64,000 bases of DNA from Agromyces albus (GTDB lineage Bacteria; Actinomycetota; Actinomycetes; Actinomycetales; Microbacteriaceae): contig NZ_SDPN01000003.1 in NCBI RefSeq assembly GCF_004134825.1, forward strand, positions 1 through 64,000, written 5' to 3'. The position numbers were made by a program, and so were the translations under genes. Positions 1 to 64,000 of this stretch are shown here, one piece after another; position 1 is the stretch's first letter; each line of letters begins with the position of its first letter. The notes under the pieces are model-generated. The model made no database searches. It was not told the origin of the DNA and saw only the letters and a list, made by a program, of their open reading frames with translations.

Positions 1-748
1 CGGCCGGCGGTGCGGGCTTCGGCACGGCAGGCGGGGCGGGCTTCGGCACGCCCGGCGCTGCCGCAGAGGTCGGAGGTTTGGCCGGCGTGGCCGCCGCCCC
101 ACCACGTCGCGGTCCAGCCGCTCGGGCAGCCTTCTGGGCCTTGCGTTCAGCGCGCGTCGGCTTGGCCGCGCGCGCTTTGCGGCCGCGGCCGGCTTCGAAG
201 TTCACCGCATCGACGTCATCGAAGACCTCGTCGCCGAGCCCGCCGAACAATGAGTCGAAGGAGTTCGGTTCCGACGAGGCGGCGGCCTCGGAGCGGGAAA
301 CAGCGAAGGCCGAGTCCGGGTCGACTCGAGAGTCGGCCGGCTCGGCCTGGGAGAACCGTGCGGGGGTGGGAGCAGTTGTGCGGCGCGACCGGAGCTCGGA
401 GCTCGGATGGCTCGCGGCATCCGCTCGACGGTCGGCCCGCGGTGTCGGGGCAGCTTCGGCCGGAGCGCCGGCCGAGATGCCGAAGAGTTCGTCGAAGCTC
501 GGCTGCGGCGCTGCCCCTGCACCGGCGTCGAAGCCGGGCTGCGCTACCGGAAGATCGGCGTTGCGGCCCGCACCGGCCGAAGGCTGAACGGCCGACTCGA
601 CGACCGCCTCGATGCTGTGCCCCTCGGCCTGCCGAGCCTGAGCCGCCTCGCGCTCACGTAATTCACGTCGGGTCAGGGGTCGCTCGGGCCGCGATGAAGC
701 CTGAGTGCCTGGCGTTGAACCGTCGGGCACGAGGGGGGACTCGAGCAC
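1..748 (-). CDS. Partial protein with long disordered N-terminus
   Basis: The reading frame enters from the left edge, so only about 249 N-terminal residues are present. I chose the GTG at 748, preceded by GAAGG ten bases upstream; an in-frame stop (TGA) lies about 20 codons further up. After a short leader it reads PLTRRELREREAA, a basic helix I associate with the N-termini of Microbacteriaceae cell-envelope proteins such as M23-type peptidases. A long Ala/Pro/Ser-rich stretch follows with recurring PSFDELFG and NSFDSLFGGLGDEVFDD segments, then a Lys/Arg/Ala block and a Pro-Ala-Lys repeat of VPKPAPPA type. No catalytic domain lies inside the window, so the function is unknown. Codon use (third-position G/C) supports this frame over the plus-strand frames. 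Confidence 0.6.
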   Translation of the reverse strand, partial: MLESPLVPDGSTPGTQASSRPERPLTRRELREREAAQARQAEGHSIEAVVESAVQPSAGAGRNADLPVAQPGFDAGAGAAPQPSFDELFGISAGAPAEAAPTPRADRRADAASHPSSELRSRRTTAPTPARFSQAEPADSRVDPDSAFAVSRSEAAASSEPNSFDSLFGGLGDEVFDDVDAVNFEAGRGRKARAAKPTRAERKAQKAARAAGPRRGGAAATPAKPPTSAAAPGVPKPAPPAVPKPAPPA

Positions 749-833
749 GTGTGAAGGACCTTCGGCATTGGGGGCGAGCGGGGGATCTCGGAGGTGTTCA
801 TCGCGACATCACGTCGAGATAACGGATTGGTAA

Positions 834-862
834 AGACTACCTGCTGACCACCACCTTGCCAA
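834..862 (-). promoter_or_regulatory. Candidate promoter for the truncated gene
   Basis: On the minus strand, TTGGCA (857-862) and TAGTCT (834-839) are separated by 17 bases. This matches an actinobacterial -35 and a TAnnnT -10. It would give an 80-base leader that contains a three-codon ORF (ATG TCG CGA TGA) ahead of the GTG at 748. Confidence 0.45.
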
Positions 863-939
863 GGCGAACGGAGATTTCCGGAAGGCGCGCGGATTGAGAG
901 CGGGGCCATCCGCATGACGGCGGGGAATCCGCCGCTGAA

Positions 940-1773
940 TCACGCGTCGACACCCGCGTCGATGAGTGCCGACGCGAGCTCGGCGTAGAGCCCGGGCGCC
1001 GCTGCGATGAGGAGTTCGATGCTCTCGGCACCGCCCCGCGGGCCGCCGACGCGAGCGCCGGCTTCGCGCGCGACGAGGGCACCGGCCGCGTGATCCCACG
1101 GGTTCAGGCCGCTCTCGTAGAAGGCATCGAGCCGGCCGGCGGCGACCCCGCAGAGGTCGAGGGCCGCTGATCCGATGCGGCGGATGTCGCGCACCCGTGG
1201 GAGCAGCTCGAGGATCACCTCGGCCTGGGCGCGCCGGCGCTCGGCGGCGTAGGAGAACCCGGTGCCGACGAGGGACTGGCCGAGCGAGACATCCGTGTTC
1301 ACCTGCAGCGTTCGTCCGTCGAGGCGCGCTCCCCCGCCGGCGCTCGCCTCGAACACCTCGCCCGAGACGGGGTTCACCACGACACCGGCGAGCGCCGTCC
1401 ACCTGCCCGGGTCGGCCGGCCCGTCGACGACCGCGATGCTCACGCACCACGCCGGGATGTCGTAGAGGAAGTTGACCGTGCCGTCGATCGGGTCGACGAC
1501 CCAGTTCAGGCCGCTCGTGCCGACGTGGGTCGCGCCCTCCTCGCCGAGGATGCCGTCGTCGGGCCGGGCCTCGAGCACGAGCGAGCGGATCAGGGCCTCG
1601 GTGTCGCGGTCGACCGCCGTGACGATGTCGGTCGGGGTCGACTTCGTGGCCGCCACACTCACGCCGGCGGTTCGCGCGTCGAGCGAGAACTCTGCCGCGC
1701 GCAACGCGATGCTGCGAGCGAGCTCGAGCAGGTCGGCAGGTGCGGATGCGTCGGATGTCTCGTGCTGGGTCAT
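940..1773 (-). CDS. Inositol monophosphatase family protein
   Basis: A 277-residue protein of the lithium-sensitive phosphatase superfamily, which removes phosphate from inositol-phosphate, histidinol-phosphate or PAP-type substrates using Mg2+. The metal-site motifs are complete: GEEG near residue 97, WVVDPIDGTVNF near residues 111-122, and the late WDHAAGALVAREAG. The central part is consistent with the SuhB/ImpA group, and the exact substrate cannot be read from sequence. It lies alone, with the TetR gene upstream in the same direction. The start is supported by a -10 box six bases upstream; GAGGGG also lies just before the ATG. Confidence 0.9.
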   Translation of the reverse strand: MTQHETSDASAPADLLELARSIALRAAEFSLDARTAGVSVAATKSTPTDIVTAVDRDTEALIRSLVLEARPDDGILGEEGATHVGTSGLNWVVDPIDGTVNFLYDIPAWCVSIAVVDGPADPGRWTALAGVVVNPVSGEVFEASAGGGARLDGRTLQVNTDVSLGQSLVGTGFSYAAERRRAQAEVILELLPRVRDIRRIGSAALDLCGVAAGRLDAFYESGLNPWDHAAGALVAREAGARVGGPRGGAESIELLIAAAPGLYAELASALIDAGVDA

Positions 1774-1779
1774 CCCCTC

Positions 1780-1785
1780 ACGCTA
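1780..1785 (-). promoter_or_regulatory. -10 box, leaderless start of phosphatase gene
   Basis: TAGCGT on the minus strand lies six bases before the ATG at 1773. Confidence 0.45.
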
Positions 1786-1801
1786 CGCGGCACGCACGGC
1801 C

Positions 1802-2452
1802 TCACGCATGCGCCCGTCTCGGACCGACATACGCGCGGAGGAACACGGCGACGCCGCGCTCGGCGCGGCGCTCGATCGCCGAGAGATCGGGCTGCGCCGC
1901 GTCGAGGATGAACATGGCCCGATCGAGCGGCGCTCCCATGACGAGGAAGGCGAAGTGCTCGGCCGCCTCGTCGGCGTCGTCGAAGTCGAGCACGCCGCGC
2001 TCACGGAATCGCTCGAGCGCCTCGGCGATGGTGCGCATGACCCGCCCCGGGGCGCGTTCGTAGTAGTCAGCGGCGAGCTCGGGGAATCGCGCGGTCTCGC
2101 CGATGAGCAGGCGACGGAGGGGCACGACGCGACCGCCGAACACAACGCGGGCGAGCCGCACCCCGGTGTCGCGAAGCGCGCTCTCGGGATCGGCCGCCTC
2201 ACCGAGCTCCCGGGCGATGTCGGTCGAGAAGCGCTCGGCAATGTCGATGGCGTTGCCGAGGATCTCGCGGAAGAGCTGCTCCTTGCCGCCGAAGATGTTG
2301 TACACGGTGCGCTTGGAGACCCGCGCCTCGGCGGCGATCTCGTCGACGTTCGCGGCGATGAACCCGTGCCGCAGGAAGTGCGCTGCGGCCGCCTCGAGGA
2401 TCACGGCACGCGATCGCTCGATGCGCGGGTCGGTGGAGACCGGAACTTGCAT
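1802..2452 (-). CDS. TetR/AcrR family transcriptional regulator
   Basis: A 216-residue repressor-type protein. Residues about 10-60 form the TetR DNA-binding domain (RAVILEAAAAHFLRHGF, then VDEIAAEARVSKRTVYNIFGGKEQLF), and the rest is the ligand-binding helical domain. GAGGAG sits before the ATG. It is transcribed away from the DUF998 gene. The 113-base gap between them has an inverted repeat and three tandem 10-mers, so autoregulation and control of the neighbour are likely. The inducer is unknown. Confidence 0.92.
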   Translation of the reverse strand: MQVPVSTDPRIERSRAVILEAAAAHFLRHGFIAANVDEIAAEARVSKRTVYNIFGGKEQLFREILGNAIDIAERFSTDIARELGEAADPESALRDTGVRLARVVFGGRVVPLRRLLIGETARFPELAADYYERAPGRVMRTIAEALERFRERGVLDFDDADEAAEHFAFLVMGAPLDRAMFILDAAQPDLSAIERRAERGVAVFLRAYVGPRRAHA

Positions 2453-2497
2453 GCGCTCCTCGATTTCTTTTACTCACCAGTGTACTAATGCACTCGT

Positions 2498-2515
2498 GCG
2501 TGCAATACTGCACGC
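2498..2515. promoter_or_regulatory. Inverted repeat, likely TetR operator
   Basis: GCGTGCA and TGCACGC arms are separated by ATAC, in the divergent region between the TetR and DUF998 genes. CAGTGTA occurs on both sides (near 2479 and 2519). Confidence 0.55.
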
Positions 2516-2521
2516 ATCAGT

Positions 2522-2551
2522 GTAGTTCACCGTAGTTCACCGCAGTTCACG
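2522..2551. repeat. Three tandem 10-bp repeats
   Basis: GTAGTTCACC, GTAGTTCACC and GCAGTTCACG lie head to tail immediately upstream of the DUF998 ribosome site. They could be binding sites or a slippage product. Confidence 0.7.
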
Positions 2552-2565
2552 ATCGGAGGTCGGCC

Positions 2566-3300
2566 ATGTCCACAACACCCGGCGCAGCTCGCGCCGCCCG
2601 CGCGAATCGCCCCTCGGGCTTCGACGGCACCGCCGCCGTCACGCGCTCACTCCTCGGCTGGGGTGTCGTCGTCGGCCCGTTCTACCTCATCGTGAGCCTC
2701 GTGCAAGTGCCCTTCACTCCGGGCTTCGACCTGGCGCAGCATCCGCTCAGCCTGCTCATGCTCGGCGGCGCGGGCTGGATCCAGATGACGAACCTCATCC
2801 TCTCGGGACTCATGGTCATCGCCGCCGCCATCGGATTCCTGCGGGCGCCCGACCGAGCCCGCGTCACCGGCTGGCTCGTCGCCGTCTACGGCGTGTGTCT
2901 CGTGGGCAGCGGCATCTTCCCACCCGACCCGATGGCCGGCTTCCCGGTCGGCTCGGAGATGGCGACCGCGCTCGGCGTCTCGGGCCTGCTGCACTTCGCG
3001 TTCGGCGCCGTGGGATTCGTCACGCTCGCCATCGCGGCGATCGCATACGGCAGCCGCAGCGCTCGCCTCGGCGAACGAGGGTGGGCGATCGGATGCCGCG
3101 TGGCCGGCGCCGTGATCATCCTCGGGTTCTTCGGCGGCGCGGCACTGTCGGCGGGCCCCGCCGGCGTCGCGTCGCTGTGGCTCACCGTGCTCGTCGGATG
3201 GGCCTGGCTCGCCGCAGCATCCGTGCACACCTATCGTGCGGTGCCGCACCCCGATGCGGCCGGCCGTGTGACCACCGCCGACGGCGGCCCTGCCGTCTGA
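2566..3300 (+). CDS. DUF998 domain membrane protein
   Basis: A 244-residue integral membrane protein with about six hydrophobic segments. It has the DUF998 pattern: a first segment LLGWGVVVGPFYLIVSL, a loop TPGFDLAQHPLSLLMLGGAGWIQ, and FPPDPMAGFP before the fourth segment. DUF998 proteins have no established biochemical role. GGAGG lies seven bases before the ATG. The TetR gene opposite is its probable regulator; pairing of DUF998 proteins with TetR regulators is common, so an inducible membrane function is inferred. Confidence 0.88.
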   Translation: MSTTPGAARAARANRPSGFDGTAAVTRSLLGWGVVVGPFYLIVSLVQVPFTPGFDLAQHPLSLLMLGGAGWIQMTNLILSGLMVIAAAIGFLRAPDRARVTGWLVAVYGVCLVGSGIFPPDPMAGFPVGSEMATALGVSGLLHFAFGAVGFVTLAIAAIAYGSRSARLGERGWAIGCRVAGAVIILGFFGGAALSAGPAGVASLWLTVLVGWAWLAAASVHTYRAVPHPDAAGRVTTADGGPAV

Positions 3301-3341
3301 TCGGCGGGCTCAAGCCGCGCGCACGAAGCGTCGGAAACACG

Positions 3342-3368
3342 AAAGCCCCGGTCGAGACCGGGGCTTTT
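3342..3368. terminator. Bidirectional hairpin terminator
   Basis: AAAGCCCCGGTC and GACCGGGGCTTT arms close on a GA loop, with TTTT on the plus side. It lies between the DUF998 stop and the tRNA 3' end and can serve both. Confidence 0.85.
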
Positions 3369-3372
3369 CACG

Positions 3373-3454
3373 TGGCGAGTGAGGGATTCGAACCCCCGAA
3401 TGCTGAGCAGTCTGATTTACAGTCAGATCCCTTTGGCCGCTTGGGTAACTCGCC
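3373..3454 (-). tRNA. tRNA-Tyr (GUA)
   Basis: The minus strand folds as a class II tRNA of 82 bases. The acceptor GGCGAGT pairs with ACTCGCC, the anticodon loop CTGTAAA gives GUA, there is a long variable arm, and the T-loop is GGTTCGAATCC. The discriminator is A, and CCA is not encoded. Confidence 0.97.
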
Positions 3455-3526
3455 ATTGCACCCGACCACGTTCTGCACACAACCGGGGGCCTGTCAAGGA
3501 TACCCGTCGAGAGGCGTGTCGAGAAA

Positions 3527-4114
3527 TCAGCGCCAGCGCGCGGATGCACGGCGCCAGGTGCCGTCGGGCGGGCCGGCATGATCGGCCTTCGACTGGCGAA
3601 CCGCCCCGCGCAGACCCGAGCGCTGGATGACCCGCTGGATGGAGCTGCCACGCTCGTCAGGCGAACCGACGTACCGGATCTCGCGAAGCCCCTGGTCTTG
3701 GGCCGCGGACTCGAACACGAAGTGGCCGTAGCCGAAGATGCGGCCGATCATCGGCTTTCGCACCGAGATGTCGAGGATTCGCGCGATCGGCATGGTGGCG
3801 ATGTGCTGCGACAGGATGCCGTGCACGCGGAACACCCGCATGTTGGTGATCACGAAGCGGTCCATTCGAGCCTGGAGGATCCGCCACGTCGCGTGGAGGG
3901 CCAGACACATGGCGATGACGAACGGAACCCACCAGGCCGCGGCCGGCACCCAGAAGATGATCAGCAGGAACGGCACTGCGGCGGCGAGCTCGAGCATGGG
4001 ACCGACGATCGCCGCCCAATGCTTGCGCACCTCGTCGATGATGACTTCGCCCTCGTCTGCGATGAGGTGCCGCTCGACCCGGGGGTCGAATTCGAACAAC
4101 CTCAAGACGCTCAT
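3527..4114 (-). CDS. PH domain-containing membrane protein
   Basis: A 195-residue protein. Two membrane segments (about residues 38-57 and 60-78) are followed by a bacterial PH-like (bPH2/DUF304) domain with the diagnostic stretch RMDRFVITNMRVFRVHGILSQHIATMPIARILDISVRKPMIGRIFGYGHFVFESA. Such proteins are envelope-associated and their ligands are unknown. The start overlaps the stop of the small membrane protein upstream (ATGA), so the two are co-transcribed. The C-terminal 25 residues are charged and probably cytosolic. Confidence 0.88.
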   Translation of the reverse strand: MSVLRLFEFDPRVERHLIADEGEVIIDEVRKHWAAIVGPMLELAAAVPFLLIIFWVPAAAWWVPFVIAMCLALHATWRILQARMDRFVITNMRVFRVHGILSQHIATMPIARILDISVRKPMIGRIFGYGHFVFESAAQDQGLREIRYVGSPDERGSSIQRVIQRSGLRGAVRQSKADHAGPPDGTWRRASARWR

Positions 4115-4275
4115 GTCGCGAGCGAGGAGAAGAACCGGCCCATCGCGTCAGTAGCCGTCACGACCGCGCCGACGGCGCCTTGCACGGCGTTCGCGGCATC
4201 CTCAGGCCGGGAGATCATGTAGAACAGGGCGAAGATCACGACGAGCGCGATGCCGATGCCCTTGACCCACTTCAT
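4111..4275 (-). CDS. Small single-pass membrane protein
   Basis: A 54-residue protein beginning MKWVKGIGIALVV. One membrane helix (about residues 6-24) is followed by an amphipathic Ala/Val-rich tail. I prefer the ATG at 4275 over the one 24 bases upstream, because AAGGGA lies nine bases before it. It overlaps the PH-domain gene by four bases. No family is recognised; a partner or modulator of the PH-domain protein is the simplest reading. Confidence 0.7.
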   Translation of the reverse strand: MKWVKGIGIALVVIFALFYMISRPEDAANAVQGAVGAVVTATDAMGRFFSSLAT

Positions 4276-4362
4276 CACGATGCTTCCCTTCGACGGCAAC
4301 GGCGGGCAAGCCGCCCCCGGTGCAAGCCCTGACGCATGCCTTTCTACAGCACGAATTCGCGA

Positions 4363-4381
4363 CGGGGCAACGCTTGCCCCG
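4363..4381. terminator. Short GC hairpin
   Basis: CGGGGCAA and TTGCCCCG arms lie around CGC, between two small minus-strand genes. There is no T-tract, so it is a weak terminator at best. Confidence 0.4.
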
Positions 4382-4408
4382 CGTGGCGCGGCAATCGTGC
4401 CGAAGTTG

Positions 4409-4654
4409 TCAGCTTCGGCGTCGCCGCACGAAGCCGACCAGCACCGCGGCGAGACCGGCCAGAAGTGCCACGCCGCCCGCGATGAGCCAGGGCATCACAT
4501 CGGCGCCGGTCGCCGCGAGCGCTGCAGGCGCCGCGGATGCTGCAGCGGTCGCAGCCGCGGCGGGCGCGGCGGTTGCGATTGCGGCGAACACGACCGAGGT
4601 GGCGGTCGCTATCATCCCTGCGATTCCCATGCGGCGCTTCGACATGCGTTTCAT
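4409..4654 (-). CDS. Mini surface protein with LAXTG-type sorting signal
   Basis: An 81-residue protein. A basic N-terminus (MKRMSKRRMG) and hydrophobic segment form a signal peptide ending near PAAAA. About 20 Ala-rich residues follow. Then comes LAATGAD, a hydrophobic segment (MPWLIAGGVALLAGLAAVLVGF) and the tail RRRRS. That is the layout of a sortase substrate; LAXTG is the motif used by class E sortases of actinobacteria. Almost no mature domain exists between the signals. No sortase gene lies in the window. The exact start is uncertain (ATG at 4654 or 12 bases inside), since no ribosome site is visible. Confidence 0.68.
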   Translation of the reverse strand: MKRMSKRRMGIAGMIATATSVVFAAIATAAPAAAATAAASAAPAALAATGADVMPWLIAGGVALLAGLAAVLVGFVRRRRS

Positions 4655-4761
4655 GCTGACAGACTTCGCGTCACCGCGCCAGAGATCGATTCGCCCCGCC
4701 GCTAGGATTCGAGCGAGGCCCGAACGCGCGAATCGCGCGGGAAACCGAGGGCGAGGAGCAC

Positions 4762-5787
4762 ATGGCCGGCATCGAAGAGGTGGCGAAGCTCGCGGGCGTG
4801 TCGACCGCGACGGTCTCGCGCGCGCTCAGCGGCCGCGGACACGTGTCGCCCGCGGCGAAGGCGAAGGTCGAGGAGGCCGCCGCCCGGCTCGGCTACGTGG
4901 TGTCGTCGAACGCGTCGAGCCTCGCGTCGGGTCGCACGCGCAACATCGGCGTCGTCATCCCGTTCCTCAACCGCTGGTTCTTCTCATCCGTGCTCGAGGG
5001 CGCGCAGCAGTCGCTCCTCCGCAGCGGCTACGACCTCACCCTCTACAACCTCTCGGGCGACGGCCGCGAGCGCGCGAGCGTGTTCGAGCACTTCCTCATG
5101 CGGCAGCGCGTCGACGCGGTCATCGCCGTCTCCCTCGAGCTCACCGAACGCGAGGTCACCCGCCTGCACGACTTGGGCAAACCGCTCGTCGGCGTCGGCG
5201 GGCCGATCCCCGGCGTGCGTACGCTCACCATCGACGACGTCGCCGTGGCTCGCCTCGCGACCGAGCACCTCATCGGCCTCGACCACTCGCGCATCGCCCA
5301 CATCGGCGGCGACCTCGAGTTCGACCTCGACTTCCACCTGCCCACGAACCGGCGCATCGGCTACGAGGCGGCACTGCGCGACGCCGGCATCGAGGTCGAC
5401 CAGCGCCTGTTCGCGCCCGCCGACTTCACGATCCGCGGCGGCTACCACGCAGCCAAGCAGTTGCTCGGGGTGCCGCACGACCGGCCGACGGCGATCTTCG
5501 CGGCATCCGACGAGATGGCCATCGGCTCGATCCTCGCGGCCCGCGACCTCGGCCTCGTGGTGCCGCGCGACGTCTCGATCATCGGCATCGACGACCACGA
5601 CCTCTCCGACTTCTTCGGCCTCTCGACCGTCGCCCAGTTCCCGCGCCTGCAGGGCGAGAAGGCCGTCGAGATCCTCATGGAGCAGCTCGAGCCGGGTCCG
5701 GATGCCGCTGCGCCCGCCGCCACCCCGCTGCCCTACGAGTTGCGGGTGCGCTCGAGCACAGCGCGACCCGTCGACCCCGCTCGCTGA
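4762..5787 (+). CDS. LacI family transcriptional regulator
   Basis: A 341-residue repressor. The helix-turn-helix is at residues 4-24 (IEEVAKLAGVSTATVSRALSG) with the hinge helix near residue 50. A periplasmic-binding-like sugar domain follows (IGVVIPFLNRWFFSSVLEGA, AIFAASDEMAIGSILAARDLG, ISIIGIDDHDLSDFFGLSTV). GCGAGGAGCAC precedes the ATG. The FGLSTV/RNIGVV style resembles actinobacterial MalR-type regulators, so alpha-glucan genes (the GH13 gene downstream, or the amylopullulanase at 46.7 kb) are plausible targets. No perfect operator lies next to it. Confidence 0.93.
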   Translation: MAGIEEVAKLAGVSTATVSRALSGRGHVSPAAKAKVEEAAARLGYVVSSNASSLASGRTRNIGVVIPFLNRWFFSSVLEGAQQSLLRSGYDLTLYNLSGDGRERASVFEHFLMRQRVDAVIAVSLELTEREVTRLHDLGKPLVGVGGPIPGVRTLTIDDVAVARLATEHLIGLDHSRIAHIGGDLEFDLDFHLPTNRRIGYEAALRDAGIEVDQRLFAPADFTIRGGYHAAKQLLGVPHDRPTAIFAASDEMAIGSILAARDLGLVVPRDVSIIGIDDHDLSDFFGLSTVAQFPRLQGEKAVEILMEQLEPGPDAAAPAATPLPYELRVRSSTARPVDPAR

Positions 5788-5838
5788 CGGAGCCGCTGCC
5801 CGAGCCCCGTCGACCGTGGCAGCGGTGTTCGCCGTGCG

Positions 5839-6198
5839 TCATGTGAGTTTCGCCTCACACGAGGCAGGATTCACACGAGCCAGACGGAGCACGTGCGCGG
5901 GCTGCGATCCGAACCGAGCCGGATCGAGATCCCGTCCGACCGCGACGACGGCCGGCCCCTTCCGGCTCGCGAGGGCCTCGAGGATTCGATCGAACAGATC
6001 GCCGGACTCCGTGTTGAACTCCGTGCCGAGCGTGGCCACGATCGACCCATCCGGGCTGGGCTCGCGTCCGGCCTCGGGCCTGATCCACACCGCATCGGGC
6101 GGCGGCGGAAAGGCCGGATCCCGCATGGCCGGCGCGAAGGGAATGACGAACAGGTCGCCACGAGGACGCGCAGGCCCCATCGAGTCCGAGCTCGGCAC
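5839..6198 (-). pseudogene. Remnant of a UDP-glycosyltransferase (MGT-like)
   Basis: The 119-residue frame holds one recognisable stretch, VATLGTEFNTESGDLFDRILEAL followed by AVVAVGRDLDPARFGSQPAHVLR. This resembles the start of the C-terminal nucleotide-sugar domain of macrolide-type glycosyltransferases, where this strand-helix is followed by the HVR-x-P boundary. The N-terminal acceptor domain and most of the donor domain are missing. The frame ends in unrelated sequence after about 25 further residues. It lies directly behind the ROK gene, so it looks like the residue of a deletion. Confidence 0.5.
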
Positions 6199-6216
6199 GG
6201 AGCGTCACGGAGGGCG

Positions 6217-7383
6217 TCAGGCGCTGAGCCGCAATCGCGCGAAGGCGTCTTCGATCGCGATCGCCGCGGCGCCGCGCGCCCATGACACGAACCCGGCGTC
6301 ATCGACGTGCAGCTGCAGCGGTGAGGCCTCCGCGTCGCGGTCGGCGGCGAGCGCCTCGCGAGCCGCGCCCTCGGCGACCCGCCACAAGCCGATGCCCTCG
6401 CCCGAGAGCACGACCGTGTCGACCATCGCGAGGTTCGCGATGTACGCGAGCATGCGACCGAGCGCCCGTCCGGCGGCCGTCGTGATCGAGACGGCGAGCG
6501 GATGCCCCGCCTCCGCGAGCTCGAGCACCTCGTCGTACCTCACCTCACGGCCGAGGGCGATGCCGAGTTGCGCGCAGATGCCCGGGATGGAGAGCATCGC
6601 GGTGGAGCATCCGCGGTGCCCCTCGATGCAGAGCGGGCCGCTCGCGTCGAGCGGCAGGTGGCCGGCGAGGCCGAGCCCCGAGTCGGGCGTGACGATGACC
6701 CGGTCGTGCATGACGAGGCCGTAGCCGACGCCCGCGCCGATCGTGACGACGGCGAAGTTCGGCAGGCCCCGCCCGGCGCCGAACCACTGCTCGGCGGTGG
6801 TGAGCGCGGTGACGTCGTTCTCGACGGTGACCGGCAGTCCGCCGAGCTCGCGTTCGAGGAGGTCGGCGAGCGGCACGTCGCGCCACTCGAGGAACGGCGC
6901 CCGCTTCACGATGCGCCGACCGGCCACGTTGCCGCCGATGCTCAGGCCGACGCCCGCGACATCCGTGAGGTCGCCTGTTCCGGATGCCGCGGCGACCTCG
7001 CGCACGACCGCGGCGATCGCCTCGACCACGGCGGCCACGTCGTGCCCTCCGAGAGCGTGCGCGGCGCGAGTCTGCGCGGTGGCCCGGAGGTCGGTGGCGA
7101 CGCCGAGCACGTCGTCGCCCGTGACCTTGATGCCGATGAACCGTCGCGCATCGACGCGCACGTCGAGCGGCTTCGCCGGGCGCCCGATCGCGCCCTTCTG
7201 CTCCTCGACGCCCTCGACGAAGAGCCCGAGGTCGAGGAACGGCTTGCTGAGCCGCGTGAGGCTCGCGGGCGAGAGGCCGAGGCGTCGTCCGAGTTCCGAA
7301 CGCGAGATGGGGCCGTGGATGAGCACCTCACGCGCGAGCTCGCGCGCGGAACGGCTCGCCTCGGTGGTCGTGGCATCCGTCAT
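6217..7383 (-). CDS. ROK family transcriptional regulator
   Basis: A 388-residue protein. An N-terminal winged helix (ISRSELGRRLGLSPASLTRLSKPFLDLGLF, about residues 24-54) precedes a ROK sugar-kinase-like domain (GVGLSIGGNVAG, VTVENDVTALTTAEQWFGAGRG, VVTIGAGVGYGLVM, GHLPLD). The usual zinc motif CxCGxxGC appears as CIEGHRGC, so one cysteine is replaced by Glu. I chose the ATG at 7383 (AAAGAGA upstream) over 7419. It is divergent from the alpha-galactosidase operon across 134 bases and is its likely sugar-responsive repressor. Confidence 0.9.
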   Translation of the reverse strand: MTDATTTEASRSARELAREVLIHGPISRSELGRRLGLSPASLTRLSKPFLDLGLFVEGVEEQKGAIGRPAKPLDVRVDARRFIGIKVTGDDVLGVATDLRATAQTRAAHALGGHDVAAVVEAIAAVVREVAAASGTGDLTDVAGVGLSIGGNVAGRRIVKRAPFLEWRDVPLADLLERELGGLPVTVENDVTALTTAEQWFGAGRGLPNFAVVTIGAGVGYGLVMHDRVIVTPDSGLGLAGHLPLDASGPLCIEGHRGCSTAMLSIPGICAQLGIALGREVRYDEVLELAEAGHPLAVSITTAAGRALGRMLAYIANLAMVDTVVLSGEGIGLWRVAEGAAREALAADRDAEASPLQLHVDDAGFVSWARGAAAIAIEDAFARLRLSA

Positions 7384-7414
7384 CGGGTTCTCTTTCGGCG
7401 TCGGCCTATTTCGT

Positions 7415-7430
7415 TTCATTGTGACATGAA
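7415..7430. promoter_or_regulatory. Weak inverted repeat, possible ROK operator
   Basis: TTCAT and ATGAA arms are six bases apart in the ROK/GH36 divergent region. Confidence 0.3.
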
Positions 7431-7481
7431 CCGAGCGGCGGAACGGCGGGCAGCACCCGGCGGACGCTTGGAGACACTGTC

Positions 7482-7511
7482 TTGACAGCCCAGTTATTTC
7501 TGCCGTAGAAA
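7482..7511 (+). promoter_or_regulatory. Promoter of the alpha-galactosidase operon
   Basis: TTGACA (7482-7487), an 18-base spacer and TAGAAA (7506-7511). The expected start of transcription falls at or next to the ATG at 7518, giving a leaderless message. GAAAGA could alternatively serve as a weak ribosome site. Confidence 0.6.
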
Positions 7512-7517
7512 GAATTC

Positions 7518-9680
7518 ATGCAAGGCAGCACCACTGGGCTCTTCCACCTGCGCAACGGAGGCACGAGCGTCATCATCGACGACCGGCACTCCCCGCTCCC
7601 CGCGATCGTCTACTGGGGTGAAGACCAGGGCGATCTCGCCGAGTCAGAGCTCGCGGCGCTCGGCGTGGCGGCACTGCCGCAACGCGTCTCGGGCGGCCTC
7701 GACCAGCCGGCCCCGCTCACGCTCATCCCGCAGGAGTCCTCGGGCTGGCTCGCGACCCCGGGGCTCAGCGGCCATCGCGACGGCCGCTCGTTCTCGACCA
7801 AGCTCGAGACGACCGCGATCGACGTCGACGAGGCATCCGGAACCGCCGAGATCACCGCGACGGATGCCGCAGCCGGCCTCGAGGCCACGATCACGCTCGA
7901 GGTCACCCCCGCGGGCCTCCTCCGCCAGCGGATCTCGCTCACGAACCGCTCACCCGAGCCCTATTCGCTCCTCGCGCTCGCACCGACGTTCCCGCTGCCC
8001 CACGACCTCGACGAGCTCTTCGACACGACGGGCAGGCACCTTCGCGAGCGGTCGCCGCAGCGACACGCGTTCACGATCGGCGGCCACGTGCGCGAGAGCC
8101 GGCGCGGCCGGCCCGGCTCCGACGCGAGCCTCCTGCTCGCCGCGGGGCGCGCCGGCTTCGGATTCGAGCGCGGGCTCGTCTACGCCGTGCACACCGCGTG
8201 GAGCGGCAACCACCGGTTGCTCGCCGAGCGCACGCCCACTGCCGAATCCTTCTTCAGCGCCGGCGAGCTCCTCGGGCCCGGCGAGATCGTGCTCGCCGAG
8301 GGCGAGACCTACACGACGCCCTGGGCGATCGGCTCGTGGGGCGACGGGCTCAATGCACTGTCGAAGCGATTCCACGATGAGTTGCGTGCGCGCCCGCAGC
8401 ATCCGCGTCGCGCCCGCCCGGTGACCCTCAACACGTGGGAGGCCGTGTACTTCGACCACGACCTCGACAAGCTCGGCGAGCTTGCCGAGCTCGCGGCATC
8501 CGTCGGGGTCGAACGCTTCGTGCTCGACGACGGCTGGTTCCTCGGCCGACGCGACGACACCGCCGGCCTCGGCGACTGGTTCGTCGACGAGACGGTCTGG
8601 CCCGCTGGGCTCGGTCCGCTCATCGAGAAGGTGCAGGGCCTCGGCATGGAGTTCGGCCTCTGGGTCGAGCCCGAGATGATCAACCTCGACAGCGAGCTCG
8701 CTCGCGAGCACCCCGACTGGATCCTGCGCGGCCGCGACGAGCTGCCGGTCCCCGCCCGGCAGCAGTACGGGCTCGACCTCGCGCACCCCGACGCGTGGTC
8801 CTACCTGCTCGAACGGCTCGACGCACTGCTGAGCGAATACGACATCGCCTACCTCAAGTGGGATCACAACCGCGACCTGCTCGAGGCCGGCGCCGCCGAC
8901 ACGGGCCGCGCTCGCGTTCACGACAACGTCGCGGCGCTCTACCGCCTGCTCGCGGCACTCAAGCAGCGCCACCCCGGGCTCGAGGTCGAGTCGTGCGCAT
9001 CGGGCGGCGCACGCGTCGACCTCGGCATCCTCGACCACACCGACCGCGTCTGGACGAGCGACACCCTCGACCCGATCGAGCGGCTGCAGATCCAGCGCTA
9101 CACGAGCCTCCTCGTGCCCACCGAGATCATGGGCGCGCACCTCACGAGCCCCGATGTGCATTCGACCCAGCGCTCGGTCTCGCTCGACTTCAGCGCCGGC
9201 ATCGCCTTCTTCGGCCACCTCGGCATCGAGTGGGACCTCACCGGGCTCGACGACGAGGGCCTCGCGGCGATCTCCCGCTGGGTCGAGCTGCACAAGCAGC
9301 ACCGCGCGCTCATCCACTCGGGCGCGCTCGTGCACGGCGACACCGCGGATGCCACCAGCGACGTGCGCGGTGTCGTGGCCGCCGACGGGGCATCCGCTCT
9401 CTTCACCTTCACCCAGGTGTCGACGAGCGTGACGTACCCGCCCGGCCGATTCACGCTCCCGGGGCTCGATCCCGACCGCCGCTACACGCTGCGCATCGTC
9501 GCCGGAAGCGTCGACGCCGGACCCGGCCAGTCGCCGCTCGCGTGGGCCGGGCAGCAGATCACGCTCACCGGCCGCCAGCTCGCGACCGCGGGGCTGCAGG
9601 CGCCCGTGCTCTTCCCGGCACAGCTCGTGCTGCTCGAACTCAGCTCCCCCCGGCTCGTCGGCGAGACCGGCGCGGCCTGA
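7518..9680 (+). CDS. Alpha-galactosidase, GH36
   Basis: A 720-residue cytosolic enzyme that releases terminal alpha-1,6-galactose from melibiose and raffinose-type sugars. An N-terminal beta-sandwich (about 1-290) precedes the TIM barrel, with VLDDGWF, GLWVEPEMIN and LKWDHNRD (nucleophile Asp449), then VESCASGGARVDLG and the acid/base in TSDTLDP (Asp515). A small C-terminal beta domain ends the chain. There is no signal peptide, so it acts on imported sugar. It is the first gene of an operon with the binding protein, two permeases and a GH13 enzyme. Length and motifs are typical of bacterial GH36. Confidence 0.95.
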   Translation: MQGSTTGLFHLRNGGTSVIIDDRHSPLPAIVYWGEDQGDLAESELAALGVAALPQRVSGGLDQPAPLTLIPQESSGWLATPGLSGHRDGRSFSTKLETTAIDVDEASGTAEITATDAAAGLEATITLEVTPAGLLRQRISLTNRSPEPYSLLALAPTFPLPHDLDELFDTTGRHLRERSPQRHAFTIGGHVRESRRGRPGSDASLLLAAGRAGFGFERGLVYAVHTAWSGNHRLLAERTPTAESFFSAGELLGPGEIVLAEGETYTTPWAIGSWGDGLNALSKRFHDELRARPQHPRRARPVTLNTWEAVYFDHDLDKLGELAELAASVGVERFVLDDGWFLGRRDDTAGLGDWFVDETVWPAGLGPLIEKVQGLGMEFGLWVEPEMINLDSELAREHPDWILRGRDELPVPARQQYGLDLAHPDAWSYLLERLDALLSEYDIAYLKWDHNRDLLEAGAADTGRARVHDNVAALYRLLAALKQRHPGLEVESCASGGARVDLGILDHTDRVWTSDTLDPIERLQIQRYTSLLVPTEIMGAHLTSPDVHSTQRSVSLDFSAGIAFFGHLGIEWDLTGLDDEGLAAISRWVELHKQHRALIHSGALVHGDTADATSDVRGVVAADGASALFTFTQVSTSVTYPPGRFTLPGLDPDRRYTLRIVAGSVDAGPGQSPLAWAGQQITLTGRQLATAGLQAPVLFPAQLVLLELSSPRLVGETGAA

Positions 9681-9728
9681 CCCTCACCACTCGCACGACC
9701 TGCACCACGAAGCGCAAGGAGGCGCACT

Positions 9729-11054
9729 ATGACGGATGACACACCACGCGGCATCCCGCACAGCTCACGACGCTCCCGGCGACGACGAGCGGTGAGCACC
9801 GTGGCGATCGCCTCGGCCGCAGCGCTGCTGCTCGCGGGCTGCGCGGCACCCGCCGGCGAGGGAGACGTCGTGACGCTCGACTTCTTCCAGTTCAAGGGCG
9901 AGGCGCTCGGTGATTTCGACGAGATCATCGCCGACTTCGAGGCGGAGAATCCCGACATCAGGGTCGTGCAGAACCTGGTGCCCGACGCCGACACGGCGAT
10001 CCGCACCCTGCTCGTGAAGAACAAGACGCCCGACGTCATCACACTCAATGGGTCGGGCTACTTCGGCCAGCTCGCCCGCGCCGGTGTCTTCCACGACTTC
10101 ACCGGCGACCCGCTCGTGGAGGAGGTCAACCCCGCGGTGCAGGAGATCCTCGCCGATCTCGGCACGTTCAACGGCGATGAGATCAACTCGCTCGGCTACG
10201 TCTCGAACGCCGACGGCATCATCTACAACCGGGAGATCTTCGCCGAGCAGGGGCTCGAGCCGCCGACGACGTGGGACGAGCTGATCGACGTCTGCGAGCA
10301 ACTGCAGGCGGCGGGCATCACTCCCTTCTACGGCACCCTCTCCGACGCGTGGACGGCGATGCCGGCGTTCAACGGCATCGGCGCGTACGAGGCAGAGGGC
10401 GGGTTCTTCGACGAACTCCGCGCACAGGGAACCGAGGTCGGACCCGAATCTCCTGTCTCATTCGAGAAAGACTTCCCCGACACCCTCGACCGTCTGCAGG
10501 AGCTGTACTCCTTCGCGCAGGAGGGGTACCGCGGCCGCGGCTACGACGACGGCAACCCGGCGTTCGCGAACGGCGAGTCCGCGATGTACCTCCAGGGCGT
10601 GTGGGCGCTCGCTCCGATCCTCGACAACAACCCCGACTTCGATGCCGGCGTCTTCCCGTATCCGACCGACGACCCCGCCGATCGGAAGCTCGTCTCGGGC
10701 GTCGACGTCACCGTGACGATCGGTCGCGACACCGACAAGTTCGACGCCGCGAGGAGATTCGTCGAGTACCTCTTCCAGCCTGACGTGATGGACGCGTTCG
10801 CGGCCTCCCAGAACATGTTCTCGGCGCACGTCGATGCGGCGCCGACCGAGAACCCGGCGCTCTCCGAGCTGCAGCCGTTCATCGACGAAGGACAGATCAC
10901 GGGATTCATCGACCACCAGATCCCGCCCGCGGTGCCGCTCGTGCCGACGATCCAGCAGTTCCTCCTCGATGGCGACGCCGACGGGGCGCTCGCCACCCTC
11001 GACAACGAGTGGCGCAAGGTCGCCGCGCGCACCATCACCGTGAGCGGAGACTGA
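9729..11054 (+). CDS. Sugar ABC transporter substrate-binding lipoprotein
   Basis: A 441-residue family 1 extracellular binding protein. A basic N-terminus, a hydrophobic stretch and the lipobox LLAGC place the lipidated Cys at about residue 38. The mature chain has the usual DIRVVQNLVPDADTAIRTLLVKNKTPDVITLNG and PTTWDELIDVCEQLQAAGITPFYG segments. AAGGAGG precedes the ATG. It delivers oligosaccharides to the two permeases that follow. The alpha-galactosidase upstream suggests raffinose-family sugars or melibiose as ligands, which is inferred from context only. Confidence 0.93.
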   Translation: MTDDTPRGIPHSSRRSRRRRAVSTVAIASAAALLLAGCAAPAGEGDVVTLDFFQFKGEALGDFDEIIADFEAENPDIRVVQNLVPDADTAIRTLLVKNKTPDVITLNGSGYFGQLARAGVFHDFTGDPLVEEVNPAVQEILADLGTFNGDEINSLGYVSNADGIIYNREIFAEQGLEPPTTWDELIDVCEQLQAAGITPFYGTLSDAWTAMPAFNGIGAYEAEGGFFDELRAQGTEVGPESPVSFEKDFPDTLDRLQELYSFAQEGYRGRGYDDGNPAFANGESAMYLQGVWALAPILDNNPDFDAGVFPYPTDDPADRKLVSGVDVTVTIGRDTDKFDAARRFVEYLFQPDVMDAFAASQNMFSAHVDAAPTENPALSELQPFIDEGQITGFIDHQIPPAVPLVPTIQQFLLDGDADGALATLDNEWRKVAARTITVSGD

Positions 11055-11056
11055 TC

Positions 11057-11998
11057 ATGGCAACCACCACGCTTCCCGACGTCGCGGGCCGCGCCTCGCG
11101 CAAGGGCGTCGACGACGGCGCCGGCAAGCGCCGCAGCGCGCTCGGGCGCGCGCTTCCCGCCTACTACTGGATGGTCGTGCCGGCCATCGTGCTGTTCGCG
11201 TTCTTCCACACCCTGCCCGTGCTCGTCGGCGTGTTCTTCAGCTTCACGAACTACGCCGGGTACGGCGCATGGGACTTCATCGGCATCTCGAACTACGTCA
11301 ACCTGTTCCAGGACGACCGGGCGCTCAGGGCCTACGGGTTCAGCTTCGGGTTCGCGATCGCCGCGACGATCCTCACGAACGTGATCGCGCTCCTGATCGC
11401 TCTCGGACTGAACGCGAAGATCGTGGCCCGCAACACGTTCCGCGGCGTCTACTTCGTGCCGTACGTGCTCGCGATCCTCGTCGTCGGCTACGTGTTCCAG
11501 TTCTTCTTCTCGAACTCGCTGCCGAAGCTGCTGCCATCGATCCCCGTGCTCGCCGACAACATCCTCTCGAACCCCGACTGGGCCTGGGTCGCGATCGTCG
11601 TGCTCGCCGTGTGGCAGGCGGCAGCGTTCTCGATCATCATCTACCTCGCAGGCTTGCAGACGATCCCGGCAGAGCTCTACGAGGCGGCATCGCTCGACGG
11701 CGCCGGCGCATTGCAGCAGTTCAGCCGAATCACCTTCCCGCTCATCAGCGCGTTCTTCACGATCAACATGGTGCTGAGCCTGAAGGGCTTCCTGCAGGTG
11801 TTCGACCACGTGGTCGCACTGACGAACGGAGGACCAGGGACGGCGACCGAGTCCATCACCCTGCTCATCTACCGGGGCGGCTTCCAGGGTGGCGAGTTCG
11901 CCTACCAGACCGCGAACGCGGTGATCTTCGTGATCGTGATCACCGTGGTCTCGCTCCTCCAGTTCCGGGTCCTTCAGCGCAGAGAGGCCGATTTCTGA
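11057..11998 (+). CDS. Sugar ABC transporter permease (MalF type)
   Basis: A 313-residue permease with six membrane helices. The EAA loop is at LYEAASLDGAGALQQFSRITFPLISAFF. The start at 11057 lies two bases after the binding-protein stop; the longer frame upstream overlaps that gene and is not used. It ends in TGATG, shared with the next gene, which indicates translational coupling. It pairs with the second permease to form the channel. Confidence 0.94.
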   Translation: MATTTLPDVAGRASRKGVDDGAGKRRSALGRALPAYYWMVVPAIVLFAFFHTLPVLVGVFFSFTNYAGYGAWDFIGISNYVNLFQDDRALRAYGFSFGFAIAATILTNVIALLIALGLNAKIVARNTFRGVYFVPYVLAILVVGYVFQFFFSNSLPKLLPSIPVLADNILSNPDWAWVAIVVLAVWQAAAFSIIIYLAGLQTIPAELYEAASLDGAGALQQFSRITFPLISAFFTINMVLSLKGFLQVFDHVVALTNGGPGTATESITLLIYRGGFQGGEFAYQTANAVIFVIVITVVSLLQFRVLQRREADF

Positions 11999-12936
11999 TG
12001 ACAACCGCAGCACCCACCACCACCTCGACGGCGGCGATGATCGCCCTCGACGACGAGATCGACACGACCGAGGGGCCGGCGGCTCGCCGTCGCCGCCGCC
12101 GCGCCGAGCAGCTCGACACCAGGAAGATCAACTGGTGGGCCACCGCGCTCATCGCGGTGTGCTCGCTGACTGTGCTCATCCCGCTCTACCTCGCCGTCGT
12201 CGTCTCCCTGAAGACGCCCGACGATCTCGCGAGCGGCACCGGATTCGAACTGCCCACGACCTGGGACTGGGCGAACTTCGGCGAGGCGTGGGAGCGCACG
12301 AACTTCCCGCAGGCCATCGCCAACACGGCCTTCATCACGGTCGGGGCGGTCGTGCTCACCCTGCTCTCGAACTCGGTCGTGTCCTATGCGATCGCGAGGA
12401 ACATCCACCGCCCGTTCTTCAAGGGCGTGTTCTTCTACCTGCTCGCGGCGCTGTTCATCCCGTTCCCGATCATCATGCTGCCGCTCGTGAAGCAGACCTC
12501 GCTCCTCGGACTCGACAACCAGACCGGGCTGATCATCCTCTACACGGTGTTCGGGCTGTCGCTGAACGTCTTCATCTACACGGCCTACATCCGCTCGATC
12601 CCGATCGAGCTCGAGGAGGCGGCACGGGTCGACGGGGCTTCGACGTGGCGGGTCTTCTGGTCGGTGATCTTCCCGCTGCTCGCGCCGATGAATGCGACCG
12701 TCGGCATCCTCACGTGCGTGTGGGCGTGGAACGACTTCATCCTTCCGCTCGTCGTGCTCTCCGACCCCGCCGCCCGCACGCTGCCCCTGGCGCAGTACAT
12801 CTTCCAGGGACAGTTCAACACCGACTACACGGTGGCATTCGCCTCGTACCTCATGGCGATGGCCCCGCTGCTGCTCATCTACGTGTTCGCACAGCGCTGG
12901 GTCATCTCCGGCGTCATGCGAGGCTCGATCAAGTGA
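11998..12936 (+). CDS. Sugar ABC transporter permease (MalG type)
   Basis: A 312-residue permease. A hydrophilic N-terminus with a run of arginines (ARRRRRRAEQL) is followed by six helices and the EAA loop ELEEAARVDGASTWRVFWSVIFPLLAP. No ATPase gene follows. In actinobacteria such importers commonly share a multitask MsiK-type ATPase encoded elsewhere, which is the likely case here. Confidence 0.94.
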   Translation: MTTAAPTTTSTAAMIALDDEIDTTEGPAARRRRRRAEQLDTRKINWWATALIAVCSLTVLIPLYLAVVVSLKTPDDLASGTGFELPTTWDWANFGEAWERTNFPQAIANTAFITVGAVVLTLLSNSVVSYAIARNIHRPFFKGVFFYLLAALFIPFPIIMLPLVKQTSLLGLDNQTGLIILYTVFGLSLNVFIYTAYIRSIPIELEEAARVDGASTWRVFWSVIFPLLAPMNATVGILTCVWAWNDFILPLVVLSDPAARTLPLAQYIFQGQFNTDYTVAFASYLMAMAPLLLIYVFAQRWVISGVMRGSIK

Positions 12937-13008
12937 CGGATGCCGCGGGCCGGGGTCTCCACCGAAGCTCGGCCCGAGTCATCCGCTCGCCCCTCAGAAA
13001 GGAACCCT

Positions 13009-14676
13009 GTGACGATCACCCAAGCTCCTGAGTCCGAGACGATCCTCGCGAAGGATCCGGACTGGTGGCGCCAGGCCGCCGTCTACCAGATCTATCCGCG
13101 CAGCTTCGCGGACTCGAACGGCGACGGCATCGGCGACCTCCCGGGCATCACCTCCCGAATTCCGTATCTCGCCGCGCTCGGCATCGACGCGGTGTGGCTC
13201 TCGCCGTTCTACCCGTCGGCCCTCGCCGACGGCGGCTACGACGTCGACGACTATCGCGACGTCGACCCGAAGCTCGGCACACTCGCCGACTTCGACGAGA
13301 TGGTCGCGGCGCTCCATGGCGCCGGCATCCGGCTCATCGTCGACATCGTGCCGAACCACTCCTCCGACCGGCACGAGTGGTTCCGTGAGGCGCTCGCCTC
13401 CCCGGCGGGCTCCGCCGCGCGCGACCGATACATCTTCCGCGACGGCATCGGCCCCGACGGCGACCAGCCGCCGAGCGACTGGGAGGGGATGTTCGGCGGC
13501 CCGGCGTGGCATCCGGTCGGCGACGGCCAGTTCTACCTGCACCTGTTCGCGCCCGAGCAGCCCGACTTCAACTGGGCGAATCCAGAGGTGCGCGAGGACT
13601 TCCTCACGACGCTCAGGTTCTGGTCGGACCGCGGCGTCGACGGCTTCCGCGTCGATGTCGCCCACGGCCTCGCGAAGGACCTCACCCACCCACTGCCGTC
13701 ACGAGCCGAGCTCGCCGACCGGCTGCTCGCCGCCGACGGCACGCACCCGCTGTGGGACCGCGAGGAGCTCAGCGAGATCTACGCCGAGTGGCGCGCGGTG
13801 TTCGACGAGTACGACCCGCCGCGCATCGCCGTCGCCGAAGCGTGGGTCGCGCCGAGCCGACGTCACCGCTACGCGCGGGCCGACAGTCTCGGGCAGGCGT
13901 TCAACTTCGACCTGCTTCGCGCCGAGTTCGATGCCGACGCGTTCCGGGCGATCATCGCCGACAACCTCGCCGCCGTTCGCGAGACGGGTTCGTCGAACAC
14001 GTGGGTGTTCTCGAACCACGACGTCGTGCGGCACGCGACGCGGTACGGACTGCCCGCGGGCGGCGGCGCCGATGGCGAGGTCGGGGCGGCGTGGCTGCTC
14101 TCGGGCGGCATCGCGCCCGAGCTCGACGCGTCGCTCGGCCTCCGCCGCGCCCGCGCCGCGACGCTGCTCATGCTCGCCCTCCCCGGCAGCGCCTACCTCT
14201 ACCAGGGCGAGGAGCTCGGCCTTCCCGAGGTCGCCGAGATCCCCGACCACGACCGGCAGGATCCCACCTTCTTCCGCAATGCCGGCGTCGAGGTCGGCCG
14301 AGACGGATGCCGCGTGCCGCTGCCCTGGACGAAGAGCGGCTCCTCGTTCGGCTTCGGCGAGGGCAGCGCGCACTTGCCGCAGCCCGTGTGGTTCGGCGAG
14401 TTCTCGGTCGAGGCGGAAGACGCCGACCCCAGCTCGACGCTGAACCTCTACCGGCGTGCGCTGTGGCTACGTCGCGACCTGCAGGATTCCGAGGAGCTCA
14501 CGTGGCTCGAGAGCGGCGCCGACTCGGTGCTCGCGTTCGAGCGACCCGGCGGATGGCGCTCGTTCACGAACTTCGGTTCGGAGCCGGCGCGGCTTCCCGA
14601 GGGCGAGGTGCTGCTCGCGAGCAGCCCGATCGAGGGCGACGTGCTGCCGCCGGCGACCACGGTCTGGTTGCGCTGA
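13009..14676 (+). CDS. GH13 alpha-glucosidase (oligo-1,6-glucosidase type)
   Basis: A 555-residue cytosolic glycoside hydrolase. VYQIYPRSFADSNGDGIGDLPGI opens the barrel. Catalytic residues are Asp216 in DGFRVDVAHG (nucleophile), Glu277 in VAEAW (acid/base) and Asp338 in SNHDVV (transition-state stabiliser). I chose the GTG at 13009 because GAAAGGA lies just before it; the longer frame from 12940 lacks a site. As the last gene of the importer operon it would cut the glucoside part of the imported sugar. Whether it prefers alpha-1,4, alpha-1,6 or sucrose linkages cannot be decided. Confidence 0.92.
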   Translation: MTITQAPESETILAKDPDWWRQAAVYQIYPRSFADSNGDGIGDLPGITSRIPYLAALGIDAVWLSPFYPSALADGGYDVDDYRDVDPKLGTLADFDEMVAALHGAGIRLIVDIVPNHSSDRHEWFREALASPAGSAARDRYIFRDGIGPDGDQPPSDWEGMFGGPAWHPVGDGQFYLHLFAPEQPDFNWANPEVREDFLTTLRFWSDRGVDGFRVDVAHGLAKDLTHPLPSRAELADRLLAADGTHPLWDREELSEIYAEWRAVFDEYDPPRIAVAEAWVAPSRRHRYARADSLGQAFNFDLLRAEFDADAFRAIIADNLAAVRETGSSNTWVFSNHDVVRHATRYGLPAGGGADGEVGAAWLLSGGIAPELDASLGLRRARAATLLMLALPGSAYLYQGEELGLPEVAEIPDHDRQDPTFFRNAGVEVGRDGCRVPLPWTKSGSSFGFGEGSAHLPQPVWFGEFSVEAEDADPSSTLNLYRRALWLRRDLQDSEELTWLESGADSVLAFERPGGWRSFTNFGSEPARLPEGEVLLASSPIEGDVLPPATTVWLR

Positions 14677-14685
14677 TTCGCAGGG

Positions 14686-14728
14686 CGAGCGGATGCCGCG
14701 GGCACGCCCTGCGCGCGGCATCCGCTCG
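14686..14728. terminator. 15-bp perfect GGATGCC hairpin
   Basis: The arms CGAGCGGATGCCGCG (14686-14700) and CGCGGCATCCGCTCG (14714-14728) pair completely around a 13-base loop, right behind the GH13 stop. No T-run follows. It probably ends or stabilises the operon message. Confidence 0.7.
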
Positions 14729-14732
14729 TCGT

Positions 14733-14738
14733 TACACT
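14733..14738 (+). promoter_or_regulatory. -10 box, leaderless start of yajQ
   Basis: TACACT lies seven bases before the ATG at 14746, just outside the hairpin. Confidence 0.45.
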
Positions 14739-14745
14739 TGGCGGC

Positions 14746-15234
14746 ATGGCAGATTCAACGTTCGACATCGTTTCCAAGGTCGACCAGATGGAGGCCGACA
14801 ACGCGCTCCACCAGGCGCAGAAAGAGGTCGCGCAGCGCTACGACTTCAAGAACGTGGGCGCGTCGATCGAGCAGTCCGGCGACAAGGTGCTGATCAAGGC
14901 CAACAGCGAAGAGCGCGCGAAGGCGATCCTCGAGGTCTACGAGGCGAAGCTCATCAAGCGCGGCATCTCGCTGCGTTCGCTCGACGCCGGCGAGCCCTTC
15001 GCCTCGGGCAAGGAATACCGCATCGAGACCACGATGAAGGCCGGCATCGACTCCGAGAACGCGAAGAAGATCAACAAGATCATCCGCGACGAGGCGCCGA
15101 AGAGCGTGAAGAGCCAGATCCAGGGCGACGAGCTGCGCGTCTCATCGAAGAGCCGCGACGACCTGCAGGCGACGATGGCGCTCCTGAAGGGCAAAGACCT
15201 CGACGTCGCGCTGCAGTTCGTGAACTTCCGCTGA
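14746..15234 (+). CDS. yajQ: YajQ family nucleotide-binding protein
   Basis: A 162-residue protein of the UPF0234 family, near-universal length. It starts [24 protein letters not shown] and ends [24 protein letters not shown], both hallmarks of the family. Two RNP-like ferredoxin folds are expected. Homologues bind c-di-GMP or nucleic acids in some bacteria, and the role in actinobacteria is not settled. It is a single-gene unit. Confidence 0.96.
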
Positions 15235-15412
15235 GCGAGACCACTCGTCCCCCGGTCCCCCGGCGACGCGACTCCCCGCGCTCCGCTCTCCCGTCTCTGC
15301 GCCGCCGCCTCCACTCCGCGGCAGAGGGTGGCGTTCCGCCGGAGTGACCGAATTCGGTGCCTCCTGCGAAACGCGGCCACTCAGCGATCGGATGCCGCGA
15401 TGCCGCCGGCCC

Positions 15413-16513
15413 TCAGCTCAGGATGATGCGACGACGCACTCGCGGCACTCCGAGCGCGGCCAGGCGCGCCGCCACGGGATCCTTGTCGATCATCTCGCCC
15501 CAGTCCCACCGATCGAACCCTGCGACCTGACGACGGATCGCGTTCTCACGGTCCTTCTCGCCGATCACGAGATCGGCCGCACGTTTCGCCGCTGCGGCGG
15601 CCGCGAGAGCGGCAGCGGCCGCGACTTCCGTCTCAGCGCTGGACGCGGGCCACCGCTGCGGAGATCCCATGCCGTTCGACGACCCCGTCGCATCCCGCCG
15701 AGCCAGCGCAGACCGATACTTCCCGCGCCCGTCAGCTTCCGCGCCCACATTGACCTCCGGCCAGTAGAAGTCGAGGAACGCCCGTTTGCCGAGCTCCGGC
15801 AACCAGAGCTCGTGCTGCAGCTCGGGCTGCGCGAATCCGAGCTCCTCGATGAGGAGGCGGCTCCCGGTCTCGAGGGGCGTATCGGCGAGCGTCGTCGCAC
15901 GCTGCAGCACCGCGTCCGCCCGCTGGCTCCGGGGGTACGGCTTCAACCGTTCGTGTTCTGCGTGGAGCCGTTCGAGTGAGGTCTTGGGTGGGGCGCCGCC
16001 GAAGCGAGGAACGTGGAGCGCGGCATCCGTCGCCGTCAAGGCTGCGACGAGCGGCGCGTGTCGCGCGAGCTGTAGCAGGGTGAATTCGACGGCTGTCACC
16101 GCGCAACCGTCGACCATCACGATCTCGACGTCGCGGGTTCGAGCGACGGTGACGACGCCCTTGCGCCGACTGCCCTGCGGATCGCGTGACAACACGAACA
16201 CCTCGCTTGGCCAGGAGCCGATGACCGGCAGGCCCTTGAGGGCCGCGGCGGAGTAACTCGTGAACACCGGTGCGGTGAACGCCCGTGCGGCGGCGCGGAC
16301 GACGGTGAGGTACGCCAGTCGATCCGCCTCGGCGCCAGCAGGGGCATCCGCCTCGGTATCGACCGCCGCGATGACGTTGCGATACACGCCACGTCGCACG
16401 CGCTCGATCGTGCCGGCGGCGACCGCTGAGTAGAGCTCTGACTGGCGTCCGAGCGCTCGCACATTTCCGAACAGGATGAGGCCGTGGTCGTCGGCCGGCA
16501 GCGGATTGTTCAT
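15413..16513 (-). CDS. AbiEi-like / DUF559-like protein
   Basis: A 366-residue protein. The N-terminus (residues about 9-45, GLILFGNVRALGRQSELYSAVAAGTIERVRRGVYR) is the winged-helix typical of type IV toxin-antitoxin AbiEi antitoxins. The C-terminus has a DUF559/Vsr-like nuclease fold signature (FLDFYWPEVNVGAEADGRGKYR, then EKDRENAIRRQVAGFDRWDWGEMI). An Ala-rich insert (about 300-335) splits that domain. No AbiEii toxin lies next to it, as is common for the many solitary actinobacterial copies. The start is uncertain: ATGs at 16522 and 16513 both lack a clear ribosome site. Confidence 0.75.
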   Translation of the reverse strand: MNNPLPADDHGLILFGNVRALGRQSELYSAVAAGTIERVRRGVYRNVIAAVDTEADAPAGAEADRLAYLTVVRAAARAFTAPVFTSYSAAALKGLPVIGSWPSEVFVLSRDPQGSRRKGVVTVARTRDVEIVMVDGCAVTAVEFTLLQLARHAPLVAALTATDAALHVPRFGGAPPKTSLERLHAEHERLKPYPRSQRADAVLQRATTLADTPLETGSRLLIEELGFAQPELQHELWLPELGKRAFLDFYWPEVNVGAEADGRGKYRSALARRDATGSSNGMGSPQRWPASSAETEVAAAAALAAAAAAKRAADLVIGEKDRENAIRRQVAGFDRWDWGEMIDKDPVAARLAALGVPRVRRRIILS

Positions 16514-16731
16514 GCCGCCGAGCATGCGCGCGCCGAGGTCTGCGGATCCGCCGGGGCGAGCTGGGACGTGTGCATTCGCGAACTGGTGGCGCGGTTGAGG
16601 AGGAGTGACGCTATTCCACGGGAGACACTGAACGCGGTGCCTCCACGCGAACACGCTCCTCCTGCGCGGGATGCCGGCGAGCCAGCGCGAGTCCCTCTAA
16701 CGCGGGCGTAGGTACGGGGCGGTGCCGAGCC

Positions 16732-16737
16732 TAGGGT
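16732..16737 (+). promoter_or_regulatory. -10 box, leaderless start
   Basis: TAGGGT lies six bases before the GTG at 16744. Confidence 0.45.
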
Positions 16738-16743
16738 TGGGAT

Positions 16744-17136
16744 GTGCAGCCGCCATCTGACGACCCTGCCGCAATAGCCGGAGACGACTCGCCGCGCCCA
16801 CGCGCACCTGGCGGGCGCGGCGCCCGCTTGGGTGGTCTCGCAGTGCTGCTGGTGATCGCGATCCAGGTCGCCGTTCCCACCGTGGCACTCCTGCTTCCGC
16901 CTCCGCAACGGTTCGGGTTCCAGATGTACTCGGGACTCGGGGGTGTCGGTGTGACCGTCATCGACAGCGAGGGCGTCGAGTCCTCCTTCGAAGACGCCCT
17001 GCAACTCGTCGGAGAGCTGCGTCCGGAGATCGATTGGGTGGCGACGCTCCCCGAAACCGTGTGTGACGCCGTTCCGGATGCGGTCCGAGTGCGTGTAGAG
17101 CAATCGGACCGGGAACGGACGGTGGAATGCGACTGA
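16744..17136 (+). CDS. Small membrane-anchored protein, HTTM partner
   Basis: A 130-residue protein. A cytosolic Pro/Arg-rich start, one membrane helix at about residues 30-50 and an outer domain of about 75 residues containing FGFQMYSGLGGVGVTVIDSEG. Two Cys residues, one in ETVCDAV and one in the tail VECD, could form a disulphide. The GTG start is fixed by the -10 box. It overlaps the HTTM gene by ten bases, so they form one unit. I do not recognise a named family. Confidence 0.7.
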   Translation: MQPPSDDPAAIAGDDSPRPRAPGGRGARLGGLAVLLVIAIQVAVPTVALLLPPPQRFGFQMYSGLGGVGVTVIDSEGVESSFEDALQLVGELRPEIDWVATLPETVCDAVPDAVRVRVEQSDRERTVECD

Positions 17137-17939
17137 CCGAAATCCGGACCGATCCTCGGCCTGTCGCGATCGCACGCGTCGGTCTGGGGCTCGCCACTGT
17201 CCTCACCTCGATCGAGGCGTACGACATACTCGCCGCGATCTCTGGCGGCAAACTCGCCATGCCGGTGTTGCCAGGCGTCCCGGCACCGACGCTGCCCTGG
17301 TTGACGGTGCTCATCGTCCTCACCATCGGGGCCGCCGTCGCTGTCACCATCGGCTGGTACACCGAGCAGGCGGCGATCGTCTCAGTCGTCCTGGGCATCG
17401 CGATCCTGCTCTGGGACCAGCAGACGTACAGCAGTCACCGACTGCTGGCGACGCTCCTCATGGCGTACCTCGTCTTCGCGAAGGCCGGTACGGCCTGGTC
17501 GATCCGGCCCATTTCCGGGCGACCGTCAGTCCCGTGGTGGCCGCAACTGCTCATGATGAGCCAGCTCTCGGTGCTCTATCTCTTCTCGGGGCTCAGCAAG
17601 ATCAACGTGTGGTTCATCTCGGGCGTGCCCCTCTCCAGTTGGGTGTGGATCGAGCTGCCGTGGCAGACCTACGCCATCGCGGCGGTCATGACGATCGTCG
17701 TCGAGCTCGTCATTGCCGTGGCCCTGTGGTTTCCAAGCTCCCGGAGGGTCGCGATCCTCCTCGGGCTGGGGTTGCACTTCTCCATCGTCGTGCTGATGGA
17801 TCACGACACGCTCGCGTTGCTCGCGTTCGCCATTACGTGCGTCTCGCTCTATCCGCTCTTCCTGTTCCGGCCTCGCCTTCGAGACGTGCGGCGCGGCGTC
17901 GGCAGCGCGGTGACCACCCGTGCGACCAGTGCTGAGTAA
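17127..17939 (+). CDS. HTTM domain (gamma-carboxylase-like) membrane protein
   Basis: A 270-residue protein with about seven membrane helices. The pattern RLTEIRTDPRPVAIARVGLGL, then LLMMSQLSVLYLFSGLSKIN and the HFSIVVLMD segment match HTTM proteins, the membrane core related to vitamin K-dependent gamma-glutamyl carboxylase. Bacterial members mostly lack an assigned reaction. It ends 18 bases from the convergent TadC stop. Confidence 0.82.
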   Translation: MRLTEIRTDPRPVAIARVGLGLATVLTSIEAYDILAAISGGKLAMPVLPGVPAPTLPWLTVLIVLTIGAAVAVTIGWYTEQAAIVSVVLGIAILLWDQQTYSSHRLLATLLMAYLVFAKAGTAWSIRPISGRPSVPWWPQLLMMSQLSVLYLFSGLSKINVWFISGVPLSSWVWIELPWQTYAIAAVMTIVVELVIAVALWFPSSRRVAILLGLGLHFSIVVLMDHDTLALLAFAITCVSLYPLFLFRPRLRDVRRGVGSAVTTRATSAE

Positions 17940-17957
17940 CCAGGCGACGACGGGCTC

Positions 17958-18848
17958 TCAGCGACCGCCCAATGGGCCGAATCCGCTGAACGAGTCGAGA
18001 GCGCCGATCACCGCCGGCGTCAGGAGCACGATGAAGAGCACCGGCATCAGGCAGAACACCAGCGGGAAGATGATCTTCACCGAGACCTTCATCGCCTGCT
18101 CTTCCGCGCGCTGTCGGCGCTTGAGGCGCATCTCGCCGGCCTGAACCCGCAAGACGTCACCGATCGCGACTCCGTACGCATCCGCCTGGATCACGGCTCG
18201 GATGAAGCGTCGAAGGTCTTCTGAGTTCGTACGACGTTCGAGCTCGCCGAACGACTCGCGGCGGGTGCGGCCGATCGACATGTCCTGCAGCACCCGGATG
18301 AGCTCCTCGGCGAGCGGGCCGCGTCCGTTGCGAGCGGCCTTCGCCATCGCGCCGTCGAACCCGAGGCCGGCCTCGACCGCGATCGTCATCTGGTCGAGGG
18401 TGTCGGGCAACGCGCGCTTCATCGCCTCTTGACGATCGTGCGCCCGGCTGTTGATCAGACCGTCGGGGAGGAAGAAGAGGAGAAGGGTACCCGCGAGTGC
18501 CAACAGGATCTTCAGGGGGTGGGGTCCGCCGACGAGGACGAACATGAGCCCGAACAACCCGCCCACCGCGGTGAGCACGAGCTTCCAGGTGACGATCTTC
18601 GAGGGCGACCAGCCGATCGGACGCCCGGCGAAAGCGATCTGCTTCTCGAGCCAGCCCGTGTAGCCGTGCGGCGCCGCCTCAACGAGCGTTGCGCCGAGGC
18701 TCGATCGCTGCACCGGACCGAGTGTCGGATGAATCTCAGCGACAGGTTCCTCAGCGACACGGTTGCCGGGGAAGAGCACGAACACGAAGACGCCCAGCCC
18801 GAGTGCGGTCAGTGCGATCCCGGCGTATGCGAGCAACAAGGGACTCAT
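17958..18848 (-). CDS. tadC: Tad pilus assembly membrane protein TadC
   Basis: A 296-residue type II secretion F-domain protein. Hydrophobic segments lie at the N-terminus and near residues 95-125, and two lie at the C-terminus. The F domain contains MKRALPDTLDQMTIAVEAGLGFDGAMAKAA and GPLAEELIRVLQDMSIGRTRRESF. It works with TadB as the inner-membrane platform that the TadA ATPase drives. It is the last gene of the operon, and its ATG overlaps the TadB stop. Confidence 0.93.
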   Translation of the reverse strand: MSPLLLAYAGIALTALGLGVFVFVLFPGNRVAEEPVAEIHPTLGPVQRSSLGATLVEAAPHGYTGWLEKQIAFAGRPIGWSPSKIVTWKLVLTAVGGLFGLMFVLVGGPHPLKILLALAGTLLLFFLPDGLINSRAHDRQEAMKRALPDTLDQMTIAVEAGLGFDGAMAKAARNGRGPLAEELIRVLQDMSIGRTRRESFGELERRTNSEDLRRFIRAVIQADAYGVAIGDVLRVQAGEMRLKRRQRAEEQAMKVSVKIIFPLVFCLMPVLFIVLLTPAVIGALDSFSGFGPLGGR

Positions 18849-19804
18849 CAGAACCTCACTCGTACCGCGAAGGTGACCCAGATCGACCCGACGATGAGGA
18901 GCACGACGGCCGCGATGAGGGCAAGCACTCCGATCGGGTTCAGGAAGAACGCGGCGAAGTACGTCGGCCGCAGGATCAGCAGCACGAAGAAGATCACGAT
19001 CGGCAGCGCGATGAGGACGATGGCCGACAGCCGTCCCTCGGCGCTCAACGCCTTCACCTGCCGGCGGATCTCGTTACGTTCGCGGATCGTCTTGCCGACC
19101 CGGTCGAGCACTTCGGCGAGGTTGCCGCCGGTCTCCTGGTTGATGGCGATGGCTTGTGCGACCCATTCGAAGTCGTCGCTGCGCATGCGCTGGGCGGTGA
19201 CGGCGAGCGAGTCGGCAAGGCTGCGCCCGAGGCGCGTCTCATTGACGACGCGGGCAAGCTCTTCGCTCATGGGAGCATCCGTGTCGCTCGCGGCCGCGGA
19301 GACGGTGCGCGAAAGCCCATGCCCCGCCCGGAGGCCACCCGCGACGAGCTGCACGGTGTCGTCGATCTGCTCGGCGAATCTCTCTCGCCGCTTCGAGGTG
19401 CGAAGGATCACGAGGATCTTCGCACCGACGGGCGCGAAGATCGCAAGCACGATGGCCCAGACGAAGGAGGTTCCATTGGAGAGCCCCAGGAGTACGCCGA
19501 CAAGAGCGAAGACGCTCGCCGCTGATCCGATCAGCACGAGGAATCCGCCGGGCTCGGTCTTGATCCCGGCCAGCTCGAGCTCCTCAGGCCCGAATGCGCG
19601 GCGCGACCGCTTCGAGACCGCATTCTCGACCGCGGCGGTCGTGCGCTCAGCCGCTCTTGAGAGCGCCGAGACGTGTTCGACGCCGGGCGCGCGCCGACGA
19701 TCCGAGGCGACCCGCGGTGCGGGTGGGGCGAGCACGAAGAACACCAGTACGAATGCGGCGAGCATGGCGATAGCCAGGCCGGCGACGAGGGTCGCGGGGT
19801 TCAT
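18848..19804 (-). CDS. tadB: Tad pilus assembly membrane protein TadB
   Basis: A 318-residue F-domain protein. Membrane segments lie near residues 5-25, 90-125 and in the C-terminal 60 residues. The F domain reads RFAEQIDDTVQLVAGGLRAGHGLSRTVSAAA and later TGGNLAEVLDRVGKTIRERNEIRRQVKALSAEGRLSA, which is characteristic of TadB. It overlaps both neighbours by 1-4 bases, indicating tight coupling. Confidence 0.94.
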   Translation of the reverse strand: MNPATLVAGLAIAMLAAFVLVFFVLAPPAPRVASDRRRAPGVEHVSALSRAAERTTAAVENAVSKRSRRAFGPEELELAGIKTEPGGFLVLIGSAASVFALVGVLLGLSNGTSFVWAIVLAIFAPVGAKILVILRTSKRRERFAEQIDDTVQLVAGGLRAGHGLSRTVSAAASDTDAPMSEELARVVNETRLGRSLADSLAVTAQRMRSDDFEWVAQAIAINQETGGNLAEVLDRVGKTIRERNEIRRQVKALSAEGRLSAIVLIALPIVIFFVLLILRPTYFAAFFLNPIGVLALIAAVVLLIVGSIWVTFAVRVRF

Positions 19805-21306
19805 CGGATCTCTCCGAGTATCCCCCGGACATTCGTCTGGAACAGCGACACCGGCAGCGGAATGCCGTGATCGGCGACCTTTTCGGCGAAACGGGGTCGC
19901 ACGCCCGTCGGCTCGATACGCCCGCGAAGCCGACCGTCCTCGTCGTAACCGGCCGAGTAGTCGAAGGTGAACGCGTCCTGGAGGGTGATGATCTCGCCCT
20001 CCATGCCGTGGACCTCGGTGATGTGGGTGACGCGGCGAGCGCCGTCCTTATGGCGCGTGATCTGGACGATGAGGTCGATGGCTGATGAGATCTGCTCGCG
20101 GATCGCCCTGAGGGGCAGGTCCATACCGGCCATGAGCACGAGCGTCTCCATCCGGCTGATGGCGTCGCGCGGGGAGTTGGCGTGGAGCGTGGAGATCGAT
20201 CCTTCGTGACCCGTGTTCATCGCCTGCAGCATGTCGAGGCTCTCCGGGCCACGAACCTCGCCGACGACGATACGGTCCGGCCTCATTCGGAGCGAGTTGC
20301 GCACGAGATCGCGGATCGTGATCTCACCGCGACCCTCGATGTTCGGCGGACGCGACTCGAGGCGCACGACGTGTTCCTGCTGAAGCTGGAGCTCCACGGC
20401 ATCTTCGATGGTGATGATGCGCTCATCGCTCGGGATGAACCCGGACAGCACATTCAGCATCGTCGTCTTGCCTGTGCCAGTGCCCCCGGAGACCAGGATG
20501 TTCAGCTTGGCTCGCACGGCCGCATCGAGCACCGTGGCGACTTCTCGGGTCAGTGTGCCGAAGTTCACGAGGTCTTCGACCGTATACGGGGTCGCCGCGA
20601 ACTTGCGGATCGTCAGCGACGAACCGTTCACGGCGAGCGGCGGGATGATCGCGTTGACGCGCGACCCGTCTTGGAGGCGGGCGTCCACGAGCGGGGACGA
20701 CTCGTCGATGCGTCGGCCGACCCGCGACACGATGCGCTCGATCACGCGGCGCAACTGCGGCTCGCCGGTGAACCGGTGGTGCGTCTCCGTGAGCCGACCG
20801 TTGCGCTCGACGTAGAGCTGGTCGAATCGGTTGACCATGATCTCGGTGATGGTCGGGTCGGCGAGCAGCGGTTCCAGCGGGCCGTACCCGAGCACGTCTG
20901 CGCCGATGTCGTCGATCAGCCGGTTGCGTTCCGCCGTCGAGAGGGCGAGCTGTTCGCCCGCGACGATCTCAGCAAGCTCGGACCGGGCTATCGCGTGCAG
21001 TTGCTCCTCGGTGAGACTCGCGTCGCTGAGGCGCGTGCCGATGCGAGCGAACAGCTCCTGGGCGGCCTTTTCCTTCACTGCGGCGAGTGGGTCCGCCTGC
21101 GCAGCCGGCTTTGACATCGGATGGGCGACGGGAGCGAGTGGCGCGACCGGCGGCGTTTGGAACAACGATTCGGTCGGAGCGTCAGTCATCGGGGGGTTCG
21201 GTGCGACATCGGCCGTCGAGTCGCCGGCAGGCAGGACCGGCGGTTCCACCTCGGTGGGAACGAGCTGTGGACTGCGGATCGCATTCAGTCGTTCACTCAG
21301 ATTCAT
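19801..21306 (-). CDS. tadA: Tad pilus secretion ATPase TadA/CpaF
   Basis: A 501-residue hexameric ATPase powering Flp pilus assembly. An N-terminal all-alpha/beta domain includes [38 protein letters not shown]. The core has Walker [10 protein letters not shown], the Asp box, Walker [26 protein letters not shown] and the His box [20 protein letters not shown] Pro/Val-rich N-terminal 80 residues is probably flexible. Overlaps on both sides place it in the middle of the operon. Confidence 0.97.
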
Positions 21307-22663
21307 TCGAACGCCTCCTTCTGTGGATCCGGGCGCGCTTGGGCTGGGCGTCGGGTGCGATCCGCATCACGAGGGAACGAATCGCCTTTGAAGCCGGGTC
21401 GCGGACATCGTCGTGAATGAGCGGAACGCCCCGATTGCTCGCCAGGAGCACAGCCGAGGATCGAGGCACCTCGACGTCGACCGGCGCGCCGATGATGTTC
21501 TCCACATCGCGGGTCGTCAGACCACTCTGACGATCGGTCTGGTTCAGGATGATGTGGCGATTCGCCGGCGTGAGTGCCAGCCGGCGGAGCAACTCGAACT
21601 CCGTACGCATCGCCCTCAGGCTGGGCACGCTCATGTTCGTCACGAAGATCGCGTCGGTCACGTTTTCGAGGAGTGCGAGCGTGTGTTCGCCAAGGCCGGG
21701 CGTGGTGTCGACGATGACGTACCGAAAGGTCGTCCGCAGCCGCCCGATGAGTACGGCGAGCGCCGCGGCGGCGATCGCGTCTCCGGCCTCAGGTGACGGA
21801 GCGCTCGCGACGACGAAGAAGCCGTCGGCGTGATGGGTCAAGGCCGTCTTCAGCACCAGTTCGTCGGCGGCAGCGGCTCCAGCGGCCTCGACGATCGTGC
21901 GCTCGGGAGTGAGCCCCAGTGCCGCCGTGATATCGCCGAACTGAAGATCCGCGTCGACGAGCACGACCGAGTTGGGCGCGATCTCGGCGAGACCGGTGGC
22001 CAGATTGATCGCGATCGTCGTCTTGCCTTGGCCGCCCTTCGGCGCCACTACAGCAATCGCCTCGCTTCGCACCCCGGATTCGAGCGGCGGGAACTCCCAT
22101 TCCTGCTCGGGTTCCGTCTGGGTGAGCGAGTCGAGATCGCGTTCGAGTTCGAGCACGAGATCCTCGTCAACGTCGACGTCGGAGATCGTCTGGGCTGCCG
22201 CCCCGCTCACCAGCGCAGCCAGCAGATCGTCGGATGCCTCGCCGGTCTCTTCCTCGATCGGCATCGCGAAGTCCTGCTCGTCGGCGCGCCCGTTGACAAC
22301 GAGCCACGCGGAGAGCCGTCTGATGAGTTCGATGGTGGTCTCATCAGTGGCCAACGGGCTCAGGACGGCGTGGAGCGACAACTCGTCGACCCAGTCCTCG
22401 AGGTCGGACCGTTGCTCGCGCACGACGACCAGGCCGATGTCGGGGTGTCGCTCGGTGAGCTCCTTCAAGAGCCCGCGCGTCTCCTCAAAATTCAGTACCG
22501 GCCCGAGCAGGGCGATCCGCGGTGTTCCCTCGACACGTTCCATCACCGCGTCGACGCCGAATGTGAGGAACTCGCCGGTGATGACCGTGAGCCGGCCGCC
22601 GAGTAGTGCCCGGAGACGGGACTCGTATTCGGCGGAACGGCTCACGAGCAGGAAGGGATTCAT
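21293..22663 (-). CDS. cpaE: CpaE/TadZ-like pilus localisation ATPase
   Basis: A 456-residue protein. A receiver-like domain (1-125, RIALLGPVLNFEETRGLLKELTERHPDIGLVVV) and an acidic linker precede a ParA/MinD-type ATPase. The deviant Walker A is KGGQGKTT, followed by VLVDADLQFGDITAALGL and VIVDTTPGLGEHTLALL. In other bacteria CpaE/TadZ positions the Tad machinery at the pole. The overlap with tadA is 14 bases. Confidence 0.92.
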   Translation of the reverse strand: MNPFLLVSRSAEYESRLRALLGGRLTVITGEFLTFGVDAVMERVEGTPRIALLGPVLNFEETRGLLKELTERHPDIGLVVVREQRSDLEDWVDELSLHAVLSPLATDETTIELIRRLSAWLVVNGRADEQDFAMPIEEETGEASDDLLAALVSGAAAQTISDVDVDEDLVLELERDLDSLTQTEPEQEWEFPPLESGVRSEAIAVVAPKGGQGKTTIAINLATGLAEIAPNSVVLVDADLQFGDITAALGLTPERTIVEAAGAAAADELVLKTALTHHADGFFVVASAPSPEAGDAIAAAALAVLIGRLRTTFRYVIVDTTPGLGEHTLALLENVTDAIFVTNMSVPSLRAMRTEFELLRRLALTPANRHIILNQTDRQSGLTTRDVENIIGAPVDVEVPRSSAVLLASNRGVPLIHDDVRDPASKAIRSLVMRIAPDAQPKRARIHRRRRSNESE

Positions 22664-23418
22664 TGCCAGGCGTTGCTTCCGTCGACAGGGCTGGAGCCAC
22701 TGTTGTCGGTCTGCTCATTCTCGAGCGTGAGCCACATCTGCGCGTAATTGGCCGACTCCCCCTCGGTGAACCACACCCAGCGCTCGACGTCATGTGCCGT
22801 GAGAGCGATCGTCACCATGATGCTGTCCTGCGATCCCTGCTCCGAGACTTCCTCCGACTCGGGGTCGGGCGTGACGACGCCTTGCACCTTCGTGACGAGC
22901 ACGCCGTGGAACGCGAAGTTGGTGATCGGGTTGATCACGTCCTCCTCCTCGCCGGGTTCGTCGGGATCGACGGTTCCCACGAGGCCGATGTGGTCGCCGG
23001 CTCGCACCTGCCCACCGACGACGCGGTCAGCCGGGAGCGTGAATGAGATGATCTGCATTCCTGCTGGGATCGGGGTTTCGCCGCGAGCGGCCAAATCTGC
23101 CGGATCGAGGAAGCGCGCTTCGGCGAGTTGCTCCCCAGGGAGAATGTCCGCTTCGGCGACGAGGCCGACGAGATCGGCGAGATCGGCGACGGCGCCATCG
23201 ACGAGGTTGCGCTGCGGAACGGTGTCCACCCTCACGAACTCTTCGACGGATTCGCCGGTCGCCCCCTTGGGGATCAGCTCCTCCACGATGTACACATCGG
23301 TGAGTTCAGCGCCGTCCGCGGCGCGAGCATCTGCGGCGCGCACATAAGTGACGAGGACGAAGGCGCCGACAGCGGCAAGGATGACGGCGACGATCGCGCC
23401 GATGATTCTGGTTTTCAT
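22660..23418 (-). CDS. cpaB: CpaB/RcpC pilus assembly protein
   Basis: A 252-residue membrane-anchored protein. A helix at residues 5-27 is followed by the SAF domain (VYIVEELIPKGATGESVEEFVRVDTVPQRNLVDG and ADILPGEQLAEARFLDP) and the RcpC motif VVGGQVRAGDHIGLVGTVDP. CpaB proteins hold the periplasmic or outer part of the Tad apparatus. The 3' end is Ser/Asp/Asn-rich. Translation is coupled to cpaE by a four-base overlap. Confidence 0.92.
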   Translation of the reverse strand: MKTRIIGAIVAVILAAVGAFVLVTYVRAADARAADGAELTDVYIVEELIPKGATGESVEEFVRVDTVPQRNLVDGAVADLADLVGLVAEADILPGEQLAEARFLDPADLAARGETPIPAGMQIISFTLPADRVVGGQVRAGDHIGLVGTVDPDEPGEEEDVINPITNFAFHGVLVTKVQGVVTPDPESEEVSEQGSQDSIMVTIALTAHDVERWVWFTEGESANYAQMWLTLENEQTDNSGSSPVDGSNAWQ

Positions 23419-23475
23419 GTCGGGTCCTAGTTGCTCTGGATGGTCAGTGTGGCGGCTTAGGGCGCCGGGCCGGGA

Positions 23476-24519
23476 TCACTCGATGAGAAGGATGACGGGA
23501 TTGGGGGGACCAAGCACCCAGGAGTCTTCGGGGGTCACATAACTGATGAACCGCCCTTCGAATCCGAGCGAGCCCCAGTCCTTTGGAAGATGGCAGGTCT
23601 CCCCGGATTCGCATGCATCGACCTGATCACTTCCGTTCACTTTCACGTGGATGCCGATGATGTCGAATGCAGCGAACTTCGAGATGCAGTACGACTTCCC
23701 AGCGGGTGGAGTACCTTCACATTCGCTCGCGAGCGAGTAGACCGGAACGAGGATCGTGCGACCGACAAAGCAGGCGAACAGCTTCTCTACGTTGGACTTG
23801 GGCTTGCCTGGGAGCGACGAGAGTGAACATCCGATCTGGGCTGCGGCAGACGCCAGCTCAGCATCCGTGAGGTCACATTTGCCGGTGTTACCGGTGGTGA
23901 TCGTTGTGAAATCACCGAGTGTGACGTCCTTGATGCAGGAATCCGTTCCGTCGTCGAGCCAGCCGAATCCGCCGGGAACAGACCCTGAACACGGATCGTT
24001 GTCGATGGGGATGAATTCCACCGAACCGGTTCCGCTCGGCACCGAACACTCGCCGATTGCGAACGGCACGACGGTGGCTGCGGTGCCCTCCTCCCACTCG
24101 GCGGTCGCTCGTGCGGCAACCCTCGTGTGACTCGGGTCGCCGTCACCGTCGATCAGCGAGGCGAAGAAGTGGGGAAAATCGGCTGCGGTCGTGACCGTCG
24201 CCTGCCGTTTCCCGAAATCGATCACGGGTGCTTCTGCGGCTCCGGGGAAGGTGCCGCCGTTTCCGGCCACGAACCCATCCGCCACTGTCTGCGCAGTTCC
24301 AGCACATGTCGTCTCGTCTATGCCGCATGACCGTGCCACCGCGAGTGCGGCGGCATCGGCGCCGAGCTGCAGCTGTGTTCGCTCGGCATGTTGTGCCGAG
24401 ACGTCGAACGCAAGTGCGCCGAAGCCCATCATCGGAATGAGGAGGAATGTGATGAGCACGGCGTTCGCGCCCCGCTCGTCGCGGACGAGGCGCATGAAGT
24501 GTTTCGCCATCATCGGCAT
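23476..24519 (-). CDS. TadG-like pilus assembly protein
   Basis: A 347-residue protein with a TadE/G-type N-terminus (RDERGANAVLITFLLIPMMGFGALAFDVSAQHAERTQLQLGADAAALAVA). An exported Cys-rich body has about eleven cysteines after that helix. It resembles the putative Flp pilus-assembly TadG group (DUF2134-like). The cleavage-type Gly is present, but the Glu five residues later, found in pilins, is replaced by Leu. The start is the ATG at 24519 after AGGGAGG, overlapping the TadE stop. Its Cys pattern suggests a disulphide-rich surface or tip component, which is inferred. Confidence 0.8.
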   Translation of the reverse strand: MPMMAKHFMRLVRDERGANAVLITFLLIPMMGFGALAFDVSAQHAERTQLQLGADAAALAVARSCGIDETTCAGTAQTVADGFVAGNGGTFPGAAEAPVIDFGKRQATVTTAADFPHFFASLIDGDGDPSHTRVAARATAEWEEGTAATVVPFAIGECSVPSGTGSVEFIPIDNDPCSGSVPGGFGWLDDGTDSCIKDVTLGDFTTITTGNTGKCDLTDAELASAAAQIGCSLSSLPGKPKSNVEKLFACFVGRTILVPVYSLASECEGTPPAGKSYCISKFAAFDIIGIHVKVNGSDQVDACESGETCHLPKDWGSLGFEGRFISYVTPEDSWVLGPPNPVILLIE

Positions 24520-24908
24520 GGCATCCTCCCTGTTGCATTCAGTTCGACGGGGCTCCCGATGGCCGTGGTGAACCACGTCGTGATCGAGCCGGGAGACACG
24601 CTGATGAACGCTGTCGCCTCACCGCCGCCCGCGCAATCCGCCGCGACGTCGATCGTCGCAGTCGACCAATCGACGAGGCCGGGAATCTTGGCTTTCTCGA
24701 TCGCGTCTGCGATGACGCTCGGCTCCTCATGATGGATCCCCGCATAGCGGGCTGCGATACCGGCTGCGTCCGTCAATGTGGCCTGGATGTTCCAGAGCCG
24801 CGAGAATTCGACCACCGTGAGCAGGAGCATGATCACCATCGGGAAGACCAGGGCGAACTCGACGGCAGCGGCTCCCCGCTCCTTCAGAGAACGCTCACGA
24901 GAACGCAT
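24510..24908 (-). CDS. TadE-like pseudopilin
   Basis: A 132-residue protein. A short basic leader ends at ERG, then AAAVEFALVFPMVIMLLLTVVEFSRLWNIQ. The Gly cleavage point with Glu at +5 matches processing by the prepilin peptidase. A small exported domain follows. The ATG at 24908 is preferred over the GTG nine bases upstream, because AGGGG is then eight bases away. Confidence 0.9.
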   Translation of the reverse strand: MRSRERSLKERGAAAVEFALVFPMVIMLLLTVVEFSRLWNIQATLTDAAGIAARYAGIHHEEPSVIADAIEKAKIPGLVDWSTATIDVAADCAGGGEATAFISVSPGSITTWFTTAIGSPVELNATGRMPCR

Positions 24909-24930
24909 ACCGTCCACCCCTACTGATGAG

Positions 24931-24961
24931 GGGGTTCGGGATGACTGGCATCCCGAACCCC
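24931..24961 (-). terminator. Intra-operon hairpin behind the pilin gene
   Basis: A perfect 13-bp stem (GGGGTTCGGGATG with CATCCCGAACCCC) closes on a five-base loop between flp and tadE. With no U-tract it should attenuate read-through or protect the flp message, keeping pilin high and assembly proteins low. Confidence 0.72.
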
Positions 24962-24984
24962 GCTGAATCGCTTGATGCGATGGC

Positions 24985-25185
24985 TCAGCTCACGCCCTGA
25001 GCGTCCATCCACGTGCCGATCTCGGCGACGAAGGTGGTCAGGATGGGGGTGAGGCCGATTGCGGCGACAACCAGCGCGATGGCGACGAGGCCGAGCACGA
25101 GCGCGTACTCAACCGCGTTCGCGCCTTCCTCTTCGGTGCGGACGGAGTTGATCAGCGCGCGAGCGCGCGAGTATGCCTTGAGCAT
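24985..25185 (-). CDS. flp: Flp family type IVb pilin
   Basis: A 66-residue pilin, the structural subunit of the Tad pilus. The leader ends in EEEG. The mature start is ANAVEYALVLGLVAIALVV, the Flp motif with Glu5-Tyr6, followed by a short tail ending MDAQGVS. The ATG at 25185 is preceded by AAGGA eight bases away; the longer frame to 25257 is ignored. Confidence 0.95.
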   Translation of the reverse strand: MLKAYSRARALINSVRTEEEGANAVEYALVLGLVAIALVVAAIGLTPILTTFVAEIGTWMDAQGVS

Positions 25186-25276
25186 TTCAAATTCCTTCGG
25201 GTAGCAGGAAACACCGCACGGCTCCTGCGGGTACAGGAGGTAATGCAGTCGCCGCATCGGTGCAGCAGGTAGTTGC

Positions 25277-25284
25277 AGGTATAC
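25277..25284. promoter_or_regulatory. GGTATACC palindrome in flp leader
   Basis: An eight-base perfect palindrome about 90 bases upstream of flp, with a GCAGGTA repeat on one side. It may hold the -10 box or a binding site. The other sequence between 25186 and 25386 shows nothing clearer. Confidence 0.3.
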
Positions 25285-25386
25285 CCGTGATCGAACCGGG
25301 CCCGCTCACCCCATTTCGGGGGATCCTCACCTTCTTGGGGCTGGCCCTCGGCGCGGCATCCGGTTTCCCGCCCCGGGTTGTGCCGG

Positions 25387-26040
25387 CTACGGCCCGACGA
25401 ACAGCACCGCCAGCAACGCCCCCACGAGCATCGACGGCCCGAACGGGATCGACCCGCGCAGCGTCACTCGGCGCAGAATCAGCGCGACCAGTGCGATCAC
25501 GCCGCCGACAACGAATGCAGCGAGCAGCCCGACGAGCCACGCCGTGAGCCCGAACCAGCCGACCAGCAGTCCGACGAGGAGTGCGAGCTTCACGTCGCCC
25601 ATGCCCATCGACGACGGCGAGATGATCGCGAGCAGCAAGTAGACCGCGAACATCGCGGCCGCCCCGGCAATGGCGAAGATGGGGGACAGCCACTCGCCCG
25701 TCGCGGCAGTTGCGGCCATGAGGAGCACTCCGACGGCCAGGAGGGCCGGAAAGACGACCGCGTTGGGCAGGCGTTTCTCGGCGAGATCCACGATCGAGAG
25801 CACCGTCGTGGCGGCCGCGAATGCGAGCAGCGGCGCCAGGGTCAGCGTGGGGCCGAAGCGCAACGCGAGCGCGCCGAAGATCACGGCGGTCGTCGCGGCG
25901 GCGACGATGCGCACCGTGCGCTGCTGCGGCATCCGCTCGCCCAGCATCGACCGGCGAGCCCAGTCGGAGAGCGGCCACCAGCCGAGGGCGGCGCCGAGGA
26001 CGACCGCGAGCACGACGGTGATCTCGGTCGCGAGCGGCAT
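25387..26040 (-). CDS. Prepilin peptidase (A24 family, TadV-like)
   Basis: A 217-residue integral membrane aspartyl protease that cleaves pilin and pseudopilin leaders. Both catalytic aspartates are visible: VDLAEKRLPN and GMGDVKLA. Seven to eight hydrophobic segments are present. The long N-terminal extension with the first Asp on a loop suits the TadV/CpaA style without the methylase domain. It starts MPLATEITVV; longer frames upstream are shadows. It lies 201 bases ahead of flp, in the same direction. Confidence 0.9.
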   Translation of the reverse strand: MPLATEITVVLAVVLGAALGWWPLSDWARRSMLGERMPQQRTVRIVAAATTAVIFGALALRFGPTLTLAPLLAFAAATTVLSIVDLAEKRLPNAVVFPALLAVGVLLMAATAATGEWLSPIFAIAGAAAMFAVYLLLAIISPSSMGMGDVKLALLVGLLVGWFGLTAWLVGLLAAFVVGGVIALVALILRRVTLRGSIPFGPSMLVGALLAVLFVGP

Positions 26041-26069
26041 GGTGTGCAGCGTAGCGGGAAGCGGTGGCG

Positions 26070-27446
26070 CTACGCCTCGCCGCGCGAGAGGTCGACCATC
26101 TCGTCGCGCGGAACGACCTTGACGCGCATGCGACCCTCGGCCGCGCCGAGCGACTTCTCGTGCTCGTCGAGGCGGTGCCAGCCGTCGAGATCGGTGTAGC
26201 GGATGCCGCGCGACTCGAGCATCTCGATCACCGACTCCTCTGAGGGCGACTCGGGCCGCCACCAATTGCCGAGGTCGTTGATGACGTGGCGGATGGTCTC
26301 CATGGCGTCGGACTTCGTGTGCCCGATGAGCCCCACCGGCCCGCGCTTGATCCACCCCGTGGCGTAGACGCCGTACATCTGCCGGCTGTCGCCCGTCTCC
26401 TGGTCATGGATGAGCACTTGGCCCTCATGGTTCGGGATCACGCCGAAGTCCTTGTCGAACGGGATGCCCGGCAGCGGCGTGCCGAAGTAGCCCACCGCCC
26501 GGTAGACGGCCTGCACGGGCAGCTCGCGGATCTCGCCGGTGCCGACCACGCCGCCCTCGCCGTCGGGCGCGGTGCGTTCCCAGCGGAACGCGCCCACGCG
26601 CCCGGTGCCGTCGTCGACGATCTCGAGCGGCTTCGCGAAGAAGTGCAGGTGCAGGCGTCGCGACGCCGTGCCGACCTCGCGCTGGCGCCACTGGTTCAGC
26701 ACCTTGTCGATCACGAAGACCTGCTTGTTGCCGGCCACCGCAGCGCGCGCCGCGTCGTCATAGTCGAAGTCCTCGTCGTAGAGGATCATGTCGACGTCGC
26801 GCAGCTCGCCGAGCTCGCGCAGCTCGAGCGGCGTGAACTTCACCGAGGTGGGACCGCGCCGGCCGAACACGTGAACGTCGGTGATGGGCGAGGCGGCGAG
26901 ACCGGCCGCGACGTTCGCCGGGATCTCGGTGGGCATGAGGTCTTCGACGTGCTTCGCGAGGATGCGCGACACGTCGAGCGCCACGTTGCCGTTGCCGATG
27001 ACGGCAGCTTGACGGGCCTCGAGCGGCCACGTGCGCGGCACGTCGGGGTGCCCGTCGAACCAGCTCACGAAGTCGGCCGCGCCGTAGGATCCGTCGAGGT
27101 CGTGCCCGGGGATGCGCAGTGAGGCATCGCGCACCGCGCCGGTCGCGAAGATCACCGCGTTGTAGTGCTTCTTCAGGTCGTCGAGCGTGATGTCTTCGCC
27201 GAAGCGCACATTTCCGAAGATGCGGATGTCGCCACGGTCGAGCACCTCGCGGAGTGCCGTGATGATGCCCTTGATGCGCGGGTGGTCGGGGGCGACGCCG
27301 TAGCGCACGAGCCCGTAGGGCGCCGGAAGGTGATCGAACAGGTCGATCGAGACGTCGAAGTGGCGCTCGGCCTTCAGCAGGATGTCGGCGGCGTAGATGC
27401 CGGCGGGGCCGGCTCCGACGATCGCCAGTCTCAACTTGTTCTTCAC
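26070..27446 (-). CDS. fprA: Ferredoxin-NADP+ reductase (FprA-type flavoprotein)
   Basis: A 458-residue FAD enzyme moving electrons between NADPH and ferredoxin. FAD site: LAIVGAGPAGIYAADILLK near residue 6. The second dinucleotide fold is AAVIGNGNVALDVSRIL near residue 150. The FprA/adrenodoxin-reductase pattern APYGLVRYGVAPDHPRIKGI is present, and ATGWIKRGPVGLIGHTKSDA lies near the end. The GTG start at 27446 overlaps the polyprenyl synthase stop; the 34 extra residues upstream are not counted. It is co-transcribed with the quinone side-chain enzyme. Confidence 0.93.
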   Translation of the reverse strand: MKNKLRLAIVGAGPAGIYAADILLKAERHFDVSIDLFDHLPAPYGLVRYGVAPDHPRIKGIITALREVLDRGDIRIFGNVRFGEDITLDDLKKHYNAVIFATGAVRDASLRIPGHDLDGSYGAADFVSWFDGHPDVPRTWPLEARQAAVIGNGNVALDVSRILAKHVEDLMPTEIPANVAAGLAASPITDVHVFGRRGPTSVKFTPLELRELGELRDVDMILYDEDFDYDDAARAAVAGNKQVFVIDKVLNQWRQREVGTASRRLHLHFFAKPLEIVDDGTGRVGAFRWERTAPDGEGGVVGTGEIRELPVQAVYRAVGYFGTPLPGIPFDKDFGVIPNHEGQVLIHDQETGDSRQMYGVYATGWIKRGPVGLIGHTKSDAMETIRHVINDLGNWWRPESPSEESVIEMLESRGIRYTDLDGWHRLDEHEKSLGAAEGRMRVKVVPRDEMVDLSRGEA

Positions 27447-28567
27447 TAGCTCTGTCTCTCCACGATCGTTTCCGCAAAGCGCGTGAGCGCCTTCTTCACG
27501 CTGCCCTCGGGCAGCGGGGCGAGCGCCGCGACGGCCTCGCGCGCCCAACGGTGCGCCTCAGCGAGCGTAGCGCGGGTGGCCTCGTGCTCGCGGAGCTCGG
27601 CGACGATCGCGTCGACGGTCTCTCGCGACGGCACGATGCGCGACGCCTGGGTGTTGGTGTCGATCGCCTCGGGGGCGGTCGGGTCGGTCACGATGACGAC
27701 GTCTCGCTCGATGCGTTCGAGGAGGGCGGCGGATGCGGCATCCGACTTCGCGTGCTCTGACAACCTCAGCAGCGGCAGCGTGACCACACCGGCACGCAGG
27801 TCGGTGCCGGGAACCTTGCCGGTCTCGGCGGGCTGCGGCGAGAGGTCGATGACGTCGTCGACGAGCTGGAAGGCGACGCCGATCTTCTCACCGAAGGCGA
27901 TGATGGGCGCCTCGAACGCGGGGTCGGCGCCCGAGAAGATGATGCCGGCCTGGGCGGCGGCGGCGATGAGCGAGCCGGTCTTGTCGGCGAGCACCTGGAT
28001 GTAGTGCGCGATCGGGTCTTCGCCGTCGGCCGGGCCCACGGTCTCGTGCAGCTGGCCGAGCACGAGGCGTTCGAACGTGTTGGCCTGCAGTCGGATGGCG
28101 CCCTCGCCGAGGCTCGCCATGAGCTGGCTGGCGCGCGCGAACAGCAGGTCTCCGGTGAGGATCGCGACCGAATTGCCCCAAACGGTCTGCGCGCTCGGCA
28201 CGCCCCGGCGTCGGTCGGCCTCGTCCATGACGTCGTCGTGATAGAGGCTCGCGAGGTGCGTGATCTCGATCGCCTGGGCCGCGGTGACGACGTCGTCGGT
28301 GACGCCGGCGCCGAGCTGCGCCGTGAGCAGGGTGAGCATCGGGCGAACGCGCTTGCCGCCCGCCTCGAACAGGTAGCGCGTCGAGACGTCGGCGATCGAA
28401 TCGGCGAAGCGCACCTCGCGTTCGAGCCCCGACTCGACCCGATCGAGCCCGTCGTCGATCGCCTTCGCCATGGCGCGATCGGCTGACGTGGCGAAGACGC
28501 GCTCGCTCAGGCCGAGGTTCGCAGCGAGCGAAGAGCCTCGACGGGCGACCGGGTGGCTCGGATTCAC
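27446..28567 (-). CDS. Polyprenyl diphosphate synthase (menaquinone tail)
   Basis: A 373-residue trans-prenyltransferase. The first Asp-rich motif is LYHDDVMDEADRRRG, the second is QLVDDVIDLSP, and GGKRVRPMLTLL lies ahead. It makes the C35-C45 chain that MenA attaches, consistent with its place beside menG and menF. The GTG start at 28567 has a -10 box six bases before it. The N-terminal 40 residues are variable and Arg/Ser-rich. The exact chain length is not readable. Confidence 0.93.
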   Translation of the reverse strand: MNPSHPVARRGSSLAANLGLSERVFATSADRAMAKAIDDGLDRVESGLEREVRFADSIADVSTRYLFEAGGKRVRPMLTLLTAQLGAGVTDDVVTAAQAIEITHLASLYHDDVMDEADRRRGVPSAQTVWGNSVAILTGDLLFARASQLMASLGEGAIRLQANTFERLVLGQLHETVGPADGEDPIAHYIQVLADKTGSLIAAAAQAGIIFSGADPAFEAPIIAFGEKIGVAFQLVDDVIDLSPQPAETGKVPGTDLRAGVVTLPLLRLSEHAKSDAASAALLERIERDVVIVTDPTAPEAIDTNTQASRIVPSRETVDAIVAELREHEATRATLAEAHRWAREAVAALAPLPEGSVKKALTRFAETIVERQS

Positions 28568-28573
28568 GTCCCC

Positions 28574-28579
28574 AGCCTA
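28574..28579 (-). promoter_or_regulatory. -10 box, leaderless start of prenyl synthase gene
   Basis: TAGGCT on the minus strand, six bases from the GTG at 28567. Confidence 0.5.
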
Positions 28580-28611
28580 CCGGTGAGGTTTCGAGCGGAT
28601 GTCGCGCGGTG

Positions 28612-29319
28612 TCAGGCGGCGGGCTTGCGGCCTCGGTGCAGCGCGACGACGCCGAGGGTGAGGTTGCGCCACGCGACATCCGTGTAACCGGCCTCGCGGA
28701 TCCAGGCGGCGAGCGCGCGCTGGTCGGGCCACGCGTTGATGGACTCGTTGAGGTACTCGTAGGCGTCGTCGTTCGAGCTCGAGAGCTTCACGAGCGAGGG
28801 CATGACGTAGCGCTGGTAGGCGTGGTAGCCGGCCCGCACGACACCGACCGGCGGGTGCGAGAACTCGCAGACGACGAGGCGACCGCCCGGCTTCGTGACG
28901 CGGAAGAACTCGGCGAGGGCCTTCTTCGGGTCGTTGACGTTGCGCAGGCCGAACGAGATCGTGACGGCATCGAACTCGTCGTCGCCGAACGGGAGCTTCG
29001 TGGCATCCGCTTCGACGAAGACGAGATTCGGCACCTGCGCCTGCCGGCGGCGGCCGACCTCGATCATGCCCGGCGAGAAGTCGGCGGCGACGACGGATGC
29101 CCCGGACTTCGCGAGGCTCGCGCTCGACGTGCCCGTGCCCGCCGCGACGTCGAGGATGCGCTCCCCCGCCTTCGGCGCGACCGCCCGCGTCGTGGCGACG
29201 CGCCAGAGCGGTGCATTGCCGACCGAGAGCACCGTGTTCGTGCGGTCGTACCGGGCCGCGACCCGATCGAACATCGCCGACACCTGCTCGGGCTCCTTGC
29301 CGAGGTCTGCGCGCATCAT
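28612..29319 (-). CDS. menG: Demethylmenaquinone methyltransferase
   Basis: A 235-residue SAM-dependent methylase for the last step of menaquinone synthesis. SAM motif LDVAAGTGTSSASLA is near residue 56. The UbiE/MenG signatures are FDRVAARYDRTNTVLSVG and TISFGLRNVNDPKKALAEFFRVTKPGGRLVVCEFS. The ATG at 29319 is fixed by the -10 box. It is divergent from menF across 99 bases. Confidence 0.95.
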   Translation of the reverse strand: MMRADLGKEPEQVSAMFDRVAARYDRTNTVLSVGNAPLWRVATTRAVAPKAGERILDVAAGTGTSSASLAKSGASVVAADFSPGMIEVGRRRQAQVPNLVFVEADATKLPFGDDEFDAVTISFGLRNVNDPKKALAEFFRVTKPGGRLVVCEFSHPPVGVVRAGYHAYQRYVMPSLVKLSSSNDDAYEYLNESINAWPDQRALAAWIREAGYTDVAWRNLTLGVVALHRGRKPAA

Positions 29320-29325
29320 CCTTCG

Positions 29326-29331
29326 AGTCTA
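29326..29331 (-). promoter_or_regulatory. -10 box, leaderless start of menG
   Basis: TAGACT on the minus strand, six bases from the ATG at 29319. Confidence 0.55.
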
Positions 29332-29406
29332 CGGTCGGATGCCGCGAGGCTGCGGGCCGGGGAGGGTGCGAAGCTGCGGGTTGAGGAGGGCCGCAGATGG
29401 CGGACG

Positions 29407-29412
29407 TAGGCT
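29407..29412 (+). promoter_or_regulatory. -10 box, leaderless start of menF
   Basis: TAGGCT lies six bases before the GTG at 29419. Confidence 0.55.
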
Positions 29413-29418
29413 GGTGCG

Positions 29419-30711
29419 GTGAACCACACGGATGCCCCGCCGCGGCACGCCGCTCCTGCACGCCTCGTCGTGCGTACCGAGCCGGTCGATGAGCTCGCTC
29501 CGCTGATCCCCCGGGCCGACCCGCGGCATCCGTTGCTCTGGATGCGACGCGGCGAGGGCATCGTGGGCCTCGGCGAGACGCTCCGCATCGAGTCGAGCGG
29601 CGCCACTCGCGTCGAGGACGCCGCCGCCGCGTGGACCGAGCTCTCCGCGCTGGCCGACATCGACGACCGCGTGGGGCTTCCCGGCACGGGGCTCGTGGCG
29701 TTCGGCGCGTTCGCATTCGCCGACGAGTCCGAGGCGACGAGCGTGCTCGTGGTGCCCGAGCTCGTGCTCGGCCGTCGCGACGGGCGCGCGTGGGTCACCC
29801 GCATCTCGCTCGCGACGGGCGACGACGAGGCAGCGGATGCCGCGGCATCCGTTCCCCTCGAGATCCCCGAGCCCACGCCGAAGCGTCGCGTGCCGCGCGT
29901 CACGTTCGCACCGGGATCCGTGCCCCCAGCGGAATATGAGGCGGCCGTCGCCGAGGCCGTGCGCCGCATCGACGCCGGCGAGCTCGAGAAGGTCGTGCTC
30001 GCCCGGCAGCTCGTCGGCGAGCTGCACGAGGAGGACGGCCTTCGCGCGACCATCAACCGCCTCGCCGAGGACTACCCCGACACGTGGGTGTTCGCTGTCG
30101 ACGGCCTCATCGGCGCGAGCCCCGAGACGCTCGTGCGCGTCGACCACGGCACCGTCTCGGCCCGCGTGCTGGCCGGCACGACCTCGCGCGGCGCGGGCGA
30201 GGCATCCGATCGCGAACGCGCTGTAGCCCTCGCCGCGTCAGCGAAGGACCGCGCCGAACACGCCCTCGCCGTCGCGAGCGCCGTGAAGCGGCTCGCACCG
30301 CACACCGCTCGTCTCGACACGAGCCCCGAGCCGTTCACCCTGCAGCTGCCGAACCTCTGGCACCTCGCGACCGACCTGAAGGGCACGCTCGGCGACGGAT
30401 CGAGCGCGCTCGACCTCGTGCGCGCGGTGCACCCGACCGCGGCCGTCGCCGGCACGCCGCGCAGGGTCGCACTCCCGGTGATCGCGGAGCTCGAGGGCTT
30501 CGATCGCGGGCGCTACGCGGGCCCCGTGGGCTGGATCGACGGCGACGGAGACGGCGAATGGGCGATCGCGTTGCGGTGCGCGCAGGTCGACGGCGACGGA
30601 ACCGTCACGGCATATGCCGGTTGCGGCATAGTCCACGATTCGGTGCCCGCCGACGAGCTCGCCGAGACCGTCATGAAGTTCCGGCCGATCGTGGAGGCAT
30701 TCGGCGGCTGA
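29419..30711 (+). CDS. menF: Isochorismate synthase
   Basis: A 430-residue chorismate-binding enzyme converting chorismate to isochorismate, the first step of menaquinone synthesis. Conserved core: ELEKVVLARQLVGEL, WVFAVDGLIGASPETLVRV, LAGTTSRGAGEASDRERA, PNLWHLATDLKGTL, VHPTAAVAGTPRRVALPVIAELEGFDRGRYAGPVGWID and EWAIALRCA. The N-terminal 150 residues are variable and include an in-frame GGATGCC palindrome giving DAAAS. It is transcribed away from menG and separated from menD by the sugar module. Confidence 0.93.
   Translation: MNHTDAPPRHAAPARLVVRTEPVDELAPLIPRADPRHPLLWMRRGEGIVGLGETLRIESSGATRVEDAAAAWTELSALADIDDRVGLPGTGLVAFGAFAFADESEATSVLVVPELVLGRRDGRAWVTRISLATGDDEAADAAASVPLEIPEPTPKRRVPRVTFAPGSVPPAEYEAAVAEAVRRIDAGELEKVVLARQLVGELHEEDGLRATINRLAEDYPDTWVFAVDGLIGASPETLVRVDHGTVSARVLAGTTSRGAGEASDRERAVALAASAKDRAEHALAVASAVKRLAPHTARLDTSPEPFTLQLPNLWHLATDLKGTLGDGSSALDLVRAVHPTAAVAGTPRRVALPVIAELEGFDRGRYAGPVGWIDGDGDGEWAIALRCAQVDGDGTVTAYAGCGIVHDSVPADELAETVMKFRPIVEAFGG
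29834..29851. repeat. 18-bp perfect GGATGCC palindrome inside menF
   Basis: CGGATGCCGCGGCATCCG is its own reverse complement. In frame it encodes Asp-Ala-Ala-Ala-Ser within a variable acidic loop of MenF. Confidence 0.9.
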
Positions 30712-30795
30712 GGATTCCTCCATATGCTCGAAGCTGGGGGTAGAGTCCTACCGACGAACGCCGAACCGCGAGTGAGGCGTGCGGGAGGAGTGTCT

Positions 30796-31848
30796 GTGAG
30801 CGACGCGAAGGCGGCGGAGAACGCCGCGTTTCCCTCGAGTTCTCGTGCCGAGCGACCGGCCACGATCTACGACGTGGCGCGTGTCGCGGGGGTCTCCCAC
30901 CAGACCGTGAGTCGGCATCTGAAGGGCTTCGCCGGCATCCGGCCCGAGACCCGGGAGCGCGTGGAGCGTGCGCTCGAGAGCCTCGACTATCGACCCAACA
31001 TGACGGCGCGAACGCTCGCGACCAACCGTTCGCACCGGGTCGGTGCGCTCACACATGAGATCTCGCAAGTCGGCCCGAGCAAGATCATGCAGGGGGCATC
31101 CGCGGCCGCACGCGAGGCGGGCTACCTGCTCGACATCGTCTCCCTCGACGTCGAGGACGCGAGCGCCGTGCAGCAGGCACTGACCCTCATCACGCAGCAG
31201 GACATCGCAGGGCTCATCGCCTTCTCCTCGACGGATGTCATGACCGAGGCCTTCGTCTCGAGGGACTTCCCGATGCCCACCCTCATCGAAGTCGAGGATG
31301 ACGACCTCGTCGGCGGGCACCCGACGAGCCTCAACTTCCGTGGTTTCCGTGCGGTCGTCGACCACCTCGTGGGCCTCGGCCACACGCGCTTCTTCCACAT
31401 CGCCGGTCCGCCCGGATGGGTCTCGGCTCGCAACCGCGAACTGTCGTACGCGCGAGCCCTCGCCGAACACGGGCTCACCTCACTCGGGACCGCACACGGG
31501 GACTGGTCGTCGGCGTCGGGCTTCGCGGCGGCGGAACAGATCTCGGCAGCACTCGGGGTCACGGCGGTCGTCGTCTCGAACGACCAGATGGCGCTCGGTG
31601 CGATGCTGTCGTTGAAGCGGCGGGGGATCCGTGTTCCCGACGACGTCAGCGTCACCGGATTCGACGACATTCCCGAGGCGGCGTACTTCCAGCCGCCGCT
31701 CACGACGGTGCGGCTCGACTTCGACACCCAGGGGCGCGCGTCGTTCCACCGGCTGCTTCGACTCATCGAGGGGCCGTCGGCTTCGCCGCCGCCGCCGCTC
31801 ACGATCGAGCTCATGGTGCGGGAATCGACGAGCCGCCCGCCCACGTGA
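30796..31848 (+). CDS. LacI family regulator of the beta-galactoside module
   Basis: A 350-residue repressor. The helix-turn-helix lies at about residues 24-44 (ATIYDVARVAGVSHQTVSRHLKG) after an N-terminal tail rich in Ala/Ser, and the hinge reaches NMTARTLATNRSHRVGALTHE. The effector domain ends with VTGFDDIPEAAYFQPPLTTVRLDFDTQG. The GTG at 30796 has GGGAGGAG ahead of it. A perfect 16-bp palindrome just downstream is its probable operator, controlling GH42 and the importer. The ligand is probably galactose or a galactoside. Confidence 0.92.
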   Translation: MSDAKAAENAAFPSSSRAERPATIYDVARVAGVSHQTVSRHLKGFAGIRPETRERVERALESLDYRPNMTARTLATNRSHRVGALTHEISQVGPSKIMQGASAAAREAGYLLDIVSLDVEDASAVQQALTLITQQDIAGLIAFSSTDVMTEAFVSRDFPMPTLIEVEDDDLVGGHPTSLNFRGFRAVVDHLVGLGHTRFFHIAGPPGWVSARNRELSYARALAEHGLTSLGTAHGDWSSASGFAAAEQISAALGVTAVVVSNDQMALGAMLSLKRRGIRVPDDVSVTGFDDIPEAAYFQPPLTTVRLDFDTQGRASFHRLLRLIEGPSASPPPPLTIELMVRESTSRPPT

Positions 31849-31878
31849 CGTTTTGGGCAACGAATTCATCACGGGGGC

Positions 31879-31894
31879 TTGTTACCGGTAACAA
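31879..31894. promoter_or_regulatory. LacI-type operator, perfect palindrome
   Basis: TTGTTACCGGTAACAA is symmetric with a central CG. It lies between the LacI stop and the GH42 start. Confidence 0.8.
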
Positions 31895-31965
31895 AGACGG
31901 GTAGCTTTCCTCGCAACCGCCCTTGATGGCAAACGACGAGCGAGACAACGGAGTTCACCGCACGC

Positions 31966-34068
31966 ATGGAAGCGACCCCGCCGTACCAGCCCACCCGCAT
32001 CCTCTTCGGCGCCGCCTACTACGCCGAGTACCACCGCGAGGAACGTACGGCGAAAGACCTCGACCTCATGAAGGACGCGAAGTTCTCGGTCATCCGGGTC
32101 GGCGAGTCGGTGTGGTCGACGTGGGAGCCGCGTGACAACGAGTTCGACCTCGACTGGCTGCAACCGGTACTCGACGGGGCGCACGAGCGAGGCATCGCCG
32201 TCATCCTCGGCACTCCGACCTACGCGGTCCCGCCGTGGCTGCAGACCGCGTATCCCGAGATCGCCGCCGAGCGCCGCACCGGCGAGCCCGTGCCCTGGGG
32301 CGCGCGCCAAGAGGTCGACTACTCGCATCCGGCGTTCCTCTTCCACGCCGAGCGGGTCATCCGTGCCGTCGTCGCCCGCTACGCCGACCACCCTGCTGTG
32401 ATCGGCTTCCAGGTCGACAACGAGCCGGGCATGCTGCTCTTCCACAACCGCGGCTCGTTCCAGCGGTTCGTGCGTCGCCTCAAGGCGAAGTACGGCGACG
32501 TCGACACCCTCAACCGCGAATGGGGCCTCACCTACTGGTCGCACCGGCTCAGCGACTGGTCGGATCTCTGGACGCCCGATGGCAACACGCTCCCCCAGTA
32601 CGACCTCGCGTGGCGCCGGTACCAGGCCGACCTCACGACCGAGTTCATCGCCTGGCAGGCCGGCATCGTGCGCGAGTACGCGAACGACGAGCAGTTCGTC
32701 ACCACGTGCATCGCCTATCCGCGCCCCGCGGTCGACGACGAAGCGCTCGTGGCCGCCCTCGACATCACCGCGGGAAATCCGTACTACGCGATGCAGGACC
32801 ACCTCGACGCCGAGCTCGACCTCGACGCGGTGACGGACTGGACGACCTCGGGCGTGGCCGGACTCTTCCGCCAGGCCGACCGGATCTTCTCCTCGAAGCA
32901 GTCGCGATTCCTCGTCACCGAGACCGACGCGCAGTCGATCGGCGGGTCCGACTTCAACCTGCCGCCCTACCCCGGCCAGCTCAAGCAGTCCGCCCTCGCG
33001 TTCGTGTCGCGCGGTGCCGCGATGATCGAGTACTGGCACTGGCACACGCTCCCATACGGCACCGAGACCTACTGGGGCGGCGTCCTGCCGCACAGCCTCG
33101 TTCCCGGCCGGGTCTACGCCGAGCTGTCCGAGCTCGGCGCCGATCTCGCGGCCATCGGCGAGCAGCTCGACGGGTTCGAGCCCGACGCGGATGTCGCGAT
33201 CCTGTGGTCGACCGACAGCCGGTTCGCGCTCGAGTTCTTCCCGCCGTTCCCGACCGAGCAGGGCGCACCCGACCGTGCGTCGTACGCACGCATCATCGAC
33301 GCCTTCCACCGCGGGGTCATCGACGCGGGCGCGCAATCGCGCATCCTGCACACCGGCCAGGCCCATGGGCTCGGGGCCGCCGAGCTCGCCGCTCGCTTCC
33401 CGGTGCTCATCGCGCCGGGCTTCTATGCGGCATCCGATGACGACCTCGACCTTCTTCGCGAGTACGCCGCGGCAGGCGGGCACCTCGTGATCGGCGTCCG
33501 CACGGGATACGGCGACGACGAGGCCCGCGCCCGAGTCGCGATCGCACCCGACCGCCTGTACGAAGCGGCGGGCGTGCACTACGAGGAGTTCTCGAACCTC
33601 CAGCAGCGCGTCGCCGTCACGGGTGAGGGCAGCCTGTCGGTATCGACGGATGCCGCAGCCGCCCTCTGGGCCGACGGCCTCATCAGCGACGGCGCAGAGG
33701 TGCTCGCGCGATACCGCCACCCCCGGTTCTCGGACTTCCCCGCCGTCACGACGAACGACCACGGCGAGGGGCGGATCACGGTGGTCGGCTGCGTCCCATC
33801 GCCGACGTTCGCCGCCGATCTCGTGCGCTGGGCGGTTCCCGAGCCCATCGCCGACGGTCTGGCGCAGCAGCGCGGCCCCGCCGTGACGATCTCGTCCGGC
33901 ACGCTCCCCGACGGCCGCCGAGCCTCGTTCGTCTTCAACTGGAGCTGGAACGAGTCGTCGGTCACGCTCGCGCGTCCCGTCGTCGACGCCGTCACCGCCG
34001 CAGCACATGCGGCCGGCACTGAACTCCCCCTCGCCGCATGGTCGACGCAGACCCTCATCGATGGGTGA
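31966..34068 (+). CDS. Beta-galactosidase, GH42
   Basis: A 700-residue cytosolic glycoside hydrolase. It begins ILFGAAYYAEYHREER and IRVGESVWSTWEPRDNEFDLDWLQPVLDGAHERGI, as GH42 barrels do. The acid/base is Glu153 in QVDNEPG and the nucleophile is Glu319 in LVTETDAQS. The trimerisation domain follows near residues 400-620, then a short beta domain. No signal peptide. First gene of an operon with a binding protein and two permeases, so it cleaves imported galactosides. Confidence 0.95.
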   Translation: MEATPPYQPTRILFGAAYYAEYHREERTAKDLDLMKDAKFSVIRVGESVWSTWEPRDNEFDLDWLQPVLDGAHERGIAVILGTPTYAVPPWLQTAYPEIAAERRTGEPVPWGARQEVDYSHPAFLFHAERVIRAVVARYADHPAVIGFQVDNEPGMLLFHNRGSFQRFVRRLKAKYGDVDTLNREWGLTYWSHRLSDWSDLWTPDGNTLPQYDLAWRRYQADLTTEFIAWQAGIVREYANDEQFVTTCIAYPRPAVDDEALVAALDITAGNPYYAMQDHLDAELDLDAVTDWTTSGVAGLFRQADRIFSSKQSRFLVTETDAQSIGGSDFNLPPYPGQLKQSALAFVSRGAAMIEYWHWHTLPYGTETYWGGVLPHSLVPGRVYAELSELGADLAAIGEQLDGFEPDADVAILWSTDSRFALEFFPPFPTEQGAPDRASYARIIDAFHRGVIDAGAQSRILHTGQAHGLGAAELAARFPVLIAPGFYAASDDDLDLLREYAAAGGHLVIGVRTGYGDDEARARVAIAPDRLYEAAGVHYEEFSNLQQRVAVTGEGSLSVSTDAAAALWADGLISDGAEVLARYRHPRFSDFPAVTTNDHGEGRITVVGCVPSPTFAADLVRWAVPEPIADGLAQQRGPAVTISSGTLPDGRRASFVFNWSWNESSVTLARPVVDAVTAAAHAAGTELPLAAWSTQTLIDG

Positions 34069-34117
34069 GACGACCGGGACGACACGTCTCCGGTCTTCAC
34101 GAGAGAAGGAAAAGGAC

Positions 34118-35470
34118 ATGAGGAAAGCACCAAGAACAGCACTGGCGCTGGGCTCCGGCGCCGTGGCCGCAGCATTGATCCTCTCGGGCTGCACTCCCGG
34201 AGGTGGCGACGCCGGTGAGGATGCCGGCCCCATCACCGAAGAGCAGCGCGAGGAGGCCCTCAACACCGAGACCGAGCTCACGTTCTGGACGTGGGTTCCC
34301 GACATCGAGAACGAGGTCGCGCTCTTCGAGGAGAAGTACCCCGCGATCGACGTCAAGGTCGAGAACGTCGGCCAGGGCCTGCCCCACTACCAGAAGCTCC
34401 GCAGCGCGATCGAGGCGGGCGAAGGCGCGCCCGACGTCGCACAGGTGGAGTACCAGTACATCCCGTCGTTCGTGCTGCCCGAGTCGCTGCTCGACTTGAC
34501 GCCCTACGGTGCAGAGGACATCGCGGGCGACTACGTCGACTGGGCATGGGATCAGGTGTCGCCCGCCGACGAGGTGTGGGCGGTTCCGCAGGATGTCGGC
34601 CCGATGGGCAACCTGTACCGCGAAGACCTCCTGACGCAAGCGGGCATCACCGAGCCGCCGGCGACCTGGGAGGAGTACGCGACAGCCGCCAAGGCGGTGA
34701 AGGATTCCACGGGCTCCTACATCTCCAACCTCGGCGCGACACAGGCCGGCCAGATGATCGGCTTCATGTGGCAGCGGGGTGTCAAGCCCTTCAGCTACGA
34801 CGGCCAGGACACCGTTTCCATCAACGTCAACAGCGACGAGGCCAAAGAGGTCGCCGACTACTGGACGGGGCTGATCCAGCAGGATCTCGTCTCGACCGAT
34901 GTCGACTTCAACGACCAGTGGTACCAGGGCCTCGCGACCGGGAAGTACGCCGGTTGGCTCACCGCAGCGTGGGGACCGATCTTCCTCCAGGGCACGGCCG
35001 AGGGCACCTCGGGCCTCTGGCGAGCGGCTCCGCTGCCGCAGTGGGAGGAGGGCGAGCAGGTCGCCGGCAACTGGGGCGGCTCGGCCGACGCGGTGCTCGC
35101 GTCGAGTGAGAACCCCATCGCCGCGTACGAGCTCGCGAAGTTCATCAACAACGACGAGGAATCCGCGATGATGCTCGCGACGGAGCAGTTCCTGTTCCCG
35201 CCGCAGCTGTCGGTGCTCGAGGACCCCGCGTTCGTCGACCAGGCGTCCGAGTTCTATGGCGGCCAGGAAGTCAACAAGCTGTTCTCGGTGATCTCCGAGA
35301 CGGTGGACACCGACTTCCAGTGGCTGCCGTTCATGGACTACGTCTACTCCACCTACGAGGAGACGATGGGCACCGTGATCGCCGACAAGGGTGACATCTC
35401 CGCCGCGCTCGACACGTGGCAGGACCAGCTCGTCAGCTACGCGGAGGACCAGGGCTTCACCGTCGAGTGA
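34118..35470 (+). CDS. Sugar ABC transporter substrate-binding lipoprotein
   Basis: A 450-residue binding protein. Signal peptide MRKAPRTALALGSGAVAAALI with lipobox LSGC (Cys at about residue 25) and an acidic linker. The mature chain has ETELTFWTWVPDIENEVALFEEKYPAIDVKVENVG and a typical hinge. AAGGAAAAGGAC precedes the ATG. Context suggests beta-galacto-oligosaccharides as the ligand. The following gap holds a long hairpin. Confidence 0.94.
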   Translation: MRKAPRTALALGSGAVAAALILSGCTPGGGDAGEDAGPITEEQREEALNTETELTFWTWVPDIENEVALFEEKYPAIDVKVENVGQGLPHYQKLRSAIEAGEGAPDVAQVEYQYIPSFVLPESLLDLTPYGAEDIAGDYVDWAWDQVSPADEVWAVPQDVGPMGNLYREDLLTQAGITEPPATWEEYATAAKAVKDSTGSYISNLGATQAGQMIGFMWQRGVKPFSYDGQDTVSINVNSDEAKEVADYWTGLIQQDLVSTDVDFNDQWYQGLATGKYAGWLTAAWGPIFLQGTAEGTSGLWRAAPLPQWEEGEQVAGNWGGSADAVLASSENPIAAYELAKFINNDEESAMMLATEQFLFPPQLSVLEDPAFVDQASEFYGGQEVNKLFSVISETVDTDFQWLPFMDYVYSTYEETMGTVIADKGDISAALDTWQDQLVSYAEDQGFTVE

Positions 35471-35476
35471 GTCCCG

Positions 35477-35511
35477 CGGGGTGCTCGCCGAACACAGCGG
35501 CGAGCACCCCG
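35477..35511 (+). terminator. Intra-operon hairpin behind the binding-protein gene
   Basis: A 14-bp perfect stem (CGGGGTGCTCGCCG with CGGCGAGCACCCCG) around a seven-base loop, between the lipoprotein and the first permease. No U-tract. It fits the usual need for excess binding protein over permease. Confidence 0.75.
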
Positions 35512-35572
35512 GTTCCGCCCACGGGCCGGCCGTCGGGCCGACCCACCACCTACGAAGAGAGAAGGGATCGCC

Positions 35573-36526
35573 GTGTCGCACTCCCCGGCGCTCAGCGCCG
35601 AGCGCTCCTCCGCACCACCGCATCGCCATTCGAGCACGTCCCGACGCAAGCAGAACATCGCCGCGTACCTGTTCGTCCTGCCGTTCTTCGTCGTGTTCAT
35701 CGCGATGCTCATCGTGCCCCTCGTCTACTCGGGATACCTGAGCCTCTTCGAGAGCAAGCTCATCGGCGGCGAGGTCTTCGCGGGGCTCGCCAACTACGTC
35801 CGCGCGCTGCAGGACTCCGCGTTCCTCGCGAGCATCGGCCGCATGGGGCTGTTCTTCATCGTCCAGGTGCCGATCATGCTCGGCCTGGCGTTGTTCTTCG
35901 CCCTCGCGCTCGACAGCGGCCGTGCCCGTGGGGCTCGCGGCGCTCGCCTCCTGATCTTCATGCCCTATGCCGTGCCCGCCGTGGTCGCAACGCTCATGTG
36001 GGGCTACCTGTACGGACCCGACTTCGGACCGATCGCCCAGATCGCCCGCGCGGTGGGGCTCGGCACACCCGAGTTCCTGTCGCCCGAGAACATCCTCGGC
36101 TCGATGATGAACATCGTCACGTGGGAGTTCGTCGGCTACAACATGATCATCTTGTACGCAGCCCTGCGCTCGATCCCCGGCGAGCTCTACGAGGCGGCGG
36201 AGATCGACGGCGCCGGTCAGTTCCGCATCGCGTGGAGCGTGAAGATCCCGGCCATCCGCCCGGCGATCCTGCTGACGGTGATCTTCTCGATCATCGGCAC
36301 GTTCCAGCTCTTCGCCGAGCCGAGCCTGCTGAACACGATCGCGCCCGATGCGATCACGAACTCGTTCACGCCGAACTACTACGCCTACAACCTCGCGTTC
36401 ATCAACCAGGAACTGAACTACGCGGCCGCCATCGCCTTCCTCCTCGGGATCTTCATCGCGATCGTGTCGTACATCGTGCAGCTCAGTACGCAACAACGCG
36501 AACGTCGCGAGAGGACTACATCATGA
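35573..36526 (+). CDS. Sugar ABC transporter permease (MalF type)
   Basis: A 317-residue permease with six helices. The EAA loop is ELYEAAEIDGAGQFRIAWSVKIPAIRPAIL. The GTG at 35573 has AGAGAAGGGA before it. The stop overlaps the next start by four bases (ATGA). Confidence 0.94.
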   Translation: MSHSPALSAERSSAPPHRHSSTSRRKQNIAAYLFVLPFFVVFIAMLIVPLVYSGYLSLFESKLIGGEVFAGLANYVRALQDSAFLASIGRMGLFFIVQVPIMLGLALFFALALDSGRARGARGARLLIFMPYAVPAVVATLMWGYLYGPDFGPIAQIARAVGLGTPEFLSPENILGSMMNIVTWEFVGYNMIILYAALRSIPGELYEAAEIDGAGQFRIAWSVKIPAIRPAILLTVIFSIIGTFQLFAEPSLLNTIAPDAITNSFTPNYYAYNLAFINQELNYAAAIAFLLGIFIAIVSYIVQLSTQQRERRERTTS

Positions 36527-37449
36527 CCTCGATCGACACTCGCGCCTCGGTCACCATCGGAGAGGTCACGAGCCCCCGCCGTACCAGGCGCGGCTACGCC
36601 CCCGAGCGACGACGGAGCCTGCTGCTCACGGTGCTGCTGTGGCTGTGCGTGCTGTACTTCGTGCTGCCGCTGTGGTGGCTCCTCGTCGCGGCGACGAAGG
36701 ACAACTCCGGGCTGTTCTCGACCTTCGGCCTCTGGTTCGGCGGGGACTTCTCGCTCTTCGAGAATCTGCAAACGCTGTTCACCATCCGTGGCGGAATCTT
36801 CTCGCGCTGGCTCATCAACACGGTGATCTACTCGGTCGCCTCCGCAGCCGGTGCCACGCTCCTGGCCACGATGGCCGGCTACGCGTTCGCCAAGTACGAC
36901 TTCCCCGGGAGCAAGGCGCTCTTCAGCGTGACGCTCGGCGCGATCATGATCCCGCTCACGGCGCTGGCCCTTCCGACGTACCTGCTGTTCTCGAACGCCG
37001 GACTCACCGACACGCCTTGGGCGATCATCGTCCCCTCGCTCGTGAGCCCGTTCGGCGTGTACCTCATGCGGGTCTACGCGGCCGACGCGATCCCGACCGA
37101 GCTCATCGAGGCGGCTCGGGTCGACGGCGCCGGCGAGTTCCGCATCTTCTGGCAGGTGGGTCTGCGCCTGCTCGGCCCTGGTCTCGTCACGGTGTTTCTC
37201 TTCTCGCTCGTCGCGACGTGGAACAACTACTTCCTGCCGCTCATCATGCTGAACAGCTCGGAGCTCTACCCGATCACGGTCGGCCTCGCGCAGATCCAGG
37301 CGGCGGCCTCGGCCGGAGGCGGCTCGCAAGCGCTGTTCTCCACGGTCACGACCGGGTCGTTCGTGGCCGTGCTCCCGCTGATCATCGCCTTCCTGTTCCT
37401 GCAGCGGTACTGGCAGAGCGGGCTCGCCACGGGAAGCGTGAAGGGATGA
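36523..37449 (+). CDS. Sugar ABC transporter permease (MalG type)
   Basis: A 308-residue permease. The cytosolic N-terminus is rich in Arg (RRTRRGYAPERRRS), followed by six helices and the EAA loop ELIEAARVDGAGEFRIFWQVGLRLLGPG. It closes the operon; no ATPase gene is present and a GGATGC hairpin follows the stop. Confidence 0.94.
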   Translation: MTSIDTRASVTIGEVTSPRRTRRGYAPERRRSLLLTVLLWLCVLYFVLPLWWLLVAATKDNSGLFSTFGLWFGGDFSLFENLQTLFTIRGGIFSRWLINTVIYSVASAAGATLLATMAGYAFAKYDFPGSKALFSVTLGAIMIPLTALALPTYLLFSNAGLTDTPWAIIVPSLVSPFGVYLMRVYAADAIPTELIEAARVDGAGEFRIFWQVGLRLLGPGLVTVFLFSLVATWNNYFLPLIMLNSSELYPITVGLAQIQAAASAGGGSQALFSTVTTGSFVAVLPLIIAFLFLQRYWQSGLATGSVKG

Positions 37450-37468
37450 CGATCTCGTAGGGCGGCGT

Positions 37469-37496
37469 GCCGCATCCGTCGTGTGGCGGATGCGGC
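37469..37496. terminator. GGATGC hairpin between convergent genes
   Basis: GCCGCATCCG and CGGATGCGGC pair perfectly around an eight-base loop, between the permease and ppk2 stops. It can end both transcripts. Confidence 0.65.
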
Positions 37497-37513
37497 ATCC
37501 GTCGAGAGTCGCG

Positions 37514-38371
37514 TCAGCTCGCCGCGAGGCGCGCCTTCTGCTCAGCCACGTCGTAGTCGGCGACCGGCCACTCGAGCTGCATCGCTTCGAGCGCCTCGAT
37601 CAGCAGGTGCTGCACGGCGAGCCGCGCGTACCACTTGCGGTCGGCCGGAATCACGTACCACGGCGCGTTCGGGGTCGCCGTCCGGTCGAACGCCGTCTGG
37701 AACGCCTCCATGTACTTCGGCCCGAGCAGTCGCTCGTCGATGTCGGCGGGGTTGAACTTCCAATGCTTCTTCCGCCGGTCGAGGCGCGCCTGCAGCCGGG
37801 CCTTCTGCTCGTCGGGCGAGATGTGCAGCATGACTTTCATGATGGCGATGCCGGATGCCGCGAGCTCGGCCTCGAACGAGTTGATCGCGCCGTAGCGACG
37901 CTCGATCTCTTCAGGCGGCGCGAGCTCGCGCACCTTGCCGATGAGCACGTCTTCATAGTGCGAGCGATCGAAGACGCCGATCATGCCGGGCCCGGGAACC
38001 TCCTTGCGGATGCGCCAGAGGAAGTCGTGCTCGAGCTCTTCAGGTGTGGGCTTCTTGAACGCGGTGAGGTGCACGCCCTGCGGATCGACCGACCCCATGA
38101 CGTGCTTGACGATGCCGCCCTTGCCTGCGGTGTCGAGGGCCTGCAGCACGATGAGGACCCGGCGCTCGTCGTCGCCCATGCGGCTGTTGGCGAAGAGCTG
38201 CTCCTGCAGTTCCGCGAAGATGTGCGCTCCTTCGGCCAGCGCCCTGACGCCGGCAGCCTTGTCGCCGTCGAATCCGGGATGCGAGCGCGGGTCGACGTCG
38301 GCGAGCCGGAACCCCTCGCGCACTCGCAGCAACTCGCTCGGATCCGCGGTCCAGTACGACTCCCGGCTCAT
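37514..38371 (-). CDS. ppk2: Polyphosphate kinase 2 family protein
   Basis: A 285-residue P-loop kinase that transfers phosphate between polyphosphate and nucleotides. Walker A: LQALDTAGKGGIVKHVMGSVDPQGV. Walker B: VFDRSHYEDVL. The lid is RRKKHWKFNPADI. Length fits single-domain PPK2. I start at the ATG at 38371 after GAGGGGAGCG; the long upstream frame belongs to menD in another phase. It may make ADP/ATP or GTP from polyphosphate; the sub-class was not resolved. Confidence 0.92.
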   Translation of the reverse strand: MSRESYWTADPSELLRVREGFRLADVDPRSHPGFDGDKAAGVRALAEGAHIFAELQEQLFANSRMGDDERRVLIVLQALDTAGKGGIVKHVMGSVDPQGVHLTAFKKPTPEELEHDFLWRIRKEVPGPGMIGVFDRSHYEDVLIGKVRELAPPEEIERRYGAINSFEAELAASGIAIMKVMLHISPDEQKARLQARLDRRKKHWKFNPADIDERLLGPKYMEAFQTAFDRTATPNAPWYVIPADRKWYARLAVQHLLIEALEAMQLEWPVADYDVAEQKARLAAS

Positions 38372-38460
38372 GCCACGCTCCCCTCGGCGACGGGCAACAT
38401 CGCACACGTCAATCCTGCCCACCGGCGGCACCGCGAACAAGGGCCCGCGCGGCGGGCGGC

Positions 38461-40320
38461 TCAGCGCGGCAGCGGCACCTCGAGTAGCTGCGGGCCGTCG
38501 ATGCCGCCCGTGAGCGCCTCGTCGAGTTCGCCGCGCGTCGTCACGCGCGCATAGCCCCAGCCGTATGCGGCGGCGAGCGATGCGAAGTCCACGTGCTGCG
38601 GGGTGAACTGCACCCGGTCGAACGCCTCGGGCGGCGCCGAGCCGGCCACCTCGAGTGCGTCGAAGATCGAGCCGCCGCCGTCGTTGCCGACGATGAGCTG
38701 CAGTCGCGGCATCCGCTCTCCGGCGCCGAGGAGCAGCGAGCCGACATCGTGCAGCAGGGTGAGGTCGCCGATGAGGGCGCGGGTGACACCGGCGTGGGTG
38801 GTTACGGATGCCGCGGCATCGACGTCGGCGCCCGGCGGCGCCACCTGGCTCGCGATCGCGATGCCGAGCGCGGTGGCGACAGTGCCGTCGATTCCCGCGA
38901 GACCGCGATTGGCGTGCACGGTGATGCGTCGGCCCGGCACGGCGCGATCGGCGTCGCGGATCAGCCGAGACGCGCCGAACACGAGCCGGTCGTGGGGCCA
39001 GGTCGCGGCCCACACGGCGTCGACGAGCGCGCGGCGCGTGATCGGCGCGCGCACCGAGGCGAGTTGGGCGCGCATGTAGTCGCGTTGGGCGGCGAAGTCG
39101 GCGACGTGTCCGTGCTCGCCGATGCCGCTCTGCGACGGCCCGGCCTGCGGCAGGCCCGCCTCGACGAGCGTGCGGCTCGCGTGCACCCAGCGTCCCACCC
39201 AGGCGCGTTCCTCTGCGGACGGCGGATGCTCCTCGGCGCGCACCGCGCGCTCGAACCGCCGCACCCGGCGCCCGGGGTCGAACCACTCGATGCCCGAGGG
39301 CGCGACGGCGATCGTCTCGACGCCCTCGCGCTGCACGAGCGCGGGCACCTCTCGGGAGAGCGTCGGATGCCCGAACACGACGACCCGCTCGACGAGGTCG
39401 CCGAAGCCCGGCTCGGCCAGGAGCTCCCGGTAGGCCACGACGAGATTCGGGCCGAAGTGCGCGCCGCTCGTGACCTCGGCGAGAAGCGGCCAGCCGCCGG
39501 CGCGAGCGAACTCCTCGGCGACTGCTCCGGCACCGGCGCCGGCGACCACCACCGTCGGGGGTCCGGGCTCGATGAGCGCAGCATGGTCGCGGTCGCGGTC
39601 GCGGTCGCGGTCGCTGTCGCGCTCGCTGTCGCCGGCCAGCGACGCCCGACTCATGCCGCTCGCGGCATCCTCACGCACCGCCGACTCATCACCGAGCAGC
39701 ATCCGCTCGTCAAGCGTGACCGCGGCCGACAGCGGCTCGCGAAGCTGGAGGTTCAGGTGCACGGGACCGGGCCCCGGATGCGGCACGAACGCCCCGGAAT
39801 CGTCGTGACCGAGTGCTGCGGCGACGGCCTCGCGGGCGAGGCGCACTGCGGCATCCGTCTCGCCCGGCGCGCCCTCGGGAGCCGCGGCGTCGCGTTCGAG
39901 CCGCACCGCACCCGCGAAGATGCCGGGCTGCATCGTGGTCTGGTTCGAGCGGATGCCTCGGAGCTCGGCCGGCCGATCGGCCGAGAGCACGATGAGCGGG
40001 ACCCCAGAGTGATGGGCTTCGAGCACCGCAGGATGCAGGTTCGCGACCGCGGTGCCCGACGTCGTCACGACGAGGGTCGGACGACCCGACTCGACGGCGA
40101 GACCGAGGGCGAGGAAGGCCGCGCCGCGCTCGTCGATGCGCACGTGCAGCCGGATGGCGCCGGCGCGCTCGAACTCGGCCGCGGCGAGCGCGAGCGCCTG
40201 CGACCGCGAGCCGGGGGCGACCACGACATCGATGACGCCGGCCCGTACGAACGAAGCGAACAACGCCATGGTGGCGTCGCTCGCGGGACTTCTCCGGCGC
40301 TCGGGCGCCGGTTCAGCCAT
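38461..40320 (-). CDS. menD: SEPHCHC synthase (MenD)
   Basis: A 619-residue thiamine-diphosphate enzyme that joins 2-oxoglutarate to isochorismate. The N-terminal ThDP fold reads [76 protein letters not shown] and [10 protein letters not shown]. The C-terminal ThDP site is [18 protein letters not shown] followed by [13 protein letters not shown]. An (Asp-Arg)n spacer sits near residue 240. It probably starts at 40320, overlapping the upstream stop by eight bases; the ATG at 40269 is the alternative. Confidence 0.94.
39585..39632. repeat. Hexamer repeat GGTCGC inside menD
   Basis: Five perfect and three degenerate units encode an Asp-Arg/Ser dipeptide run in a linker of MenD. Repeat number can change without a frameshift. 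Confidence 0.85.
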
Positions 40321-40777
40321 TCGGGCGACCGGATGGGCCGGACTCACCCGGCGTCTCTGGGGTATCGGGGCGCTGGCTCTCGGTGCCGAGCGTGTCGTCG
40401 CCGGCCTCGGTGCCGCCCGTGCCGCCCGCGCCGCCCTTGCCGCCCGCCCCGGAGTCGTCGTCGAGCTCGGCGAGCTCCTGCTCGAGCCGGCGGATGCGCT
40501 CGTCTTGCGCGGCGTCGTTCTGGAGACGGCGCAGGAAATCGGTGTCGTCGTCGGGGGCCACCTCGCGACTCCGGCCGGCGGGGATTCTGCCGACACGACC
40601 TCGCCCGATGAGGAACCACAGCACCGCGCCGATGACGGGCACGAACAGGATCACGACGATCCACCAGCCCCGGCTGAGCCCGCGAATGCGCGAGCGATCG
40701 AAGAACGCGCAGTCGGCGACGGCGTAGACCATGAAGATCACGGCGGCGACGCCGAGTCCGAAAAGCAGCCGGGCCAT
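40313..40777 (-). CDS. PLDc_N domain small membrane protein
   Basis: A 154-residue protein. Two helices with the motif [37 protein letters not shown] define the phospholipase D N-terminal (PLDc_N) membrane domain. A coiled-coil ([26 protein letters not shown]) and a Gly/Thr-rich tail follow, but no PLD catalytic part. The function is unknown. The ATG at 40777 is preferred because the -10 box is exactly six bases away. Confidence 0.87.
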
Positions 40778-40783
40778 GACCAC

Positions 40784-40789
40784 AGTCTA
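40784..40789 (-). promoter_or_regulatory. -10 box, leaderless start of PLDc_N gene
   Basis: TAGACT on the minus strand, six bases from the ATG at 40777. Confidence 0.5.
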
Positions 40790-40837
40790 GGCGCGTCGTG
40801 CTGCACTAGGGCTGGGAGACTCCACAGGCGTCACGCC

Positions 40838-40843
40838 TACACT
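40838..40843 (+). promoter_or_regulatory. -10 box of DUF4229 gene
   Basis: TACACT lies six bases before the GTG at 40850 and three before the ATG at 40847, so the leaderless start may be the GTG. Confidence 0.45.
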
Positions 40844-40846
40844 GGC

Positions 40847-41158
40847 ATGGTGAAATCCGTGCCCGTCTGGATCTGGTACACCCTGTTGCGCATCGCACTG
40901 TTCGCCGTGCCGCTCGCGGTGTTGCTCCTCGCCGGCGTGACCCCATGGATCGCCGCGTTCGTGGCGGCGGTCTTCGGGCTCAGCGCCTCGCTGCTGTTCC
41001 TGCGGCGCGCGCGCGAATCGATCTCGAGCGACCTCTACCGGGCGCGCCACCGTGAGCAGCCGGTCACGAGAGACGATGACGACGCGGAGGATGCCGCGGT
41101 CGAGGCATCCGTTCGCCAGCCGTCGCCACAGCGGTCAGAGCGCGAAGACGAGTCCTAG
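40847..41158 (+). CDS. DUF4229 membrane protein
   Basis: A 103-residue protein with two adjoining membrane helices (residues about 8-50) and FLRRARESISSDLYRARHR, the DUF4229 signature. An acidic tail follows. It is commonly found among men genes of actinobacteria; the role is unknown. It is divergent from the PLDc_N gene, and its last 24 bases overlap the end of menA on the other strand. Confidence 0.85.
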   Translation: MVKSVPVWIWYTLLRIALFAVPLAVLLLAGVTPWIAAFVAAVFGLSASLLFLRRARESISSDLYRARHREQPVTRDDDDAEDAAVEASVRQPSPQRSEREDES

Positions 41159-42244
41159 CCCGACGCCGTAGAGCAGCGCCGTGAGGCTCGCGAGTTGCAG
41201 CGCGGTGAGCAGTTCGCGCGGCGTCTTGCCCCACAGCACGATCACGCACGCGGGCAGCGCCGCGAGCAGCGCGAAGAACACGAGGGTGGCCGTTGGGTAC
41301 AGGAACGCCCAGAAGAAGACGATGCCGAACGGCGCGAGCATGAAGATCGCGAAGAGGATGCGCCCCGCGAGCGGGCCGACGAGCACCGCGAGGGTGCGCT
41401 TGCCCGCCGCCTTGTCTTGCACGACATCGCGCAGGTTGTTGGCCATGAGCACGGCACACGCGATGAGGCCCACGCCCACTCCGCCGAGCCACGCCTCGAG
41501 GTTGACGGTGAGGGCCTGCACGAAAGCCGAGCCCGCGGTGGCGACGAGGCCGAAGAAGACGAAGACGAACAACTCGCCGAGGCCGTAGTAGCCATACGGA
41601 TGCCGCCCGCCCGTGTAGAACCACGCTGCGACGATCGCCGCCGCGCCCACCGCGAGCAACCACCACTGGCCGGTCACGATCGTGAGCGCGAGCCCGGCGA
41701 GCGCCGCGAGCGTGAAGAAGCTCAGCGCGACGGCGAGCACGTGCCTCGGCTTCGCCGCACCCGAGGCGGTGAGCCGTGCAGGGCCGACGCGATGGTCGTC
41801 GGTGCCGCGCACCCCGTCGGAGTAGTCGTTCGCGTAGTTCACGCCGATCTGCAGCGCGAGGGCGACGACGAGGGCGAGCACGGCGCGAGCCGGATGCCAC
41901 GGCCCGTCGGCGATCGCGACGACACCGGCTCCCGTGCCCAGGGCGACGGGTGCGATCGCGAGCGGGAGGGTGCGCAAGCGCGCTCCCGCGATCCAGTCGC
42001 CCGCGGTCGCCGGACGCGGGGGCGGCTTGGGATTGCCTCGCGCGGCTTTCGCCGGGTTGCCCGACCGGCTGCGCGGCGATGCCTTCGGCGCTGAGTCGTT
42101 CTGCGCCTTCCTGGCGGAGCCGTTCGTCGCCTTCGGAGCAGAGCCGTTCGCTTCCTTCGGCGCGGAGCCCTTCTTCGCGCGAGCTGCCTCACGCTTCGCG
42201 AGCTCGTCGGCGGGGTTCAATCTCTGGGGTTTCGGGCGGGCCAC
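41135..42244 (-). CDS. menA: 1,4-dihydroxy-2-naphthoate polyprenyltransferase
   Basis: A 369-residue UbiA-family membrane enzyme adding the prenyl tail. First Asp motif NYANDYSDGVRGTDDHRVGPARL, second NNLRDVVQDKAAGKRTLAVLVG. About eight to nine helices are present. A 75-residue N-terminal extension carries four degenerate copies of an eight-residue GSAPKEAN-like unit before the usual WIAGARLRTLPLAIAPVALGT start; it is not needed by the family and is rich in Lys/Ala/Ser. The GTG start is placed by the -10 box. Confidence 0.95.
   Translation of the reverse strand: MARPKPQRLNPADELAKREAARAKKGSAPKEANGSAPKATNGSARKAQNDSAPKASPRSRSGNPAKAARGNPKPPPRPATAGDWIAGARLRTLPLAIAPVALGTGAGVVAIADGPWHPARAVLALVVALALQIGVNYANDYSDGVRGTDDHRVGPARLTASGAAKPRHVLAVALSFFTLAALAGLALTIVTGQWWLLAVGAAAIVAAWFYTGGRHPYGYYGLGELFVFVFFGLVATAGSAFVQALTVNLEAWLGGVGVGLIACAVLMANNLRDVVQDKAAGKRTLAVLVGPLAGRILFAIFMLAPFGIVFFWAFLYPTATLVFFALLAALPACVIVLWGKTPRELLTALQLASLTALLYGVGLGLVFAL
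42074..42169. repeat. Four 24-bp units in the menA leader region
   Basis: They encode GSAPKEAN, GSAPKATN, GSARKAQN and DSAPKASP at residues 26-57 of MenA. Confidence 0.7.
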
Positions 42245-42250
42245 GCCACC

Positions 42251-42256
42251 ATGCTA
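42251..42256 (-). promoter_or_regulatory. -10 box, leaderless start of menA
   Basis: TAGCAT on the minus strand, six bases from the GTG at 42244. Confidence 0.5.
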
Positions 42257-42257
42257 G

Positions 42258-43508
42258 TCAGATGCGGGACGGCGGCGGTGGCGACTCGGCATCGGCGCTC
42301 GCGCTGGCGCGCTCACGGTCGCGGTCGCGCTCGAGGAGCACCGCGAGGGTCTGAAGATCGGGCTTGCCCGAGTCGAGGCTCGGCAGCTCGTCGACGAAGA
42401 GGAGCCTGGCCGGGCGGGCGGCGGGCGTGAGCCCCGCGGCATCGGTCGCGGCGGCGAGGATGCCGAGGGCATCGTGGGCTGCTGCGGCATCCGTCTCGGG
42501 AGCCACCACCGCCGCCCGCTCGCCCCACTCAAGGTCTTCGACCCGCAGCACGACGGCGTGCTCGAAACCCGGCACGGCGCGCACGGCGCGTTCGACCTCG
42601 CCGAGCACGACCTTGACGCCGCCGGAGATGATGACGTCGTCGGCACGTCCGGTGATCAGGAGGCGTCCGTCGTCGTCGTCGATAGAGCCGAGATCGCCCG
42701 TGCGGTACCAGCGGTTGCCGGCGGCATCCGTCGTGAACGCCGCCTCGGTGAGCTCTGCGTCGCCGAGATACTCCTCGGCGAGCATCGGGCCCGAGAGCTC
42801 CACCACGCCGTCGACGATGCGCACACCGACGTTCTCGAGGGGCCGGCCGTCGTAGACGCATCCGCCCGCCGTCTCGGTCGAGCCGTAGGTGCGCGTGACG
42901 AGCGCGCCCATGGCGCACGCGCGTTCGACGAGGCCCGTCGGCGCAGACTGGCCGCCGACGAGGATGCGGTCGTAGGAGCGCATCGCCTCCGCCACGGCGG
43001 GATCGGTCTCGGCGGCGTCGACGAGCCGCGCGAGCTGCACGGGCACGAGCGACGTGAAGCGAAGGCCGGCCGGGTCGAGTCGGGCGGATGCCGCGGCGAA
43101 CGCGACGGGATCGAAGCCCCCGCCCTCGAGCACGACGGGAGTGGTGCCCGCGATGATCGACCGGACCAGCACCTGGGCGCCCGCGATGTAGTGCGTCGGC
43201 AGGGCGAGCAGCCACTGCCCGTGGCCGCCGAGCTCGCGCATCACCGACCGCGCGCTCAATCGCAGCGCCTCGGACGAGAGTGCGACGCGCTTCGGCGAGG
43301 CCGTCGACCCGCTCGTCTCGATGACGAGCGCGATGCCCTCGGGCTCCAGCGAGACGACCGGGTCGGCGGGAACGCGCTCACGGGGCAGCGGCAGCACGGG
43401 CATGGCGTCGAGCAGCACGGCGTCGCGCAGTTGCGCGGTGAGCGCGGGAAGGTCGTCGGACGCCACCGCGAGGAGGGGCCAGCTGCCCCGAGCGCTCAGA
43501 AGTGCCAT
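42258..43508 (-). CDS. menE: o-Succinylbenzoate-CoA ligase
   Basis: A 416-residue AMP-forming acyl-CoA ligase. The P-loop is IETSGSTASPKRVALSS, followed by GALVTRTYGSTETAGGCVYDG, WYRTGDLGSIDDDDGRLLITGRADDVIISGGVKV and a final Lys in LDSGKPDL. It is shorter at the N-terminus than many MenE proteins. The C-terminus ends in an RDRDRERASASADAE tail. The start overlaps the menB stop by 13 bases, so it is translated from the menB message. Confidence 0.93.
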   Translation of the reverse strand: MALLSARGSWPLLAVASDDLPALTAQLRDAVLLDAMPVLPLPRERVPADPVVSLEPEGIALVIETSGSTASPKRVALSSEALRLSARSVMRELGGHGQWLLALPTHYIAGAQVLVRSIIAGTTPVVLEGGGFDPVAFAAASARLDPAGLRFTSLVPVQLARLVDAAETDPAVAEAMRSYDRILVGGQSAPTGLVERACAMGALVTRTYGSTETAGGCVYDGRPLENVGVRIVDGVVELSGPMLAEEYLGDAELTEAAFTTDAAGNRWYRTGDLGSIDDDDGRLLITGRADDVIISGGVKVVLGEVERAVRAVPGFEHAVVLRVEDLEWGERAAVVAPETDAAAAHDALGILAAATDAAGLTPAARPARLLFVDELPSLDSGKPDLQTLAVLLERDRDRERASASADAESPPPPSRI

Positions 43509-44506
43509 GGGTACGGCCCCCAGTCAGGTTCGCGCTTCTCGAGGAACGCATCGCGGCCCTCGACCGCCTCATCGGTGCCGTACGCGAGGCGCGTCGCCTC
43601 GCCGGCGAAGACCTGCTGCCCCATCATGCCGTCATCGACCGCGTTGAAGGCGAACTTCAGCATGCGGATCGCCGTCGGCGACTTGGTGAGGATGGTGCGT
43701 GCCATGGCGATCGCCTCGCGCTCGAGTTCGGCGTGCGCCACCACGCGGTTCACGGCGCCCATCTCGTACGCGCGCTCGGCCGAGTACTCCTCGGCGAGGA
43801 AGAACACCTCGCGGGCGAACTTCTGTCCGATCTGCCGCGCGAAGTAGGCACTGCCGTAGCCGGCGTCGAAGCTGCCGACGTCGGCATCCGTCTGCTTGAA
43901 CCGGCCGTGCTCGCGGCTCGCGATCGTGAGGTCGCAGACGACGTGGAGCGAGTGGCCGCCGCCCGCCGCCCAGCCCGGCACGACCGCGATGACGACCTTC
44001 GGCATGAAGCGGATGAGGCGCTGCACCTCGAGGATGTGCAGGCGGCCGAGGCCCGTGCCCGCCGGTGGTTGAGTAGGCAGCGAAGCAGCCGTATCGAAAC
44101 CACCAGCGGATTCGTCGTTCGCGGTGGCCTCGATACGCGTCGCCTCTGGCGGCGCTACTCGACCACCGGGCTCCTCGTACTTGTACCCGTCTCGGCCGCG
44201 AATCCTCTGGTCGCCGCCCGAGCAGAACGCCCAGCCGCCGTCTTTCTCGCTCGGCCCGTTGCCCGTGAGCAGCACCACCCCGATACGGGGATCGATGCGT
44301 GCGTGCTCGAGCGCCCGGTAGAGCTCATCGACGGTGTGCGGGCGGAACGCGTTGCGCACCTCAGGCCGGTCGAATGCGATGCGGGCGATGCGGCCGTCGA
44401 GCGAGTGGTGGTAGGTGATGTCGGAGAAACCGGATGATCCGGTGACGCCGGGCGCGGCATCCGTCCACTCGTTCGCATCGAACAGTTCGGATACCTCGGG
44501 CGCCAT
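43496..44506 (-). CDS. menB: 1,4-dihydroxy-2-naphthoyl-CoA synthase
   Basis: A 336-residue crotonase-fold enzyme cyclising o-succinylbenzoyl-CoA. Oxyanion and active-site segments are GWAFCSGGDQRIRGRDGYKY, VVIAVVPGWAAGGGHSLHVVCDLTIASREHGRFKQTDADVGSFDAGYGSAYFARQ, and the ending AVEGRDAFLEKREPDW. Residues about 113-151 are an extra segment encoded by an inverted pair of palindromic repeats, placed in the loop after YKYEE. In other MenB proteins this loop is shorter and flexible, so the enzyme should still fold. The start is fixed by the -10 box. Confidence 0.94.
   Translation of the reverse strand: MAPEVSELFDANEWTDAAPGVTGSSGFSDITYHHSLDGRIARIAFDRPEVRNAFRPHTVDELYRALEHARIDPRIGVVLLTGNGPSEKDGGWAFCSGGDQRIRGRDGYKYEEPGGRVAPPEATRIEATANDESAGGFDTAASLPTQPPAGTGLGRLHILEVQRLIRFMPKVVIAVVPGWAAGGGHSLHVVCDLTIASREHGRFKQTDADVGSFDAGYGSAYFARQIGQKFAREVFFLAEEYSAERAYEMGAVNRVVAHAELEREAIAMARTILTKSPTAIRMLKFAFNAVDDGMMGQQVFAGEATRLAYGTDEAVEGRDAFLEKREPDWGPYPWHF
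44064..44104. repeat. Palindromic repeat A inside menB
   Basis: Begins GGTGGTTGAGTAGG and ends GTATCGAAACCACC, with GGTGGTT/AACCACC outer arms. Confidence 0.85.
44123..44167. repeat. Palindromic repeat B inside menB, inverted
   Basis: On the minus strand it begins GGTGGTCGAGTAGCG and ends CGTATCGAGGCCACC, so it is a diverged inverted copy of repeat A, 18 bases away. Confidence 0.85.
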
Positions 44507-44512
44507 GCGCCC

Positions 44513-44518
44513 AGCCTA
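44513..44518 (-). promoter_or_regulatory. -10 box, leaderless start of menB
   Basis: TAGGCT on the minus strand, six bases from the ATG at 44506. Confidence 0.55.
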
Positions 44519-44548
44519 TTCCGCGGCGGCGTTCGCGACGTCGGCGAT

Positions 44549-44824
44549 TCAGAGACCGGTGGGCGCGGCCTCGAAGAAGGACACCGTGCTCGCGATGACG
44601 AGCGAGCCTACCCAGAGTGCTGCGGCGCTGATCGGGATGAGCGCGGCGATGATGATCGCCACGCCGATGACGCTGATGGCGATGTTGCGCGGCGTCGATT
44701 CGGGCGCCACGTCGCCGGCCTCGATCTCGCCGCCGAGCAGCTCGTCGAGCTCGCTGGAGGGTGTGTCGACGGATGCCGCGCCAGCCGCCTCGGCGCCCGT
44801 TGAGTGCATTCCCTCGCCTGCCAT
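44549..44824 (-). CDS. Small membrane protein of the men cluster
   Basis: A 91-residue protein. An acidic N-terminal half (SSELDELLGGEIEAGDV) precedes two closely spaced hydrophobic segments (ISVIGVAIIIAALIPISAAALWVGSLVIAS). No family is recognised. The -10 box six bases upstream and its conserved-looking composition favour a real gene. It is divergent from menC. Confidence 0.72.
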   Translation of the reverse strand: MAGEGMHSTGAEAAGAASVDTPSSELDELLGGEIEAGDVAPESTPRNIAISVIGVAIIIAALIPISAAALWVGSLVIASTVSFFEAAPTGL

Positions 44825-44830
44825 GCCCCG

Positions 44831-44836
44831 AGCCTA
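44831..44836 (-). promoter_or_regulatory. -10 box, leaderless start of small membrane gene
   Basis: TAGGCT on the minus strand, six bases from the ATG at 44824. Confidence 0.5.
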
Positions 44837-44895
44837 CCGCCAACCGGTTCGCCGGTACCGGCGAGCGCCACAGGGGGCGATCCATCCCGGCGTGA

Positions 44896-44901
44896 CAGAC
44901 T
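44896..44901 (+). promoter_or_regulatory. -10-like box ahead of menC
   Basis: CAGACT lies six bases before the GTG at 44908. The first base deviates from TAnnnT. Confidence 0.35.
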
Positions 44902-44907
44902 GGGCGA

Positions 44908-45918
44908 GTGAGCAACGACGTTCCGACCCTCGATCATCTGCTCGGCTCGGCGCGCGTCGTGGCGCTGCCGCTCGTGACACGGTTCCGCGGCATCGACGTG
45001 CGTGAGGCGGTGCTGCTCGAAGGCCCCGAGGGCTGGACCGAGTTCTCGCCCTTCGTGGAATACGACGACGACGAGGCATCCGCGTGGCTCGAAGCGGCGA
45101 TCGACTACGGCTGGAACGCGCCGCCGGCGACCCTGCGCGACCGCATTCGCGTGAACGCCACCGTGCCAGCCGTCGACCCCGACAGCGTCGCGGCCGTTCT
45201 CGCGCGGTTCCCCGGTTGCCGCACCGCGAAGGTGAAAGTCGCTTCCGGCGACCAGACCCTCGCGCAGGATGTCGCCCGGGTTCGCGCCGTGCGCGAGGCG
45301 CTCGGCCCCGAGGGGCGTATTCGCGTCGACGCGAACGGCGGCTGGAACGTCGACGAGGCCGAGCACGCGATCCACGCGCTCGCGCCGTTCGACCTCGAGT
45401 ACGTCGAACAACCGTGCGAGACCGTCGAGGAGCTCGCCGAGATCCGCTTGCGCACGAAGTACATGGGCATCCCGATCGCGGCCGACGAGAGCGTGCGGCG
45501 CGCGGCCGACCCGCTCGAGGTCGCTCGCCTCGGCGCCGCCGACCTGCTCGTCATCAAAGCGCAGCCGCTCGGTGGAATCCGCCGAGCGCTCGAGATCGTC
45601 GAGTCCGCCGGCCTGCCCGTCGTGGTCTCGAGCGCCCTCGACACGAGCGTCGGCATCGCGATGGGGGCGCAGCTCGCGGCATCCGTTCCCGACCTCGAGT
45701 TCGACTGCGGGCTCGGCACGGCGTCACTGCTGTCGGCGGATGTCACGCGCTCGCCGCTCCTGCCCGAAGACGGGTCGATCGCGGTGCGACGAGTCCTGCC
45801 CGACCCCGAGTTGCTCGACCGCTATTCCGCGAGCGCCGAGCGCACTGAGTGGTGGCTCGATCGTCTCGGACGGGCGCACGCGGTGCTCACGGCAGGAGCC
45901 ACGGCATCGGTCGACTGA
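44908..45918 (+). CDS. menC: o-Succinylbenzoate synthase
   Basis: A 336-residue enolase-superfamily dehydratase. Metal and base residues sit in TAKVKVASGD (Lys pair), IRVDANGGWNVDEA, LEYVEQPCE, PIAADESV and VIKAQPLGGI. Length and the missing N-terminal capping sequence agree with actinobacterial MenC. GTG start. Divergent from the small membrane gene. Confidence 0.95.
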   Translation: MSNDVPTLDHLLGSARVVALPLVTRFRGIDVREAVLLEGPEGWTEFSPFVEYDDDEASAWLEAAIDYGWNAPPATLRDRIRVNATVPAVDPDSVAAVLARFPGCRTAKVKVASGDQTLAQDVARVRAVREALGPEGRIRVDANGGWNVDEAEHAIHALAPFDLEYVEQPCETVEELAEIRLRTKYMGIPIAADESVRRAADPLEVARLGAADLLVIKAQPLGGIRRALEIVESAGLPVVVSSALDTSVGIAMGAQLAASVPDLEFDCGLGTASLLSADVTRSPLLPEDGSIAVRRVLPDPELLDRYSASAERTEWWLDRLGRAHAVLTAGATASVD

Positions 45919-45998
45919 CCCGCGCGTTCGGCCCCATCCGGAGCATCCTCTCCGATAGCGTGGGGCCACCTTCACCGACGACCACTCGAGGAGCCCGC

Positions 45999-46592
45999 GT
46001 GCCGCGACCATTCCGACTCCGCCCGATCCTTCACCTGACGATCGCCGCGGCGATCGGGGCCGGATTGAGCGGATGCCTCGCGGCTCCCCCGCCCTCCGCC
46101 GATGCCGCCGCGGAGACGCCCGAGCCCGAAGCGGCTGCTGCCTGTATCCAGCGAGCGCGGGTCATCGACGTAGAGGAGGCGCGTGAGTATCACGAGCAAG
46201 CGCTCGTCGGCCTGCGAGCCGAGCAGCAGTACATGCGCACCTTCAACGGCCGCTACGTCATCGGCTTCGATGAGGAGACGTTCTGGGTCGAGCCCGCCTA
46301 CGACTTCTGGCTGAGCGACGGCACCGCGATCGTCGACGTGCGGCAGAGCGGCCGGCTCACTGGTCGATACACGCTCGAAGACGGGGTGCTCTCGACGTCG
46401 GATGTCGTGGATGGGCGCACCTCGGTTCCCGCGGTCGACGCGGCGGCGGGACCCACCGCGGCGATCGTCCGGAGGATCATGGACCACAACCCGATCGAGG
46501 GCGCCCGCGCCTCGTGCGAGGGTGACGACCTCGTGCTCGAGCTCAGCGAGCCCGACAGCGGCCACACCACCGTGCACCTGCCTGGGGCCTGA
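45999..46592 (+). CDS. Secreted lipoprotein of unknown function
   Basis: A 197-residue protein. Signal peptide PFRLRPILHLTIAAAIGAGLSGC ends in the lipobox LSGC, and an Ala/Pro/Glu linker leads to a compact domain with conserved-looking RYVIGFDEETFWVEPAYDFWLSDG. Cysteines at two places could pair. The GTG at 45999 has GAGGAG ahead. No named domain is recognised. Confidence 0.78.
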   Translation: MPRPFRLRPILHLTIAAAIGAGLSGCLAAPPPSADAAAETPEPEAAAACIQRARVIDVEEAREYHEQALVGLRAEQQYMRTFNGRYVIGFDEETFWVEPAYDFWLSDGTAIVDVRQSGRLTGRYTLEDGVLSTSDVVDGRTSVPAVDAAAGPTAAIVRRIMDHNPIEGARASCEGDDLVLELSEPDSGHTTVHLPGA

Positions 46593-46624
46593 CGGGCCGG
46601 CCTCGCCGGGCTTTTCAACGCGGA

Positions 46625-46693
46625 ATCAGGCCGACGGCGCGAAATCAGGGGGAACTTCGGGTTCCCTGCCTGATTTCGCGCCGTTTGCCTGAT
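46625..46693. repeat. Long composite inverted repeat, convergent gap
   Basis: Outer arms ATCAGGC/GCCTGAT, then 16-bp arms ACGGCGCGAAATCAGG/CCTGATTTCGCGCCGT, then GGGAAC/GTTCCC around TTCGG. It lies between the lipoprotein and amylopullulanase stops and probably ends both transcripts. Confidence 0.85.
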
Positions 46694-46705
46694 CTCGAGA
46701 GGCGC

Positions 46706-52768
<6,063 letters not shown>

Positions 52769-52842
52769 CCTTGACTCCTGAATCCCGGCACGACGGCGTG
52801 CCACCGGCAATGCTGCGACGCTAGCAGCGGGAGTCGCGTTAA

Positions 52843-52856
52843 TGCAAGCGCTTACA
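52843..52856. promoter_or_regulatory. LacI/CRE-like operator upstream of amylopullulanase
   Basis: TGCAAGCGCTTACA has a symmetric AAGCGCTT core. One base deviates from the catabolite-responsive consensus TGWNANCGNTNWCA. It lies 75 bases before the ATG. The remainder of the 259-base divergent gap shows no other clear site. Confidence 0.65.
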
Positions 52857-53027
52857 GACGCTCGACCCGAAAGTTCTTCAAGTTGACGGATGTCACGCCA
52901 CGGCGGCGTTCGCAGCGCGCGGTTTCGCTGGAAACGCTCTCACCCGCGTCGGTCGCATCGTCCGCCTCGAGCCAGCTCGCGCCTGCCCGCCCGGTCCGCG
53001 TCCGTGCCGGGCACGGCATAATCAAGC

Positions 53028-54086
53028 ATGGTCAGCGTGCACCGTCCCGCCCCCATCCACGTCGCCGAAGAGGACCTCGACGATCTGCGAGAGCGGCTGC
53101 GCCGCACGCGCTGGCCGGAGCCGGTGCCGGCAGCGGCGTGGGCAGCCGGCACGGATCTCGCCATTCTCCACGAGCTGTGCCGTATCTGGGCTGATGACTA
53201 CGATTGGCGGCCCCACGAAGAATGGCTGAACAGCCTCGATCCGATCATGGTGCCGGTTGACGGCCTCGAGCTTCATGTGTTCCGCGCCTCCGCCCGACGA
53301 GCCGATGCCATCCCGCTGCTGCTGCTCCACGGGTGGCCCGGGTCGATCGTCGAGTTCCGTCGGGTGATCGAGCCCCTCGTCGACCCTCCCTCCGGGACGG
53401 CGGCCTTCGACCTCGTCATGCCCACACTCCCGGGCTTCGGGTTCGGCGGCAAGCCGACCGAGCCCGGCTGGGGGGTCACGCGCATCGCCGAGGCCATGCA
53501 CACCCTCATGGCCACGCAGCTGGGCTACACGCAGTACGGCGTCGCCGGTGGCGACTGGGGCGCGATCATCGGCTCTCGACTCTCGCAACTGCACCCCGAC
53601 GCGGTGATCGGCTTCCACACCAACATGCCGCTGTTCGGCGTCCACCGGCTGCCCTCGTGGGCGGAAGGCGCCGATGAGCACGAACTCGACCTGCTCGCCC
53701 GATGGGACGAAATGGACGTGACGGCCTGGATACTCGAGAAGTTCGAGGCGTGGAGCGACGGCGGCCTCGGCGCCTTCGTGACCGAGGATCTGCTGACCAA
53801 CCTGATGTTCTACTGGATTCCGCGCTCTGTCGCGTCATCCGCCATGATCTACTACGAGTCGCGGCTGGACCCAGAGGGACGCGTCCACCCAGCGCCCGAA
53901 GTGCCGACCGCCGCGGCCGTCTTTCCGGCCGAGATCAATCCGGCCGTCCAGCGGTGGGTGGAGCCCAACTACCGTTTGGCGCGGTACACCGAGATGCCGC
54001 GCGGCGGTCACTTCGCCGCACTCGAGCAACCCGCACTCTATGCCCAGGACGTCAGTGAGTTCTTCGCAGGTCTCGGGCGAGGCTGA
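53028..54086 (+). CDS. Epoxide hydrolase (EHN-type alpha/beta hydrolase)
   Basis: A 352-residue enzyme. The N-terminal EHN domain (residues 1-100) includes LRERLRRTRWPEPVPAAAWAAGTDLAILHELCRIWADDYDWRPHEEWLNSL. The hydrolase core has HGWPGSIVEF, the nucleophile Asp in GVAGGDWG and the catalytic His in RGGHFAALEQP. It matches soluble/microsomal-type epoxide hydrolases of 350-400 residues. CATAAT lies just before the ATG, so the message may have almost no leader. The substrate is unknown. Confidence 0.93.
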   Translation: MVSVHRPAPIHVAEEDLDDLRERLRRTRWPEPVPAAAWAAGTDLAILHELCRIWADDYDWRPHEEWLNSLDPIMVPVDGLELHVFRASARRADAIPLLLLHGWPGSIVEFRRVIEPLVDPPSGTAAFDLVMPTLPGFGFGGKPTEPGWGVTRIAEAMHTLMATQLGYTQYGVAGGDWGAIIGSRLSQLHPDAVIGFHTNMPLFGVHRLPSWAEGADEHELDLLARWDEMDVTAWILEKFEAWSDGGLGAFVTEDLLTNLMFYWIPRSVASSAMIYYESRLDPEGRVHPAPEVPTAAAVFPAEINPAVQRWVEPNYRLARYTEMPRGGHFAALEQPALYAQDVSEFFAGLGRG

Positions 54087-54133
54087 GGCGGCTGGTTCGC
54101 GGCTCGTCCCTGCTCAGCCATTCTCAGCCGTCG

Positions 54134-54340
54134 TCACACGAGGCGGCTGACGGCCACGTCGCGGAAGCGCTCTTCGCGGAGCCGCGCGGCTTCCCGCTGC
54201 CGCTCGTGCAGCTCGGCCAGCTGCTCGCGGCTCTGCTCGACGGGCGCGGGTCGCACGAGGCGGGAGATCCGCTCGATGAGCGTCTCGTGGCCGGCCGGGC
54301 GGGCGGATGCCGTCCCCGTGGCGATGAGTGCGGTGTTCAT
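54134..54340 (-). CDS. Small charged hypothetical protein
   Basis: A 68-residue protein with a helical, Arg/Glu-rich second half (EQSREQLAELHERQREAARLREERFRDVAV). Cytosolic. GAGGAG lies six bases before the ATG, which is the main support. No family is recognised. Confidence 0.6.
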   Translation of the reverse strand: MNTALIATGTASARPAGHETLIERISRLVRPAPVEQSREQLAELHERQREAARLREERFRDVAVSRLV

Positions 54341-54470
54341 GATGACTCCTCGGGTTCCGTTCGGTTCGGGCCTGTTTTCTGGCTTGTATCCGTTGTACGG
54401 CGAGGGGTCGGTGCGGCTCGTCCGCGAAGACTACTGAGATCTCGCGCGAGCACTACCGAGATCTGCGCAC

Positions 54471-54493
54471 GTGGCGTCGGTAGTCGACGCCAC
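54471..54493. repeat. Short inverted repeat, GTGGCGTC/GACGCCAC
   Basis: Eight-base arms around GGTAGTC. Just upstream, CTACTGAGATCT and CTACCGAGATCT are near-identical direct repeats 24 bases apart. Part of the 362-base noncoding gap 54341-54702. Confidence 0.6.
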
Positions 54494-54564
54494 CCGCGCA
54501 CGCTGATCCGGGTGGCCGCGTGATTCGTGCATGCACGAAAGGGGACAAGAGGTTCGGGCCAGGC

Positions 54565-54623
54565 GACTCCTGAAAACAAGGACGCGGTAACTCCTCGAGT
54601 GAGCGTCCTTGTTTTCAGGAGTC
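54565..54623. repeat. 21-bp perfect inverted repeat
   Basis: Arms 54565-54585 and 54603-54623 pair fully; the core is TCCTGAAAACAAGGACG with its complement. The spacer is 17 bases. No ORF covers it convincingly, and it abuts the palindromic repeats at 54626. Confidence 0.9.
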
Positions 54624-54625
54624 CT

Positions 54626-54716
54626 CGGTGGTCGAGTAGCGCCCGGCGCATCGCGCCGCGCGACTCGATCACCGGAGCGGACGCGTCCGGCTGCGCCGGG
54701 CGCTACTCGATCACCG
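54626..54716. repeat. Inverted pair of palindromic repeats at the luxR stop
   Basis: Arms 54626-54650 and 54692-54716 begin with GGTGGTCGAGTAGC and GGTGATCGAGTAGC on opposite strands and pair over 25 positions with one G-T mismatch. The right copy supplies the last codons and TAG of the LuxR gene. Confidence 0.85.
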
Positions 54717-57276
54717 GCGGGAGCACCTCGGGCGCCAGCCGCGCGGCCTCCTGGCGCGACGGCACGCCCAGCTTCGCGAGGATCGCGGCGACGTGGCTGT
54801 CGACAGTGCGCACCGAGAGCACGAGCCGCCCGGCGATCTCGGTGTTCGTGAGTCCCTCGGACACGAGCCGCAGCACGTCGACCTGGCGATCGGTGAGGCC
54901 CGCCGGATTGCGCCGCGTCGGCGTCGACGGGCCGCGCGGAATGCTCCGGACGCCGCGCTCCCGCAGTTCGCTGCGCACCCGGCGCGCCAGCGGTGCGGCG
55001 TCGATGCGGTCGAGGATCGCGAGCGCCTCGAGCAGGTCGGCGTCGTGCGGACTCTCCGCGAGCGCGGACGCCTCGTGGTAGGGGCATCCCCGCGCCCGCC
55101 AGAGCTCCGCGGCGCGGCGCCAGTCGCCTCGCGCCTGCACTGCGAACGGGTGGTCGCCGTCGGGTACCTCGACCTCCTCGCCCGCGCGGCGCAAGTACGC
55201 GGCGAGCTCGGCCTGCTGGTTCACGGCCCGGAGGGCCACCGCTTCGTCGTAGGCGGACCGCGCGATCGCGCGGGCGGAGTCGACGTCGCCGCGCAGCAGG
55301 GCGGCTTCGGCTCGCGCCGCCGCCACGGGGCCCGTTCGCTGCCACTCGCCGAGGTGCGTGGCGACGCGCCACGCCTCGTCGAGCGTCGCGTCGCCGTCGG
55401 GGTCCCCGCGACGCACACTGACGACGCCCGCCACCGTGAGCGCCACGCATCGCGCATGCGGCTGCGATTCGCTCGAATAGGCGGCAGCGGCGATCGCGTC
55501 ATCCCACTGCGCCCGCGCAAGGTGGAGTCGCGCTCGCTCGACCTGCTGGTAGGTCCAGAGCCCCATGACCTCAGCCCGTTGCGAGAATTCGAGCGCCGGC
55601 CCGATATGGCGTTCGGCGAGATCGAGGCGGTACTGGTCGAGCAGGCTCCACACCAGGTTGACGTGGGCACGGGCGGCGTCGTCCATGAAGTTGCCGGCGG
55701 CCGCGACATCCGCCGCCTCCAGCAGCTCCTCGATGCCCTCGTCGCGGTTCTGCAGCATATGCGCCGTGCCGAGGTTGTTGAGGGCGTGCGAGAGCACTCG
55801 ACGGTCGCCGACCTCGCGCCCGATCGCGACCGCGCGCGACGCGAGGTCGATCGTGCGCGGCACGTCGTGCGCGAGCATGGCGAGTTGCGCCTCATTGCTC
55901 AAGGCCAGCGCGAACAAGGCACGGTCATCGGAGTCATTCAAGACCTCGGATGCTTCGCGGGCCGCCTCCTCCGCGCCGCGCCGCTCCCCCGCGAGCCAGT
56001 GGAAGCGCGACGACCAGCGCAGGCTCGCCCCGAGCGCCGTGGCGTCGCCGAGCTCGCGCCGCAACTGCAGGACATCCGCCTGAGCCTCCACAGCCTCGGA
56101 TCCGAGGCCGAGCATGTAGGCCTCGATGGCATGCTCCTCCATCAGTTCGACACGCTCGGTCGCGTCGAAGCGATCGGCGTACTCGAGCGCCGCACGATAG
56201 TGCGCGACCGCCTGCCGGTGCGCACCGCTCACCGCTGCGTCGCGCGCGGCAAGCGGCGCCCACGCCAGGATGGCGTCGACGTCGCCCGCCTCGACCGCGT
56301 GCGAGACGATACGGCCCGGGTCGGCGCCGATCTCGAGCAGCATCGCGAGGACGCGCGCGTTGAGCCCGATCCGGCGGGACGCCGACAGGGAGTCGACCAC
56401 GGCGCGCCGCGTGAGCTCGTGGCGGAACTGCACGCCGTCGGGCCGCACGGCGAGGATGCCGCGTTCCTCAGCGGCGCTGAGCGCGAGTGCCCCGCCGGGC
56501 ACGAGCCGCGCGAGCTCCGCCGATCCGACCGCAGAGGGGATGACGGCGAGCTGTTCGACCTGCGCCCTCGTCTCGGCGTCGAGGCGGCGCAATCGCCCCG
56601 TGACGGCATCAACGACCGTGCGCGGCACGTGCGCGGCATCCGCCGAGGCGACGAGCTCGCTCACGAAGTACGGATTGCCGCGCGTGAGGGCGAAGACGCG
56701 CTCGGGGTCGAGCCCGCCCTCGGCGGCGAGCGCTCCGACGGCCGACGGCGAGAGTCGCTGCACCGCGACGTGCCGCACGTTCGTGTGCACGTCGCCGAGC
56801 AGCCGAGTGAGCGGATGACCGCCGTCGAGCTCGTCGTCGCGATACGTGAGCACGAGCACGACGGGAAGCTCGTCGATGCGCCGCGCCAGGAAACGCAGCG
56901 CATCGAGCGTGGCCTCGTCGGACCAGTGCACGTCCTCGACGACGAGCACGGTTCCGGGCGCGGTCTCGAGTTCGTCACGCAGCGACTCGAAGATCTCCTC
57001 GCGATCGCCCGAGCGCAGGGCGTCCGCGAGTCGCCGCCCGACGAACGGCGTCAGGTCGCGTAGCGGTCCCAGGGTTCGCGGCGTTGCGAGCGCATCGCAC
57101 GCGCCTACGAGCACGCGGCAGCCCGCGGGCGGGCGCGACCGCAGCGCCGCCACGAGGCTCGACTTGCCGATGCCGGCTTCGCCGTGCACGAGCAGCACGC
57201 TGCCGCGACCCTCGCTTGCGGCGCGCGCGGCGCCATCGAGCTCGCCGAGTTCGTGCTCGCGCTCCAGCAGGGTCAT
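54703..57276 (-). CDS. LAL-type LuxR regulator with AAA ATPase
   Basis: An 857-residue regulator. N-terminal ATPase: Walker A VHGEAGIGKSSLV near residue 31, Walker B VLVVEDVHWSDEATLDALR near residue 110. A TPR-like helical centre (about 380-760) follows, then a C-terminal LuxR helix-turn-helix GLTDRQVDVLRLVSEGLTNTEIAGRLVLSVRTVDSHVAAILAKLGV. The class often regulates sugar or secondary-metabolite genes after binding ATP and an inducer. The end VIE-stop is created by a palindromic repeat. Targets unknown; the amylopullulanase is a candidate by proximity only. Confidence 0.93.
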   Translation of the reverse strand: MTLLEREHELGELDGAARAASEGRGSVLLVHGEAGIGKSSLVAALRSRPPAGCRVLVGACDALATPRTLGPLRDLTPFVGRRLADALRSGDREEIFESLRDELETAPGTVLVVEDVHWSDEATLDALRFLARRIDELPVVLVLTYRDDELDGGHPLTRLLGDVHTNVRHVAVQRLSPSAVGALAAEGGLDPERVFALTRGNPYFVSELVASADAAHVPRTVVDAVTGRLRRLDAETRAQVEQLAVIPSAVGSAELARLVPGGALALSAAEERGILAVRPDGVQFRHELTRRAVVDSLSASRRIGLNARVLAMLLEIGADPGRIVSHAVEAGDVDAILAWAPLAARDAAVSGAHRQAVAHYRAALEYADRFDATERVELMEEHAIEAYMLGLGSEAVEAQADVLQLRRELGDATALGASLRWSSRFHWLAGERRGAEEAAREASEVLNDSDDRALFALALSNEAQLAMLAHDVPRTIDLASRAVAIGREVGDRRVLSHALNNLGTAHMLQNRDEGIEELLEAADVAAAGNFMDDAARAHVNLVWSLLDQYRLDLAERHIGPALEFSQRAEVMGLWTYQQVERARLHLARAQWDDAIAAAAYSSESQPHARCVALTVAGVVSVRRGDPDGDATLDEAWRVATHLGEWQRTGPVAAARAEAALLRGDVDSARAIARSAYDEAVALRAVNQQAELAAYLRRAGEEVEVPDGDHPFAVQARGDWRRAAELWRARGCPYHEASALAESPHDADLLEALAILDRIDAAPLARRVRSELRERGVRSIPRGPSTPTRRNPAGLTDRQVDVLRLVSEGLTNTEIAGRLVLSVRTVDSHVAAILAKLGVPSRQEAARLAPEVLPPVIE

Positions 57277-57315
57277 AGTGCGATCGTGCTCTCGCGGCGG
57301 CGGGCGCGCAAGGAA

Positions 57316-58314
57316 TCAGAGACCCGAGTACGCGTGCAGTCCCTTGAAGAAGAGGTTGACGACGGTGAAGTTGAACAGCACCGCCGAGAAGCCGATGATC
57401 GCGAGCCACGCCGAGCGCGAGCCGCGCCAGCCGCGGGTCGCCCGCGCGTGGATGTAGCCGGCGAAGATGACCCAGATGATGAAGGTCCAGACTTCCTTCG
57501 TGTCCCAGCCCCAGTAGCGGCCCCACGCCTTCTCGGCCCAGATCGCGCCGGCCATGAGGGTGAAGGTCCAGAGGATGAAGCCGATGATGTTGACGCGGTA
57601 GGCGAGATTCTCGAGGGTGATCGAGTCGGGAAGCGTTGCGAGGAAGTTCTGCTTCACGGCCTTCGCGGTCTCGGCGACCGACTCGCGCCGCGACTGCAGG
57701 AGCTGCACGACCGAGAGGGCGAAGCCGAGCGCGAAGAAGCCGACCGACGACGACGCGACGAACACGTGGATCACGAGCCACACCGACTGCAGGGCGGGTG
57801 GCAGCGGCACGACGCTGACGTAGAAGTTCACGGTCGCGACCCCGAGCAGCACGAGCACGAGGCCCGTCACGAACGTGCCGAGGAAGCGCAGGTCCTGCTT
57901 CACCAGCAGGAGCACGACGAGGAACACGGTCGTGATGATGAGCGTGCCCGTGAGCGCGAACTCGTACATGTTGGCCCACGGCACACGTCCGGCGGCGAGA
58001 CCGCGCAGCACGTCGGCGGTGAGGTGCAGCAGCCACGCGACGACCGTCATGGCCACGCCCACGCGCAGTGCCGGCGAGCGACCGTACACGACGGATGCCG
58101 CAGCACCCGCCCGGTTCGCAGGACGGGCGGCGCCCTCGGTGCTCCCCACCGCGGACGCACCTACCGCGACCGGCACCTTCGCCTCGTCGACCGCGCGCGT
58201 CGCCGCGACGGAGCGCCTCGCGAGGTCGATCGCGTACGCGATGAACGCGATCGCGTATACGGCCATCGCCGAATACACGCAGAGGATGGAGATCTCGTCG
58301 AGCGTGAACGTCAC
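57316..58314 (-). CDS. ccsB: Cytochrome c biogenesis protein CcsB/ResC
   Basis: A 332-residue membrane haem-handling protein. About eight helices and the WWD-like haem motif GRYWGWDTKEVWTFIIWVIFAGYIHARATRGW. An internal Pro/Ala/Gly-rich loop lies near residues 45-75. The GTG at 58314 fits a short TAAGG site. It forms the system II haem lyase with ResB, last in the operon. Confidence 0.95.
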   Translation of the reverse strand: MTFTLDEISILCVYSAMAVYAIAFIAYAIDLARRSVAATRAVDEAKVPVAVGASAVGSTEGAARPANRAGAAASVVYGRSPALRVGVAMTVVAWLLHLTADVLRGLAAGRVPWANMYEFALTGTLIITTVFLVVLLLVKQDLRFLGTFVTGLVLVLLGVATVNFYVSVVPLPPALQSVWLVIHVFVASSSVGFFALGFALSVVQLLQSRRESVAETAKAVKQNFLATLPDSITLENLAYRVNIIGFILWTFTLMAGAIWAEKAWGRYWGWDTKEVWTFIIWVIFAGYIHARATRGWRGSRSAWLAIIGFSAVLFNFTVVNLFFKGLHAYSGL

Positions 58315-58324
58315 GGTTTCTACC

Positions 58325-60070
58325 TTACGTCGAAGAGGAATCGCGGTCGTGGGGCGGTTCGGCGGCCGAGAGCCCGGCGGCATGCCGGTCGGCGAACGCC
58401 GTGACCGCGGCCTCGAGCCCCGGGTCCTCACCGCGCGCGAGTGCCGCGTACTCGAGCACGACACGGCCGTCGGGGCGCGTCGCGGCCTTCACCCACATGC
58501 GTCGTCGCGGCACGAAGAGCGAGACGAGGAGTCCGGCGAGGATGAGGATCGCGAACACAAGCACCCACAGTTGCGACGGGTCGTGGTGGATGTCGAACGA
58601 CGCGAAGCGCGGCACGCTCTGCGAGAGGTCGCCCTCGGCGGCATCCGGATCCGCATTGTCGAAGGAGACCGAGCCGAGCCCGTTCGGCAGCTCGGCCGTC
58701 TCGCCGGGCTTCAACTCGATCGAGTCGACGCCCGTCGAGCCGCCGGTGAGCTGCTCCATGCTCGACGGGTCGAGCGTGTACACCGAGGTGGGCTCGCCGC
58801 CGTCGATGCCGAGGTCGCCCTGGTACACGTTGAGGGTGAGCACCGGGAAGATCAGGTCGGGGTAGCTCGACGTGTAGGCCCCCGAGGCGAGCTCGCTCTG
58901 CGTCGGGTAGAAGAATCCGACCATGCCGACCTGCTCCTCGAGGCCGTCGGGCACCTTGACGACGCCGATCGAGGTGAGGTTGGCGTCTTGCGGCAGGAAC
59001 GGCACCGAGTCGGTGAAGACCACCTCGCCGTCGGCATCGCGCACCGTGATCGTCGGCGCGTAGCCGTTGCCGAGCAGGTAGACGTCGGTGCCGTGGGTGT
59101 AGAGCGGCTCGTTGACCTTCACGGTCTCCTCCGTCGCCTGCTCGCCCTGGCCCTGCACGGTCACGTGCGCGGTGAAGTCGATCGCCTGCCCGATCGCGTC
59201 TTGATTGCGCGTCTCGTAGACGGCGTCGAGCTCTTCGAGCGAGATCCGATAGGGCTTGAGCGAGGTGTCGTCGAAGAAGCGGCCGGGGTTGAACGAGTCG
59301 TAGGCCGCGAGCGTGTTGACGAAGGACTGGCCCTCGACGATCACGCGCTGCCCCGCGAAGCCGAAGCCGCCGCCGATGCCCACGGCCACGAGCACGCCGA
59401 GCAGCGCGGTGTGGAACACGAGGTTGCCGGTCTCGCGCAGGTAGCCGCGTTCGGCGGAGACGGATGCCTCGTCGCGCGCGTCGAAGCGCTCGACCCGGTA
59501 CCCCGCCTGGCGGAGCTGCTTCGCCGCGGCGTCGATCGCGGCATCCGCTCCACTGCTGGTTGAGCCTGTCGAAACCGCGCCCGCCGAAACCGGCAACGGC
59601 CGTTCGGTATATCCCGCGAGGCGCGAAAGCCGCACCGGCGTGCGCGGCGGGCGGGCTCGCAGCGCCTCGAGGTGGTGCTTCGTGCGCGGGATGACGCAGC
59701 CGATGAGCGAGACGAACAGCAGCAGGTAGATCGCCGAGAACCACGCCGACGTGTAGACGTCGAACATCTGGAAGCCGTCGAGCACGGGCGCGAGCGCGGG
59801 GTTGTCGGTGAAGTACTGCACGACCCCGTTGGGGTCGCTCGAGCGCTGCGGCACGAGGGAGCCCGGCACCGCGGCGATCGCGAGCAGCAACAGCAGGAGC
59901 AGGGCCGTGCGCATGCTCGTGAGCTGGCGCCACGCGAAGCGGATCCAGCCGATGAAGCCGAGCTTCGGCTGGCTGACCGAGTTGTCGGATGCCGCGTCGG
60001 GCGCACCCTCGACGGAGTCGATGTGATCGGCGGGCCGCGACGGCGCGCCCGGGTCAGATTGCGGGGACAA
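58325..60070 (-). CDS. resB: Cytochrome c biogenesis protein ResB
   Basis: A 581-residue protein. Helices near residues 55-75, 108-125 and 215-240, then a large outer domain and a final helix at about 515-535, followed by the Res[28 protein letters not shown] tail. Residues about 162-176 ([16 protein letters not shown]) are encoded by an in-frame repeat. The start is TTG at 60070, which overlaps the ccdA stop by 17 bases; no ATG or GTG lies nearby, so the start is uncertain. Confidence 0.92.
59555..59576. repeat. Short palindromic repeat inside resB
   Basis: GGTTGAGCCTGTCGAAACC with GGTT/AACC ends, directly followed on the minus strand by the GGATGCC word. Read in frame it gives AVSTGSTSS. 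Confidence 0.7.
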
Positions 60071-60806
60071 AACCGGTGATCACCGCCTGCAGCTCGTAGA
60101 TCCAGACCGTCCAGAGGCCCGAGACCATGAGCACGCCGATGAGCATGAGGAGCGAGCCTCCGATGATGTTGATGGCGCGGATGTGCCGGCGGAGGAACGC
60201 GAGCGATCCCGTGACCCAGCCGAAGCCGAGGGCGACGAGCAGGAACGGGATGCCGAGGCCGATGCAATAGGCGAGGCCGAGGAGCGCCCCGCGGCCCGCC
60301 GAGGCCGAGTCTGCGCTGAGGGCGAGCACGACGGCGAGGGTCGGGCCGATGCACGGGGTCCACCCGAGGCCGAACACGATCCCGAGGAGCGGTGCGCCCG
60401 CGAGACCGGTGGCGGGCCGCCACGAGGGCTTGATCGTGCGTTGCAGGAACGTGAACTGCCCGATGAAGACGAACCCCATGACGATGAGCACGATGCCGAG
60501 CACCCGCACGAGCAGGTCGGCGTAGACCTGCAGCCACGCACCGATCACACCGAACGCGGTCGTGAAGATGAGGAACACGAGCGTGAAGCCCGCGATGAAC
60601 AGGAGCACGCCGAGCAGGAGGCGTCGACGGTTGCGGCGTGCCTCGACGGCGTCGGCCGAGGCATCCGTGAATCCGCCGACGTAGCCCAGGTAGCCGGGCA
60701 CGAGCGGCAGCACGCACGGCGAGAGGAATGAGACGATACCCGCGGCGAGCGCGATCGGCATCGCCGCGAGCAATTGCCCGTTCAGCACGATCTCACCGAC
60801 GCCCAT
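60054..60806 (-). CDS. ccdA: Thiol-disulphide electron carrier CcdA
   Basis: A 250-residue membrane protein with six helices. The redox cysteines lie in [17 protein letters not shown] and [14 protein letters not shown]. It passes electrons from cytosolic thioredoxin to the exported TlpA-like protein for haem attachment. It starts [10 protein letters not shown], 14 bases after the tlpA stop. Confidence 0.95.
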
Positions 60807-60820
60807 GCCCGCCGCCCGGC

Positions 60821-61417
60821 CTATGCCTGCTCGGCGAGCAGCTGGTCGATGATCGACTCGAGGATCGACGCGCTGTCGAGCTGCCCGAGCACTCTCGCGG
60901 CCACGCGGCCCTCCTGGTCGAGCACGATCGTCGTCGGCACGGCGGCCGGCGGCACCGGGCCCGAGAACGCGAGCTGCGCCTCACCCGAGTTGACATCGAG
61001 GATCGACGGATACGTCACGCCGTACTTCTCCTCGAAGGACGCAGCGGTGCCGGCCTGGTCGCGCACGTTCACGCCCACGAAGCTCACGCCCTCGTCGGCG
61101 AACGCCTCCGACACATCCTGCAGGATGGGCGCCTCCGCCCGGCACGGCGCGCAGCCCGCGTACCAGAAGTTCACGACCTGCACGTCGCCCTCGGCGTCGG
61201 CCGAGTCGTAGCGTTGGCCCTCGACCGTCTCGCCCGAGAACTCGATGCGCTCGCCGCGCTGCGGCTCGTCGAACTCCGAGATGGTGCCGTCGCCCGCGAT
61301 GTAGTTCTTGCCGCTGCCCTCGCGGTACTGCTCGGCGAGCGGGTCGCTCGTACACCCCGTCAGCAGGAGAGCGGATGCCACGGCGAGCACAACCCCGACT
61401 CTGCGGGTTCCGTGCAT
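60821..61417 (-). CDS. TlpA/ResA-type thioredoxin lipoprotein
   Basis: A 198-residue exported reductase. Lipobox LLTGC near residue 22; a thioredoxin fold with active site [15 protein letters not shown]; cis-Pro in [12 protein letters not shown]. It keeps apocytochrome cysteines reduced. The ATG at 61417 overlaps the stop of the phosphatase gene (TGATG), so the operon is translationally coupled. Confidence 0.94.
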
Positions 61418-62061
61418 CACACCGCCCCCACGTCGGTTGCGTGCGCAGCCAGCCCCGCCGCCGGATCGCGGTAGCCGACCTCCACGAAACCCGCACCGCG
61501 ACGCTCGAACGTCGTGATGCTCGAGAGGGCGCAGCGACGGCGGCGCGGGTCGTGCGAGAGCGACATGCCCACGACCCGGCGGTGCACCATCCAGATCGGC
61601 AGCTGGTGGCTCACGATCACGACGTCGCCGTCGTCGACCGAGGTCCAGGCGTCGTCCATCGCGTGCAGCATGCGGGTCGCGATCGAGCGGAACGGTTCGC
61701 CCCAGCTCGGCTGGAGCGGGTTCACGAGGTAGCCCCAGTTGCGCACATCGCGGAGGGCGCCGGCGCGGCCGCTCATGCGCTTGCCCTCGAATCGGTTCTC
61801 GGGCTCGATGACGCGGTCGTCGAGCGAGGCCTCGAGCGCGAACACCCGGCCGATGGGCTCAGCCGACTGCTGGGTGCGCTGCAACGGAGAGGAGATGAGG
61901 GCCCGCACCGGGCGGGAGCGGCCGGCGAGGTCGTCGGCGGCGGCTTGCGCCATCTCATGCCCGAGGGTGGAGAGTCCGTAGCCCGGGAGACGACCGTAGA
62001 GCACGCCCTGGGGGTTGAATACCTCGCCATGGCGCACGAGATGGATCTGCTCGGCCGGCAC
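61417..62061 (-). CDS. Histidine phosphatase family protein
   Basis: A 214-residue branch of the phosphoglycerate-mutase fold. The catalytic loop IHLVRHGEVFNPQGVLYGRLPGYGLS is at the start; the second His is in VVIVSHQLPIWMVHRRV. It heads the cytochrome biogenesis operon. The GTG at 62061 is chosen from the -10 box; a longer frame is unlikely. The substrate is unknown. Confidence 0.9.
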   Translation of the reverse strand: MPAEQIHLVRHGEVFNPQGVLYGRLPGYGLSTLGHEMAQAAADDLAGRSRPVRALISSPLQRTQQSAEPIGRVFALEASLDDRVIEPENRFEGKRMSGRAGALRDVRNWGYLVNPLQPSWGEPFRSIATRMLHAMDDAWTSVDDGDVVIVSHQLPIWMVHRRVVGMSLSHDPRRRRCALSSITTFERRGAGFVEVGYRDPAAGLAAHATDVGAV

Positions 62062-62068
62062 GGTCTCC

Positions 62069-62074
62069 AGTCTA
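62069..62074 (-). promoter_or_regulatory. -10 box of the phosphatase/cytochrome operon
   Basis: TAGACT on the minus strand, seven bases from the GTG at 62061. Confidence 0.5.
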
Positions 62075-62166
62075 CGGAGCGGTTCCCTATGAAAGCGCCG
62101 AGCGCCCTGTGCCCCCGACCCGTCGAAACACCGACGGCCGAGACGGCAGTCGGCGCTGGCGTCGGG

Positions 62167-62190
62167 GCGAAGGCCAGAAATGGCCTTCGC
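62167..62190. repeat. Hairpin with GAAA tetraloop
   Basis: GCGAAGGCCA and TGGCCTTCGC close on GAAA in the gap before aspS. It ends 20 bases ahead of the aspS -10 box. Confidence 0.85.
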
Positions 62191-62210
62191 TCCCAGCTCC
62201 AGCGCGCAAG

Positions 62211-62216
62211 TAGGAT
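62211..62216 (+). promoter_or_regulatory. -10 box of aspS
   Basis: TAGGAT lies eight bases before the GTG at 62225. Confidence 0.4.
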
Positions 62217-62224
62217 GGTCGATC

Positions 62225-63583
62225 GTGAACACCCGCACCCTCGTCAAGAACCTCGCCGCGCTCCCCGACGGCCCCGTCACCGTGTCCGGATGGGTCGAGA
62301 CGGTGCGTGATCAGAAGAAGGTGCAGTTCGTCATCCTGCGCGACGAGTCCGGGGCGGTGCAGCTCGTGAACCCCGCGACCCGCGAACTCCCTGAGCCCAT
62401 TGAAGGGGGCGAGGCGGATGCCGCGGCATCCGCTCGGCTCGCGACCACCGAGTCGATCTCGGCGCTCGCCCACGGCACCTTCCTCACCGTGTCGGGCGAA
62501 CTGAAGCACGACGAGCGGGTCAAGCTCGGCGGCCTCGAGGTGAAGATCGGCTCGCTCGAGGTGGTCGCCGAGGCCAACCCCGAGACGCCGATCGCGGCCG
62601 ACTCGAGCCTCGACAAGCGCATGGACTGGCGCTTCCTCGACTTGCGCCACCCGAAGCAGCACCTCATCTTCCGCATCCAGACGACGTTCGAGCACGCGCT
62701 GCGGCAGTACTGGGTCGACAACGACTTCATCGAGATCCACACCCCGAAGCTCATGGCGAGCGCGAGCGAGTCGCGCGCCGAGCTCTTCGAGGTCGACTAC
62801 TTCGAGGGCAAGGCCTACCTCGCGCAGAGCCCGCAGTTCTTCAAGCAGATGGCGCAGCCGGCCGGCTTCGGCAAGGTGTTCGAGATCGGCCCGGCGTTCC
62901 GTGCCGACCCGTCGTTCACGTCTCGGCACGCGACCGAGTTCACGTCGATCGACGCCGAGATGAGCTGGGTCGACTCTCATGAAGATGTCATGCGCATGCA
63001 CGAGGAGCTTCTCGTCGCCGCGTTCACGGCGGTGAAGGAGAAGCACGGCGCCGAGATCCTCGATCTCTTCGGCATCGAACTCGAGGTGCCCACGACGCCG
63101 TTCCCGCGCATCCCGCTCGCCGAGGCGAAGCAGATCGTCGCCGACCGCGGCTACGTCATCCCGCGCGACGACGCGGACATCGACCCCGAGGGCGAGCGCC
63201 AGATCTCCGCGTACGTGAAGGAGACGTACGGGCACGACTTCGTGTTCCTCACGGACTGGGACATCAGCCTGCGGCCGTTCTACCACATGCGTCACCCAGA
63301 AGACTCGGCGCTCACCAACTCGTACGACCTCATCTACAACGGCGTCGAGATCTCGACCGGGGCGCAGCGCGAGCACCGCATCGACGTGCTCGTCGAGCAG
63401 GCGAAGGAGAAGGGGCTCGACCCCGAAGAGCTCGAGTTCTACCTCGACTTCTTCCGCTACGGCGTGCCCCCGCACGGCGGGTTCGGCATGGGTCTTGCCC
63501 GTGTGCTGATGCTCATGCTCGAGGAGCACTCGATCCGCGAGACGACGTACCTGTTCCGCGGCCCGACGCGCCTGCTCCCCTAG
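62225..63583 (+). CDS. aspS: Aspartate--tRNA ligase, archaeal type
   Basis: A 452-residue class IIb synthetase. An OB-fold anticodon domain (1-110, VTVSGWVETVRDQKKVQFVILRDESGAVQLV) is followed by the catalytic domain: motif 2 region FRADPSFTSRHATEFTSIDAEMSWV and motif 3 GVPPHGGFGMGLARVLMLML. The short length and absence of the bacterial GAD insert mark the archaeal/eukaryote-like AspRS, often non-discriminating so that Asp-tRNA(Asn) is later amidated. Residues about 62-68 (EADAAAS) come from a palindrome in the OB domain. Confidence 0.9.
   Translation: MNTRTLVKNLAALPDGPVTVSGWVETVRDQKKVQFVILRDESGAVQLVNPATRELPEPIEGGEADAAASARLATTESISALAHGTFLTVSGELKHDERVKLGGLEVKIGSLEVVAEANPETPIAADSSLDKRMDWRFLDLRHPKQHLIFRIQTTFEHALRQYWVDNDFIEIHTPKLMASASESRAELFEVDYFEGKAYLAQSPQFFKQMAQPAGFGKVFEIGPAFRADPSFTSRHATEFTSIDAEMSWVDSHEDVMRMHEELLVAAFTAVKEKHGAEILDLFGIELEVPTTPFPRIPLAEAKQIVADRGYVIPRDDADIDPEGERQISAYVKETYGHDFVFLTDWDISLRPFYHMRHPEDSALTNSYDLIYNGVEISTGAQREHRIDVLVEQAKEKGLDPEELEFYLDFFRYGVPPHGGFGMGLARVLMLMLEEHSIRETTYLFRGPTRLLP
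62414..62433. repeat. 20-bp perfect GGATGCC palindrome inside aspS
   Basis: GCGGATGCCGCGGCATCCGC, self-complementary over all twenty bases; it encodes Ala-Asp-Ala-Ala-Ala-Ser in the OB domain. Confidence 0.92.
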
Positions 63584-63633
63584 CCGCACCGCGTCATCTC
63601 GCGGGGTTCGAAGCTGCCCACAGGCGGGCGACG

Positions 63634-63639
63634 TAGGCT
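63634..63639 (+). promoter_or_regulatory. -10 box, leaderless start
   Basis: TAGGCT lies six bases before the GTG at 63646. Confidence 0.5.
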
Positions 63640-63645
63640 CGGAGG

Positions 63646-64000
63646 GTGACCGAGACCACGCGCACGGTCCGCATCGGAGGCGGCACGTTCCGCATGGGGT
63701 CGAGCGAGTTCTACCCCGACGAGACGCCCGTGCACGAGCGCACCGTGGGCCCGTTCGAGATCGACGTGCACCCCGTCACGAACGAGCAGTTCGCGGCGTT
63801 CGTCGACGCGACCGGCTACGTCACCGTCGCCGAGCGCCCGCTCGATCCCGCCGACTTCCCGGGCGCCGACCCGGCGGATCTCGTGCCGGGCGGCCTCGTG
63901 TTCACGCCGACCGACGGCCCGGTCGACCTGCGCGACTGGCGGCAGTGGTGGCGCTGGGGCGCGGGCGCGAGCTGGCGGCATCCGTTCGGGCCCGGGTCAT
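63646..64000 (+). CDS. Formylglycine-generating enzyme family protein, partial
   Basis: Only about 118 residues are in the window. They read RIGGGTFRMGSSEFYPDETPVHERTVGPFEIDVHPVTNEQFAAFVDATGYVTVAERPL, the opening of the FGE-sulfatase (SUMF1) fold. This family turns a sulfatase Cys into formylglycine or serves as the EgtB-like relative. Catalytic cysteines would lie further right. The GTG start is supported by the -10 box; GGAGG immediately touches it, too close for a normal ribosome site. Confidence 0.85.
   Translation, partial: MTETTRTVRIGGGTFRMGSSEFYPDETPVHERTVGPFEIDVHPVTNEQFAAFVDATGYVTVAERPLDPADFPGADPADLVPGGLVFTPTDGPVDLRDWRQWWRWGAGASWRHPFGPGS

Follow-up and report, generated by a model that had tools for sequence, protein, structure and literature searches.

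An inverted pair of palindromic repeats read in frame within the A-loop of MenB in Agromyces

The menB gene and the inserted pair

The window (the whole 64,000-nucleotide stretch of DNA that was analysed) contains menB and, within it, two related palindromic units in opposed orientation (Table 1). The product has a Pfam ECH_1 match (E 2.9e-54) and matches MenB chains in the PDB (E down to 5.5e-134), and it combines the two features by which MenB orthologues are recognised, membership of the crotonase family and the conserved A-loop tyrosine. Its closest named MenB relatives among the matches listed are from Agromyces, Microbacteriaceae. An earlier interpretation of this DNA from its letters alone (the sequence-only reading) had proposed that two related inverted elements lie 18 bases apart in menB, and both units were located with a spacer of that length. 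It had also placed about 39 added residues at 113-151; the insertion is real but its extent was slightly overestimated, the units and spacer together accounting for residues 114-148. The absence of a frameshift was borne out, with the menB ORF open across both units. The insert encodes a peptide rich in Gly, Ala, Thr and Pro, and its long unit has CGA at a position where many copies of the element show TGA in the menB reading frame.

Table 1. Features of the menB locus and of a second pair in the window
Feature	Position	Strand	Remarks
menB, 1,4-dihydroxy-2-naphthoyl-CoA synthase, 336 aa	43496..44506	-	ORF spanning the insert without a stop
Long unit, 45 nt, first arm in reading direction	44123..44167	-	residues 114-128, GGRVAPPEATRIEAT
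Spacer, 18 bp	44105..44122	-	residues 129-134, ANDESA
Short unit, 41 nt, second arm in reading direction, antisense-read	44064..44104	+	residues 135-148, GGFDTAASLPTQPP
Whole dimer in menB	44062..44169	.	single-stranded DNA fold prediction
Another opposed pair of this family, degenerate	54627..54715	.	TAG stop (54703-54705) of a LuxR-type regulator gene (- strand) provided by the right unit

No inverted pair in 43900-44400 was picked up by a general repeat finder run with its default settings, so the evidence for the pair comes from a pattern search, from the fold and from copies elsewhere in the genome. With up to two mismatches the 13-mer GGTGGTTGAGTAG occurs four times in the window (mean of 0.41 in shuffled sequence, at least four in 0 of 100 shuffles).

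In E. coli MenB the A-loop comprises residues 88-106 and includes the conserved Tyr-97; it is disordered without ligand and, with ligand, folds into a beta-turn and a beta-hairpin (PMC3637252). E. coli Leu-106, Val-108 and Leu-109 correspond to Synechocystis Leu-96, Val-98 and Leu-99 (PMC3637252). Alignment of the menB product to solved MenB chains pairs Tyr108 with Synechocystis Tyr87 and Leu156 with Leu96, and by this offset the insert is placed within the A-loop, after the conserved tyrosine. The flexible loop named in the sequence-only reading thus corresponds by alignment to the induced-fit loop of the active site (PMC3637252). As in the E. coli and Synechocystis proteins the loop has its tyrosine and ends at a hydrophobic patch (here residues 156, 158 and 159), but 47 residues separate the tyrosine from the next leucine in the host protein as against 8 in Synechocystis (4eml); the figure for M. 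tuberculosis MenB (1q51) is 18, and the insert is missing from both of these distant proteins. Tyr108, Tyr110 and Gly154-Ile165 are kept, with and without inserts, in all 31 MenB proteins of a set made up of the host protein and 30 chosen from 120 listed.

For the menB dimer, the one pair for which a fold was computed, the structure predicted for single-stranded DNA combines an outer stem of 14 bp with a middle stem and two side hairpins; its energy is -36.5 kcal/mol (z -6.3), a stability that none of 200 shuffles reached. The predicted structure is therefore four-way and not a plain hairpin. Folded singly, the two units gave z -2.4 and, for the long unit in a slightly cut form, z -1.7. In the predicted dimer the GTA of GTAG pairs with the partner unit and the last G opens the side hairpin. 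The side-hairpin stems covary around a conserved mismatch at pair 4. Outside pair 4, 229 of 232 stem cells are paired in the 47-nt units (29 distinct), 69 of 70 in the ten 45-nt units and 131 of 135 in the 41-nt units (27 distinct), with pair 4 mismatched in 28/29, 10/10 and 24/27 units respectively. When the register of the 47-nt units was checked, 230 of 261 cells paired in register and 48 to 139 of 261 in slid registers.

A dispersed family and its encounters with genes

A search for further copies had been proposed, and the host assembly (4.29 Mb, 111 contigs) holds 86 exact copies of the pattern GGTGGTYGAGTAGN{8,30}TATCGA, both menB units counted, as against none of the same pattern written backwards. 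The exact pattern is present in 26 of 60 Agromyces genomes, at 0 to 86 copies each, and the control matches none. A shorter core was counted in nine genomes, giving 33 to 192 copies in eight of them and 2 in G027 (controls 0 to 3); G012 and G057, with no exact copies, have 127 and 96 by this measure. The exact pattern was also found in 29 of 199 Microbacteriaceae genomes, and in 20 of 85 genera, in a sample that contains the host and three other Agromyces. Two genomes of other genera in the family, G128 and G171, have 73 and 49 exact copies.

The anatomy of the element was drawn from the neighbourhoods of the host-genome copies, which resolve into 99 units at 70 sites, 44 of these with a single unit. 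Units are 41 nt (39), 47 nt (37), 45 nt (10) or of other lengths (13), and have sharp ends (CCGGTGGTY...CCAC), agreement at the end positions CC|GGTGGT and CCAC being 90 to 100% per position. GTAG sits internally in each unit, between outer arms GGTGGTY/RRCCACC. Counting neighbouring units less than 150 bp apart as pairs, there are 21 opposed pairs and eight in the same direction. Every opposed pair is head-to-head, its GTAG-proximal ends facing outward; the reverse arrangement does not occur. Spacers in opposed pairs are 0-22 bp, mostly 9-13. A short unit (up to 43 nt) is combined with a long one in 19 of the 21, and the chance of at least 19 at the observed frequencies is 1.3e-4. The suggestion that menB carries a REP-like pair agrees with this short-plus-long heterodimer, usual for the family.

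Both flanks of all 70 sites were tested for a coding frame entering the element by codon-position GC with fixed thresholds. A coding frame enters on 26 of the 140 flanks; 21 of these frames end inside the element (11 at the TAG of GAGTAG, eight at the TGA of GGTGGTTGA and two at the edge) and five pass through. The read-through genes are menB and those for a LysR regulator (L001), an Abhydrolase_3 protein (L195), an EamA transporter (L209) and a CopD/CtaG membrane protein (L212). A sixth in-frame copy lies in a Clp ATPase gene (L173), in the linker between Clp_N and the first AAA domain; here the upstream GC test failed and the case was accepted on its domains and relatives. The count of copies within ORFs proposed in the sequence-only reading is thus six of 70 sites in frame within a gene, menB being one. 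Candidates were first chosen by eye from 119 spanning frames, and the fixed thresholds later added L001.

The frames in use are f1 in all three forward arms, r1 in four of five reverse arms (DT...T[QR] peptides) and r3 in the remaining one; with so few arms, a bias toward f1 and r1 is not firm. In consensus units f1 needs CGA to stay open; r2 is more hydrophobic than either f1 or r1, and f3 is more hydrophilic than f1. As f3, the most hydrophilic open forward frame, is used by none of the in-frame copies, hydropathy alone is insufficient to explain the frames used. The frame and one base (CGA versus TGA, or TAG in another frame) decide whether a protein is lengthened or a gene ended.

A search for Y1_Tnp (PF01797), which we take to cover RAYT and IS200-type enzymes, gave no match in the 60 Agromyces genomes and one among the 199 family genomes, in G070, itself without an exact copy of the element; the same search was positive in 5 of 14 control genomes. 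That no RAYT is detectable despite up to 86 exact copies per Agromyces genome raises the question of the mobiliser. The 177 coding-like ORFs of the fetched neighbourhoods were screened for genes recurring between loci. A DUF222-HNH protein is the only recurring gene with very strong similarity and was set aside as a candidate, being beside two sites, too few for a conclusion. The two genes (L189 1545-3092 and L027 1551-3038) are highly similar, one is Pfam-confirmed as DUF222-HNH, and each ends beside an element; this adjacency could be due to chance or to a duplication that included the element.

The loop in related genomes

Loops were taken from the MenB genes of 59 of the 60 Agromyces genomes (G020 gave a weak match only), and a match (59 loops against five queries) was accepted at a score of at least 12, provided that no more than 1 of 200 shuffles scored as well. 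Nine loops match a repeat and 50 have none at this threshold. Elements of the menB type are found in eight, those of the host, G055, G012, G030, G057, G002, G048 and the more divergent G023. Judged by matching contigs or loops, G012 would be A. cavernae, G002 A. albus and G048 sp. ISL-38. The loop of G027 (probably A. larvae) holds another, unrelated repeat family encoding PEPVEG. Since two unrelated repeat families occupy the loop, there have been at least two insertions in it. Three lower-scoring loops, L077 and L081 (score 11, 0/200) and L080 (just under 12, 1/200), were not counted, as a few such are expected by chance. The menB loop of G027 (L060) has grown by repetition of a coding unit, VASTGSASSGA, present in several copies next to an CCCGAGCCCGTCGAAGGG repeat; 111 residues separate the anchors used. 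PEPVEG-like loops were also seen, by eye at the protein level, in three of the 120 listed MenB proteins (P0037, P0043 and P0047). Another listed protein, P0001 (466 aa, longest contig 1753 bases), has a repeated N-terminal half, is probably a chimeric menB, and was left out.

The host, G002 and G048 form one clade in a MenB tree (100/97) and in a Clp+CtaG tree (100/100), and their MenB cores differ by 4 to 7%. Whether G002 or G048 is the closer of the two to the host depends on the tree. In frame, the host has both ends of the pair, G048 the left end only and G002 the right end only. The simplest reading of these sequences is that one insertion preceded the split of the three and was followed by two different in-frame losses, on either branching order. 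Among the Agromyces MenB loops compared, none showed a clean empty site for the menB insertion. With 19 of its 56 inner branches starred, the MenB core tree has too little resolution for insertions to be counted on it; for the distant carriers one old insertion or several would fit equally.

The other in-frame genes show comparable variation. A match to the hydrolase loop was found in 6 of 12 genomes tried, host included: a pair in the host, one long and two short units in G048, related arms in G030 and a degenerate stretch in G002, with none seen in G007 or G057. The CtaG loop has one unit in the host and repeat sequence in G048, is empty in G002, and by eye retains a remnant in G055. In the Clp linker, compared by eye and unscored, GFDTR.TSS.ATQP or a close form occurs in the host, G055 and G030, with a similar stretch in G049; other repeat-like peptides are present in G027, G023, G002, G012 and G048, and none was seen in G057, G007 or G008. 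A query with the 42-residue insert peptide returned 34 rows in 5 of the 60 genomes; the majority are copies of the repeat that do not lie in a convincing coding frame. Among the rows, the LysR orthologue of G048 has a duplicated arm, and a TilS-like ORF of G030 (L263 1405-2538) carries the pair peptide near its start, just ahead of the PP-loop domain.

The same comparisons bear on whether the menB copy descends from a single transposition or was renewed later, through re-insertion or through gene conversion or recombination among repeats; such renewal we regard as possible though unlikely. Refreshment or re-insertion could account for the 34-nt core of the short unit, identical in 10 of the 99 host units including that of menB, for second arms of another, decayed type in G055, G012 and G057, and for the different hairpin sequence in the long arm of G057. 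It could also account for the long arms of G012 and G030, which are identical over 36 nt, as was seen in 0 of 273 core windows. Most arm comparisons, however, show no clear difference from the MenB core (host with G012 is borderline, at 15 of 273 windows, and four other pairs are unremarkable), and what is left in G002 and G048 agrees with simple descent within the host clade.

Comparison with known elements and origin of the insert

A REPIN consists of two REP units, inverted and set apart by a short variable spacer, that form a single-stranded hairpin with compensatory changes, singlets being probable remnants (PMC3116915, PMC8049555), and some E. coli genomes retain REPINs without a RAYT gene (PMC8049555). 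The Agromyces element is like them in its inverted units, short variable spacer, predicted single-stranded fold, compensatory changes and single units, but differs in the predicted four-way fold, in its outer arms and in the lack of a Y1/RAYT match in the 60 Agromyces genomes. GTAG REPs, their head-to-head heterodimers and the stop codons supplied by the tag were described by Di Nocera et al. 2013 (PMC3733652), as were REP dimers inside genes, encoding 20-30 aa and found mostly in Opitutus terrae and Rickettsia conorii (PMC3733652); the word Actinobacteria is absent from the main text of that paper. Shared with the present family are GTAG next to a variable, covarying stem-loop, head-to-head heterodimers, TAG stops and dimers in genes, whereas here GTAG is internal with conserved outer arms and no RAYT was found in the 60 Agromyces genomes. 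Rickettsia palindromic elements (RPE) are palindromic repeats read in frame within unrelated genes. The present family is like them in its behaviour alone, sequences aside, being inserted in frame in unrelated genes in another phylum. The sequence-only reading had named such elements from Rickettsia, and they are published for unrelated genes there and elsewhere (PMC3733652). In-frame REP dimers in genes are therefore of a kind already published (PMC3733652). Among the papers listed from the open-access PMC literature, subscription papers being outside the scope, no description of in-frame REPs in Actinobacteria was found, and the sole match listed for the string GTGGTCGAGTAG was on G-quadruplexes and splicing. 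What is new here is apparently an actinobacterial family without detectable RAYT, the MenB A-loop as a site, and two repeat families in that loop.

We consider it probable, with good confidence, that a REPIN-like, non-autonomous palindromic element inserted in the menB A-loop of an ancestor common to close relatives and was tolerated; on the sequences compared, the insert is most likely a tolerated selfish insertion. A hairpin element of this kind, a short-plus-long heterodimer of about 105 bp, would have transposed into the part of menB that encodes the A-loop. Most insertions within genes would be lost, survival being expected where an open frame places a harmless peptide in a loop, and versions of the element with TGA or TAG would instead become the stop codons of genes. 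After landing, the element would decay or be trimmed in frame, according to lineage. The menB dimer may have survived because the frame used has no stop, because its peptide is of the composition described above and because the loop is variable in length, and it may be neutral for the MenB enzyme. The tolerated landing site proposed in the sequence-only reading is supported. Relatives carry decayed or trimmed versions in the same loop, so the insert did not first arise in this strain.

It is improbable that selection instead maintains the inserted peptide for a function it has acquired, in tuning A-loop closure or the hexamer contacts of MenB. The A-loop is indeed involved in ligand-induced fit (PMC3637252), GGRVAPPEATRIE, the peptide of the long arm, can be recognised in the host, G055, G012 and G030, and the metagenome protein P0002 keeps both arms; yet G002 and G048, the nearest relatives found, have lost almost the whole insert in frame, 50 of 59 Agromyces loops lack a repeat at the threshold used, and similar peptides occur in unrelated proteins. 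A role of the hairpin as a nucleic-acid signal on menB mRNA or DNA, through transcript stability, termination or protein binding, appears very doubtful as the reason for its retention. The strong predicted fold and stem covariation would suit such a role, and comparable roles of REPs are discussed for other systems (PMC3733652), but the covariation is family-wide and fits a mobile element equally well, and the second arm has decayed in the menB loops of G055, G012 and G030. Assembly error (mis-assembly of repeats can occur and the assembly is in 111 contigs) and a menB pseudogene can be dismissed, as the insert is internal to a 191,955-bp contig, related inserts lie at the same place in independent genomes and in metagenome proteins, the frame is intact and so are the columns invariant in the 31 chosen MenB proteins.

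Tolerated insertion in an ancestor remains the favoured account, and a wider proposal is put forward tentatively, in two parts taken together. A REPIN-like family of the Microbacteriaceae may spread without RAYT/Y1, by another enzyme recognising the four-way hairpin with its mismatch, and the MenB A-loop and Clp linker may be recurrent pegs at which unrelated palindromic repeats independently turn coding. If this is true, the MenB A-loop and the Clp linker would be natural records of insertion and in-frame trimming. In the host, selfish-looking palindromic DNA can still be read in the active-site loop of a conserved enzyme, and its relatives preserve later steps, with one arm decayed or one end left.
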